The translations under genes and the position numbers were made by a program. Below the pieces are notes generated by a model that saw only the letters and a list, made by a program, of their open reading frames with translations, searched no databases and was not told the origin of the DNA. From IMG/VR virus record IMGVR_UViG_3300042864_002412, positions 1 to 40,086 of that record: a DNA stretch of 40,086 nucleotides. One strand, 5' to 3'. Positions 1 to 40,086 of the stretch are shown one piece after another (the stretch's first letter is position 1; each line of letters starts with the position of its first letter). This stretch comes from a virus.

Positions 1-300
1 AAATTAAAAAATAATGATAAAATTGAAGTAACTACTTATTCAATTCATTCACCATTACAAGAAGATGATTTTAGTATTGAATATAAAATTTTCTCTTCTC
101 AAAAGAAAAAAACAAAATCATTAGAAGGTTGTTCACCTCAACCTATGACTTCTTCTTACGAATGGGGAGAAATTATGTTTGAACAAAAAGACTTTGTAGA
201 AATCACAAAAGATGGTAGTTTAATTTATGAAAATGAAAAAGGCACTGTAACATTAAGTCCATTTATTAAAAAATCATTTAATTATAATTTACTTTTTTAA
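1..300 (+). CDS. 3' end of an unrecognised protein (partial)
   Basis: An open frame runs from the first base to a TAA at 298-300 (99 residues), so the gene starts outside the window. The visible part is hydrophilic and lysine/glutamate rich, with no motif I recognise. Codon use is AT-rich like the phage genes further on. A promoter-like sequence begins 12 nt after the stop, so this gene ends its transcription unit here. Confidence 0.6.
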   Translation, partial: KLKNNDKIEVTTYSIHSPLQEDDFSIEYKIFSSQKKKTKSLEGCSPQPMTSSYEWGEIMFEQKDFVEITKDGSLIYENEKGTVTLSPFIKKSFNYNLLF

Positions 301-312
301 AACATTTTTCTG

Positions 313-341
313 TTGACAAAAAATAAAAAATGTTTTAAATT
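313..341 (+). promoter_or_regulatory. sigma70-type promoter for the 60-aa gene
   Basis: TTGACA at 313-318, a 17-nt spacer and TAAATT at 336-341, 29 nt before the start codon at 371. The spacer end and -10 (AATGTTTTAAATT) recur identically in the promoter at 21722-21750. Confidence 0.65.
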
Positions 342-370
342 CAAATCATCAACCAATTGGGAGAATTAAA

Positions 371-553
371 ATGCAAAAGTTTCATGTTATTGTTGATCGT
401 TATAATGATTGTACCGAATTTGGCGGGCCTGCATTTATGGGCCAAGAACAATTTGAAATTCTAGCACGCGATGAACGTCACGCAGAATTGCTAATTGAAG
501 ATCGAGACTTTAATTGCGAAATTGCAATTCCAAGTTTTTATCTAATCAACTAA
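371..553 (+). CDS. small hypothetical protein, 60 aa
   Basis: ATG follows a GGGAG ribosome site by 8 nt and sits behind a good promoter. The protein is acidic, with a central GGPAFMGQEQFEIL segment and a cysteine near the C-terminus; it resembles the small single-domain proteins common in T4-type phages but I cannot assign a family. It forms a single-gene unit: promoter upstream, a perfect palindromic terminator directly after the stop. Confidence 0.65.
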   Translation: MQKFHVIVDRYNDCTEFGGPAFMGQEQFEILARDERHAELLIEDRDFNCEIAIPSFYLIN

Positions 554-555
554 AC

Positions 556-585
556 AAAAGAGGGAAATTTAAATTTCCCTCTTTT
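556..585. terminator. perfect 30-bp palindromic terminator
   Basis: A 15-nt arm beginning AAAAGAGGG is followed at once by its exact reverse complement ending in TTTT. It closes the 60-aa gene. The same design (GC core of 3-5 bp, AT flanks, almost no loop) recurs throughout the window. Confidence 0.8.
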
Positions 586-593
586 CATTTTAA

Positions 594-635
594 AGCTCTA
601 CAAGGCACATTAAATATATTAACGTAGGTAGAGCT
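594..635. other. inverted repeat / possible RNA hairpin
   Basis: AGCTCTAC (594-601) and GTAGAGCT (628-635) are exact inverted repeats around a 26-nt AT-rich loop, in the gap upstream of the first family member. It could be a structured leader; it lacks the features of a tRNA. Confidence 0.3.
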
Positions 636-705
636 ATAAATTATCTTAAAACCTCTAAAACATGCCTTAAAACGCGATTAAACACATATCTAATTGGATC
701 ACTAA

Positions 706-1014
706 ATGAGTTATATTTATTATATTGATGGTGAAAAATTCACAACCGTAATTCCTTATATTATCCCTGTGTTTAAAATTTCCTCACCAAATGAAAATAC
801 ACCCGCACTTGAAATCTTATCAACTGGATATAAAAGATGGTGTGAAAGAGGCAGAATATTACATAGACTAAATGGCCCATCAATTATTAATCCTGATGAA
901 ACGTATTGGTTTTATATAAAAAATGTTCAATATTATGGTATTCATGATTGGCTTTTAAATCATCCAAATCAAGACAGTGCCTTTCAAGTTGAAATGCTGT
1001 TAAAATACACATAA
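706..1014 (+). CDS. HRLTGPA-family paralogue 1 (C-terminal type A), 102 aa
   Basis: First of twelve members of the dispersed family. It opens with YIYYIDGEKFTT, has ISSPNENTPALE, the core HRLNGPS (Asn and Ser where most copies have Thr and Ala), and the type A ending HPNQD...EMLLKYT. No signal peptide or membrane segment, so presumably cytoplasmic. Its core is more diverged than most and the ribosome site before ATG is poor. It lies just left of the inverted repeat that bounds the island. Function unknown; HR-x-x-GPA resembles single units of MORN-like repeat proteins in phages, which is only an analogy. Confidence 0.8.
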   Translation: MSYIYYIDGEKFTTVIPYIIPVFKISSPNENTPALEILSTGYKRWCERGRILHRLNGPSIINPDETYWFYIKNVQYYGIHDWLLNHPNQDSAFQVEMLLKYT

Positions 1015-1117
1015 AACATTTCAATTCTCTCTTGTCTAATAAATTTTCTATTCATGGAGAGCCGCAGAAAACAAGGAAATATTGAGAGAGTTCGTACAAC
1101 TGCAACTTAACAAAACT

Positions 1118-1145
1118 CCGGTATTATGTATCAAACGCCACCAAC
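1118..1145 (+). repeat. left copy of a 28-bp inverted repeat bounding the island
   Basis: CCGGTATTATGTA, one mismatch, CAAACGCCAC, one mismatch, AAC. The reverse complement of 8208-8235 matches at 26 of 28 positions, and similarity stops on both sides. The two copies enclose about 7.1 kb with a different gene repertoire. I saw no target-site duplication. Confidence 0.65.
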
Positions 1146-1191
1146 CGAGACATAAGATTTTTACAATTAACATATTATTTTCGTTATTTAA

Positions 1192-1527
1192 TTGAATTTT
1201 CTTCTTAGGATTGCATTGACAGATTTTCGCGTCTCGAATTACGGTTATTGGGTTGATTTAGATGGAGATAGCGTTATGGCAACAACGATATGTTTTGTGA
1301 GTCAGCGTCGCGTAAATAGCGGGATAGTAGTTACAGTATCGTTGACTACTAACGCACTTCACAATCCTCCGAATACATTAGAAATTTTTATCTCGGACGA
1401 AGAATTAAAACAGAACGGCCAGTCGATAAATAATCCAAATTATATTTACAAATTAGCTGAAGAAAAATTTTTTAATTTTGCTTCAGAACTAGCTCATGCT
1501 ACTCAAGGTATGAAAGTATGTGTTTAA
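1192..1527 (+). CDS. hypothetical protein, possibly 5'-truncated
   Basis: A 111-codon frame opens directly after an in-frame TAA. Its first possible start is TTG at 1192, with no ribosome site; the first ATG is at codon 29. Codon use (GCG, CGT, TCG) is less AT-biased than in the phage genes. No recognisable motif. Because it begins just inside the inverted repeat at 1118-1145, it may be the remnant of a longer gene. It overlaps the tail of the convergent gene at 1524 by 4 nt. Confidence 0.4.
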   Translation: MNFLLRIALTDFRVSNYGYWVDLDGDSVMATTICFVSQRRVNSGIVVTVSLTTNALHNPPNTLEIFISDEELKQNGQSINNPNYIYKLAEEKFFNFASELAHATQGMKVCV

Positions 1528-1754
1528 TTTAGGTTCATTGATTTAAACATGACAGAAGCCGATAATCGCTGAGCAGTTAATGATAAATCATCACCATAAC
1601 CCAATTTCGTTCCAAACACGACATGATCCGTGTTCGGAATGTTATTTTCTTTTGTGAATGAAACAATTTTTTCAGCATGTTTTATGACTATTTTTTCAAT
1701 TTCGTTTTTTGCTTCCTCATAAAGCTCTAAAACTCTTTTATCGGTATTATTCAT
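1524..1754 (-). CDS. small hypothetical protein, 76 aa
   Basis: ATG is preceded by AGGGAAATAAA, a good ribosome site. The first 40 residues are predicted helical and charged (KRVLELYEEAKNEIEKIV); the rest has no known motif. A TATAAATA box on this strand (1781-1788) lies 27 nt upstream of the start, and the gene is divergent from 1790. Confidence 0.6.
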   Translation of the reverse strand: MNNTDKRVLELYEEAKNEIEKIVIKHAEKIVSFTKENNIPNTDHVVFGTKLGYGDDLSLTAQRLSASVMFKSMNLN

Positions 1755-1772
1755 TTTATTTCCCTCATTTTG

Positions 1773-1788
1773 TATAAATATATTTATA
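1773..1788. promoter_or_regulatory. back-to-back TATAAATA boxes (T4-late-like), divergent
   Basis: TATAAATATATTTATA is a perfect 16-bp palindrome giving TATAAATA, the core of the T4 late promoter, on both strands. It lies between the divergent genes starting at 1754 and 1790. All-AT octamers are frequent in such DNA, so this rests on position only. Confidence 0.35.
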
Positions 1789-1789
1789 A

Positions 1790-1975
1790 ATGATGAAGTA
1801 TTTCAATAAATTATGGGAAAATTTTTTGCGTTGGTTGGATAGCTTTTTATCTGATCCACCTTGGTTAATAAAATATGGTGCTATGCCTCGTGCCGGGAAA
1901 ATAGAGAAATTCCTCTATCGTTTTGGAATCAGCCTTCCACGACTTTTTTGGCGATCAAAACGACGAATTGTTTAA
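1790..1975 (+). CDS. small basic hypothetical protein, 61 aa
   Basis: Two adjacent ATGs open a frame rich in Trp, Arg and Lys with an amphipathic N-terminal half (YFNKLWENFLRWLDSFL). There is no clear ribosome site and the last 47 nt overlap the convergent gene ending at 1929. It could be a small membrane-active peptide, or not a gene. Confidence 0.3.
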   Translation: MMKYFNKLWENFLRWLDSFLSDPPWLIKYGAMPRAGKIEKFLYRFGISLPRLFWRSKRRIV

Positions 1976-2267
1976 GAGCATCAAGCCCTTCAGTAGTTAA
2001 TTCCTCTTGGGTCATTTCCTTTTCTTTAGCAAAATCTACTGGAATTACAAAAGATAAATCTCCATAGACGAAACGATACTCAAAATGAAAATATTCTTTT
2101 TTATCAAAATCTCTTTTTAATTCTTCTCTTTTATGTTCAAAGAATTTTAACTCATTAAGGATTTTTTTCTGATTTTCGTCCATTTCTGAAATCTCTTTAT
2201 ATCTATGGCTCTCCAAAAAAGCATTATCAATTCTGAGAGGTATGTCAATATCGAAATAAAATTTCAT
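1929..2267 (-). CDS. hypothetical protein, 112 aa
   Basis: The frame has phage-like codon use, a strand-rich start (MKFYFDIDIPLRIDNAF), a charged central helix (residues about 30-65) and an aromatic segment FHFEYRFVYGDLSF. No family recognised. It looks more convincing than the gene it overlaps at 1929-1975. The ribosome site is weak. Confidence 0.55.
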   Translation of the reverse strand: MKFYFDIDIPLRIDNAFLESHRYKEISEMDENQKKILNELKFFEHKREELKRDFDKKEYFHFEYRFVYGDLSFVIPVDFAKEKEMTQEELTTEGLDALKQFVVLIAKKVVEG

Positions 2268-2275
2268 TCATCAAA

Positions 2276-2283
2276 TATAAATA
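2276..2283 (+). promoter_or_regulatory. T4-late-like TATAAATA box
   Basis: TATAAATA followed by CAATC lies 28 nt before the start of the 48-aa gene at 2312. Chance occurrence is not excluded. Confidence 0.3.
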
Positions 2284-2311
2284 CAATCATAATTTATTGA
2301 AAGGCCGAACA

Positions 2312-2458
2312 ATGCAAAATGACATTTTACAAATTGAAGCTCAAATTTTGATGAAGGTTAGTGAATTAAATTGTCTGTTAAATTTAGCACGGTTATATCA
2401 AAGCAAGATGGGCGTTTACACATATGGCCGAAATTGCATAGGCATTAATTACTTTTAA
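2312..2458 (+). CDS. small hypothetical protein, 48 aa
   Basis: ATG follows GAAAGG by 7 nt. The protein starts MQNDILQIEAQILMKVSE, is helical in its first half and ends CIGINYF. No family recognised. It is the last gene before the G+C-richer part of the island. Confidence 0.45.
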   Translation: MQNDILQIEAQILMKVSELNCLLNLARLYQSKMGVYTYGRNCIGINYF

Positions 2459-2468
2459 TGGTAAAAAT

Positions 2469-2660
2469 TTAAGATTTTTTCTTTCTGCCGCTTTTGAGGG
2501 CGGGAAGCGATTCGCCATTGGGTTCATCGAAAAAATCCCGTGTGTCACAACCGAGTGCATTTGCGAGTCGATCTAAGAGGGCAACGGTAGGGTTTTCCTG
2601 ATTCCGTTCCAATCGATACACATAGAGCCGATCAATCGCAGCATCGACCGCTAAGGCTTC
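2469..2660 (-). pseudogene. truncated XRE-type regulator (3' part only)
   Basis: The minus strand reads EALAVDAAIDRLYVYRLERN and on through a typical XRE C-terminal part (NPTVALLDRLANALG) to a stop at 2469-2471. The first helix of the HTH and everything before it are missing: the frame is closed by a TGA directly before the GAA codon, at a small hairpin (GCTTCTTATGAGAAGC). It resembles the intact XRE gene beginning 88 nt upstream, so the two were probably tandem regulators before one lost its 5' half. Confidence 0.6.
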
Positions 2661-2747
2661 TCATAAGAAGCCCGAAACCTCCTCAAAACATATTAACATA
2701 TGTCGTCTAACGGGATTGGCAGGTTTGAGGATAAAGGATTTGGGTAG

Positions 2748-2996
2748 CTATTTTCGCCGACCTCTTGGTAATCCCTTTGGGATTTCAGAGAGTTCAGAGA
2801 ATAATTCAATTATATTGACATTAAGAGTTTTAGTCAAAATATCGAGCGTTGTTATGGTTGCGCTGCGTTTTCCATTTTCGATCTGACTGAGAAAGCTAGA
2901 GGCTATACCTGCTTCTGCTGCAAGCGTTTCTTGGCTTATGCCTCGCTCCAGTCGCAAACGTTTAAGATTTGATCCAACCAGTTCCCGAATGTCCAT
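2748..2996 (-). CDS. XRE-family transcriptional regulator, 82 aa
   Basis: A single HTH domain fills residues 5-65: SNLKRLRLERGISQETLAAE is followed by the recognition helix SSFLSQIENGKR. The tail (PKGLPRGRRK) is basic. Such one-domain regulators usually bind an operator near their own promoter. The start at 2996 gives MDIRELVGSN, the usual beginning for this family; the ribosome site is weak. It is transcribed away from the 50-aa gene at 3108. Base composition is richer in G+C than the phage genes. Confidence 0.85.
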   Translation of the reverse strand: MDIRELVGSNLKRLRLERGISQETLAAEAGIASSFLSQIENGKRSATITTLDILTKTLNVNIIELFSELSEIPKGLPRGRRK

Positions 2997-3013
2997 ACGG
3001 GCACACTGAGGAC

Positions 3014-3042
3014 TTTACAGCCCTCAAACCATTCACTATAGT
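3014..3042 (+). promoter_or_regulatory. sigma70-type promoter for the 50-aa gene
   Basis: TTTACA (3014-3019), 17-nt spacer, TATAGT (3037-3042). It lies in the gap shared with the divergent XRE gene and is a plausible place for its operator. Confidence 0.6.
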
Positions 3043-3107
3043 AAAGATTAAAAGGTTGAGCCGTTAAGCGGTTCGATCTGCGGTTTGGTGTCAATCAGGA
3101 GTGAAAA

Positions 3108-3260
3108 ATGTCAACTAAGACGTATAAAGCGCGCGTAAGGCTTCCGAACGGGGCATATGAAGATGTTACCGTCCAAGCGAGTAATCCCGGAAACGCAAGG
3201 TCCATGCTTGAGCAGCAATACGGCAAAGGTTCGATTGTTTCTGGACCTTTCCAAGCTTAA
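3108..3260 (+). CDS. small hypothetical protein, 50 aa
   Basis: ATG follows CAGGAG with good spacing. The protein (MSTKTYKARVRLPNGAYEDV, then VQASNPGNARSMLEQQYG) looks like a small beta-alpha domain; similar short proteins occur widely as unnamed genes in bacteria. It is a complete unit with a strong promoter and terminator and has host-like codon use. Confidence 0.7.
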   Translation: MSTKTYKARVRLPNGAYEDVTVQASNPGNARSMLEQQYGKGSIVSGPFQA

Positions 3261-3264
3261 ATCC

Positions 3265-3303
3265 AAAAGGTTTAGGCGTTTCAGAAGCGCCTAAACCTTT
3301 TTT
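3265..3303 (+). terminator. strong rho-independent terminator
   Basis: A 14-bp stem (AAAAGGTTTAGGCG pairing with CGCCTAAACCTTTT) with a 9-nt loop, followed by a T run. It closes the 50-aa gene. Confidence 0.85.
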
Positions 3304-3383
3304 TCGTAAATCAATAGTTGGGTAAAAACAGAAATTCTTTTGAGTTTCTGTAACGCTATTTTTTTCAGAAGGAGATTACCGTT

Positions 3384-5171
3384 ATGCAAACCACTCGTTT
3401 CGAACAAAAAGCCTTCACATATATGGGAACAAAAAACATTACCTATAGCGAAGTTAATTTTAATTATATTGTCGATCAGTACAAAACTATGGGGGCAAAT
3501 CACGCCTATCTTGGCAGCATCGTTGAATGGGAAGAAGATAAGAATAACTTTGACCCTTTGGCAGTAACATATTACCAAAATACGATTCCAGTGCGTGGCG
3601 GTTACACCATTGATGAATTGATGAGCAAAGCCGATTATCTCCATAATCAAGGGTTAGCTGTTACCATTCGTCAACAAGTAGTAGATTTCTATGTAGAAAA
3701 TGGTCTGGATAAGTTTACAAATTTTAATTTACCAACCAACTCAAATGTTGGTGATAAAGCTGCATTCTTTCAACAATATACCGCGTATATGGTTGATTTA
3801 GCGAAAGCTTGCCAATCAAAGGGAGTTGAAGCCATTGCAATTGGGAATGAGATGCTTCATTTCACAACTGGCGACACAAAGGGATATTGGGAAAGCCTAA
3901 TTTCACAAATCCGTTCAGTTTATTCAGGCAAATTAACCTATGCCGCATTTGTGGGCTTTCAGCCTAATTATGTTCCAGCCAATGAATTGGCGAATATCAA
4001 GTGGCTTGATAAACTTGATTACATCGGAGTAGATTTTTATCCGCAATTAACACTCAGTAAGAACGCGAATTATGATGATTTTGTTCGCGCTTTATATGGT
4101 GATAACTCAAGAAAAGTAAATTGGGTTGATTACCTAAAAAATCTTGCTGAAACAACCGGTAAGAAAATTATGTTTACTGAAATTGGCGTTCAAAGTTATG
4201 ACGGCTCTGGAACGATGCAAGAACCAAGTGATTATAACTTAGCCCCTTCGGACCAAAAAGAACAAGCTGATTGGTATAAGGCTGTTCTTTCGGTCATGAG
4301 TAGCGAATTAGGCGATAAATTTATGGGAACTGCCGTTTGGAATGGGAGAAATACCTCTACAGCCGAAAACAATGGGAATAATAATGATTGGACCGTCATC
4401 GATAAACAAGCAGAAAACGTTGTTCGCACTGCTTATACCGATGGTGAGCTAGACGGCCTCACAAAGACCATTGCAGGCACGTACAGCGGCTCCTTTAATA
4501 ACGACACGATTACGGGTTCTTCAGGTGCCGATAGCGTTTCTGGTGGCCGTGGCAGCGATACAATCAATCTTGGGGCCGGAAACGACACGGTTGTTATCAA
4601 CGCTACGTACAACGCTAATGTTCGTTTAAAAATCGATGGGTCAACCGTCATCGTTAAATCCGAAGACGGAACCGACCGATTAACCAATGTCGAAACGGTC
4701 CAATTCAATAATTTGAAATTGGATGTATCAGTTTTCAATGGTTCGGCTGATCCATTGAACATTTATCGGTTTTATAATACCCAAACAGGGACGCACTTCT
4801 ATTCCAATAGCCAGACCGAACGAAACACCGTTCTGAATAATCTCGACCAGTTCCTTTATGAAGGCGTCGGCTTCAAGGCTTTAGCTGGTGGCGATGATCC
4901 CGTTTATCGCTTCTTCAATGCCAATACCGGAACCCACTTCTACACAATCGATGCCAAAGAACGCGATGCAGTGAATGCATTAGCCGGGTTCCAGTTTGAA
5001 GGGACGGCGTACATGGCAAGCGATACCAAGATTGAAGGTTCGCATGAGTTATTCCGTTTCTATAACACGAAAACGGGAACTCATTTTTATACCGATAGTG
5101 TTTCTGAACGCGATGCTGTGAAATTGATTGGTAACTTCCAGTATGAAGGAGTGGCGTATTATGTCGGTTAA
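3384..5171 (+). CDS. GH113-like glycoside hydrolase with RTX segment and three DUF5648 repeats
   Basis: ATG follows AGAAGGAG by 9 nt. Residues about 8-350 form a clan GH-A TIM-barrel-like domain; IGNEM (Glu156) and FTEIG (Glu266) fit the acid/base and nucleophile of GH113-type mannanases. Residues 378-405 are RTX-like calcium nonapeptides (GSSGADSVSGGRGSD and on). Three DUF5648 units follow (about 460-498, 508-545, 557-595), each with Y/FRFY/FN-x-x-TGTHFY. There is no N-terminal signal, so export by a type I system through the RTX end is likely. It probably attacks a polysaccharide outside the cell. Substrate is inferred only from family resemblance. Codon use is host-like, unlike the phage genes. 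Confidence 0.75.
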   Translation: MQTTRFEQKAFTYMGTKNITYSEVNFNYIVDQYKTMGANHAYLGSIVEWEEDKNNFDPLAVTYYQNTIPVRGGYTIDELMSKADYLHNQGLAVTIRQQVVDFYVENGLDKFTNFNLPTNSNVGDKAAFFQQYTAYMVDLAKACQSKGVEAIAIGNEMLHFTTGDTKGYWESLISQIRSVYSGKLTYAAFVGFQPNYVPANELANIKWLDKLDYIGVDFYPQLTLSKNANYDDFVRALYGDNSRKVNWVDYLKNLAETTGKKIMFTEIGVQSYDGSGTMQEPSDYNLAPSDQKEQADWYKAVLSVMSSELGDKFMGTAVWNGRNTSTAENNGNNNDWTVIDKQAENVVRTAYTDGELDGLTKTIAGTYSGSFNNDTITGSSGADSVSGGRGSDTINLGAGNDTVVINATYNANVRLKIDGSTVIVKSEDGTDRLTNVETVQFNNLKLDVSVFNGSADPLNIYRFYNTQTGTHFYSNSQTERNTVLNNLDQFLYEGVGFKALAGGDDPVYRFFNANTGTHFYTIDAKERDAVNALAGFQFEGTAYMASDTKIEGSHELFRFYNTKTGTHFYTDSVSERDAVKLIGNFQYEGVAYYVG

Positions 5172-5218
5172 TATTTAGAAAAACTCTTTCAACATCCTAA
5201 TCACAGGAGTAATTTACT

Positions 5219-5827
5219 ATGAAATTCAGCTTGAAAAATGTGTTTTTGGTCATAGTCGCTATGATTATGATTTATCTTTATAAAGAATCGGACAAAGCCG
5301 AAAAGGTCAAGGTCGAGGAACAAAAAAAGGTACAGCAGGAAAAAGAAACTCAGAGTAAAATTTTAGCCGAAAAAATTGAGCTTGAGAAAAAAGAAAAAGA
5401 GAAACAGGAGAAAGAGAAAAATCAACAGCAAAATAATGTCATAGACGATAGTGCAGTTATGCGGGAATTGGAAAGAAGGAAAAATATATACGATAGCTAT
5501 AGCAGAACAAAAATCGAAAACGTAAAAAGAGATTATTGTTCTGGAAATGGATGGAGCGTTATGGATGCATATTATACTACTCTAAGGAAAATGCTTGTGC
5601 CCTTACCAAGCAATAAGAAAATTTATGCCGACCCCACGACTAATGATGTTTCTGCGACTTTTTACGGAGACTGTACATATTCAATTGTATCCAATTTCGA
5701 GTATGAGGATAAAGGGGTAATGTATAAACAAAAATTTGGTGCCATTATAAGGTATTCTGGTAACATAGATGGATCAATGCCGCGAGATGATGAATGGATT
5801 ATTGTTAAACAAGAATTTATAAAGTGA
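5219..5827 (+). CDS. membrane-anchored coiled-coil protein, 202 aa
   Basis: ATG follows ACAGGAG. Residues 8-21 are a membrane helix (VFLVIVAMIMIYLY); residues about 24-95 are almost pure Lys/Glu/Gln coiled coil; the C-terminal 100 residues form an unknown domain with two cysteines. It lies 47 nt after the hydrolase and probably shares its transcript, ending at the terminator at 5839. It could aid export or anchoring of the hydrolase, but nothing in the sequence proves this. Confidence 0.65.
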   Translation: MKFSLKNVFLVIVAMIMIYLYKESDKAEKVKVEEQKKVQQEKETQSKILAEKIELEKKEKEKQEKEKNQQQNNVIDDSAVMRELERRKNIYDSYSRTKIENVKRDYCSGNGWSVMDAYYTTLRKMLVPLPSNKKIYADPTTNDVSATFYGDCTYSIVSNFEYEDKGVMYKQKFGAIIRYSGNIDGSMPRDDEWIIVKQEFIK

Positions 5828-5838
5828 AAACAATTTTA

Positions 5839-5861
5839 AATAGGGGCTATTAGCCCCTATT
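5839..5861. terminator. bidirectional terminator
   Basis: An 11-bp perfect stem (AATAGGGGCTA / TAGCCCCTATT) around one central base. It serves the 202-aa gene and, from the other side, the DUF6471 gene whose stop lies inside it. Confidence 0.75.
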
Positions 5862-6084
5862 CATTTTCCAATCTTAAAACACTAATTCCAATCACACTCA
5901 TAACCGCAAACAAAAACCAAGCCGGGTAAGTGCCCCGAGAAATCTTCATCCCTACCGATCCCTCAGTTTCCGAAATGCCTAACGCACTTAATCGGTGTGC
6001 CAAATCCTCATACGTCACGCCTTGCCGCTTCAATTCGGCCTTTAAAAACCGCTTCGCTCGTTCTTCCCAAACTTCCTTACTCAT
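5857..6084 (-). CDS. DUF6471 protein, 75 aa
   Basis: The sequence WEERAKRFLKAELKRQGVTY, then LAHRLSALG-SETEGSVGMKISRG, is characteristic of DUF6471, a small helical domain resembling an HTH that is common in alphaproteobacteria. It is divergently transcribed from the transposase, with an inverted repeat in the shared control region that it might bind. The C-terminus (FLFAVMSVIGISVLRLE) is hydrophobic, as usual for the family. Regulatory role is inferred. Confidence 0.7.
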   Translation of the reverse strand: MSKEVWEERAKRFLKAELKRQGVTYEDLAHRLSALGISETEGSVGMKISRGTYPAWFLFAVMSVIGISVLRLENE

Positions 6085-6124
6085 TCCCCAACTCCCCCAA
6101 ACATAAAAGTTATAAAAACAACAT

Positions 6125-6172
6125 ATACGTTATCTTTTCTGTTGACAAGGCGATTTCAAAAACATAACGTAT
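6125..6172. promoter_or_regulatory. divergent promoter region with 9-bp inverted repeat
   Basis: ATACGTTAT (6125-6133) and ATAACGTAT (6164-6172) are exact inverted repeats. Between and over them lie a plus promoter (TTGACA 6142-6147, weak -10 TAACGT 6165-6170) for the transposase and, on the other strand, TTGTCA with TATGTT 17 nt away for the DUF6471 gene. A repressor bound to the repeats would cover both. Confidence 0.5.
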
Positions 6173-6199
6173 TCGTTAGTTAAACAATGGATACGTGAA

Positions 6200-7177
6200 A
6201 TGACACAACATTTTCTCCTTTCAAAAGATGCTCGCGGCCTTTCCCTGGCGAAAATTTTTCGCATGACTGCCGAGGAAAGCGCCGATGCCTTTCAAAAAAT
6301 CCGTTGGGCCGATGGCACGCCTCATTGCCCCGATTGCGGCTCCTTGACGCTTTATTTCTGCCCCCGGAAATCAGGAACGCGCCGTTGGCGCTGCAAAGAT
6401 TGCCGGAAAGAATTCACCCTTACTTCGGGCACCTTGTTCGCTTGGCATAAACTCCCTTTGAACATGTACCTTGCCGCTATTGCAATTTTCGTCAACGAAG
6501 TCAAAGGCAAATCGGCTTTGGCTTTGAGCCGCGATCTGGATGTTCAGTATAAGACGGCCTTCGTCTTAACGCATAAATTGCGCGAAGCGATGGCGTCGGA
6601 AATCAATCAGAACGAAATCGGCGGTATCGATAAAACGGTTGAAATCGATGGGGCTTACTTCGGCGGACACATGCGCCCTGAAAATCTCAAAACCGAACGC
6701 AAAGATCGGCGCTTGGCTGAAAACCAAACCGGCAAACGCAAATGCGTCGTTGTCATCCGCGAACGCAATGGCAAGACGAAAACCAAAACTTTCGCTTCTG
6801 AAGAACAAAGCCTAAATTTCATTAAACAAAATGTCGAAAAAGGAACCACAATTCATGCCGATGAAGCACGGGCTTGGAATAATCTACATGCCAAATTCGA
6901 CATGAAACGGATCAATCACAGCGAAGCTTACAGTTTTGAAGGTGCATGTACGAATCAAGCTGAAAGTTTCTTTTCGCGGTTGCGTCGTGCTGAATTGGGG
7001 CATCATCATCACCTTTCGGGCGTTTACCTTGATCGGTACGCGCGCGAGATGGCTTTTCGTGAAGATCATCGTTCTGACGGGAATGTGGCTCAATTCGACC
7101 GCGTTCTTCGGTTGGTTTGTGTTAATCGCCCCTCGGTTGATTTTTCCGGGTATTGGCAACGTAATCAGCAAAAATAA
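6200..7177 (+). CDS. IS1595-family (ISXO2-like) transposase
   Basis: The 325-residue protein has an N-terminal zinc ribbon (C43-x2-C46 and C65-x2-C68) and a DDE-type ISXO2-like domain with Asp150 in EIDGAYFGG, Asp221 in HADEARAW and Glu255 in NQAESFFSRLRR. It appears full length and unbroken, so it may be active. It catalyses DNA cleavage and strand transfer at element ends. I found no obvious terminal repeats close to the gene; the 28-bp inverted repeat at 1118/8208 is a candidate for more distant ends. Codon use is host-like. Confidence 0.9.
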   Translation: MTQHFLLSKDARGLSLAKIFRMTAEESADAFQKIRWADGTPHCPDCGSLTLYFCPRKSGTRRWRCKDCRKEFTLTSGTLFAWHKLPLNMYLAAIAIFVNEVKGKSALALSRDLDVQYKTAFVLTHKLREAMASEINQNEIGGIDKTVEIDGAYFGGHMRPENLKTERKDRRLAENQTGKRKCVVVIRERNGKTKTKTFASEEQSLNFIKQNVEKGTTIHADEARAWNNLHAKFDMKRINHSEAYSFEGACTNQAESFFSRLRRAELGHHHHLSGVYLDRYAREMAFREDHRSDGNVAQFDRVLRLVCVNRPSVDFSGYWQRNQQK

Positions 7178-7250
7178 AAAGGGGAAAAACTGTTGCAAGC
7201 GCGCCTATTTGGTTGTACCAAATTTACCGGATCAATGCGAGTGAGGAATT

Positions 7251-7460
7251 ATGTCAATATCATTTACGCTAGATACATTCAAGAATAATTACGTCACTAT
7301 CATTCCAGCTTATAAATTAAATTCGGCAACAACTACCCCATATATAGTGGCTAGAATAATTCAAAATGACGGAAATAAGCTTCTTGGTGATTTGGAATTC
7401 AGTAATTACGATGATTATCTAGAGTTTGTAGAAAAAAATATTATTAATACGACAAAATAA
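7251..7460 (+). CDS. small hypothetical protein, 69 aa
   Basis: ATG follows GTGAGGAA. The protein begins MSISFTLDTFKNNYVTIIPA and looks like a small alpha/beta domain; no family recognised. AT-rich codon use contrasts with the transposase 73 nt upstream. Its end overlaps the convergent gene at 7444 by 17 nt. Confidence 0.55.
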   Translation: MSISFTLDTFKNNYVTIIPAYKLNSATTTPYIVARIIQNDGNKLLGDLEFSNYDDYLEFVEKNIINTTK

Positions 7461-7674
7461 TTGTTCTTAATTTTATTCCTAATAAATCGTAATCCTCTTT
7501 ATTAAAATCATAATATTCTCTGCCGTTCACGATCTGGCGAGGATGATTTTCAAGCCATTCTGGCGTAATTAAGGTTTTAATATTTTCCAAAACACCATCT
7601 AAATTGGTTTTCAAATTTCTTATTTCCTCAGAAGTCATATACACTACTTCTGCATCTTTAAAAATATCTTCCAT
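7444..7674 (-). CDS. small hypothetical protein, 76 aa
   Basis: ATG is preceded by TTGGAGAA. The protein is acidic and helical (TSEEIRNLKTNLDGVLENIK) with a C-terminal DFNKEDYDLLGIKLRTIILS segment. No family recognised. A TATAAATA box (7700-7707 on this strand) lies 25 nt upstream. Confidence 0.6.
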   Translation of the reverse strand: MEDIFKDAEVVYMTSEEIRNLKTNLDGVLENIKTLITPEWLENHPRQIVNGREYYDFNKEDYDLLGIKLRTIILSY

Positions 7675-7699
7675 AAAAATTCTCCAATATGTTAATATA

Positions 7700-7707
7700 T
7701 ATTTATA
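7700..7707 (-). promoter_or_regulatory. T4-late-like TATAAATA box
   Basis: Minus-strand TATAAATA, 25 nt before the start codon at 7674. Positional evidence only. Confidence 0.35.
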
Positions 7708-7710
7708 ATA

Positions 7711-8136
7711 TTAATCTTTAATATCCCAAATATAATCCTTCCCATCGGATTTTTTCGAACTCAATAACCCAATAGACTTTTGACGCGATAAACACCGCGT
7801 TACCTGCTCCTTTATCTCCTTCACAAAATTCTTGTCTTCCGAATCGAGATTTTTAGTCAACATAACAGCATGCGTTATATCTGTCGTACTCAAACCAGAT
7901 TCCTTCCCGCGCAACGCATCCATAATCAGGCGTGATAATTCACCATGCCAAAAAATCTTCGCCTTCTCTTCCTTCTTTGTGAGAATGGGTGTGCTACCAT
8001 CGAATAACCGCATCGTCGCTTCTAAGTGTCGTAAATTATCCTTATGTAAATCAATCTGAATTTGTAGATTTTTTATAACTGCCGTTAATTCAGCGTGCTT
8101 CTCCTGAAGCGGTTTCAAAATTTCAGCGAACGGCAT
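7711..8136 (-). CDS. coiled-coil plus winged-helix-like protein, 141 aa
   Basis: Residues about 5-48 form a coiled coil (KHAELTAVIKNLQIQIDLHK), then comes a short linker ending in RLFDGS and a domain with the pattern GELSRLIMDALRGKESGLST and TDITHAVM typical of a winged helix. Proteins with this layout are common, unnamed, in alphaproteobacterial genomes. DNA binding is inferred. Codon use is intermediate between phage and host. It is the last gene inside the island. Confidence 0.6.
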   Translation of the reverse strand: MPFAEILKPLQEKHAELTAVIKNLQIQIDLHKDNLRHLEATMRLFDGSTPILTKKEEKAKIFWHGELSRLIMDALRGKESGLSTTDITHAVMLTKNLDSEDKNFVKEIKEQVTRCLSRQKSIGLLSSKKSDGKDYIWDIKD

Positions 8137-8207
8137 CTTTCATTCCAATTTTGATTTTTGATCTCGATATGCAATATACTGTAAAATGCCGGGCTTCTGC
8201 TGAGAAA

Positions 8208-8235
8208 GTTAGTGGCGTTTGCTACATAATACCGG
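8208..8235 (-). repeat. right copy of the 28-bp inverted repeat bounding the island
   Basis: Read on the minus strand: CCGGTATTATGTA, G, CAAACGCCAC, T, AAC; it differs from 1118-1145 at two positions. It lies between the divergent genes starting at 8136 and 8335, close to the return of phage structural genes. Confidence 0.65.
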
Positions 8236-8258
8236 AAAAATTAAATTTAAAAAAGCGC

Positions 8259-8287
8259 TTGACAAAGATCAGAAAATTTTCTATATT
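8259..8287 (+). promoter_or_regulatory. consensus promoter with AGAAAATTTTCT palindrome
   Basis: TTGACA (8259-8264), 17-nt spacer, TATATT (8282-8287). The palindrome AGAAAATTTTCT at 8271-8282 abuts the -10 box. The same arrangement occurs at 13841-13869 and 26029-26057, pointing to a shared operator. Confidence 0.75.
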
Positions 8288-8334
8288 GGGTTCATCAAGA
8301 CGGAAACGTCGCAACGAACAAAGGAGATTGAACT

Positions 8335-8526
8335 ATGGAACTTCTTTTTATTCTTATTGCATCGCCCTTTTTCACCTTTGCAATTGGCCTAGCAGTTGTT
8401 TCTTTATTTGGTACTGTTACGGTAAATAAACGTAAAATTGGTGGCTTAAAAACACTTTGTTTTATTATTTCCGTTGTTTTGTTTTTAATTGGTTATGGAA
8501 TTATGAACATTCCTAATTTCTTTTAA
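8335..8526 (+). CDS. small membrane protein, 63 aa
   Basis: ATG follows AAAGGAGATT. Two membrane helices (residues about 3-27 and 40-58) are separated by a short basic loop (NKRKIGG). It is alone between a strong promoter and a strong terminator, so it is probably expressed to a high level or at a special time. Small two-helix proteins of phages include holins and superinfection or defence proteins; I cannot choose between these. Confidence 0.65.
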   Translation: MELLFILIASPFFTFAIGLAVVSLFGTVTVNKRKIGGLKTLCFIISVVLFLIGYGIMNIPNFF

Positions 8527-8528
8527 AA

Positions 8529-8554
8529 AAAGGGGAGATTTAAATCTCCCCTTT
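8529..8554. terminator. bidirectional palindromic terminator
   Basis: A perfect palindrome with arms AAAGGGGAGATTT / AAATCTCCCCTTT. It separates the small membrane gene from the convergent virion protein gene. Confidence 0.8.
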
Positions 8555-8562
8555 ATTAATTA

Positions 8563-9621
8563 TTAAACATAAGTCAAATAAATCGTAGCGCTTCCTACTG
8601 TTGAACTTCCAGAAGTAAATAATTTAATTTCTGTATTGCCACTTGGGAAGTCAAAACCACCGCTGCGAACGTAATTACCAGTTTGTGTTAAATCATAATC
8701 AGTATCGGTTAAAACAGCAGTATTATTACCGTCTGTACCAACATTAAAAGATTTATTTCCATCAAAAACAGTATTAACTTTAATTTCTGCTCCAATAATT
8801 CTTGAAACTTTATAAGTGGAATAAATATTTCCGGCAGTTGCTAAAACGATTGGCCCAGTAGTTGAAGAATTAACTGTAATTTTAATTGAACTAGCATCAA
8901 CTTTAACTGCGTCTTCAGTTGAAATCAATTTCCAAGCAGAACCAGTCCAACGATATTCTGCATATTCGCCTGTATCTGTTATTTGAGGATCGGCACTTGC
9001 ATCTAACACAAATGCACCATCGCCAGCCTTTAATCCAGTTAATGCATCTCTAGCAGCAATGTTAGCAACAATATATGTTTTTGTTGATCCAGCAGCACTT
9101 GCTACGCCTTTTGCTCCAATATATCGATAACCTTCAATCCAAACATTGCTTGATGTTATGCCCGATGGAATATTTGTATCAGCAAAATTTAAAACACCAG
9201 CAGTATAATCAAACATATAAGAATCAGAGTTACCAGAACCATTTGGGAATATTTGAACCCCGCCCAATGCTGGATTTCCACGATAAATCTTTACCGCATA
9301 ATTACTTCCAAATGTAGGAGAAATCCAATCAACCAATCCAGTTAAAAATGTACGATTGGTTGTTGATGTTGCGTCCATTGTTAAATTTATTTGTGAACTT
9401 GAATTGGCAACCGTGCGAACACTTACTGCCGATGTATTAGAAATTGGTGGAGTATTTGGAATATTTTCTGGTTCAGCCCAAATTTGATTTGCATAAACTG
9501 GTAAAGGACTAGCAATAGTTTCATTGCTAACACTTTTTGCACTTGCCGTATCGGTTTTAGCAACGCCACCAATAACTTTTTTAACTAATAGGTCGATTAA
9601 TTGTGTATCTGAAATAGCCAT
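8563..9621 (-). CDS. phage virion/tail structural protein, 352 aa
   Basis: It starts MAISDTQLIDLLVKKVIGGV, then has a KTD...NETIASP...ANQIWAE region of the kind seen in virion proteins of T4-like marine myophages. The remainder is Ser/Thr/Gly-rich beta-structure (residues about 80-352), typical of tail fibre or baseplate-attached proteins, with no enzymatic motif. A TAGGAGAAT ribosome site precedes ATG; the gene lies 14 nt after the 617-aa structural gene and is surely co-transcribed with it. Exact place in the virion cannot be told. Confidence 0.7.
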   Translation of the reverse strand: MAISDTQLIDLLVKKVIGGVAKTDTASAKSVSNETIASPLPVYANQIWAEPENIPNTPPISNTSAVSVRTVANSSSQINLTMDATSTTNRTFLTGLVDWISPTFGSNYAVKIYRGNPALGGVQIFPNGSGNSDSYMFDYTAGVLNFADTNIPSGITSSNVWIEGYRYIGAKGVASAAGSTKTYIVANIAARDALTGLKAGDGAFVLDASADPQITDTGEYAEYRWTGSAWKLISTEDAVKVDASSIKITVNSSTTGPIVLATAGNIYSTYKVSRIIGAEIKVNTVFDGNKSFNVGTDGNNTAVLTDTDYDLTQTGNYVRSGGFDFPSGNTEIKLFTSGSSTVGSATIYLTYV

Positions 9622-9635
9622 TTTTTATTCTCCTA

Positions 9636-11489
9636 TTAATTACTTGCCGCTAAAATGCTTAATGCTGGAATTGATTGTCCAGAAGTTAATTTAAATCTAA
9701 CTAAAATTGAATTGTTGGTTGCACTTGCTGAACTTAATGTACCAAAAGTAACAGTTCTTCTTGCATTGGTATATTGTGTGCTAGTAGCTAAAACACCACC
9801 TAATGCACAACCATTACTTCCATTACCACCAGCGCCAGCACCAGGAGCACCAGAACCAGAATAAGCTAAACTCATATCAAACCAACCATTTAATGTACTT
9901 GTTGTTTCTTGACCTACTAATTTAATCCAGCAACCACCAATACCACTAACACCTGTTGTTAATTGAAGATCAAATTTACTAACTGGTGTACGTCTAAACC
10001 AAAATGTAATATATTGTGCGCCTGTTCGACCAACACTTAAATTTGGCCCAACTGGTAAATGACCAGTTGAATAATTTGTTTGGTTATGAGATAATAAACC
10101 AGCAACTACTGCTGTTTCATAAGTGCTTAAAGCTGCATTTTGTACCCAATCTGTTGATGTTCCAGTAAAAGTATAATTTGGTGTATCAGCATTTGAATTA
10201 GAAGAAATTCTTTGTGCAACTGAATCTCCGGTTGTTCCAGCAATAGTAATTGGAATATTCATTTCATCAATTCTACTGCCAACTGTTCCACGTTTTACTA
10301 ACACAATTGAAGAACTTAAATTGGTTGCAGCACTTGAACCATTTACGTTTGTTGAAACTGCTTGAATTAAACCAGAATTATGAATGTTTGTTCCATTAAC
10401 TAAAATAGAAACTGGTGTAATTGGAGTAGCAGCAACAGTTTGTCGAGTAATTGGTGTAGTAATACCTAAAGTTGCATAAGTATAACTTTGTGATGCTATA
10501 ATAGAATTTGTGCCAGAAACCGTAAATGGGGTTGAACCGCCATAATACGTTTCACCTGATAAATTGTTAACACTTGCTGAACCAGTTAAAGTTGCGGTTG
10601 AATCACCATAATGAGGCACACTTGAACTATAGGCAAATGTAGGAGAACCTGATTGAGATAAACCAACTGAGCTAACAACTGGGGTTGCTGTTATATTGTC
10701 TCTAATATAAAAAACATCCCCTGTTGAACCAGCAGCCGAATGATTGATTGAAATACGATTTGTTCCTTGTGTTCCAACTATACCACTACCAGAAATATCA
10801 ATGGATTTCCAAAAACCGGGCGTAATAACTGGAAAATCTTTTTGATCTGCTATTACAAGATTACCATAAGTTCCATTATCGCCAGTTCCAGTTAAAACAC
10901 GAGAACCAGAAGATGCGCCATTATTAATAAGTGTAACGGTTCCTGAGTTGCCTGGACCCATATCATTAAATGTGTTAGTAGTTGCGTTTGAAGTTAAGCG
11001 TGTAACTGCTTGTCCAGCACTCCAAGGAGAAGTTGTTCCTGTATTGTTTGGAACCGCACCAGCAGCTTGTAATGGTGATGTACCAACTGAAGTTAAAGTT
11101 AATGCTTGAGCATTTGGAAAAGCTGGCGGTTGTGCAGGAACAAGCAATGAAAGAACTTCATTTAAACCATCAATTGCTGCACTTATTTTGGTATTTTCAT
11201 CAATTGGAACCGCTCCTGGTGTCCAACTACCATCGCCGTTTGCGATATCGCCTAAACGAAAATCAAAACCAGTAAAAGTAACTGGTACATCTGCAATTGC
11301 GCTTTCTAATTGAGATAAATTTGTTGCTTCTGATGGATTGGTTCCATCTGCAACTGATAATTTAGCTAAAGTGGTATCATCTACGTTTTTAACTTCGATA
11401 ACACCATTATTGTTTTTTAATTGTGGACCAGCTTTGCCTAAGCGAACTTTACTGGCTACACCTTCCAATGAAAAATTATTTGATGACAT
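9636..11489 (-). CDS. large virion structural protein (tail-fibre-like), 617 aa
   Basis: The N-terminus (NFSLEGVASKVRLGKAGPQL, then VADGTNPSEATNLSQLE) resembles structural proteins of large myophages. The rest is low-complexity beta-rich Ser/Thr/Gly/Asn sequence with repeated short strands, as in fibres and decoration proteins. No enzymatic motif seen. ATG follows AGAGGAGTT. A TATAAATA box lies 25 nt upstream of the start, fitting late expression. Confidence 0.7.
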   Translation of the reverse strand: MSSNNFSLEGVASKVRLGKAGPQLKNNNGVIEVKNVDDTTLAKLSVADGTNPSEATNLSQLESAIADVPVTFTGFDFRLGDIANGDGSWTPGAVPIDENTKISAAIDGLNEVLSLLVPAQPPAFPNAQALTLTSVGTSPLQAAGAVPNNTGTTSPWSAGQAVTRLTSNATTNTFNDMGPGNSGTVTLINNGASSGSRVLTGTGDNGTYGNLVIADQKDFPVITPGFWKSIDISGSGIVGTQGTNRISINHSAAGSTGDVFYIRDNITATPVVSSVGLSQSGSPTFAYSSSVPHYGDSTATLTGSASVNNLSGETYYGGSTPFTVSGTNSIIASQSYTYATLGITTPITRQTVAATPITPVSILVNGTNIHNSGLIQAVSTNVNGSSAATNLSSSIVLVKRGTVGSRIDEMNIPITIAGTTGDSVAQRISSNSNADTPNYTFTGTSTDWVQNAALSTYETAVVAGLLSHNQTNYSTGHLPVGPNLSVGRTGAQYITFWFRRTPVSKFDLQLTTGVSGIGGCWIKLVGQETTSTLNGWFDMSLAYSGSGAPGAGAGGNGSNGCALGGVLATSTQYTNARRTVTFGTLSSASATNNSILVRFKLTSGQSIPALSILAASN

Positions 11490-11513
11490 TATTTAACTCC
11501 TCTAATAACCTAA

Positions 11514-11521
11514 TATTTATA
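11514..11521 (-). promoter_or_regulatory. T4-late-like promoter box for the structural operon
   Basis: TATAAATA followed by TTAGG on the minus strand, 25 nt before the start of the 617-aa structural gene. This is the most credible of the TATAAATA boxes because the gene is a late type. Confidence 0.45.
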
Positions 11522-11548
11522 TAAAATTAACAATTTTTTAAATTGAAA

Positions 11549-11800
11549 TTATAGCCCGAAAAAATAAGCATAAGGTAATAAAAGTAACATAACAATAAAC
11601 ATAAGAGAATATGTTTGTATTTGAACAATTTCATTTTGCGAAAGAAATTTCAAACTATTATCAGTATAATTTTGTAGATAAATTACCTGTTGTTCTTTTG
11701 ATAATTTAGAATAATAAATTACATCAAAGTTTTTAAACTTAATATAAACAATTGAAATAAAAGATAAAATTAAATTCATCAATGCCGCTGTAAAAATCAT
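11549..11800 (-). CDS. small membrane protein with two helices, 83 aa
   Basis: Hydrophobic helices at residues about 2-20 and 66-83 flank a hydrophilic loop of about 45 residues (YYSKLSKEQQVIYLQNYTDN). ATG is preceded by CAAGGAAC. It lies upstream of, and on the same strand as, the structural genes. The topology would fit a holin-like or membrane-remodelling protein, but there is no family match I can name. Confidence 0.55.
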   Translation of the reverse strand: MIFTAALMNLILSFISIVYIKFKNFDVIYYSKLSKEQQVIYLQNYTDNSLKFLSQNEIVQIQTYSLMFIVMLLLLPYAYFFGL

Positions 11801-11880
11801 AATTGTTCCTTGTATTGTTTTTTAATTTAATCTATTTAAAATTAATAATAAAATATTTTTGCAATTTCGTCAAGTTTTAT

Positions 11881-11909
11881 TTGTTTAAATTATCATTTTT
11901 GATTATACT
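11881..11909 (+). promoter_or_regulatory. promoter for the deaminase operon
   Basis: TTGTTT (11881-11886), 17-nt spacer, TATACT (11904-11909), 19 nt upstream of the start codon. Confidence 0.6.
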
Positions 11910-11927
11910 CTAATCAAGAGGTTAAAA

Positions 11928-12356
11928 ATGAACAAAGAATATTTTCAAATTTTAAAAAACTTAGCAGAAAAAAGTCCTGATCCAACAAGAAAAGTGGCAG
12001 CATTAATTGTAAAAAACAACGAAATAATTTCAACTGGTTTTAATGATTGGGCGGATATAAAAGATAAAAATCCAAAATATCTTGAAAAACCACATAAATA
12101 TTTTTATTTGGAACATGCGGAAAGAAATGCTATTTTTTCTGCAATTATTAACAATATTGATGTTAAAGATAGCATTATGTATATTAATTGGTGGCCTTGC
12201 TCGGAATGTGTAAAGGTAATGATTAAATTCAAAATAAAAGAAATTGTTGTTCCACCTAAACCAACAGGAAAAACATTACAAGAAAGTTTTGATGCAGCAG
12301 AACATATGTTAAACAACTCAAATATAAAAGTTACAATTTGTGAGGAATTATTATGA
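11928..12356 (+). CDS. dCMP/cytidine deaminase-family protein, 142 aa
   Basis: The zinc site is complete: His63-Ala-Glu65 (HAERNAIF) and Cys91-x2-Cys94 (WWPCSECVKVM). Glu65 is the proton shuttle. The family removes the amino group from (deoxy)cytidine compounds; T4-type phages use dCMP deaminase to supply dUMP for dTTP. The protein is shorter than T4 dCMP deaminase (193 aa), so the substrate is not certain. ATG follows AGAGGTTAAAA. The stop overlaps the next start by 4 nt (ATGA), giving translational coupling. Confidence 0.8.
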   Translation: MNKEYFQILKNLAEKSPDPTRKVAALIVKNNEIISTGFNDWADIKDKNPKYLEKPHKYFYLEHAERNAIFSAIINNIDVKDSIMYINWWPCSECVKVMIKFKIKEIVVPPKPTGKTLQESFDAAEHMLNNSNIKVTICEELL

Positions 12357-12871
12357 ATAATGAAATAATTAATTTATTAAATGAAATAGAACTATCAGAG
12401 AAATTATTGGAAGAAAATAAAATAAAGATTAATAATTTAATTTCTCTTAAAAATAAAGAATTAAAATCATATCGTTATGAATTTGAATATGATGAAACGT
12501 TTGGTGTGCCATATTCTTTTAATATTGATCTAATTAATAAAAACATTGTTGTTGAATTTCAACATACAAGTTATGATTCGTATGATAACGATGAGGGTGG
12601 CGGTTCTGGTCCAAAAGTTTCTTCTTGGTCAACCACGAGTAAAAAAGAAATAGTTATTAACTATAATGATGATATTTTATTCTCTGATATAAATCTTGGT
12701 AAATGGTTAGATTTAGAACTATTCAAAAATAGATTAGAACAAGAAAAATGTCATGTTTTAGAATATAAAGAAGAAATGTATAACCGTATTAAGAGATATA
12801 ATAATCTAATAGAAAAATCTAATAAAATTATCGAAAATACACAAAAAATTATTGATAGTTATAAGTTATAA
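12353..12871 (+). CDS. hypothetical coiled-coil protein, 172 aa
   Basis: Two helical ends (residues about 1-38 and 118-172, Lys/Glu/Asn-rich, heptad-like) flank a beta-rich middle that contains an acidic glycine stretch, DNDEGGGSGPK. This could be a hairpin of helices bearing a small globular domain. Translationally coupled to the deaminase and followed 10 nt later by the 173-aa gene. No family recognised. Confidence 0.6.
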   Translation: MNNEIINLLNEIELSEKLLEENKIKINNLISLKNKELKSYRYEFEYDETFGVPYSFNIDLINKNIVVEFQHTSYDSYDNDEGGGSGPKVSSWSTTSKKEIVINYNDDILFSDINLGKWLDLELFKNRLEQEKCHVLEYKEEMYNRIKRYNNLIEKSNKIIENTQKIIDSYKL

Positions 12872-12881
12872 GGAATAAAAA

Positions 12882-13403
12882 ATGAAATTACCATTTTGGT
12901 TATTACCTGGAAGTTGGGGATTAAAAGGCAAAACTAGAAAAATTGCCGAAGCAGAATATTATTATTCTGGAATTGAATTAGAAAAAGAATTGTTTATTTT
13001 AAACAATGATATGGGTATTATTGATAATACTTTAGAAATTTTAAAATTTGATTTACAATTAAATTTATTAACAAAAGAACAATATCGTGAAAAAATAAAA
13101 TTGTTTCTTAAAAACGATAAAAAACTATTTGAATATCAATTACTTTGGCAATTAGAAGACGAAGATATTGATCAAGATACTTATGAATTAGAATTGGCTA
13201 ATTTAAAACAAGAACCATTTATGAAAATGTTAGATAGTAATTTTGATAATAAAAAAGGCTTAGATGGATTACAATTAAAATTAATTTGGAATGAATATTT
13301 TATAGAATATCTTCGTTTAAATGGTTATGTTGGAACAGAAGAACAAATTGTTTCACAATATATTAATGATATAATGAGTGAAACCGTTCCAGTTGATTTT
13401 TAA
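12882..13403 (+). CDS. hypothetical helical protein, 173 aa
   Basis: ATG follows TAAGGAAT. After a short start (FWLLPGSWGLKGKTRKIAEA) the protein is acidic and predicted all-helical, with a striking run LLWQLEDEDIDQDTYELEL. No motif known to me. It ends the three-gene unit and overlaps the convergent deaminase gene by 4 nt at the stops. Confidence 0.6.
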   Translation: MKLPFWLLPGSWGLKGKTRKIAEAEYYYSGIELEKELFILNNDMGIIDNTLEILKFDLQLNLLTKEQYREKIKLFLKNDKKLFEYQLLWQLEDEDIDQDTYELELANLKQEPFMKMLDSNFDNKKGLDGLQLKLIWNEYFIEYLRLNGYVGTEEQIVSQYINDIMSETVPVDF

Positions 13404-13810
13404 TCAACTACAATAGTCTCACCATCAAACCCAGTATAAACTACACGACCAATTCCATAAGCAGCAATTGCTTGAGTACAACCACTACAAGGCTTGGCAA
13501 TAGCACGATCTTCGTTTTTCGTCAAACGCAAAACATAAATCGTGCTTTTCTTCCAATCATTCGGATGAATAATACGCTTGCTGGCAGCAACAATACTTGC
13601 CACTTCAGCATGAAGATAAATAGCTTCCTTATTACGGCCAAACTTAGTTTGAAGCGGATGCGTTTTAAGTTGATTGGTTTGAAAAGAAACAATTTCGTTT
13701 TTAAAAACAATACATGCGCCAACACGCGCATTTGCAATGGCTTCATGATCTACAAGATTGCGTTCAATGAAATCCATCCAACGATCATCTCGAACCAAAA
13801 TTCTCGACAT
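13400..13810 (-). CDS. second cytidine/dCMP deaminase-like protein, 136 aa
   Basis: A second zinc-dependent deaminase fold: His67-Ala-Glu69 (LHAEVASIV) and Cys108-x2-Cys111 (KPCSGCTQAI). It is quite different in sequence from the one at 11928, so it probably has another substrate (free nucleoside, nucleotide or a modified base). ATG follows AAGGGAAAT. It is driven by a promoter embedded in the 34-bp palindrome at 13835-13868. The end reads YTGFDGETIVVD. Confidence 0.75.
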   Translation of the reverse strand: MSRILVRDDRWMDFIERNLVDHEAIANARVGACIVFKNEIVSFQTNQLKTHPLQTKFGRNKEAIYLHAEVASIVAASKRIIHPNDWKKSTIYVLRLTKNEDRAIAKPCSGCTQAIAAYGIGRVVYTGFDGETIVVD

Positions 13811-13834
13811 TTAATTTCCCTTCATCAACATTAG

Positions 13835-13869
13835 AGACAGAGTATAGAAAATTTTCTATACTCTGTCTA
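13835..13869 (-). promoter_or_regulatory. 34-bp perfect palindrome acting as promoter and possibly terminator
   Basis: Bases 13835-13868 are a perfect palindrome with arms of 17 nt (AGACAGAGTATAGAAAA / TTTTCTATACTCTGTCT). On the minus strand it carries TAGACA (13864-13869), a 17-nt spacer and TATACT (13841-13846), ready to drive the deaminase at 13810. The same palindrome follows the stop of the family gene at 13887 and could end its transcript. The central AGAAAATTTTCT is shared with promoters at 8259 and 26029. Confidence 0.6.
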
Positions 13870-13886
13870 GTGCTTTTTTATAAAAA

Positions 13887-14216
13887 TTAATTTTGTAAAA
13901 ACCATAACACTCTGTCTGTTTCATTCATACCTAATGCATCGAAATATAAATCTGGATTTGGATGTTCTTTAATCCAATCCCGGACATTATGGTATTTTTT
14001 ATCGTTTAACCAAAATCCCACAGTTTCATCTGGACGAATTAATGTTGGTCCAGTTAATCGATGCCAACGATAATTTTTTTCACACCAAAGTTTTTCACTT
14101 GTTAAACTGTCTTGAAATGCGGGTGTTTGTTCATCAGGTGAAGAAATATCATGCAGAGGAATATCATCAAAATCTTCAGTGTAAAATTTTTCACCATCAA
14201 TATAATAAATTAACAT
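13887..14216 (-). CDS. HRLTGPA-family paralogue 2 (C-terminal type B), 109 aa
   Basis: Family features: LIYYIDGEKFYTEDF, ISSPDEQTPAFQ, KLWCEKNYRWHRLTGPTLI, FWLNDKKYHNVRDWIKEHPN. The end is type B: PDLYFDALGMNETDRVLWFL. Its start codon overlaps the stop of the gene at 14216 by one base, so it is translated by coupling. The type B copy at 24481 is arranged the same way. Confidence 0.85.
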   Translation of the reverse strand: MLIYYIDGEKFYTEDFDDIPLHDISSPDEQTPAFQDSLTSEKLWCEKNYRWHRLTGPTLIRPDETVGFWLNDKKYHNVRDWIKEHPNPDLYFDALGMNETDRVLWFLQN

Positions 14217-14572
14217 TATAAATTAGCTAACCTTGCGCGCTCTTCATTTGTTTTTCTTCCACGTTTATTGCCTATTTTTTTAGCATTTCCATCAATTGTT
14301 AAATCAATACTATCAGCAATTCTATCAGGTGTCATGCCATTAATTTCTAAAATACAATCATGTGTTAAATTTCTTCGCATACCTGATTTTTTATGACTAC
14401 AATGTAAAATTAACATTTCTGCCTTAATAGAAGCATAAATTACTAAAAATTCATCTATGGTTTCAAAAGAATGCCTGCCTGCCATATCAACTGCCGTATA
14501 TTTTGCTTTAATAATAACGCCTTGTGTTAATTCGTTTTTTTCATATAATACTTTTGCTAATTTAAAATCCAT
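14216..14572 (-). CDS. hypothetical protein with basic AT-hook-like tail, 118 aa
   Basis: A beta-rich N-terminal part (residues about 1-60) is followed by HDCILEINGMTPDRIADSID and a tail GNKRGRKTNEERARLANL, whose KRGRK resembles an AT-hook. This would suit a DNA- or RNA-binding role, but no family is recognised. ATG lies after a TAACATGG context with weak ribosome site. It is co-transcribed with the family gene below it. Confidence 0.55.
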   Translation of the reverse strand: MDFKLAKVLYEKNELTQGVIIKAKYTAVDMAGRHSFETIDEFLVIYASIKAEMLILHCSHKKSGMRRNLTHDCILEINGMTPDRIADSIDLTIDGNAKKIGNKRGRKTNEERARLANL

Positions 14573-14588
14573 GTTATAACTCCAAAAA

Positions 14589-14611
14589 AGAGATTGCCTT
14601 ATGCAATCTCT
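14589..14611 (-). terminator. terminator after the ClpA-like gene
   Basis: A 9-bp stem (AGAGATTGC / GCAATCTCT) with a 5-nt loop; read on the minus strand it is followed by six T residues. The ClpA-like stop codon lies in the loop. Confidence 0.7.
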
Positions 14612-16818
14612 ACTTTAATTTCTTCATCAATTACGTCTAATGAAACTTTTACATTTTCAAAATGACGATTTTCAAACATCTTTTTTGAAATTTGCTTTTT
14701 AACAAAATCAGTAATTGCACGTTCCATTGGGCGTGCTCCCATTTTTGGGTTATAACCTTTTTTAGCAAGAAAATCAACAACCGCTTCAGAATACGTTAAT
14801 TGATTTAAATTTTCACTTAATTGGTTATTAAGACGATCAAGAAACTTTTTAGCAACTTGTTTGATTGCCGCTTCACTAAGACGATTGAAAACAACAACTT
14901 CATCTAACCGATTACGAAACTCAGGAGAAAAGGTTTTTTCAACTGCTTCCATAACATTTGATTGTAAATTATTTTCACTTGAATTAAACCCAATTGAGGC
15001 TTTTTCAGATTTAGCAGCACCAGCATTACTTGTCATAATGATAATAACATTATTAAATTTTACTGTTTTACCATCGCTTGAAGTTAATTTAGCATCATCT
15101 AAAACTTGCAAGAATGCATTAAAAATACTTGGGTGCGCTTTTTCAAATTCATCTAATAGTAAAATGGCATTTGGATTGGTTTCAATATCATTGATTAATT
15201 TTCCTGAACCACTTGAACCATCAGAATATCCAACATAACCAGGAGGTGAACCAATTAATTTACTAATTGAGTGCCCTTCCATATATTCACTCATATCATA
15301 TTTGAGCAAGGGAATGTTTAATTCTTTAGCTAATTCACGACAAACTTCTGTTTTGCCTGTTCCACTTGGGCCAACAAAAAGATAACGACCTAAAGGTTTA
15401 TTTGTATCGCGCATTCCGCATTTTGCAATAGCAACACTATCAACTAATGTTTCAATTGCTTGATCTTGTTCAAAAATACGTTGTTTAATATTTTTTGCTA
15501 AATCATAAATGCTTGATTCTTCTTTTTTAGCTTTTTGTGGGCGAATTTTTGTGATTTGAGTTAATTCAAATTCAATATCACTTTCTTCAACTGATTCTTT
15601 TTTATGAAACAATGCTCTAGCGCCCGCTGCATCGATTAAATCGATAGCTTTATCAGGCCATTTACGATTTGTAATATAAAGACCAGATAAATCAACTGCT
15701 GCATCTAAAGCCAAATTTGAGAATTTTACATTATGAAAATTTTCAAAACTTTCTTTTAAACCATAGAGAATTTGTTTTGTATAAACAGCAGAAGGTTCAT
15801 CAATAACAATTTCTTGGAATCGGCGCATTAATGGTTTATCTTTTTGTAGAATTTTACGATAATTCTCCGTATCGGTTGCGCCAATTAATTTTAAAGTTCC
15901 ACGAGCTAATGCGGGTTTTAAAATTTGTGCAGCATTCATAGCTGAATTTTCACCATTGTTCATTCCCATAAGTTGATGAATTTCATCAATAAAAAGAATT
16001 GTATTTTCATCTTGGGATAATTCATCAATGATTTTTTTCATACGTTCTTCAAATTCGCCGCGATACTTTGTACCAGCGATAACAGAATTTAAATCAAGAT
16101 TAAACACTCGTTTATTTTGAAGATTTTCAGGAACTTCGTTATTTGCAATTTTTAAAGCCAAGCCTTCAGCAATTGCGGTTTTACCAACACCAGCATCGCC
16201 AGTTAAAATAACATTAGATTTGCGTTTACGTAAAAGTCCTAGAAGAATTTTTAATGTTTCTTCATCACGTCCAATAATTTGATCAATTTTTCCGTTTTTT
16301 GCTAAATTAGTAAGATCAACGCCAAATTGATTTACATAGCCTTCTTTAGCAATCTGTTTATATTCTTTTAATTTTTCTTTATTTAAGCCACATTTTTCAA
16401 GAATAATAATTGATGAAGTTGTAGGAAAGGTGTCGATAATATATTGAATAAAATCTACTTTTGTAAAATTTGTTTCATAATCTTGATTATGTTGTGCAAG
16501 TTTTTTACAAATTTGATCAAAGCTTTGATCAGCTAAAAAGCCTTGTTTATAACCACCGCGAGTTTTTAAAACATTTTCAAGAATCCTTGCAACATCGTCT
16601 TGATGTTTATCAATGCGCGCATAACTTTGATTACATACAGTTGTAATTGTTGTTAACGCAAGTTCAAGATCAACACTTGCAAATTTTAAAATTTCAGAAA
16701 AATCTTTATCGAGTAACATTGCTGCAACAATTTGATCAACGGTAATATAATCGTGATTATTTTGTTCAGCATAAATTAAAGCAGTTTGATAAAGGTTTTG
16801 ATACGCTAGTTTATTCAT
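14599..16818 (-). CDS. ClpA-like AAA+ unfoldase, 739 aa
   Basis: An N-terminal Clp double repeat (about 1-145) is followed by AAA1 with Walker A GDAGVGKT (207-214) and Walker B ILFIDE (274-279), and AAA2 with GPSGTGKT (483-490), ILLLDE (552-557) and FRNRLDE (634-640). There is no long coiled-coil M domain between or inside the rings, which argues against ClpB. The loop SIGF (IGF at 609-611) matches in position the IGL/IGF loop by which ClpA and ClpX dock on ClpP. So it probably feeds proteins to host ClpP or to a phage peptidase outside the window. Length is close to E. coli ClpA (758). The start overlaps the stop of the upstream secreted-protein gene by 1 nt. Confidence 0.9.
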   Translation of the reverse strand: MNKLAYQNLYQTALIYAEQNNHDYITVDQIVAAMLLDKDFSEILKFASVDLELALTTITTVCNQSYARIDKHQDDVARILENVLKTRGGYKQGFLADQSFDQICKKLAQHNQDYETNFTKVDFIQYIIDTFPTTSSIIILEKCGLNKEKLKEYKQIAKEGYVNQFGVDLTNLAKNGKIDQIIGRDEETLKILLGLLRKRKSNVILTGDAGVGKTAIAEGLALKIANNEVPENLQNKRVFNLDLNSVIAGTKYRGEFEERMKKIIDELSQDENTILFIDEIHQLMGMNNGENSAMNAAQILKPALARGTLKLIGATDTENYRKILQKDKPLMRRFQEIVIDEPSAVYTKQILYGLKESFENFHNVKFSNLALDAAVDLSGLYITNRKWPDKAIDLIDAAGARALFHKKESVEESDIEFELTQITKIRPQKAKKEESSIYDLAKNIKQRIFEQDQAIETLVDSVAIAKCGMRDTNKPLGRYLFVGPSGTGKTEVCRELAKELNIPLLKYDMSEYMEGHSISKLIGSPPGYVGYSDGSSGSGKLINDIETNPNAILLLDEFEKAHPSIFNAFLQVLDDAKLTSSDGKTVKFNNVIIIMTSNAGAAKSEKASIGFNSSENNLQSNVMEAVEKTFSPEFRNRLDEVVVFNRLSEAAIKQVAKKFLDRLNNQLSENLNQLTYSEAVVDFLAKKGYNPKMGARPMERAITDFVKKQISKKMFENRHFENVKVSLDVIDEEIKVEIA

Positions 16819-17120
16819 TAATTAACTCCTTGAATTACATTCATCATGTTTTTTAAAATTTTTTGAATTTGATAATATTCTTGCGAACAATCTTTTTGTG
16901 TTCGCGCCTTTTCATGCATACGATTTAACGTGATATATGTTAAATTGTCAAGCTGAACTTTAATGGAATTATGAAACATATAATCATCAGGATTCCTTAA
17001 CCAAGCTTGACCAATAACATAATTCATATCTTCTTTAATTTGATGTTCCATTTGAAAGCAAAGATTGTTTGCTTTTGCTGAAAAACTAATTAACAAAAAT
17101 AGAAAAATATATTTTTTCAT
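16818..17120 (-). CDS. small secreted protein, 100 aa
   Basis: Residues 1-17 are a Sec signal peptide (MKKYIFLFLLISFSAKA) with cleavage after AKA. The mature part, about 83 residues, is helical with two cysteines that could form a disulfide. It likely acts in the periplasm; no family recognised. ATG follows AAAGGAGAT. A separate gene at 22748 has a very similar signal peptide (SFSAKA) but an unrelated mature part. Confidence 0.65.
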   Translation of the reverse strand: MKKYIFLFLLISFSAKANNLCFQMEHQIKEDMNYVIGQAWLRNPDDYMFHNSIKVQLDNLTYITLNRMHEKARTQKDCSQEYYQIQKILKNMMNVIQGVN

Positions 17121-17138
17121 ATTAAATCTCCTTTACAA

Positions 17139-17168
17139 TTAATATAAACTATTTTAGTTAATTGTCAA
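17139..17168 (-). promoter_or_regulatory. promoter for the secreted protein / ClpA-like operon
   Basis: Minus-strand TTGACA (17163-17168), 18-nt spacer, TATTAA (17139-17144). The ClpA-like gene follows in the same transcript. Confidence 0.5.
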
Positions 17169-17174
17169 TAGAGA

Positions 17175-17204
17175 AAAAGAGGAAGAACTAATTCTTCCTC
17201 TTTT
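17175..17204 (-). terminator. terminator after family paralogue 3
   Basis: A 13-bp stem (AAAAGAGGAAGAA / TTCTTCCTCTTTT) with a 4-nt loop just beyond the stop at 17207. Confidence 0.75.
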
Positions 17205-17206
17205 GT

Positions 17207-17515
17207 TTAAGTGTATTTTTCTAACATTTCTTTTTGAAATGTTTCATCTTGATTTGGATGTTCTTTTAGCCAATCTCTTACATTTTCGTAATATTCTCCA
17301 TTTAAACAAAATTTTTTATATCCATCACCCGTAATTACGGCTGGACCTGTTAATCGATGAAATTTCCATCCTTTTTCGCACCAAAACTTGTGCCCTGTAC
17401 GTAAATTTTCGATTGCTGGCGTTTCATCATTTGGTGAAGAAACTTGATTAATAGGAACTTTCCAAAAATTTTGAGTTGTAAATTCATTACCCTCAATGTA
17501 AAAAACAAAACTCAT
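17207..17515 (-). CDS. HRLTGPA-family paralogue 3 (type A), 102 aa
   Basis: VFYIEGNEFTTQNF (Glu replaces the usual Asp in YYIDG), VSSPNDETPAIE, KFWCEKGWKFHRLTGPAVIT, FCLNGEYYENVRDWLKEHPN and the type A end QDETFQKEMLEKYT. ATG follows AAGGAGATATAA. It is a single-gene unit with its own near-consensus promoter (17548-17576) and terminator. Confidence 0.85.
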   Translation of the reverse strand: MSFVFYIEGNEFTTQNFWKVPINQVSSPNDETPAIENLRTGHKFWCEKGWKFHRLTGPAVITGDGYKKFCLNGEYYENVRDWLKEHPNQDETFQKEMLEKYT

Positions 17516-17547
17516 TTATATCTCCTTAAAATATTTTTTAGACTTTA

Positions 17548-17576
17548 AGGATAATAAATTTTTTGTTATTTGTCAA
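17548..17576 (-). promoter_or_regulatory. promoter of family paralogue 3
   Basis: Minus-strand TTGACA (17571-17576), 17-nt spacer, TATCCT (17548-17553). The -35 lies within the last codons of the o-spanin-like gene, so this family gene has its own promoter inside its neighbour. Confidence 0.7.
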
Positions 17577-17892
17577 CGGGTTTTGGTAAATTTCTTTTTT
17601 GTAAAGTTTCGTAAAATTCGATTATTTTTTCTTGTTCAGAAATATATCGAAAAAACTCAACATTGTTTTCCAAATAAATTTTGAAATTATCTTCAGTTAA
17701 GATAATTAATCTTTGGTTGGGTTTATCAAAAAAATCACTTGAGTTGGCGATATTAACTGTAATTTTTTTTAATTCTAAAGGTTGAACTAAAGGAGCAACT
17801 ACAGGAATAGGATCATTTACATAAACTTCTGGTTTAGTAAAATATCCACAACCAACTAAAAATAATGGTAATAATAAAATTAAAAATTTCAT
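17566..17892 (-). CDS. outer-membrane lipoprotein, probable o-spanin (Rz1-type), 108 aa
   Basis: A lipoprotein signal with lipobox LVGC (Cys15) follows a hydrophobic stretch (KFLILLLPLFL). Then come a proline-rich segment (NDPIPVVAPLVQPLEL) and a C-terminal helix. The gene overlaps by 4 nt the end of a gene for an inner-membrane coiled-coil protein. That pairing is the signature of a two-component spanin, which fuses inner and outer membranes at the last step of lysis. It implies a Gram-negative host. It is longer than lambda Rz1; another phage lipoprotein role cannot be excluded. Confidence 0.65.
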   Translation of the reverse strand: MKFLILLLPLFLVGCGYFTKPEVYVNDPIPVVAPLVQPLELKKITVNIANSSDFFDKPNQRLIILTEDNFKIYLENNVEFFRYISEQEKIIEFYETLQKRNLPKPVDK

Positions 17893-18254
17893 TTAGCATC
17901 TCCTAATCGTAAAGATTTTAAAATTTCTTCATTTGCTTTTTGTTCAGCTTCTTTATTATCAGGAATTGTTTCTTTACTTAAATTTAATTGATTGATTGTT
18001 CTTTTATCTGTAATAGATTTTTTTCTAATTGCATCTAATGAGTTATTAAGGATTTTTTGCTGTTCGGCAATTTCCGCAATTTGTTCTTTTGTTTGTTTTA
18101 AAGTTTCTGTTGTTATTGTTAATTGTTGAGAAATTTCAGCATTTTTTGCTAATAAACTTTCATAGCTTGTTTTATAATACCAAGCACCCAAACCAACCAT
18201 TAAAAATAATAAAACTACACCTACAGTTAAATATCCAGTAATTCCAGTAAACAT
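17889..18254 (-). CDS. inner-membrane coiled-coil protein, probable i-spanin (Rz-type), 121 aa
   Basis: With ATG at 18254 (after GTGGGTGAAAA) the protein has one N-terminal membrane helix (about residues 8-27, VGVVLLFLMVGLGAWYY) and a long periplasmic coiled coil (about 33-100, SQQLTITTETLKQTKEQIAE), the classical N-in/C-out i-spanin layout. A GTG start 4 codons upstream is possible. The 4-nt overlap with the lipoprotein gene supports the spanin call. Function: spans the periplasm and pairs with the o-spanin. Confidence 0.65.
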   Translation of the reverse strand: MFTGITGYLTVGVVLLFLMVGLGAWYYKTSYESLLAKNAEISQQLTITTETLKQTKEQIAEIAEQQKILNNSLDAIRKKSITDKRTINQLNLSKETIPDNKEAEQKANEEILKSLRLGDAK

Positions 18255-18270
18255 TTTTTCACCCACTTGT

Positions 18271-18278
18271 TTTAAATA
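18271..18278 (+). promoter_or_regulatory. TTTAAATA box directly before the Acb1-like gene
   Basis: TTTAAATATTT ends immediately before ATG at 18283 and there is no ribosome site. The same TTTAAATATTT precedes the gp25 gene (23889). If it is a late-type -10 box, both mRNAs would be almost leaderless. Confidence 0.3.
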
Positions 18279-18282
18279 TTTA

Positions 18283-18693
18283 ATGTCTGGATTTTATTTT
18301 TATGTTGATTTTAAAGAAGAAACAAACAAAAGCTTAGAAAAATTTTGTTTGGATAATAATATAAAAAATTTTACTGAATTTTTTCATTGTACAATTTGTG
18401 ATAGTACCGTTGATGTAAATTTTTCAATTCAAAAACCAATTAATGATTTAATTTTTGATCGTTGGGAATATTGGAAAGATAGTAAAGATAATCTTATTTT
18501 AGTTGCTATAATAAAAAGCAATTATTTGAATAATCGATTTAATATGTTGAAATTGTTGGGAATTCAAACAAATTATGAGAAATACAATCCTCATATAACT
18601 TTAAGTTATATGGTGGAAGAAAAAATTGAAAATCTTCCACCATTAACATTTCCTCTTTTACTCGATCAAGAAATAGTTACCAAGTACAAATAA
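18283..18693 (+). CDS. 2H phosphoesterase, Acb1-like (anti-CBASS) candidate, 136 aa
   Basis: Two H-x-T motifs, HCT (35-37) in EFFHCTICDS and HIT (104-106) in YNPHITLSY, form the active site of 2H phosphoesterases. The overall plan fits T4 gene 57B product (Acb1), which degrades cyclic oligonucleotide signals of CBASS: opening GFYFYVDF, first HxT near residue 35, a central W-x-x-x-x-x-x-NLILVAIIKS strand, second HxT 69 residues later, and FPLLLDQEIV at the end. As I recall the T4 residues (His44 and His113), the spacing is the same. A tRNA-processing or RNA-end role is the main alternative. Divergent from the spanin genes. Confidence 0.65.
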   Translation: MSGFYFYVDFKEETNKSLEKFCLDNNIKNFTEFFHCTICDSTVDVNFSIQKPINDLIFDRWEYWKDSKDNLILVAIIKSNYLNNRFNMLKLLGIQTNYEKYNPHITLSYMVEEKIENLPPLTFPLLLDQEIVTKYK

Positions 18694-18925
18694 CTTTTCC
18701 AACTTCAAGATCAAGATTATTTTCTTTTACTCGATTAGATAATGAATTTGGAATGCTTTCATTTTCAATACGATAAAGCTTACCATCAATATTAAATTGA
18801 CGAAGTTTTATTTGAAAATCATTTTTAACTTCATCTGGAAGATCGATAACGGCAATTTTAACTGCTTTCTTATCAAGAAAAGCAATATATTCAACCAGCA
18901 AATTTACAAAAAGTACATTTTCCAT
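18677..18925 (-). CDS. hypothetical protein, 82 aa
   Basis: It begins MENVLFVNLLVEYIAFLDKK and continues as a mixed alpha/beta protein (FQIKLRQFNIDGKLYRIENE) ending in GKVICTW. No family recognised. ATG is preceded by AAAGGAATTAAG. Its end overlaps the Acb1-like gene by 17 nt, tail to tail. Confidence 0.55.
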   Translation of the reverse strand: MENVLFVNLLVEYIAFLDKKAVKIAVIDLPDEVKNDFQIKLRQFNIDGKLYRIENESIPNSLSNRVKENNLDLEVGKVICTW

Positions 18926-18956
18926 TCTTAATTCCTTTCCAATAACAACAAATTAG

Positions 18957-18985
18957 ATGTTACCTGGAATATTATTTAATATCAA
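18957..18985 (-). promoter_or_regulatory. promoter of the 82-aa gene
   Basis: Minus-strand TTGATA (18980-18985), 17-nt spacer, TAACAT (18957-18962). Confidence 0.45.
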
Positions 18986-19021
18986 CAATTAAATTTTTAA
19001 ATAAGATAAGAGGTGCAAAAT

Positions 19022-20986
19022 ATGTTTTTAATCAATCGTTTTTCAAATTTACCTGATCCGCAAAATCGTTTTCCATTGCGATTAAATGCTGAAACAAGAG
19101 ATAATTTTTCAACTAATATAACTTTTATCGGTCCAGAAGAACCCAATTGGGGCCAAGCGGTTATGGAAAATTTTATGTATTTAATGGAAAATTTTGCTGG
19201 TGATTTACCGCCTTCAAAACCTGTATCGGGCCAATTATGGTATGATACAACAAATAATAATTTGCGTCAATGGAATGGCTTTAATTGGAAAGCAGTTGGT
19301 GTATTTTATGGTAATCAACCTAATAATCCATTTGAAGGCGATGTTTGGTTTGATACTACTAATTTAAAATTAAAAATATATAACAATTTGGTTTGGATTG
19401 ATACATCAACTGGTGGCTTTGAAGGCACAGTTAAAAAAATAACAGCAACTAATGGTTTAACTGGTGGAGTAATAACCGTAGAAGGTGAAATTGGATTAGA
19501 AACTGTAATTAATAATCCAGGTCTTTATTCTCAACCAAATTTAACTGTTGATAAATATGGTAGAGTTATTGCTATCGATAGTTTTTATTTACTTGAAGAT
19601 ACTATTTTAAATGTACCATTGAAATATGCAACAATACAAGATGCTTTAAATTATATTAAAAATTATACATTAGCGCCTGATGTAAAAATTTATATTGATA
19701 TAACTGGTCAACAAACTATAACAAACACAATTGAAATTAATCATCCACAAAGTTCTCAAATTATTTTACGTGGATTACCTTGGACTTCGGGAACATTTAC
19801 TGCGGTTAATACAATTACTGGAACTTATGGTAGCTATGATGTTGTTTTACAAGGCACGACTACTGGTTTATCAATTGGTGATTATATCTATATTAATAAT
19901 GTTTCTGGACAAGAAAATTCTCAAGTATTGATTGGATTATGGCCTATAATCCAATTAGATTCTATTAATAATTTAATTGTTGTTCGTTGTAGTTGGAAAA
20001 CTACAATTATTCCTTCATTATTAAATGTTACAGGAAGTTTTAAAAAACCATCTAATAAAATAATTTCACAAACTAATTTATGTTTTAATATTGAAAAAAC
20101 TTTAGTTTTAGAAAATATTTTATTTGTTCAACAAACTGTTACACAACTTTTTTCAGGAAATGATATAATTTGTAATAACGATGTTGGTCTTTATGGTATT
20201 AATTATTCCAAAGTAAAAAATATAATGTTCGATACGTTAATCGAATCAAATTCAAATAATGGTATTGATATAATTGAAAATTTACGAGGTAATACATTAA
20301 TATTATCTGGAAATGATTTGGGTGTAAATGCTATCAATGCAAATATAAACGTAACATATATTAGAGGTAGCGGTAATTCTACAACTGTTTGGACTAAAAA
20401 TTCACAACTTAATTTAACTGATTATCGAGATGTTTTTACTCAAGAAGGTTTAAAATTAGTTAATTCTTTATTTAATTCACAAAATTTTTATGCAACAAAT
20501 ATGGCGCAAGCTGGATTTTTAAGAAATAGTTTTATAAATGTTAATCAAACATTTATTGATAGTTGTGCTCAAGGATATAAAGGAATTAATATTGGATTTA
20601 TTAGTAAAAATTTAGAATGTTATGATTCAGATCAGGCATTAAGTGTGCGAGGATCACATTTAGAAATTAAAAACGTTCGTGCAGTTGGTAATGAACAAGT
20701 TATCGGTTTAAGTACCAGTATAATTTATATTGGGGGCGAAAACGAAACATTATTTGAAAACAATCAATTGTGTGTATTATGTAAAGATACATCAACTGTG
20801 ACATTTTTGGATACTGGAACCAATATTATAAGAAATAATGTTACTGGAATCGTATGTGAAAATATGAGTTTAACTAAAATTTATTCTAATTTGACTTTTA
20901 CCAATAATACAACTGATTGTTTGCCTGCAATTGGTGTTCAAGGAAATCGATATGCATTAATTGATCTTTTTAATAGTGGTGAATAA
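19022..20986 (+). CDS. virion/tail protein with Gly-x-Leu-Trp-Tyr-Asp repeats and beta-helix-like body, 654 aa
   Basis: ATG at 19022 is preferred because AAGAGG lies 8 nt upstream; an in-frame GTG at 19013 overlaps that site. The N-terminal 140 residues have two copies of a motif known from T4-like marine phage structural proteins (SGQLWYDTTNNNLRQWNG; EGDVWFDTTNLKLKIYNN). The rest (about 200-654) is Asn/Ile/Thr-rich with regular short strands, as in parallel beta-helix fibres or pectate-lyase-like folds. It is probably a fibre or baseplate-attached protein that may contact the host surface. Confidence 0.7.
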   Translation: MFLINRFSNLPDPQNRFPLRLNAETRDNFSTNITFIGPEEPNWGQAVMENFMYLMENFAGDLPPSKPVSGQLWYDTTNNNLRQWNGFNWKAVGVFYGNQPNNPFEGDVWFDTTNLKLKIYNNLVWIDTSTGGFEGTVKKITATNGLTGGVITVEGEIGLETVINNPGLYSQPNLTVDKYGRVIAIDSFYLLEDTILNVPLKYATIQDALNYIKNYTLAPDVKIYIDITGQQTITNTIEINHPQSSQIILRGLPWTSGTFTAVNTITGTYGSYDVVLQGTTTGLSIGDYIYINNVSGQENSQVLIGLWPIIQLDSINNLIVVRCSWKTTIIPSLLNVTGSFKKPSNKIISQTNLCFNIEKTLVLENILFVQQTVTQLFSGNDIICNNDVGLYGINYSKVKNIMFDTLIESNSNNGIDIIENLRGNTLILSGNDLGVNAINANINVTYIRGSGNSTTVWTKNSQLNLTDYRDVFTQEGLKLVNSLFNSQNFYATNMAQAGFLRNSFINVNQTFIDSCAQGYKGINIGFISKNLECYDSDQALSVRGSHLEIKNVRAVGNEQVIGLSTSIIYIGGENETLFENNQLCVLCKDTSTVTFLDTGTNIIRNNVTGIVCENMSLTKIYSNLTFTNNTTDCLPAIGVQGNRYALIDLFNSGE

Positions 20987-20992
20987 TTTCTA

Positions 20993-21021
20993 TTGACAAA
21001 AATAATTTATTATTATAAAAT
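20993..21021 (+). promoter_or_regulatory. consensus promoter for the GNAT-like gene
   Basis: TTGACA (20993-20998), 17-nt spacer, TAAAAT (21016-21021), 27 nt before the start. Confidence 0.75.
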
Positions 21022-21047
21022 TAACGATTATAGTTAAGGAAAATAAA

Positions 21048-21713
21048 ATGACATTAGATGAATTATTAGAAGCCTATGAAAAAAGAAAATTAAAAGAACA
21101 ACCAATTGCTGTTCCTGGCGATTGGTCGGGTTTTGGTGAAAATTTTGAAATGGATATTTCATTAGACTATTTTGATACATTATGGAAAAAAGTTGATGTT
21201 ATTGAGAATAAAGGAGATAAATTTATAATTGCGCGATTACATAGCGATCATGTTTTTATTGCCGGTTTTGAAACAACAATAACTCGTGAAACAAAATCTG
21301 GTACAGAAATAAAAAATGTTTTTCGGACTATTTTTCAGATTGCATTTGAAGATCGAAATTCTATTGGTAATCAATTAGGCTATAATAGTTTATTTTCAGT
21401 AAGAGGCGTGTATGTTGGTAATGAATTTAGAAACCGAGGGTTAGCAGCCATGATGTATAAATGGATTGTTAATAATTTAGGACTTAATATTTTAGGCGAT
21501 AAACATCAATATTTTGGTGCCAGAAAATTATGGACATATTTATCAAATCAAATTGATATCCAAGTTGATTTAGTTGATTTAAATAATTCTGAAATTTTAG
21601 AAACTGATGTTATTTTATATCATGGTAAACAAGATGGTGAATATGATCAAAGTGTTTGGTCAGATGATAATAGCAAAGCCAATATTCGTCCGATTTTAAC
21701 AAAAATAATGTAA
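21048..21713 (+). CDS. GNAT-like acetyltransferase, 221 aa
   Basis: The segment SVRGVYVGNEFRNRGLAAMM (118-137) is the GNAT core: a strand, then the acetyl-CoA loop R128-x-R130-G-L-A133, then a helix. A preceding segment (ARLHSDHVFIAGFETTITRE) gives the central strands. After the core come DKHQYFGARKLWTYL and an acidic C-terminus. It presumably moves an acyl group to a protein or small molecule; the substrate is unknown. ATG follows TAAGGAAAAT. Single gene with its own consensus promoter. Confidence 0.6.
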   Translation: MTLDELLEAYEKRKLKEQPIAVPGDWSGFGENFEMDISLDYFDTLWKKVDVIENKGDKFIIARLHSDHVFIAGFETTITRETKSGTEIKNVFRTIFQIAFEDRNSIGNQLGYNSLFSVRGVYVGNEFRNRGLAAMMYKWIVNNLGLNILGDKHQYFGARKLWTYLSNQIDIQVDLVDLNNSEILETDVILYHGKQDGEYDQSVWSDDNSKANIRPILTKIM

Positions 21714-21721
21714 AAAAGTTG

Positions 21722-21750
21722 TTGACATAAAAAGAAAAATGTTTTAAATT
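21722..21750 (+). promoter_or_regulatory. promoter for the 40-aa gene
   Basis: TTGACA (21722-21727), 17-nt spacer, TAAATT (21745-21750). Spacer end and -10 are identical with the promoter at 313-341. Confidence 0.7.
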
Positions 21751-21782
21751 GCAATATCAATTAAACGAAAGGAAAATACAAA

Positions 21783-21905
21783 ATGTCTAAACCTAATAAA
21801 ATTCTTGCTGGTATGCGTCAAGCTGTTGCTTATGCAAAAGGCGATACATCAGTAGCAGTTCGTAAAACTGTTATTATTGTAAAGAAAACCGAAACATCGA
21901 AATAA
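21783..21905 (+). CDS. small basic protein, 40 aa
   Basis: ATG follows GAAAGGAAAATACAA. The sequence KILAGMRQAVAYAKGDTSVA resembles the N-terminal leader found in some HTH antitoxins (I-x-x-G-hydrophobic...A-x-A-x-G) but no HTH follows. It is a complete unit with a near-consensus promoter and a 13-bp terminator, so strong expression is likely. Role unknown. Confidence 0.6.
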   Translation: MSKPNKILAGMRQAVAYAKGDTSVAVRKTVIIVKKTETSK

Positions 21906-21932
21906 AAAAGGAAGCTAAAAGCTTCCTTTTTT
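21904..21932. terminator. bidirectional terminator
   Basis: A 13-bp stem (AAAAAAGGAAGCT / AGCTTCCTTTTTT) with a 3-nt loop and A/T runs on both sides; it also serves the convergent Fe-S carrier gene. Confidence 0.85.
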
Positions 21933-22260
21933 ATTCCATATCTAAATTAAAACTTTCTCCGCACCCACAGCCACCTGATGCATTTGGATTAGTAAAAGTT
22001 AATCCTGAAGAAAACATTGTTTTTTCTAAATCTATAACAGTACCAATGATATAAATTAAACTTTCATTTTCAACATAAAGTTTAAATTCATTATAATCAA
22101 TTTCAGTTACATTTTGTTCATTATCATAAAAATCAAAACTATATTGAAATCCAGAACAACCTTTTGCTCTTAAACCAAGAATAAAACTATTTTTATTATG
22201 TTGTTTTGTTAAATCAATTAAATGTTGTTTAGCATTATCAGTAATTACAATTGCACTCAT
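21931..22260 (-). CDS. A-type iron-sulfur carrier (IscA/ErpA/HesB family), 109 aa
   Basis: The three ligand cysteines are present: Cys35 in AKGCSGFQYSF and Cys98/Cys100 in GGCGCGESF. The protein carries Fe-S clusters to target enzymes; related genes occur in T4-like cyanophages. The start is ATG at 22260 after GGGGGATATTTTA; a TTG five codons upstream is less likely. ATG overlaps the stop of the PilZ gene by one base (TAATG), so the two are translationally coupled. Confidence 0.9.
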   Translation of the reverse strand: MSAIVITDNAKQHLIDLTKQHNKNSFILGLRAKGCSGFQYSFDFYDNEQNVTEIDYNEFKLYVENESLIYIIGTVIDLEKTMFSSGLTFTNPNASGGCGCGESFNLDME

Positions 22261-22748
22261 TAAAATATCCCCCAAAATTTCTTTTTTGTTTGTGGTTTTT
22301 GTTGTGATTTTACCATATCAAATAAAATATCATTAAAAAATGACCAAGATGATTCTGATAATGATAAGAATTTAATTCCCATTTCTTTATTTTGTCGATC
22401 AATCCACATACCACGACATTTTACAAACGTAGTTTTATCTTTTAATTGAAATACTGCAAAAAATTCATTAGCATTTTTACTTGAAAAATCCCAAAGATTA
22501 ATTTTAATTTTAGCACCACTTATACTAAAATCCAATACATCATATTCTTTATTATTAATTTTAGCTTTTAATTCAGGATGATAATGACGCTTATTATTTC
22601 TTTTAGGATCATTTTTATTTTCAATTGTTTTTTCTTCATTTAATTTTTCTTTATCAGATTTTGAATAAGAATTATCAGAGCCACCATCTTGTCTAATGGC
22701 TCTTAATAATTCTAATGCTAATCTTTGTTTTTTATCTAACTCGATCAT
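22260..22748 (-). CDS. PilZ-domain protein, 162 aa
   Basis: Residues about 50-150 form a PilZ domain: NKRHYHPELKAKI, then the D-x-S-x-x-G motif (Asp73-Phe-Ser75-Ile-Ser-Gly78) and GMWIDRQNKEMGIKFLSL near the end. PilZ domains bind cyclic-di-GMP. The upstream R-x-x-x-R motif is incomplete (Arg54, with His/Pro where the second Arg is expected), so binding may be weak or lost. The first 50 residues are charged and flexible. It lies in a coupled operon with secreted protein, 2H protein and Fe-S carrier genes. A role in host motility or surface control is a guess. Confidence 0.7.
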   Translation of the reverse strand: MIELDKKQRLALELLRAIRQDGGSDNSYSKSDKEKLNEEKTIENKNDPKRNNKRHYHPELKAKINNKEYDVLDFSISGAKIKINLWDFSSKNANEFFAVFQLKDKTTFVKCRGMWIDRQNKEMGIKFLSLSESSWSFFNDILFDMVKSQQKPQTKKKFWGIF

Positions 22749-23059
22749 TATCTTCTTTGTTTAAAATCCTTTGTATCCAAACATTGTACTGATGAAATAA
22801 ATGGTTGTTTGCGTAAAAATAATTCAATTTGATTTAAATCGATATTATTTTCCCAATAAATCATTAATGCTGTATTTAGTTGATGAAACCAAATATATTT
22901 ATATTCGGTTTTGCTTAATTCAACATAAAATTCTTGGGGAGGATCATCATTTAATAAAACATGAACTAATCCAGTATCACAAAAATTTTGTTGTTTTGGA
23001 GTTACAGCAGCCTTTGCGCTAAAACTAAACAAACAAAATAATAAAAATAAAACTTTCAT
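22748..23059 (-). CDS. small secreted protein, 103 aa
   Basis: A Sec signal (MKVLFLLFCLFSFSAKA, cleavage after AKA) is followed by an 86-residue mature part with two cysteines (NFCDTG and SVQCLD). The signal peptide resembles that of the gene at 16818. Periplasmic location is likely; function unknown. The end overlaps the start of the PilZ gene by one base. Confidence 0.65.
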   Translation of the reverse strand: MKVLFLLFCLFSFSAKAAVTPKQQNFCDTGLVHVLLNDDPPQEFYVELSKTEYKYIWFHQLNTALMIYWENNIDLNQIELFLRKQPFISSVQCLDTKDFKQRR

Positions 23060-23509
23060 TTAAAACTCCTTTAAGTCTTTGTGTGGATCTTTACCAATGG
23101 TAATGTGAAGAGGATCATCAAATCGATTAATCAATCCCATTTCTTTGCGAATTTCCATAAGATCATCGGAACGAACTCGAATAACCCAAAAATTACCATT
23201 TTTAACAGAATACGGTTGATTGGAATATTCAAATTCAAACCATTGATTATGGTATTTTTTCCATAACGACGTATCCATATCAACATTGCTTGATACAAAA
23301 TCTCGTTCACCACGAATTACAGAAATGTGGGCACCCCAAGCAGGAACAAGCAAATGTTTATGATAAAGATGATTAACCCACCAACGATAATAATTTGAAA
23401 TTTCTTGATCAACTTGTAAAACTGCCCATCGCTTAACGCGATTTTTCATATTTTGACGATTAGGATCATAAATTAACTTACCGCGAGATTTAAACGGAAA
23501 ATCAAACAT
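23060..23509 (-). CDS. second 2H phosphoesterase-like protein, 149 aa
   Basis: Two motifs fit the 2H active site: HIS (61-63) in WGAHISVIRGE and HIT (135-137) in DPLHITIGKD, 74 residues apart. Between them are a Trp-rich segment and a strand WVIRVRSDDL. It differs clearly from the 2H protein at 18283, so the phage carries two enzymes of the fold. Possible substrates are 2',3'-cyclic phosphates on RNA or cyclic nucleotide signals. First gene of the operon that runs to 21931, behind a consensus promoter. Confidence 0.65.
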   Translation of the reverse strand: MFDFPFKSRGKLIYDPNRQNMKNRVKRWAVLQVDQEISNYYRWWVNHLYHKHLLVPAWGAHISVIRGERDFVSSNVDMDTSLWKKYHNQWFEFEYSNQPYSVKNGNFWVIRVRSDDLMEIRKEMGLINRFDDPLHITIGKDPHKDLKEF

Positions 23510-23542
23510 TTTTTTACTCCCCCAATCTAAAAATGATAATAG

Positions 23543-23571
23543 ATTATATGAGAAACAATATTCATTGTCAA
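23543..23571 (-). promoter_or_regulatory. perfect-consensus sigma70 promoter
   Basis: Minus-strand TTGACA (23566-23571), 17-nt spacer, TATAAT (23543-23548): both boxes match consensus. It drives the 2H-secreted-PilZ-IscA operon; its -35 overlaps the last codon of family paralogue 4. Confidence 0.85.
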
Positions 23572-23879
23572 GAATATTTTAAAAGCATTTCTACTTGAAA
23601 GGCGTTATCTTGATTTGGGTGATCTGCTAACCAATCTTTTACATTTCTAAAATAACATTTATCATTTAAATAAAACTCTTTTTTACCATCTGAGAGAATA
23701 ATCCCTGGTCCAGTTAAACGATGCCAAATAAATCCTTTTTTACACCAAATTTTAACTCCTGTTGATAAATTTTCAAGTGCAGGTGTAATTTCATCAGGAG
23801 ATGAAATTTCATTACGAGGAATTTCATTTTTAGTATCGGTTGTAAATTTTTCACCATCAATATAATAAATATAAGTCAT
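23568..23879 (-). CDS. HRLTGPA-family paralogue 4 (type A), 103 aa
   Basis: YIYYIDGEKFTTDTKNEIPR, ISSPDEITPALE, KIWCKKGFIWHRLTGPGIIL, FYLNDKCYFRNVKDWLADHPN and the type A end QDNAFQVEMLLKYS. One extra residue before the N-V segment compared with other copies. ATG follows AAAGGATATTTA; the gene is divergent from gp25, 22 nt away. Confidence 0.85.
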   Translation of the reverse strand: MTYIYYIDGEKFTTDTKNEIPRNEISSPDEITPALENLSTGVKIWCKKGFIWHRLTGPGIILSDGKKEFYLNDKCYFRNVKDWLADHPNQDNAFQVEMLLKYS

Positions 23880-23888
23880 TAAATATCC

Positions 23889-23896
23889 TTTAAATA
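23889..23896 (+). promoter_or_regulatory. TTTAAATA box directly before gp25
   Basis: TTTAAATATTT ends just before ATG at 23902; no ribosome site. Same arrangement as at 18271. Confidence 0.3.
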
Positions 23897-23901
23897 TTTT
23901 T

Positions 23902-24282
23902 ATGGTTTATTTTCGTGGTTGGGAAGCGCCCAACGATCCTAGAGATAAAAATTTTGAATTGGTTGATATTCCTTTAGTTAAAAGGAGTTTAATGAATCAT
24001 TTTAACACAAGAATAGGTGAACGTGTTATGCGCCCTGATTGGGGTTGTAGAATTTGGAATTATTTAGCCGAACCATTTGTGCAAAGTACAAAAGATGCAA
24101 TTGTTGCGGAAGCAATGCGAATCGTAGATGAACAAAAAGGTCGGGTTAGATTGGATTATATTAATGTTGTAAATTATGAATATGGTGTAAGAATAGAAAT
24201 GACTTTAACCTATGTTCCAGAAAACGTTATTGATAATTATACAATAGAATTTAATCGAGAACAATTATCAATGAATGTGTGA
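23902..24282 (+). CDS. 25: gp25-like baseplate wedge protein, 126 aa
   Basis: The sequence fits the gpW/GP25 family: a flexible N-terminus, LVKRSLMNHFNTRIGERVMR, then PDWGCRIWNYLAEPF and a C-terminal strand region (GVRIEMTLTYVPENVIDNYT). In T4-type phages gp25 is a baseplate wedge subunit that helps start sheath assembly, and it is shared by most contractile systems. Length matches T4 gp25 (132). It has no obvious ribosome site. Its end overlaps the frameshifted frame described at 24268. Confidence 0.9.
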   Translation: MVYFRGWEAPNDPRDKNFELVDIPLVKRSLMNHFNTRIGERVMRPDWGCRIWNYLAEPFVQSTKDAIVAEAMRIVDEQKGRVRLDYINVVNYEYGVRIEMTLTYVPENVIDNYTIEFNREQLSMNV

Positions 24283-24467
24283 TTTTAAATTTTCAATAAA
24301 TTTATTATTAAATAAGCAATTTTTTGGTAAATTATTAATATCGAAAAATTGTAAGTCTTTGATTTCATTAGTAAATTTAAATTGATTTAAAATCTCTTCT
24401 TTATTACATTTAACAAAATAAGTTGAATAAACAAAACCATAAAAACAATACCGGCACCTTTTTTCAT
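24268..24467 (-). pseudogene. frameshifted small gene, Nudix-tail-like
   Basis: ATG at 24467 follows AAAAAGGAATAAATT, but its frame stops after 26 codons. Adding one base in the run of six T (24459-24464) gives a continuous 66-residue reading, MKKRCRYCFYGFVYSTYFVK and on to FDINNLPKNCLFNNKFIENL. The second half resembles the C-terminal end of Nudix hydrolases (strand, then F-D-x-x-x-L-P). Either a decayed gene or a homopolymer sequencing error; chance open frames of this length are uncommon in such AT-rich DNA. Confidence 0.4.
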
Positions 24468-24480
24468 AATTTATTCCTTT

Positions 24481-24813
24481 TTAATTTTGTAAAAACCACA
24501 AAACTCGTTCAGTTTCTGTTTTTATTCCAATTGCATCGAAGTATAAATCGGGATTTGGATGATCATTAATCCATTCTTTTATAGAAGGATAACCAATTCC
24601 ATTTAAATAAAATTCTTCTGTCCCATCAAACCAAATTCTAGCTGGCCCAGTTAATCGATGCCAAATTACTTTTTTTTCAAACCAAGATTTATATCCATCA
24701 GATAAATCTTCAAAAGCAGGAATATCATCATTGGGGGATGAAATATCATAAAAATTAATTCCATCTTTATTATCGGTTGTAAATTTATTTCCATCAACAT
24801 AATAAATAAACAT
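24481..24813 (-). CDS. HRLTGPA-family paralogue 5 (type B), 110 aa
   Basis: FIYYVDGNKFTTDNKDGINF, ISSPNDDIPAFE, KSWFEKKVIWHRLTGPARIW (Phe replaces the usual Cys after Trp), FYLNGIGYPSIKEWINDHPN and the type B end PDLYFDAIGIKTETERVLWF. The start overlaps the stop of the 133-aa gene by one base, as for paralogue 2. Confidence 0.85.
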   Translation of the reverse strand: MFIYYVDGNKFTTDNKDGINFYDISSPNDDIPAFEDLSDGYKSWFEKKVIWHRLTGPARIWFDGTEEFYLNGIGYPSIKEWINDHPNPDLYFDAIGIKTETERVLWFLQN

Positions 24814-25214
24814 TAAGAATATTTTTCATCCTTAATTTGAAATTGAACCCATTCAAAAGGTGAATTTTCTAAAACTTCTTTTGAATTAGCATAAACTCTA
24901 ATTACATGATCGGCTGGTTTAAGTTTGTTCATTTTCATGCCGTTTTTACCATAACGATTAATCCAAGGAAGATTTTCAACATAAACATCGATGTTTTGTT
25001 GTTTAAAATAATCAGCAATTTTTGCAGTTTCAGGAAATACGCCAAACATATTTTCCAATTTACTACAATCATAAACCGCTAACACGCTCCAATTTAAAGC
25101 TAACTTTTGTGTCCAAATGCTATCATTTTCAAATGGATTAACATTTTCAATAACTCGTTCAAAAGTTGCTTCTTTTTGTTCTCTTGCGTGTGGATCAAAA
25201 ACTACATTACTCAT
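24813..25214 (-). CDS. hypothetical protein, 133 aa
   Basis: Predicted alpha/beta protein: NWSVLAVYDCSKLENMFGVF near the middle, a DHVIRVYANSKEVLENSPFE strand-helix toward the end. No family recognised. The spacing suggests co-transcription with the HAD gene just upstream (1 nt gap) and family paralogue 5 downstream (1-nt overlap). ATG lies after AGGAGTATAAT. Confidence 0.6.
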   Translation of the reverse strand: MSNVVFDPHAREQKEATFERVIENVNPFENDSIWTQKLALNWSVLAVYDCSKLENMFGVFPETAKIADYFKQQNIDVYVENLPWINRYGKNGMKMNKLKPADHVIRVYANSKEVLENSPFEWVQFQIKDEKYS

Positions 25215-25215
25215 A

Positions 25216-25689
25216 TTATACTCCTAAAATGTTTTTAAGTTCAGTTAAAGTTTGTTTGGTATTTTTATGCCAAATTGGCACACCATTTGCCGCTGCCCAC
25301 CGCTTGCAATTGCTTTTAAAATCATCAATGAGAATATCACCAGGATTTCTCATAAATGATGCTTTATTTCTTGACAAACAAGTGTGAACCGTAAATTCAG
25401 GCCAATGCTGATTAAAGAAATCACGTTTGCCCTTATCAGCAACTTCATAATTTGATTTAGGGCAACCTGTAATGATTACAGGTTCATAACCCAATTCCCT
25501 TACGCCTGCAACTAATTCATCAGCATCATACCGCTTGGGGATAGTATGCCAAAAATCTTCAAATTCATTTAAACGACGCCACATTTCTTCATCAGGCAAC
25601 CGACGATGATCACAATTAAGCAATTCGCGCGCCCTGCGATCAAAATCAGCCAAAACACCATCGGAATCTAAAAAAACAGTTAATGACAT
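25216..25689 (-). CDS. HAD-family 5'(3')-deoxyribonucleotidase-like phosphatase, 157 aa
   Basis: HAD motif I is FLDSDGVLADFD (nucleophile Asp8, acid Asp10), motif II Thr74 in VIITG, motif III Lys109 in SRNKASF, motif IV Asp122-Asp123 in ILIDD. The length, the DGVLADFD start and the short cap fit the NT5C-type deoxyribonucleotidases common in phages, which dephosphorylate deoxynucleoside monophosphates. Together with the two deaminases this suggests nucleotide-pool remodelling. ATG follows AAGGAGATTTTTA. First gene of a three-gene unit ending with paralogue 5. Confidence 0.8.
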   Translation of the reverse strand: MSLTVFLDSDGVLADFDRRARELLNCDHRRLPDEEMWRRLNEFEDFWHTIPKRYDADELVAGVRELGYEPVIITGCPKSNYEVADKGKRDFFNQHWPEFTVHTCLSRNKASFMRNPGDILIDDFKSNCKRWAAANGVPIWHKNTKQTLTELKNILGV

Positions 25690-25736
25690 TAAAAATCTCC
25701 TTGTTAGTTTTCAAATTTGCCATTAATTGATGATTT

Positions 25737-25742
25737 TGTCAA
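25737..25742 (-). promoter_or_regulatory. -35 element for the HAD gene unit
   Basis: Minus-strand TTGACA; the expected -10 is poor (CAAATT at 17 nt). It stands directly beyond the terminator at 25761. Confidence 0.4.
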
Positions 25743-25760
25743 GAATTTATTTTATATGAA

Positions 25761-25784
25761 AAAAGCGGGAAATTTCCCGCTTTT
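25761..25784 (-). terminator. perfect 24-bp palindromic terminator
   Basis: Arms AAAAGCGGGAAA / TTTCCCGCTTTT with no loop bases; downstream of the 63-aa gene. Confidence 0.8.
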
Positions 25785-25799
25785 AATTTAAGTTTAAAA

Positions 25800-25991
25800 C
25801 TATTCCAATTCAATTTCTTCAATAAAAATATATTTTCGAGGAATAATTTCATAATTAACTAATTGATCGATAATATACTCGTTTGCTTTTTCAATATTAG
25901 TAAAAGCTTTATTAATTTCAACCGCGCGATGATCAGAGGTCATACTTCCATTCCAGTCAGTATAAACAACATAAATTTTTTTATTTTCCAT
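25800..25991 (-). CDS. small hypothetical protein, 63 aa
   Basis: MENKKIYVVYTDWNGSMTSD starts a small beta-alpha protein; the middle helix is INKAFTNIEKANEYIIDQLV and the tail is acidic. ATG follows AAAGGATATATAATT. Single gene, with a consensus promoter that carries the AGAAAATTTTCT palindrome and a strong terminator. No family recognised. Confidence 0.65.
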   Translation of the reverse strand: MENKKIYVVYTDWNGSMTSDHRAVEINKAFTNIEKANEYIIDQLVNYEIIPRKYIFIEEIELE

Positions 25992-26028
25992 AATTATATA
26001 TCCTTTATTCTGTCTCGTTGATGAAACT

Positions 26029-26057
26029 AATATAGAAAATTTTCTAAGTTATGTCAA
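26029..26057 (-). promoter_or_regulatory. consensus promoter with AGAAAATTTTCT palindrome
   Basis: Minus-strand TTGACA (26052-26057), 17-nt spacer ending AGAAAATTTTC, TATATT (26029-26034). The 17 bases from the palindrome through the -10 box are the same as at 8271-8287. Confidence 0.75.
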
Positions 26058-26060
26058 GAG

Positions 26061-26729
26061 TTATTTTCTTAATTCAATTAAAATACTTAATGCGTTAAAT
26101 TGCTCATAACTAGGATCATGCTTTTTTATAACAACTGTTTCTTTTTTATAAACATAAACATTATTGCTTAATAATAACATTAAAGGACATAATTTTTTAA
26201 CAGTAGTAATATGAAGATTATTATCTCTACATCCAATAACTAAATCGTCAATTTCTATTTCAGTACCAATTTTATCTAAATGAACAATTTTTGGTTTTTC
26301 TTTTTTAACTTTATTTTTACGTAATAAATTTACATGTGTTAATCCATAACTATGAGATAAAAATAAATCATCACTTATATCAAGTTCAATAGAATTTTCA
26401 CCATTAAAATTTTCATAAAATTTATTGAATAAATTTTTATGAATACGATTACACATAAATTGATTTATTGTAAATTTAGTATTTTCTTTTCTAAAATATT
26501 CATTTACCGTTGTACTATCAATATATCGTTGTTCAGAAAAAATAATGTGGAATATTTTACTTAATGATATTTCAAAATCAATTTCGCCATCTTTTATAAA
26601 TCTTAATCGTCCTTGTTCAATTTGACGATCTAAAACATATTCTTTATTATTTCTATAATAAATGAAATTTTTTACTTCAAATACCATTTGATTTTTTAAT
26701 CCGGCATTACAAATTTTTAATGTTTTCAT
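26061..26729 (-). CDS. hypothetical protein, 222 aa
   Basis: A beta-rich N-terminal third (KNFIYYRNNKEYVLDRQIEQ), a helical centre (VNEYFRKENTKFTINQFMCN) and a C-terminal part with IGTEIEIDDLVIGC and a KKETVVIKKH strand. No family recognised. It is coupled to the 164-aa gene by a 4-nt overlap, in the UvsW transcription unit. Confidence 0.6.
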   Translation of the reverse strand: MKTLKICNAGLKNQMVFEVKNFIYYRNNKEYVLDRQIEQGRLRFIKDGEIDFEISLSKIFHIIFSEQRYIDSTTVNEYFRKENTKFTINQFMCNRIHKNLFNKFYENFNGENSIELDISDDLFLSHSYGLTHVNLLRKNKVKKEKPKIVHLDKIGTEIEIDDLVIGCRDNNLHITTVKKLCPLMLLLSNNVYVYKKETVVIKKHDPSYEQFNALSILIELRK

Positions 26730-27220
26730 TGAAATATTTTTCCTATATCAAGCATATCTGGAATTTTTACTTCTGGTGGACAAATAAAAATACAACAATT
26801 TTTCTTAATTGGGTAACTTAATAAATGACCATTTTTTAATAAAGGCCATAATATATCCATATTTGGATAACGATCAATTAATTCAATCGGTAAAAATTCA
26901 GGATAGAAACCGCGTAAAGGATCAAAACCAAAAGCACAAAATGGACGTTTTCTTAATTCAGTAATTTCAATCATTTCAATATATTCACAGTTTCTGTCTG
27001 CTACTGCTATTTTCCAATTTAACGGCAACTGAATTACAGCATCGCCTATTTTTAATACTCCAACCGGCCAAGATTCTTGTACTAACATGTCTAATAAATT
27101 GAATTTAAAATCAACATCGTTTTGATTACTCCAATCTAAAATACAATAAAAATTTTCTACTTTTACATTTATATTGCTCATGTCAATATGAGCGCCAGTA
27201 TTATCTAATAATTTAATCAT
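26726..27220 (-). CDS. hypothetical protein, 164 aa
   Basis: I start it at ATG 27220 (MIKLLDNTGAHIDMSN) after GAGAGAACAAAAC; the frame is open for 15 codons more but those lie within the UvsW-like gene. The start overlaps the helicase stop by 8 nt. Features: FDPLRGFYPEFLPIELID and NCCIFICPPEVKIPDML. It looks like a compact alpha/beta protein of a T4-like replication cluster; function unknown. Confidence 0.6.
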   Translation of the reverse strand: MIKLLDNTGAHIDMSNINVKVENFYCILDWSNQNDVDFKFNLLDMLVQESWPVGVLKIGDAVIQLPLNWKIAVADRNCEYIEMIEITELRKRPFCAFGFDPLRGFYPEFLPIELIDRYPNMDILWPLLKNGHLLSYPIKKNCCIFICPPEVKIPDMLDIGKIFQ

Positions 27221-28658
27221 GTTTTGTTCTCTCAAATGGATATTCAGCTTCTTTATAATAGGCAATTCTTTGTTCAGTATGACGTTTAGAATATTTCATA
27301 TTAGAACATATATCAAATATCCTAACATGGGTTTTATCTTTTGCCATTCTTAACCCACGACCAATACTTTGAATTACTTTTACATATGATTTTCCAGGTT
27401 CAAATAAAACCACATTAAAAAGTCTGGCAATATTTAAACCAACCGCAGCAATACCAAATGTTGCAATCAAAGGTTTTTCATTTTCAGTTTTAAAACTCAA
27501 ATATTCTGCCATACGATCTTTGTTTTTAGTTCCACCTGATATAAATTTACTTCCTGGTATTAATTGTTCTAATTGTTTACCAGTTTCAATATTATTAACT
27601 AATATCAATGTATTTCCATTATTAATAATTTCATCATTAATAATTTTTGATACTTTATTTAATCTTGCTTTATCAGTTGTAGCAAATTTATATTCTTCAT
27701 GATAATCAGTAAATTTATTATTTTCTTTTGTTTCAATAATTTTTATTTCACAAGTGCTTAATACTTTTGTATCTTGTAATTGTTTGGCTGTTACTTGCCC
27801 GATAACATCACCAATACTGCATAATAAAGAAACTTGATCTATTTCTTCTTTTGGTAATGTACCTGTTAATCCCCAACGTAAAGGAACATCACTTAAATAA
27901 TCAGTTAATAAAGTTTTGATTTCATTTGACTTACCAAGATGTGTTTCATCAACAATTACTGCTGCTAATTCTTCAGCATAAGTTTCAATTGGAAAATCAA
28001 TGTCTTTTTTCTTTTTGCTTAATTTACTAAAGCTTTGCCAAGTTGCAACAGTATGTTGATGACCTACTTCTTTTCTTCCGCCATAATAAACGCCAACATC
28101 TAAACCAAGAAGTTTAAAATCTTCTTCAGTTTGTGTAACCAAATCTCTGTTAGGAACGATGGTTAATGTTTTTCCATAAGTTTCAACTATTGAACATAAA
28201 GTTGCTAAACATAATGTTTTTCCTGCCCCTGTTGCAGCAAGAAAAATACCTTGTGGAGTTGAAAGCATACCATTGATAATTTCTACTTGATGAGAACGTA
28301 AAATAATAGGTTGATTTTCTGCTGGATGACCAATAGGCCAAGTTAAATGAGAAAGATAATTTTCATCCACTCTTTTTGTTAGTTCTGGAATTGTTCTACG
28401 GCGATCATCTAAAATAACTTCGTACTTGTTTTGTTCTACAATTGGAAGTAATTTAGGAAGTAAATTAAGAAAGCTATTGCCTGCAATATCACAATAGCTA
28501 GTAGCTCCATCCCAATGACCAAGTTTATAACTCATAGCATGTTTAGCTGATGGAATAAAATATTTTACTGCTGCGTTTAATTGTCTTCTTGTTGCAGGGT
28601 CTAAATCGGTAAATCTTATGTTTACTTGATCTTTTATTATTAAAGTTGTTTTATTCAT
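27213..28658 (-). CDS. uvsW: UvsW-like superfamily 2 helicase, 481 aa
   Basis: The helicase motifs are in order: Walker A ATGAGKT (142-148), DETH (237-240), GLTGT (263-267) and the C-terminal Q-x-x-GRGLR motif VI (QSIGRGLRM). The first 115 residues (FTDLDPATRRQLNAAVKYFI, then a LGHWDG element) match the small N-terminal domain of T4 UvsW. Length is near that of T4 UvsW (about 500). UvsW is a DNA helicase for branch migration, rescue of stalled forks and removal of R-loops, and shifts the phage to recombination-dependent replication. A bacterial relative is RecG-like only in role. ATG follows AAGAGGTAACAA. Confidence 0.85.
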   Translation of the reverse strand: MNKTTLIIKDQVNIRFTDLDPATRRQLNAAVKYFIPSAKHAMSYKLGHWDGATSYCDIAGNSFLNLLPKLLPIVEQNKYEVILDDRRRTIPELTKRVDENYLSHLTWPIGHPAENQPIILRSHQVEIINGMLSTPQGIFLAATGAGKTLCLATLCSIVETYGKTLTIVPNRDLVTQTEEDFKLLGLDVGVYYGGRKEVGHQHTVATWQSFSKLSKKKKDIDFPIETYAEELAAVIVDETHLGKSNEIKTLLTDYLSDVPLRWGLTGTLPKEEIDQVSLLCSIGDVIGQVTAKQLQDTKVLSTCEIKIIETKENNKFTDYHEEYKFATTDKARLNKVSKIINDEIINNGNTLILVNNIETGKQLEQLIPGSKFISGGTKNKDRMAEYLSFKTENEKPLIATFGIAAVGLNIARLFNVVLFEPGKSYVKVIQSIGRGLRMAKDKTHVRIFDICSNMKYSKRHTEQRIAYYKEAEYPFERTKHD

Positions 28659-28725
28659 TTGTTACCTCTTATTTTTTAAAAATAACAGTTAATGAATAAA
28701 AATACAAAATTTAAATTTTAATTGT

Positions 28726-28754
28726 TTGACTTTTTTATTATTTCATTTTATTCT
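28726..28754 (+). promoter_or_regulatory. promoter of family paralogue 6
   Basis: TTGACT (28726-28731), 17-nt spacer, TATTCT (28749-28754), 28 nt before ATG. Confidence 0.65.
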
Positions 28755-28781
28755 TGATTGTTTTTAACAAGGAGAAATAAC

Positions 28782-29084
28782 ATGTATAAATTTTATATTG
28801 ATGGAAAAGAATTTTTAACCGATGATTTTAATAATATTCCTAGACATGATATTTCATCACTCGATGAAAATACGCCAGCATTTGAAAATTTAGAAACTGG
28901 TTATAAACGATGGTGTGAAAAAGGAAATATTTGGCATCGATTAACTGGACCTGCCATTATTTGGTCAGATGGGAAAGAATTTTGGTTAAATGATCAACCA
29001 TATGAAAATGTTGATGAATGGCTAAAATACCATCCAAATCAAGACGAAGCTTTCAAGAAAGAAATGCTTAAACTTTGGAACTAA
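28782..29084 (+). CDS. HRLTGPA-family paralogue 6 (type A), 100 aa
   Basis: The ATG at 28782, after AAGGAGAAATAAC, gives MYKFYIDGKEFLTDDF; upstream codons in the same frame are ignored. Then ISSLDENTPAFE, KRWCEKGNIWHRLTGPAIIW, FWLNDQPYENVDEWLKYHPN and a type A end whose last residues differ (QDEAFKKEMLKLWN). Single-gene unit: own promoter and own terminator. Faces away from the UvsW-like gene. Confidence 0.85.
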   Translation: MYKFYIDGKEFLTDDFNNIPRHDISSLDENTPAFENLETGYKRWCEKGNIWHRLTGPAIIWSDGKEFWLNDQPYENVDEWLKYHPNQDEAFKKEMLKLWN

Positions 29085-29087
29085 AAG

Positions 29088-29115
29088 AAAAGGGGAAAAT
29101 TAATTTTCCCCTTTT
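29088..29115. terminator. perfect 28-bp palindromic terminator
   Basis: Arms AAAAGGGGAAAATT / AATTTTCCCCTTTT. It serves paralogue 6 and the convergent 359-aa gene. Confidence 0.85.
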
Positions 29116-30193
29116 ATATTGAACATTGTGCAAATCGCTGAGTTTCAGTAAAATTATTAAATGGGCGTAAAACAATTGTACTGGTTGTTAATTTACCAAT
29201 AATCCCATGAAGCATTCTAAATGAATTATCATAATAACCTTTGGTTATAAAAGAACGCTTATGATAATCTGCAAAATTCCAACGATCACTTTTCTTATTC
29301 CATTCAATCATATTAATTAAATTTGGTTTTAGTGCATTGTAAATTTCATCATCATAACAAATGTATTCATTTTCATTTAAATTTTCAATAAAATCAACCA
29401 ATTTTCTCGAATGTGAATCATCATAATTAATGATAATATATTTCATTTTATCAAAACGATTTTTTGCTTTTTCAAAAGGATCAATAAAATAATCTGAAAA
29501 ATCATTTATGTTTGTAACTATATCATATTTTTTAATTTCATTTCTTAAAAAATTAGTTCTTAAATAAATATTAGCATTTTCAAACCATCCATGATTTAAC
29601 CTTAAATCAGTTTCATATCCAAATAAATTATCGTTTTTAATGTAAAATCTTATTTCATTTGGATTAGGAATGTTTTCTACATAATCAATTAATTCTTGAG
29701 AAACTTCAAACTCAAAGCTATTCATAAAAATTTTATCAACTAATTCAACATTTCTTGAATTTAAAGGCATCATAAAAAGATTATCTTGTAATTGATAAAC
29801 TAAAACTTGTTCAGCAATTGTTTTTGCTTGATAAGGTTTACATTGAAAAATAATAGAATTATTTTCAAATCTTGCCTTTAATTCAATTGGTTTACTTTCA
29901 TAAACAGGATTTTCCCATTCATTTTTATTAAGAATTGATTGAAAACAAGATTGATCATTTAAAAGATTATTTAAAATTCTAGTTAAATTAGCGATTTGTT
30001 TATCGGTTAACATCGTTGATTGATGAAAATTTTTTAACCGATCTTTAAGAAAATTACTATCCCAAGTTCCTAAAGAATTAAAGTTTTTTAAAATTTGGTT
30101 TTCATCAAAATTCGTTTTATCCCAATAAATACCATTTGTAATAATGTAATTAACTAAAATGGCTAAATCAGTCATTGAATTAAAATTTTGCAT
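29114..30193 (-). CDS. hypothetical protein, 359 aa
   Basis: A large cytoplasmic protein with helical N-terminal third (VNYIITNGIYWDKTNFDENQ, FLKDRLKNFHQSTMLTDKQI) and a mixed alpha/beta remainder (KYIIINYDDSHSRKLVDFIE). No motif I can name. It overlaps the upstream UvsY-like gene by one base and has a consensus promoter of its own inside that gene. The position next to recombination genes suggests DNA metabolism, without proof. Confidence 0.6.
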   Translation of the reverse strand: MQNFNSMTDLAILVNYIITNGIYWDKTNFDENQILKNFNSLGTWDSNFLKDRLKNFHQSTMLTDKQIANLTRILNNLLNDQSCFQSILNKNEWENPVYESKPIELKARFENNSIIFQCKPYQAKTIAEQVLVYQLQDNLFMMPLNSRNVELVDKIFMNSFEFEVSQELIDYVENIPNPNEIRFYIKNDNLFGYETDLRLNHGWFENANIYLRTNFLRNEIKKYDIVTNINDFSDYFIDPFEKAKNRFDKMKYIIINYDDSHSRKLVDFIENLNENEYICYDDEIYNALKPNLINMIEWNKKSDRWNFADYHKRSFITKGYYDNSFRMLHGIIGKLTTSTIVLRPFNNFTETQRFAQCSI

Positions 30194-30657
30194 TAAAGCC
30201 TCGCATCTTCCATACCAGCGGTTATAAGTTTTGTTATGTTACTAAGTTGATAATTCATCGCTTCTAACGCTTTCATTATACCAGACAATTTATTTCTTGT
30301 CAATGCAACTTGATTAACTAATAAATTAAAATCATAAACATCTTGTTCACCATCAATTAATTTTTCAATTTGACGGTCGGTATAAGCACGATTTTTCAAA
30401 TTAGTATAATTTCTATAATGATTGCTTCTTGCGCGTTCAAGTTGAAGTTCTAACCATTTAATTATCATTTCTAAATCTTGGAATTGTCCATAATAATATT
30501 CTGTCCAACTTCCTAAATCTCGTGAAACATCTTTTAAATTTTTATTTTTTAAATTTAATGTTGTTTTAGCGTCTTGAATTTCCTTTTCATAAAATTCAAT
30601 AGCATCGGCTATAACACTTAAACCATTTTCTTCTGTTGTAATTTTATAATAAAACAT
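30193..30657 (-). CDS. helical protein, candidate UvsY-like recombination mediator, 154 aa
   Basis: All-helical: residues 14-50 are a coiled coil, followed by GSWTEYYYGQFQDLEMIIKW, then ARSNHYRNY, TDRQIEKLIDGEQDVYDFNL and a conserved-looking end QLSNITKLITAGMEDARL. Length, helix content and a T/I-DG-D-x-x-V segment fit UvsY, which loads UvsX recombinase on single-stranded DNA in T4. Nearby UvsW supports the idea. No UvsX is in the window. Confidence in the function is modest. Confidence 0.45.
   Translation of the reverse strand: MFYYKITTEENGLSVIADAIEFYEKEIQDAKTTLNLKNKNLKDVSRDLGSWTEYYYGQFQDLEMIIKWLELQLERARSNHYRNYTNLKNRAYTDRQIEKLIDGEQDVYDFNLLVNQVALTRNKLSGIMKALEAMNYQLSNITKLITAGMEDARL
30275..30303 (-). 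promoter_or_regulatory. consensus promoter inside the UvsY-like gene
   Basis: Minus-strand TTGACA (30298-30303), 17-nt spacer, TATAAT (30275-30280). It lies 82 nt upstream of the 359-aa gene, within coding sequence. Confidence 0.65.
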
Positions 30658-30674
30658 TTTTTAATTTCCTCTTT

Positions 30675-31007
30675 TTAATTTTGTAAGTACCAAAGAACTT
30701 TATCGGTTTCTGTAAAAACTCCAATTTTATGAAAATATAATGTTGGATTTGGGTGATCTTTTAACCAATCATGAATATTTTCATATGGTTCACCATTTAT
30801 AAAAAAATATTCTGATCCATCAGGCCAAATTGTTGCTGGTCCGATTAAACAATGACGAATAAATCCTCTTTTACACCAAATTTTATGACCAGTTAATAAA
30901 TTTTCAAAAGCGGATGTATTATCATTAGGTGAATATATATCTTCCCAAGGAATATCTTCTCTATCGGTTGTAAATTTTTCACCATCAATGTAATAAATGT
31001 ATCTCAT
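30675..31007 (-). CDS. HRLTGPA-family paralogue 7 (type B), 110 aa
   Basis: YIYYIDGEKFTTDREDIPWE, YSSPNDNT-like segment (IYSPNDNTSAFE), KIWCKRGFIRHCLIGPATIW: here the core HRLTGPA has become HCLIGPA, the most altered core of all copies. Then FFINGEPYENIHDWLKDHPN and the type B end PTLYFHKIGVFTETDKVLWY. No frame break. Confidence 0.85.
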   Translation of the reverse strand: MRYIYYIDGEKFTTDREDIPWEDIYSPNDNTSAFENLLTGHKIWCKRGFIRHCLIGPATIWPDGSEYFFINGEPYENIHDWLKDHPNPTLYFHKIGVFTETDKVLWYLQN

Positions 31008-31028
31008 AAATTTATCTTAACAAAAACA

Positions 31029-31051
31029 TTGACAAAAATGCAAAATCTATT
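31029..31051 (+). promoter_or_regulatory. likely promoter of the 81-aa gene
   Basis: TTGACA at 31029-31034 with a 16-nt spacer to TATTTT, upstream of an AAAGGAG ribosome site. Confidence 0.45.
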
Positions 31052-31082
31052 ATTTTAATAATCTAACAAAAGGAGAAAAATT

Positions 31083-31328
31083 ATGGAAATTGGCGTTTGG
31101 TTTCTTCTTGCAAGTTTTGCCACTGTTCCTGGCAATGCACTTAGCAATAAGAATCTTTCACATGAAATTGTTTCAGTTGAAATTTCTTCTGATCATTGTA
31201 TGAAACAAATGGATAATAAATCAAAAGAAATTGACAATCTTAATCAAGATTGGACTTTACGCTGCGTTTATGCTTATCCAAAATACGAACAAATTTGGGA
31301 AAAGTGGAATTATTCCTATAGTTTTTAA
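31083..31328 (+). CDS. small probably exported protein, 81 aa
   Basis: ATG follows AAAGGAGAAAAATT. A hydrophobic N-terminus (IGVWFLLASFATVPGNALS) looks like a signal peptide without basic residues, so export is less certain. The mature part has two cysteines (DHCMKQM and LRCVYAYP) that could pair. No family recognised. Confidence 0.55.
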   Translation: MEIGVWFLLASFATVPGNALSNKNLSHEIVSVEISSDHCMKQMDNKSKEIDNLNQDWTLRCVYAYPKYEQIWEKWNYSYSF

Positions 31329-31336
31329 ATAGTCAT

Positions 31337-31948
31337 GTGAACGATTTATTATTTTTACACTCTTTAAGTTTACCATTTGGGTATTATACGAACTTGTTTT
31401 ATGAACAAGAAATTCGTGTAATACCTTTTCACATTTATGATAACTTAAAAATATCAATGTTTACCCAAGCTGATTCGGTTTTGGCTATAAGTGAAAATTT
31501 CACAAATAAAGATAATATAATTTCAATTGTTAAAAAACATTTTTTAAAATTACCAAAAAACACAAACAAAGATAAAGAAATAAATAAAATCTTTAATGAG
31601 TTAACAAAATTATCTTATAAAGAATTTACTATTGTTTGTTGGGGCAATAGTATTATTTTAGCTATCTTATTAGCTGAAAGATTAAACTCTATTGGTTTTA
31701 ATGTGAAAATTAGAGCATACGGAAGTATGCCTATTATTAAAAAAGATTTTGTAGAATATTTTTCACATGAAGATGATTGTAAAACAATATTACCGTTTTT
31801 TAAAACAGATATTTTTAATTTACAAAATGAAAAATTAAAAAAACCTAATATAATCAAATGGTTATTAAATTATAATGATAATCAAAAAAATCATGATATA
31901 AATGAATATTATAATCATTTTTTAAGAAATAAAAAAATATCTTTTTAA
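31337..31948 (+). CDS. hypothetical protein, 203 aa
   Basis: The first available start is GTG at 31337, without a ribosome site, 8 nt after the preceding stop; translation may depend on coupling. The sequence has a nucleotide- or esterase-like strand-turn-helix, FTIVCWGNSIILAILLAERL (about 98-117), and begins LHSLSLPFGYYTNLFYEQEI. I cannot name the family. Confidence 0.5.
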   Translation: MNDLLFLHSLSLPFGYYTNLFYEQEIRVIPFHIYDNLKISMFTQADSVLAISENFTNKDNIISIVKKHFLKLPKNTNKDKEINKIFNELTKLSYKEFTIVCWGNSIILAILLAERLNSIGFNVKIRAYGSMPIIKKDFVEYFSHEDDCKTILPFFKTDIFNLQNEKLKKPNIIKWLLNYNDNQKNHDINEYYNHFLRNKKISF

Positions 31949-32001
31949 TATTGAATTTTATTAAACTTTTATCTATTCTATAAAAAATAGAGGAAAAAAC
32001 A

Positions 32002-32310
32002 ATGTTACAATCAAATTTAAAAGATAAAATTATTCAAGTAGTTATGAGCAATGGGCAAATGATTATTGGTAAATGTCACGACTATGTGGAAAATCAAAAA
32101 TTAGTAATGGAAAATCCACAAATGTTAGCGGTTACTGAAACTCAAATGGGATTTATGCCTGTTATAATTACTAAAGAAAAAAAACCATTAGTTCCAATTG
32201 GGTATTCCAATATTCTTTTTGGACCTATTTTAGCTGATGCTGAATTATCACAACCTTACTTGGAACAATTTAGTGGGATTATAACAAATCCAAATAAATT
32301 TATTATCTAA
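32002..32310 (+). CDS. Sm-like small protein, 102 aa
   Basis: ATG follows AGAGGAAAAAAC. The beginning (LKDKIIQVVMSNGQMIIGKC, then LVMENPQMLAVTETQ) has the strand order and glycine position of an Sm/Hfq-like barrel, with a C-terminal extension (PVIITKEKKPLVPIGY). Proteins of this sort occur in T4-like marine phages, unnamed. RNA binding would follow from the fold but is not shown. A TATAAAAA box lies at 31979. Confidence 0.5.
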   Translation: MLQSNLKDKIIQVVMSNGQMIIGKCHDYVENQKLVMENPQMLAVTETQMGFMPVIITKEKKPLVPIGYSNILFGPILADAELSQPYLEQFSGIITNPNKFII

Positions 32311-32313
32311 AAG

Positions 32314-32343
32314 AAAAGAGGGAAAGTTAACTTTCCCTCTTTT
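32314..32343. terminator. perfect 30-bp palindromic terminator
   Basis: Arms AAAAGAGGGAAAGTT / AACTTTCCCTCTTTT between the Sm-like gene and the convergent family paralogue 8. Confidence 0.85.
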
Positions 32344-32675
32344 TAATTTTTCAAATACCAAAGAACCTTATCAGTTTCATTCATACCCAAGGCATCAAAA
32401 TACAAATCGGGATTTGGATGATCCTTTAACCATTCTTTTACATTTTCATATCTTTTATCATTTAAATAAAAATCTTCTTTTCCATCAGGCCAAATTCTCG
32501 CAGGTCCGGTTAATCTATGAATAATCCAATCTTTTTCGTGCCATTCTTTATAACCAGCAATTGTGTCTTCATAAGCTGGTGTTTCTTCATTTGGTGATGA
32601 AATTTCATACCGAGGAATATCACCATAATTATTTGTTGTAAATTTCTTTCCATCAATATAATAAACATGTGTCAT
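32343..32675 (-). CDS. HRLTGPA-family paralogue 8 (type B), 110 aa
   Basis: HVYYIDGKKFTTNNYGDIPR, ISSPNEETPAYE, KEWHEKDWIIHRLTGPARIW (His replaces the usual Cys), FYLNDKRYENVKEWLKDHPN and the type B end PDLYFDALGMNETDKVLWYL. It is nearly the consensus of the type B group. Upstream, toward 32793, lies a 117-nt gap without a gene. Confidence 0.85.
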   Translation of the reverse strand: MTHVYYIDGKKFTTNNYGDIPRYEISSPNEETPAYEDTIAGYKEWHEKDWIIHRLTGPARIWPDGKEDFYLNDKRYENVKEWLKDHPNPDLYFDALGMNETDKVLWYLKN

Positions 32676-32792
32676 TTAGTTTTCTTTCAAATAGCTGTTT
32701 AAATGCGATTAGAGGCACATTACAGAGGGGGTTGGATTGAGTTAGGTAGTTGGGTGCTTAATTAACTTAATAGGCTTTAAATCGCTTTAAAA
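32676..32792. other. non-coding gap between paralogues 8 and 9
   Basis: No open frame worth calling. It contains TTTAAATGCGATTAGAG, GGCACATTA and CGCTTTAAAAC, which resemble parts of the gap at 600-705 before paralogue 1 (GGCACATTA, TTAAAACGCGATTAAAC). Possibly a diverged copy of the same element. Confidence 0.25.
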
Positions 32793-33130
32793 CTAATTTT
32801 TCAAATACCAAAGAACTCTATCGGTTTCATTCAAATCAATTGCATCAAAATAAAGTTCTGGATTTGGATGATTTTTTAATCCACCCTTTTATGTTTCTAA
32901 ATATTCTTCCATTCAAACCATATAATAAATTTCCGTTTGGATAAATTTCAGCAGGACCAGTTAAGCGATGCCAAACATATCCTTTTAAACACCAAAACTT
33001 ATATCCATCAGATAAGTCTTCTAATGCTGGCGTATTGTCATCTGGTGAAGAAATTCTAAGCCAAGGAATTTTTTTCATTTCTATTTTCACTTAGATGTTT
33101 TTTACCATCAATGTAATAAACGTAACTCAT
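32793..33130 (-). pseudogene. HRLTGPA-family paralogue 9 (type B) with two frameshifts
   Basis: The start at 33130 reads MSYVYYIDGKKHLSENRN, then the frame is lost in a run of seven A (33069-33075, shown as T). The next frame carries IPWLRISSPDDNTPALE, FWCLKGYVWHRLTGPAEI and GLNGRIFRNIKGWI. It breaks again in six A (32872-32877), after which the third reading gives HPNPELYFDAIDLNETDRVL and a stop at 32793. Both breaks are one extra A in a homopolymer. This may be true decay, phase variation or sequencing error. Confidence 0.75.
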
Positions 33131-33138
33131 ATCAATAA

Positions 33139-33162
33139 AAAATGGGGATTTCTCCCCATTTT
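33139..33162. terminator. terminator of the VWA/metallopeptidase gene
   Basis: A 10-bp stem (AAAATGGGGA / TCCCCATTTT) with a 4-nt loop. Confidence 0.7.
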
Positions 33163-34405
33163 ATTTCCCTAAACGTTCATAAGGAACAGTTTGTCCATAT
33201 GGTGATTTTGGTGCCCCTTGTCCATAAACAATAAACAAGCTATCGCAATAATTTGGATCACCCCAGCTATCATTTGGATAACCATCAGTAAACATTACAA
33301 ATCGATCAGGAACAATTTGATTTTCTTTCATAAAATCAAAATTAACTTCAAAACTTGTACCACCGCCGCCACCAGGAACATATGAATCAATATCATTAGC
33401 ATTTGCCATAGTGAATTTTTGGAAGTTATAAACACGAGTGTCGAAAGTCCAAAGATAAAGTTCAAAATCTTTAAACTGCGTCATAATGCCTTTTACTTCT
33501 GATAAAAATTCACGAAGCATTTCATCAGTCATAGAACCAGATGTATCAATGCAACAATGCACTTTTACTGTAGTATCGTTTTTTTGTCCTGGTAAAATAA
33601 TACCACCGGGCATACTCCAACTACGGCGATTTGGGCGTGTAAATGTATAGTCGCTTTTTAGCATTGATTTTACAAAGCATTCAAGTAAGCTACGCCAATC
33701 TAATTTAGGATCAAGTAATTCACCTAATGCTCGTTGGATACCAGCAGGAACATTGCCTGCACCAGCGGCAACAGCAGCAGAAATAACACGATTACGAACT
33801 TCTTGTCGCATTTTTTCAATTTCTTCTGCACTTAATTTTGGTGGACCATTTTTCCCCAAAACTGTAACGGTTGCGCCTTCTTTACCATCACCATCGTTTT
33901 CATCTTCACCTTCACCACCTTCTAAATCAAGGTGTTCATCAAAACCAACTTTAAATGAAACTGAATTTTTCATAAGGTCATGATAAATTGCTTCAGAAAC
34001 CCAATCTTCATCGTATTTTTTATCGTAAAGTGCATCTTTAGGACAAACTCCTAATACTTTGTCTTTACTGAGTTTTTCATTCCATGCAACAATATCGTAA
34101 TTGATACGATAATCCATCGCCATATTCATAATATTACGATCATAACTACCATACCCGCGCCCAATGTGATCATATGCACAATGTAAAACTTCATGAGCAC
34201 AAATAAAGATCAATTCGCCAATTGGACGTTTTAAAACAAAGTCTCGATTGTAATATAATCTTAAACCATCGGTTGCCATCGTTTGAAGCCAAGTAGAAGC
34301 ATCAACAGAAATTAAACTAGCAATAAGTGGGGCCATAAAAGGGTTATGCATCATGATAAAGCTTTTAGCTTTCATAATCATAACTTCAACTGGATCATTT
34401 GCCAT
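33161..34405 (-). CDS. metallopeptidase-like/VWA-domain protein (DUF2201 type), 414 aa
   Basis: The N-terminal domain has a zinc-binding HEVLHCAYDH (His71, Glu72, His75, with His80 as possible third ligand), as in the putative metallopeptidase part of the DUF2201/VWA-like family. An acidic linker (about 160-176) follows. The C-terminal VWA-like domain has the MIDAS signature DTSGS (287-291), a GGGGGT loop (345-350) and FTDG (372-375). Such proteins work with MoxR AAA+ ATPases, and a MoxR gene lies 0.6 kb upstream on the same strand. Role in the phage is unknown; a chaperone/protease-like remodelling of a target complex is the family expectation. ATG follows AAGAGGTAATTTAT. Confidence 0.85.
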   Translation of the reverse strand: MANDPVEVMIMKAKSFIMMHNPFMAPLIASLISVDASTWLQTMATDGLRLYYNRDFVLKRPIGELIFICAHEVLHCAYDHIGRGYGSYDRNIMNMAMDYRINYDIVAWNEKLSKDKVLGVCPKDALYDKKYDEDWVSEAIYHDLMKNSVSFKVGFDEHLDLEGGEGEDENDGDGKEGATVTVLGKNGPPKLSAEEIEKMRQEVRNRVISAAVAAGAGNVPAGIQRALGELLDPKLDWRSLLECFVKSMLKSDYTFTRPNRRSWSMPGGIILPGQKNDTTVKVHCCIDTSGSMTDEMLREFLSEVKGIMTQFKDFELYLWTFDTRVYNFQKFTMANANDIDSYVPGGGGGTSFEVNFDFMKENQIVPDRFVMFTDGYPNDSWGDPNYCDSLFIVYGQGAPKSPYGQTVPYERLGK

Positions 34406-34432
34406 ATAAATTACCTCTTTTCTTTTTTAAAT

Positions 34433-34984
34433 TTAATTACGTAAATATTTTCCAACTTTTTCTGCAAGTTTTTTCATAGAAGTTAAATCCCTATAATCAA
34501 CGCCATAACATAATGTTTTATTTGACATTATTAAACGCGAATTTAATATATTATGTTCATAAGAAAAATTATTCATAATAAATTCTAAATAATTATTAGC
34601 ATATTCTTGTTTCACTTGTTTGTCAATTTCATTATTTTGAATAATTGTTTCAAATTCTTTAAGAAGAAATGAAATTAATCCTAAAGGATTTTTTGAATTA
34701 AAATTTTTAATATTACCAGAAAATACATCAATTGCTGAGATACTATCTTTTAAAGTTAAATCTGGTTCAACAAATTTAATTTTAATTTCTTCTAATAATA
34801 AATCGATTAATTCAGAAAATGATTTTTGTTTAATATTTTGATTATAAAACAAAATATTATTTTCAATTTTAAAATTATCAACCATAGAATTACCAACATT
34901 TTTTAAATTAGAAACAAAAAATCTATATTCTGGATTTTTAAATAAAATAATCGATGTTTTAATTTTTAATAACATTTCTTCCAT
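34433..34984 (-). CDS. stand-alone paralogue of the MoxR C-terminal domain, 183 aa
   Basis: Residues about 84-183 align with the last 100 residues of the MoxR protein encoded just upstream: IDVFSGNIKNF/EDIFTGKIKKI, NNYLEFIMNNFSYEHNIL/ENFLQFVTVNFSKEYNIL, YGVDYRDLTSMKKLAEKVGK/DGFVWRDMQIMTDWANEYGP. There is no Walker motif. The gene seems to be a duplicated MoxR that has lost its ATPase. It sits between the MoxR and VWA genes and could act as an adaptor or brake of the complex. Confidence 0.75.
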   Translation of the reverse strand: MEEMLLKIKTSIILFKNPEYRFFVSNLKNVGNSMVDNFKIENNILFYNQNIKQKSFSELIDLLLEEIKIKFVEPDLTLKDSISAIDVFSGNIKNFNSKNPLGLISFLLKEFETIIQNNEIDKQVKQEYANNYLEFIMNNFSYEHNILNSRLIMSNKTLCYGVDYRDLTSMKKLAEKVGKYLRN

Positions 34985-35004
34985 TAAAAACTCCTATGAA
35001 TAAA

Positions 35005-35029
35005 TTAGGAGAGATTAAATCTCTCCTAA
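35005..35029 (-). terminator. palindromic terminator after the MoxR gene
   Basis: A 12-bp perfect stem (TTAGGAGAGATT / AATCTCTCCTAA) around one base. It may limit read-through from the MoxR gene into its duplicated fragment and the VWA gene. Confidence 0.65.
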
Positions 35030-35032
35030 TTT

Positions 35033-36214
35033 TTAACCACGAATGTAAGGACCGTATTCATTCGCCCAATCAGTCATGATTTGCATATCACGCCAAACAA
35101 AGCCGTCTGCAATAATTTTGTCTTTCATTGCAGTACGTGCAACTAAAATGTTGTATTCTTTAGAGAAATTAACTGTAACAAATTGTAGGAAATTTTCCCC
35201 GTATTTGTTTTTTGTTTTTGCATCAATTTTTTCATTATCAGGAATTTTACGCAATGCTTGAATAAGCATGGTAACAAGAGTCCATTGAATGCCCACGTCG
35301 AGTTTTTCACCAATTTTCTTAATTTTACCAGTGAAAATATCTTCTGGTGCAGGAATTCGATTTGCATCTTTTACGTGTGCAACGAAAGGAATAGCGTGTT
35401 TAGTGCCAACTTTTGAAGCAACGTCAATTCCTAAACTAATTGGATCATCAAGCAAATCAGGATTTGCATTTAATGAATCAGAAACGAATTGCCATGTACG
35501 GGGCGTAGCAAATGCGTTTTCTGAAGAAGTAGGGTCAAACTCATCGGTTGCATCGGTAAACTTTGAAAGATAACCAATTACAAGAGCATGATAATTCTTA
35601 TTAGTTGCAATTGTACGCCATTCTTCAAAGTCAAAAATTAATTCAACGTGAGCAACACGATTACGAACCGGAGTTGGAAGAGAGAATGTTACGCCACGGT
35701 CAGTTTCACGATTACCAGCAGCGACGATGATAGTATCTTCAGGGAAACGAAGTTCACCAATCCCACGATCAAGAAGAATTTGATAAGCAGCAGCTTGAAT
35801 TGTTTGCTGTGCAGAATTCATTTCATCCAAGAAAATAACTGTTGGTGCGTCGTTTTCAGTAGGCCACATTTCAGGTGAAGCCCATTTAACCATAACAGTA
35901 GTGCCTTCTTTAACACCAGCCATTTTAGCAAGATCAGGATCACTAATGGTAACTGGAATTGGAATACCACGAAGATCGGTAGGTTCCATTTGTGCAAGGC
36001 GAATATCAACTAATCGATATTGTACTTGTTTGCCGTTACGAATACCATAAATTGAATCAGCATAATCACGTACAAGTGAACTTTTACCAATGCCTGGGGC
36101 ACCCCAAATCATAACTGTAGTTTTTGAACGGCGCTGATTTTGTAAAAATTTTACAAGTTGACTTGGTTTAACTTGTGTTAGTGATGTAGCGCTCATTGAT
36201 GTTTTTTTAGCCAT
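35033..36214 (-). CDS. MoxR-like AAA+ ATPase, 393 aa
   Basis: Walker A is GAPGIGKS (38-45), Walker B VIFLDE (126-131), followed by AAGNRETDRGVTFSLPTPVRNR with sensor 1 Asn and an arginine-finger region. The C-terminal part (about 290-393) forms a separate domain that also exists as its own gene at 34433. MoxR ATPases act as chaperones for VWA proteins and their targets. ATG follows CAGGAGAAAGTATTTAAT. Function in the phage unknown. Confidence 0.85.
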   Translation of the reverse strand: MAKKTSMSATSLTQVKPSQLVKFLQNQRRSKTTVMIWGAPGIGKSSLVRDYADSIYGIRNGKQVQYRLVDIRLAQMEPTDLRGIPIPVTISDPDLAKMAGVKEGTTVMVKWASPEMWPTENDAPTVIFLDEMNSAQQTIQAAAYQILLDRGIGELRFPEDTIIVAAGNRETDRGVTFSLPTPVRNRVAHVELIFDFEEWRTIATNKNYHALVIGYLSKFTDATDEFDPTSSENAFATPRTWQFVSDSLNANPDLLDDPISLGIDVASKVGTKHAIPFVAHVKDANRIPAPEDIFTGKIKKIGEKLDVGIQWTLVTMLIQALRKIPDNEKIDAKTKNKYGENFLQFVTVNFSKEYNILVARTAMKDKIIADGFVWRDMQIMTDWANEYGPYIRG

Positions 36215-36252
36215 ATTAAATACTTTCTCCTGTAAATTGTGTAAAGATTTTA

Positions 36253-36345
36253 TTAACTTTTAAAACCGAAACCCGGTTTAGCCCACTTAAAAACTGTTAA
36301 TTGATTGTTATCATCCTTTTGATGTTTACGATTAGTTTTTAGCAT
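36253..36345 (-). CDS. possible 30-aa basic peptide
   Basis: A 31-codon frame, MLKTNRKHQKDDNNQLTVFK then WAKPGFGFKS, in the 246-nt gap before the MoxR gene. An AAAGGA lies 13 nt before ATG, farther than ideal. The rest of this gap (36346-36460) holds no gene I can see. Weak evidence. Confidence 0.25.
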   Translation of the reverse strand: MLKTNRKHQKDDNNQLTVFKWAKPGFGFKS

Positions 36346-36460
36346 TTTTAAATTTCAATCCTTTTTAACTTGATTTTTTGAATTTTGCCGATTTGTTTTC
36401 AGCGACAAACACAAGCTATTCCTAAAAGTGCTTTTTGGCAAGATAAATATGGAAAATTTT

Positions 36461-36991
36461 CTATTCTCTGTTTTTGTAAACATTATGGTAAGGCAATTTT
36501 ACAACCATTTCTAATTTTTTAGTCCAACTTTGAACTTCATGAGGAAGCGTAAAATAAATTCCACCATTTGAAATGTCGATAGAATCTGTGCTTTCTAAAA
36601 CCATATAAGCGTATTTTTGAACAGTTTCCCAATTATTTTCCTCTTTAATAGAAAATTTGGTTAAAATTCGTTTGTTATAAACCCAAGGAAATTGTTTAAC
36701 CAATTTATTTTTAAAACGATCTTTTTGATCTAAAATTTTACAAATTGAATCAGGAAAATTTTCATTGGATTTTCGGTTGATAAATGTTTGAGCTAATGTA
36801 TGAATTTCTTTTCCTGAACATGCACGACATTCTATATATAATGCAACCGATAAACATTTAAAATCTTTTACGTTTGAACTGGCAGAAATTAAATTTTCTT
36901 CAAATTCAACTTTGTTTTTCCAGTGGGAAATTTGAGCATTGGCCGTTGATGCAAAACACACAACCATTAAAATTAATAAAATATTTTTCAT
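36461..36991 (-). CDS. secreted SleB/CwlJ-type cell-wall hydrolase (endolysin candidate), 176 aa
   Basis: A Sec signal peptide (residues 1-19, ending STANA) precedes a domain with the SleB/CwlJ pattern: CLSVALYIECRACSGKEIHT, LAQTFINRK and FPDSICKILDQKDRF. Glu54 in ALYIEC occupies the catalytic glutamate position of this lytic transglycosylase-like family. Its family cleaves peptidoglycan. With a signal peptide it could reach the periplasm without a holin. Spanin genes are 18 kb away. ATG follows AGAGGAAATT. Confidence 0.75.
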   Translation of the reverse strand: MKNILLILMVVCFASTANAQISHWKNKVEFEENLISASSNVKDFKCLSVALYIECRACSGKEIHTLAQTFINRKSNENFPDSICKILDQKDRFKNKLVKQFPWVYNKRILTKFSIKEENNWETVQKYAYMVLESTDSIDISNGGIYFTLPHEVQSWTKKLEMVVKLPYHNVYKNRE

Positions 36992-37015
36992 AATTTCCTC
37001 TTTGACAAAAGAAGG

Positions 37016-37044
37016 TATTTATGCAAATATATTCAAAATGTCAA
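37016..37044 (-). promoter_or_regulatory. promoter of the lysin gene
   Basis: Minus-strand TTGACA (37039-37044), 17-nt spacer, TAAATA (37016-37021). It overlaps a plus-strand TTGACA at 37002-37007 that may serve nadE, so the two divergent genes may compete. Confidence 0.6.
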
Positions 37045-37068
37045 TTAATAAATTTTTAGGAGAATAAA

Positions 37069-38733
37069 ATGTTAGTAGCTGGAATTGAATTCAACCCTAC
37101 TGTTGGAGATATTGAAAATAATATTTCAAAAATGATTGAACGAATGAAAGACGTAGATAGTAATACACAAATTATTGTGTTTCCTGAATGTTCAACAGTT
37201 GGCTATCCTTTAGGAGATTTAATTGAACGTAAAGGTTTTATTGAAAAAGCAACCTTAGAAGAAAATCGTATTTTAGAATTTTCTAAAACAATTTCTGCTT
37301 TTATCGTTTATGGCACAGTTACAGTTGAAAATTTTGAAAAACGTAACATTTACAACACGTTAAAAGTTGTTAAAAACGGCAAAGTCGTTTATGAACAAAA
37401 TAAAATTCATCTACCCAATTATGGCGTGTTTGATGAAAAACGCAATTTTGTTCCAGGAAATATTAAAAAAATTCACCCAATTTTAATTGATAATGTAAAA
37501 ATTGGTTTTGCAATTTGTGAAGATATTTGGAAAGACAATGTTGTAACTCATCTTGATAATTTAGGTGCCGAATTGTTAATTGCAATTAATGGCAGTCCTT
37601 TTGAAATTAATAAACAACAAATTCGTATGCAAATCGTTGAAACTCATTTGAAATTTGCAAAAAATATTAAACATGCATTTTATGTTAATATTGGAACATC
37701 TGCACAAGATGATCTTGTTTTTGATGGTGGAAGTTTTGACACGATGCATGAACGCCCATTTGAAATTTTTGATTGTAACCCAAATCCAATTCGTTATGTT
37801 AATTTTGATATGATTAAAAAATTTACAGGTTTTATTTTACCTGAATACAATGAAAATTGGCAAATGTATAATGCAATGGTTGTAAACTTGCGTGATTATT
37901 TTAAAAAACAAAATTTCAAAACTGCTGTTTTAGGATTAAGTGGCGGCGTTGATAGTGCATTGGTTGCAGTTATTGCAGCCGAAGCTTTAGGAACAGAAAA
38001 TGTTTTTGCTGTTCGATTACCAAGTAAATTTAGCAGCAGTCATAGTTTAAGCGATGCCGAACAATTAGCAAAAAATTTAAAAATTAATTTATCAACTGTT
38101 GAAATTGAACCTATTGTTAATGCAATTCGTGGTCAAATTTCTCCAATTGTTTCTTTAACTGGTGTAGCAGATGAAAATGTTCAAAGTCGTGCAAGAATGA
38201 TTGTGCTTATGGCATTAAGCAATCAATTTGGTCATGTGGTTTTAGGAACCGGCAATAAAAGTGAATTATCAGTTGGGTACTGTACAATTTTTGGTGATAG
38301 TGCGAATGGTATTAATGTTTTATCTAACATTCCTAAAACAAAAGTTTTTGAATTATGCCATTGGATTAATCAACATAAAAATAATGCAATACCAACAAAT
38401 ATCATTGTTAAACCGCCTAGTGCTGAATTACGTGAAGATCAACAAGACAACCAATCACTTCCTGAATATCCAGTATTAGATCAGTTACTTGATTTAATTA
38501 TCAATCAAAACATTTCTGCTAGTTTTTTTGAATTAAATCAAAAAGAGTGTTTAAAAAATGTTCCTGTTGAAATTGCTGAAAAATGTACGGTTGAATTGTA
38601 TCGTGATATTGCAAAAAAAGTAATGAATAATGAATACAAACGACAATTTTGTAAATCAGTTGGACCAAAAATTACTGGTTTGCAATTTGGCTTAGATAGA
38701 CGTTTTCCAGTAACTAACAAATTCAAGGAATAA
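37069..38733 (+). CDS. nadE: glutamine-dependent NAD+ synthetase, 554 aa
   Basis: The N-terminal nitrilase-type glutaminase domain (1-265) has the triad Glu40 (FPECSTVGYP), Lys112 (NKIHLPN) and Cys150 (AICEDIW). The C-terminal NAD synthase domain begins with the P-loop LSGGVDS (290-296) and has GTGNKSEL and PSAELREDQ. It makes NAD+ from nicotinate adenine dinucleotide, ATP and glutamine. Length matches bacterial two-domain enzymes. All catalytic residues are kept. AT-rich codon use shows long residence in this genome. Phage NAD+ genes can rebuild NAD+ after defence systems deplete it. ATG follows TAGGAGAATAAA. Confidence 0.95.
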   Translation: MLVAGIEFNPTVGDIENNISKMIERMKDVDSNTQIIVFPECSTVGYPLGDLIERKGFIEKATLEENRILEFSKTISAFIVYGTVTVENFEKRNIYNTLKVVKNGKVVYEQNKIHLPNYGVFDEKRNFVPGNIKKIHPILIDNVKIGFAICEDIWKDNVVTHLDNLGAELLIAINGSPFEINKQQIRMQIVETHLKFAKNIKHAFYVNIGTSAQDDLVFDGGSFDTMHERPFEIFDCNPNPIRYVNFDMIKKFTGFILPEYNENWQMYNAMVVNLRDYFKKQNFKTAVLGLSGGVDSALVAVIAAEALGTENVFAVRLPSKFSSSHSLSDAEQLAKNLKINLSTVEIEPIVNAIRGQISPIVSLTGVADENVQSRARMIVLMALSNQFGHVVLGTGNKSELSVGYCTIFGDSANGINVLSNIPKTKVFELCHWINQHKNNAIPTNIIVKPPSAELREDQQDNQSLPEYPVLDQLLDLIINQNISASFFELNQKECLKNVPVEIAEKCTVELYRDIAKKVMNNEYKRQFCKSVGPKITGLQFGLDRRFPVTNKFKE

Positions 38734-38735
38734 AA

Positions 38736-39041
38736 ATGATTATTTATTATATTGATGGTGAAAAATTTCTAACTGAAGATAATAGTGTAATTCCTTTGTT
38801 AGAAATTTCTTCACCTAATGAACGAACACCCGCTTTTGAAAATTTAGAATCAGGATTTAAATTTTGGTGTTTAAATGGCGGTATTCATCATCGATTAACC
38901 GGACCTGCTTTTATTTGGGATGATGGAAGAGTACGATTTTATTTAAATGATAAAAGATATGACAATGTAAATGATTGGTTAAAAGTACACCCAAATCAAG
39001 ACAATGCCTTTCAGGTAGAAATGATATTAAAATACACATAA
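38736..39041 (+). CDS. HRLTGPA-family paralogue 10 (type A), 101 aa
   Basis: IIYYIDGEKFLTEDNSVIPL, ISSPNERTPAFE, KFWCLNGGIHHRLTGPAFIW, FYLNDKRYDNVNDWLKVHPN and the type A end QDNAFQVEMILKYT. ATG follows CAAGGAATAAAA only 2 nt after the nadE stop, so it is co-transcribed with nadE. Confidence 0.85.
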   Translation: MIIYYIDGEKFLTEDNSVIPLLEISSPNERTPAFENLESGFKFWCLNGGIHHRLTGPAFIWDDGRVRFYLNDKRYDNVNDWLKVHPNQDNAFQVEMILKYT

Positions 39042-39060
39042 AATATGAAAGAAAAATAAT

Positions 39061-39369
39061 ATGACATATGTTTACTATGTTGATGGTGAAAAATTTACAA
39101 CTGATAAAACTCATGAAATCCCTTTGTCAAAAATTTCATCACCCGATGAAAATACACCTGCTTGGGAAAATTTATCAACAGGTAAAAAATATTGGTGTAA
39201 TAAAGGATTAATTTTGCATCGCTTAACTGGACCCGCAGTAATTAATTCTGATGGACAAGAACACTTTTGGCTAAATGATAACGCTTATAAAAACGTACAT
39301 GATTGGTTAAAAGATCACCCAAATCAAGATAACGCCTTTCAAGTGGAAATGCTGTTAAAATACACATAA
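39061..39369 (+). CDS. HRLTGPA-family paralogue 11 (type A), 102 aa
   Basis: YVYYVDGEKFTTDKTHEIPL, ISSPDENTPAWE, KYWCNKGLILHRLTGPAVIN, FWLNDNAYKNVHDWLKDHPN and the type A end QDNAFQVEMLLKYT. ATG follows GAAAGAAAAATAAT. It is in tandem with paralogue 10, 19 nt apart, and ends at the terminator at 39373. Confidence 0.85.
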   Translation: MTYVYYVDGEKFTTDKTHEIPLSKISSPDENTPAWENLSTGKKYWCNKGLILHRLTGPAVINSDGQEHFWLNDNAYKNVHDWLKDHPNQDNAFQVEMLLKYT

Positions 39370-39372
39370 AAA

Positions 39373-39396
39373 AAGAGGAAGATTAATCTTCCTCTT
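39373..39396. terminator. perfect 24-bp palindromic terminator
   Basis: Arms AAGAGGAAGATT / AATCTTCCTCTT; it ends the nadE unit and the convergent 77-aa gene. Confidence 0.8.
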
Positions 39397-39616
39397 CATC
39401 ATCCTTTTCATCTAAATCTAATTCATAAACATGAATAAATGCTTTTTTTAATGCAAGGTCATCATGGTCTAATAAATCTTCAAAATCTTCTTGTTCAATT
39501 CCATATTCTTGTAATAAACGAAATAATTGATAAAGAACTTCTGTTTTTTGTTTTGCAGGCGTAAAACCTTTAATGGTTTCCCACAATTCTTCAATTAAAA
39601 TACTTTCTGGTGTCAT
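39383..39616 (-). CDS. small acidic protein, 77 aa
   Basis: Helical and very acidic at the end (LDLDEKDDEEED). The middle has LLQEYGIEQEDFEDLLDHDD. ATG follows AGAGGAAAGAAAAA. No family recognised; strongly acidic small phage proteins sometimes mimic DNA, but nothing here proves it. Confidence 0.6.
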   Translation of the reverse strand: MTPESILIEELWETIKGFTPAKQKTEVLYQLFRLLQEYGIEQEDFEDLLDHDDLALKKAFIHVYELDLDEKDDEEED

Positions 39617-39688
39617 TTTTTCTTTCCTCTTTAAAAATTAAATTTAATCTATTTAACAAACAATTACAATAAAAAAGGATAAAATGTT

Positions 39689-39997
39689 ATGAGATATATT
39701 TATTATATTGATAATAAAAAATTTACAACCGATAATTACAATACAATTCCTTTTGATGAAATTTCCTCTCCTGATGAAAATACACCTGCTTATGAAGTTT
39801 TAGAAACAGGTGAAAAACTTTGGTGTGAAAAAGGATGGCGATGGCATCGCTTAACAGGACCAGCAAGAATTTGTTTTAACGGAAAAATTCAATTTTGGAT
39901 AGATGATTATTTTTATGATAATATTCATAAATGGTTATCAATACATCCAAATCAAGACAATTCCTTTCAAATTGAAATGCTTTTAAAATATTCATAA
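39689..39997 (+). CDS. HRLTGPA-family paralogue 12 (type A), 102 aa
   Basis: YIYYIDNKKFTTDNYNTIPF (Asn replaces Gly in YYIDG), ISSPDENTPAYE, KLWCEKGWRWHRLTGPARIC, FWIDDYFYDNIHKWLSIHPN and the type A end QDNSFQIEMLLKYS. ATG follows AAAAAGGATAAAATGTT. Single gene between divergent and convergent neighbours. Confidence 0.85.
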   Translation: MRYIYYIDNKKFTTDNYNTIPFDEISSPDENTPAYEVLETGEKLWCEKGWRWHRLTGPARICFNGKIQFWIDDYFYDNIHKWLSIHPNQDNSFQIEMLLKYS

Positions 39998-40086
39998 TCT
40001 TATATAAGCGCTATAGATTTTCCACCATGACAAATCCGATGCTATAAGCAAACCCGTAATATCATTAATTAATTTTTCAATATCAA
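39992..40086 (-). CDS. 3' end of an unrecognised protein (partial)
   Basis: The minus strand is open from the window end to a TGA at 39992-39994, reading DIEKLINDITGLLIASDLSW then WKIYSAYIRL. It overlaps the end of paralogue 12 by 6 nt, tail to tail, a spacing frequent in this genome. Only 30 residues are visible. Confidence 0.4.
   Translation of the reverse strand, partial: DIEKLINDITGLLIASDLSWWKIYSAYIRL

Follow-up and report, generated by a model that had tools for sequence, protein, structure and literature searches.

CBASS is a bacterial antiviral defence that uses cyclic-nucleotide alarm molecules, and these molecules are cut by Acb1 enzymes. The gene at positions 18,283 to 18,693 (plus strand) of the window, that is, of the whole 40,086-nucleotide stretch of viral DNA analysed here, raises the question of whether it encodes an enzyme of this type, as the original prediction proposed from two histidine motifs, and whether its product would still act on the signals of CBASS.

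The acb1-like gene and its genomic context

The open reading frame was confirmed as a real gene of 136 codons running from ATG to TAA, with neither a frameshift nor an internal stop, and it encodes a 2H phosphoesterase of the Acb1 family. The histidines of its HCT (H35-C36-T37) and HIT (H104-I105-T106) motifs are exactly 69 residues apart, as had been described. No ATG-initiated frame of at least 136 amino acids arose in 500 shufflings of the surrounding 1.5 kb, and the G+C content declines from codon position 1 to position 3 in the same way as in the other genes of the window. Moreover, a chance origin of the frame is ruled out by its match to the Pfam family PF23474 (E 4e-20).

The gene had been regarded as a stand-alone unit divergent from the lysis genes, and this arrangement was borne out by the upstream minus-strand neighbours, an Rz-like i-spanin (17,889-18,266; phrog_739, Rz-like spanin, E 3.5e-6; GTG start listed, with an ATG at 18,254) and an Rz1-like lipoprotein o-spanin (17,566-17,892; phrog_812, Rz-like spanin, E 1e-7). 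Since spanins are present, the host is probably a Gram-negative bacterium. On the other side, the last 17 bp of the acb1-like gene are shared with the 3' end of a convergent 82-amino acid frame (18,677-18,925, minus strand); this frame had no Pfam match and no relative among GenBank phages, and matched weakly phrog_18675, itself of unknown function (E 0.006). A T4-type late promoter (TATAAATA) was sought just upstream of the acb1-like gene and not found. Besides, no anti-defence gene was recognised among the neighbours, and PADLOC returned no match for the four proteins tried.

The DNA of the window recurs in a 146 kb IMG/VR contig, with 0 mismatches over 10,408 bases and 100% identity over 40 kb, indicating that the window belongs to a larger phage, and no second acb1 was detected in that contig. 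The best matches of the UvsW-like helicase and the gp25-like protein of the window were found in the jumbo phages Atu_ph07 (49%) and Phosso (41%), respectively. Among the jumbo phages that share other genes with this phage, PF23474 was absent from Atu_ph07, Phosso, PA5oct, and RaK2, while divergent PF23474 proteins were present in GAP32 and XbC2. In the T4-like phages examined, gene 57B follows gp1 and usually 57A, whereas the acb1-like gene stands alone. These observations extend Acb1 to an uncultured phage whose relationship to known jumbo phages is only distant, and to a setting outside the T4-like 57A-57B operon.

A divergent member of a known family

The encoded protein is clearly a distant member of the Acb1 family, that is, a divergent new member of a known family, and the identity originally proposed was supported by a curated profile, a PDB sequence search, the alignment to T4 gp57B, and fold comparison. 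Residues 3-133 matched positions 2-135 of the 144 in the PF23474 (Acb1) profile with 72.4 bits, against a curated cut-off of 27 bits that was reached in none of 14 control genomes. The best solved structure in the PDB sequence search was the FBB1 Acb1 (7t26, E 4e-8), and pairwise comparison with T4 gp57B (Acb1) gave 32% identity over most of the length (E 9e-17), with the catalytic tetrad in register. An AlphaFold2 model built with a 41-row family alignment reached a mean pLDDT of 94.5 and a pTM of 0.87, and the first five Foldseek matches in the PDB were all Acb1 structures, including 7t27 (E 5.5e-10, TM 0.83), 7t26 (TM 0.86), and those from Burkholderia phage BCSR5 (9q2y and 9q2g, TM 0.78-0.80). 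An Acb1 was also the best match in a viral structure library. Thus, the closest structural relative was an Acb1 and not a LigT-type 2H enzyme, the outcome that had been named as contrary to the proposed identity.

Membership of the same 2H superfamily raises the alternative of a LigT-like RNA 2',3'-cyclic phosphodiesterase or 2'-5' RNA ligase acting in RNA or tRNA repair, to which PF02834 (E 0.02) and TIGR02258 (E 0.004), both matching weakly, and the 'RNA ligase' label of the matching PHROGs family (phrog_755, E 2e-20) also point. However, both profile scores fell under their cut-offs (15.4 against 23.3 bits and 17 against 65.7 bits), the same 'RNA ligase' label is carried in RefSeq by T4 gp57B, an Acb1, and E. 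coli LigT, despite the common 2H phosphoesterase fold, ranked sixth with a clearly worse fit (E 6e-4, TM 0.67, against TM 0.83), so that we regard a role in RNA repair as very unlikely. The poxvirus cGAMP phosphodiesterases also have a 2H fold and act on cyclic GMP-AMP, but the penguinpox structures (9bkq and 9ciw) matched only weakly by fold (E about 0.3, TM at most 0.5), and the lid of the poxvirus enzyme is N-terminal (PMC12064943).

Relatives of the protein were distant wherever they were found. A tblastn search of GenBank phages retrieved 1249 records, the sampled matches being mostly T4-like gp57B proteins with 26-34% identity. In the viral_contigs collection, a single-sequence search found only the same phage, and a profile search found 79 loci, none of which, self aside, was more than 34% identical along most of the sequence. 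Bacterial genomes contributed one weak partial match, and the plasmids searched contributed none. In the phylogenetic tree, the acb1-like sequence formed a very long branch that was not firmly placed.

The PF23474 proteins of the Mimasvirus jumbo phages GAP32 (locus L119, 867-1313) and XbC2 (locus L120, 881-1327), annotated as hypothetical or structural, resemble the acb1-like protein in passing the family cut-off and in having no W147 lid motif. Their identity to it is only 15-20%, however, and they combine an HxT with an HxS second motif, so that they are not considered close relatives. In both jumbo phages, one small gene separates the gene of this PF23474 protein from a Sir2-like gene, and it is possible that the two form an uncharacterised anti-defence pair.

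Catalytic residues and the base-stacking pocket

In T4 numbering, catalysis by Acb1 depends on H44, T46, H113, and T115, base stacking on Y12, W74, F107, and W147, and the adenine N6 contact on E141, while residues 145-152 form a lid closing over the ligand (Hobbs et al., 2022, PMC9117128). The complete HxT/HxT tetrad was found in register in the acb1-like protein, as H35 and T37 in the first motif (18,385-18,393) and H104 and T106 in the second (18,592-18,600), and both motifs were invariant in all 41 aligned rows, although for H104 and T106 this invariance is partly built in because the family loci behind the alignment were collected with the pattern Yx[PA]H[IV]TLSY, which covers the second motif. 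All 41 rows also matched PF23474.

Three of the four base-stacking aromatics are kept, with Y12 and W74 identical and F107 replaced by tyrosine: Y5 (18,295-18,297; Y in 39/41 rows), W64 (18,472-18,474; W in 25/41 and F in 15/41), and Y98 (18,574-18,576; F in 23/41 and Y in 16/41). Altogether, the protein shares with T4 gp57B and FBB1 Acb1 (7t26 and 7t27) the fold, the tetrad, these three aromatics, the YxPHITLSY block, and a conserved glutamate (T4 E138, here E130).

From homology and the retained residues, the enzyme is predicted to cleave cyclic di- or trinucleotide signals of CBASS, a reading to which we assign a probability of roughly 0.78. The activity expected of an Acb1 is the cleavage of 3'3'-cGAMP, cUA, and cAAA, with cGG and cA4 left uncut. 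During infection, the acb1-like enzyme would bind cyclic di- or trinucleotides produced by host CD-NTases, the 2'-OH beside the strained 3'-5' linkage would serve as nucleophile with H35 and H104 as the acid-base pair, and the ring would be opened without a metal, so that CBASS effectors would be prevented from killing the cell before phage multiplication. Such a prediction is consistent with the behaviour of T4 Acb1 and nine further homologues, all of which cleaved 3'3'-cGAMP and cAAA (Hobbs et al., 2022, PMC9117128).

A short C-terminus without the lid

The prediction of an Acb1 stood as regards family membership, while the proposed activity carries a caveat that had gone unseen, namely that both the E141 contact and the W147-bearing lid at the C-terminus are missing. 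Compared with T4 gp57B, the protein ends early in TKYK followed by the stop codon (18,679-18,693, plus strand), six residues past the glutamate equivalent to T4 E138 and before the lid would begin, and the adenine-contacting E141, a glutamate in 35 of the 41 aligned members, is replaced by T133. At the place of W147, the same 41 members carry tryptophan in about 30 cases, tyrosine in two, and neither in nine, the acb1-like protein among them, according to counts read by eye from the listed C-termini. E141 and the W147 lid are thus features of the characterised Acb1 enzymes that are not universal in the family. Both are also missing from a few other family members, among them L053, L062, and L084, judged from the alignment, and L061, judged from its C-terminus; the first three pass the cut-off of the Acb1 profile, and the loss of the lid is not unique to our sequence. 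No clade is claimed for the lidless members, since the placement of the acb1-like sequence in the tree is not firm.

A review of later work describes the Acb1 lid as stabilising the substrate (PMC12064943), and in our literature search no text was found on lidless Acb1 proteins or on the activity of the BCSR5 Acb1. The latter shares the fold with our protein, but it is only about 18% identical and longer, and its structure was solved with the lid open and closed. The acb1-like protein also shows that some natural Acb1 members have neither the adenine contact nor the lid presumed to cover the bound substrate, and such members make the role of both parts in substrate choice directly testable. 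The two differences deserve an assay; alone, they do not make a new class, and in other respects the protein is an ordinary one for its family.

Three observations weigh against the cleavage of CBASS signals, namely the substitution of E141 together with the absent W147 lid, the very long branch of a sequence whose sole close relative is its own genome, and the neighbourhood free of recognised anti-defence genes. Having lost E141 and the lid, the enzyme probably differs from T4 Acb1 in its affinity and in the bases that it prefers, and the substrate range may differ. A shifted substrate, such that an Acb1-family enzyme would depend neither on adenine nor on a small ring size and would cut a different cyclic nucleotide (cyclic di-GMP, cyclic dinucleotides made of pyrimidines only, or larger rings, for instance), would fit the loss of precisely the two published elements for adenine selection and lid closure, here and in L053, L062, L084, and L061. 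It would also fit the presence, 3.6 kb away, of a PilZ-domain protein (22,260-22,748, minus strand) whose RxxxR and DxSxxG motifs are of the kind usual in cyclic di-GMP receptors. We consider such a shift unlikely, given that the tetrad and the remaining pocket (Y5, W64, and Y98) are conserved and that the PilZ link is one of proximity only. It is similarly doubtful that the lidless, E141-less Acb1 proteins represent a functional variant whose spectrum is independent of adenine or takes in other cyclic nucleotides or larger ones; if true, this variant would let phages counter nucleotide-signalled systems beyond the reach of T4-type Acb1.

The truncation at the lid, the 17 bp overlap with the convergent gene, the low G+C content, and the long branch could also be the marks of a decaying acb1 gene that lost its 3' end and now encodes an inactive or weak enzyme. 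This explanation appears highly improbable, considering that the reading frame is uninterrupted, the catalytic and pocket residues are intact, model confidence is high through the last residue, and comparably short C-termini occur in other phages. The cleavage of CBASS signals by a lidless Acb1 is the reading we retain for this gene, at the probability given above.

Other genes of the window

The PilZ assignment mentioned above rests on PF07238 (E 6e-7, over cut-off), and no relative of this protein was found in GenBank phages. A second 2H-type protein (23,060-23,509, minus strand) carries HIS and HIT motifs, scores just over the cut-off of PF22547 (2H-SAK), matches phrog_12204 (E 2e-37), and is common to jumbo phages of the RaK2/GAP32/Atu_ph07 type. 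Additionally, the minus strand encodes a full-length ClpA/ClpB-like AAA+ protein (14,599-16,818; phrog_4871, 'ATP-dependent protease', E 1e-222; TIGR02639 ClpA under cut-off) and, near each other, a DUF2201 metallopeptidase/VWA-like protein and an AAA ATPase (33,161-36,214) that resemble a MoxR-VWA pair.

A family of paralogues of about 100 amino acids, with the pattern YYIDGEKFTT...ISSPDENTPA...HRLTGPA...DWLKxHPNQD, is scattered on both strands. Its members in the window lie at 706-1014, 28,758-29,084, 38,736-39,041, 39,061-39,369, and 39,689-39,997 on the plus strand, and at 13,887-14,216, 17,207-17,515, 23,568-23,879, 24,481-24,813, 30,675-31,007, 32,343-32,675, and 32,845-33,090 on the minus strand. 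The one member tested had no Pfam or PHROG match, no relative was found in GenBank phages, and a confident AlphaFold2 model (pLDDT 95.9) had no fold match in the PDB. The 146 kb contig as a whole gave 42 matches to these paralogues, a massive gene expansion in a single phage, which is more striking than the acb1-like gene itself.
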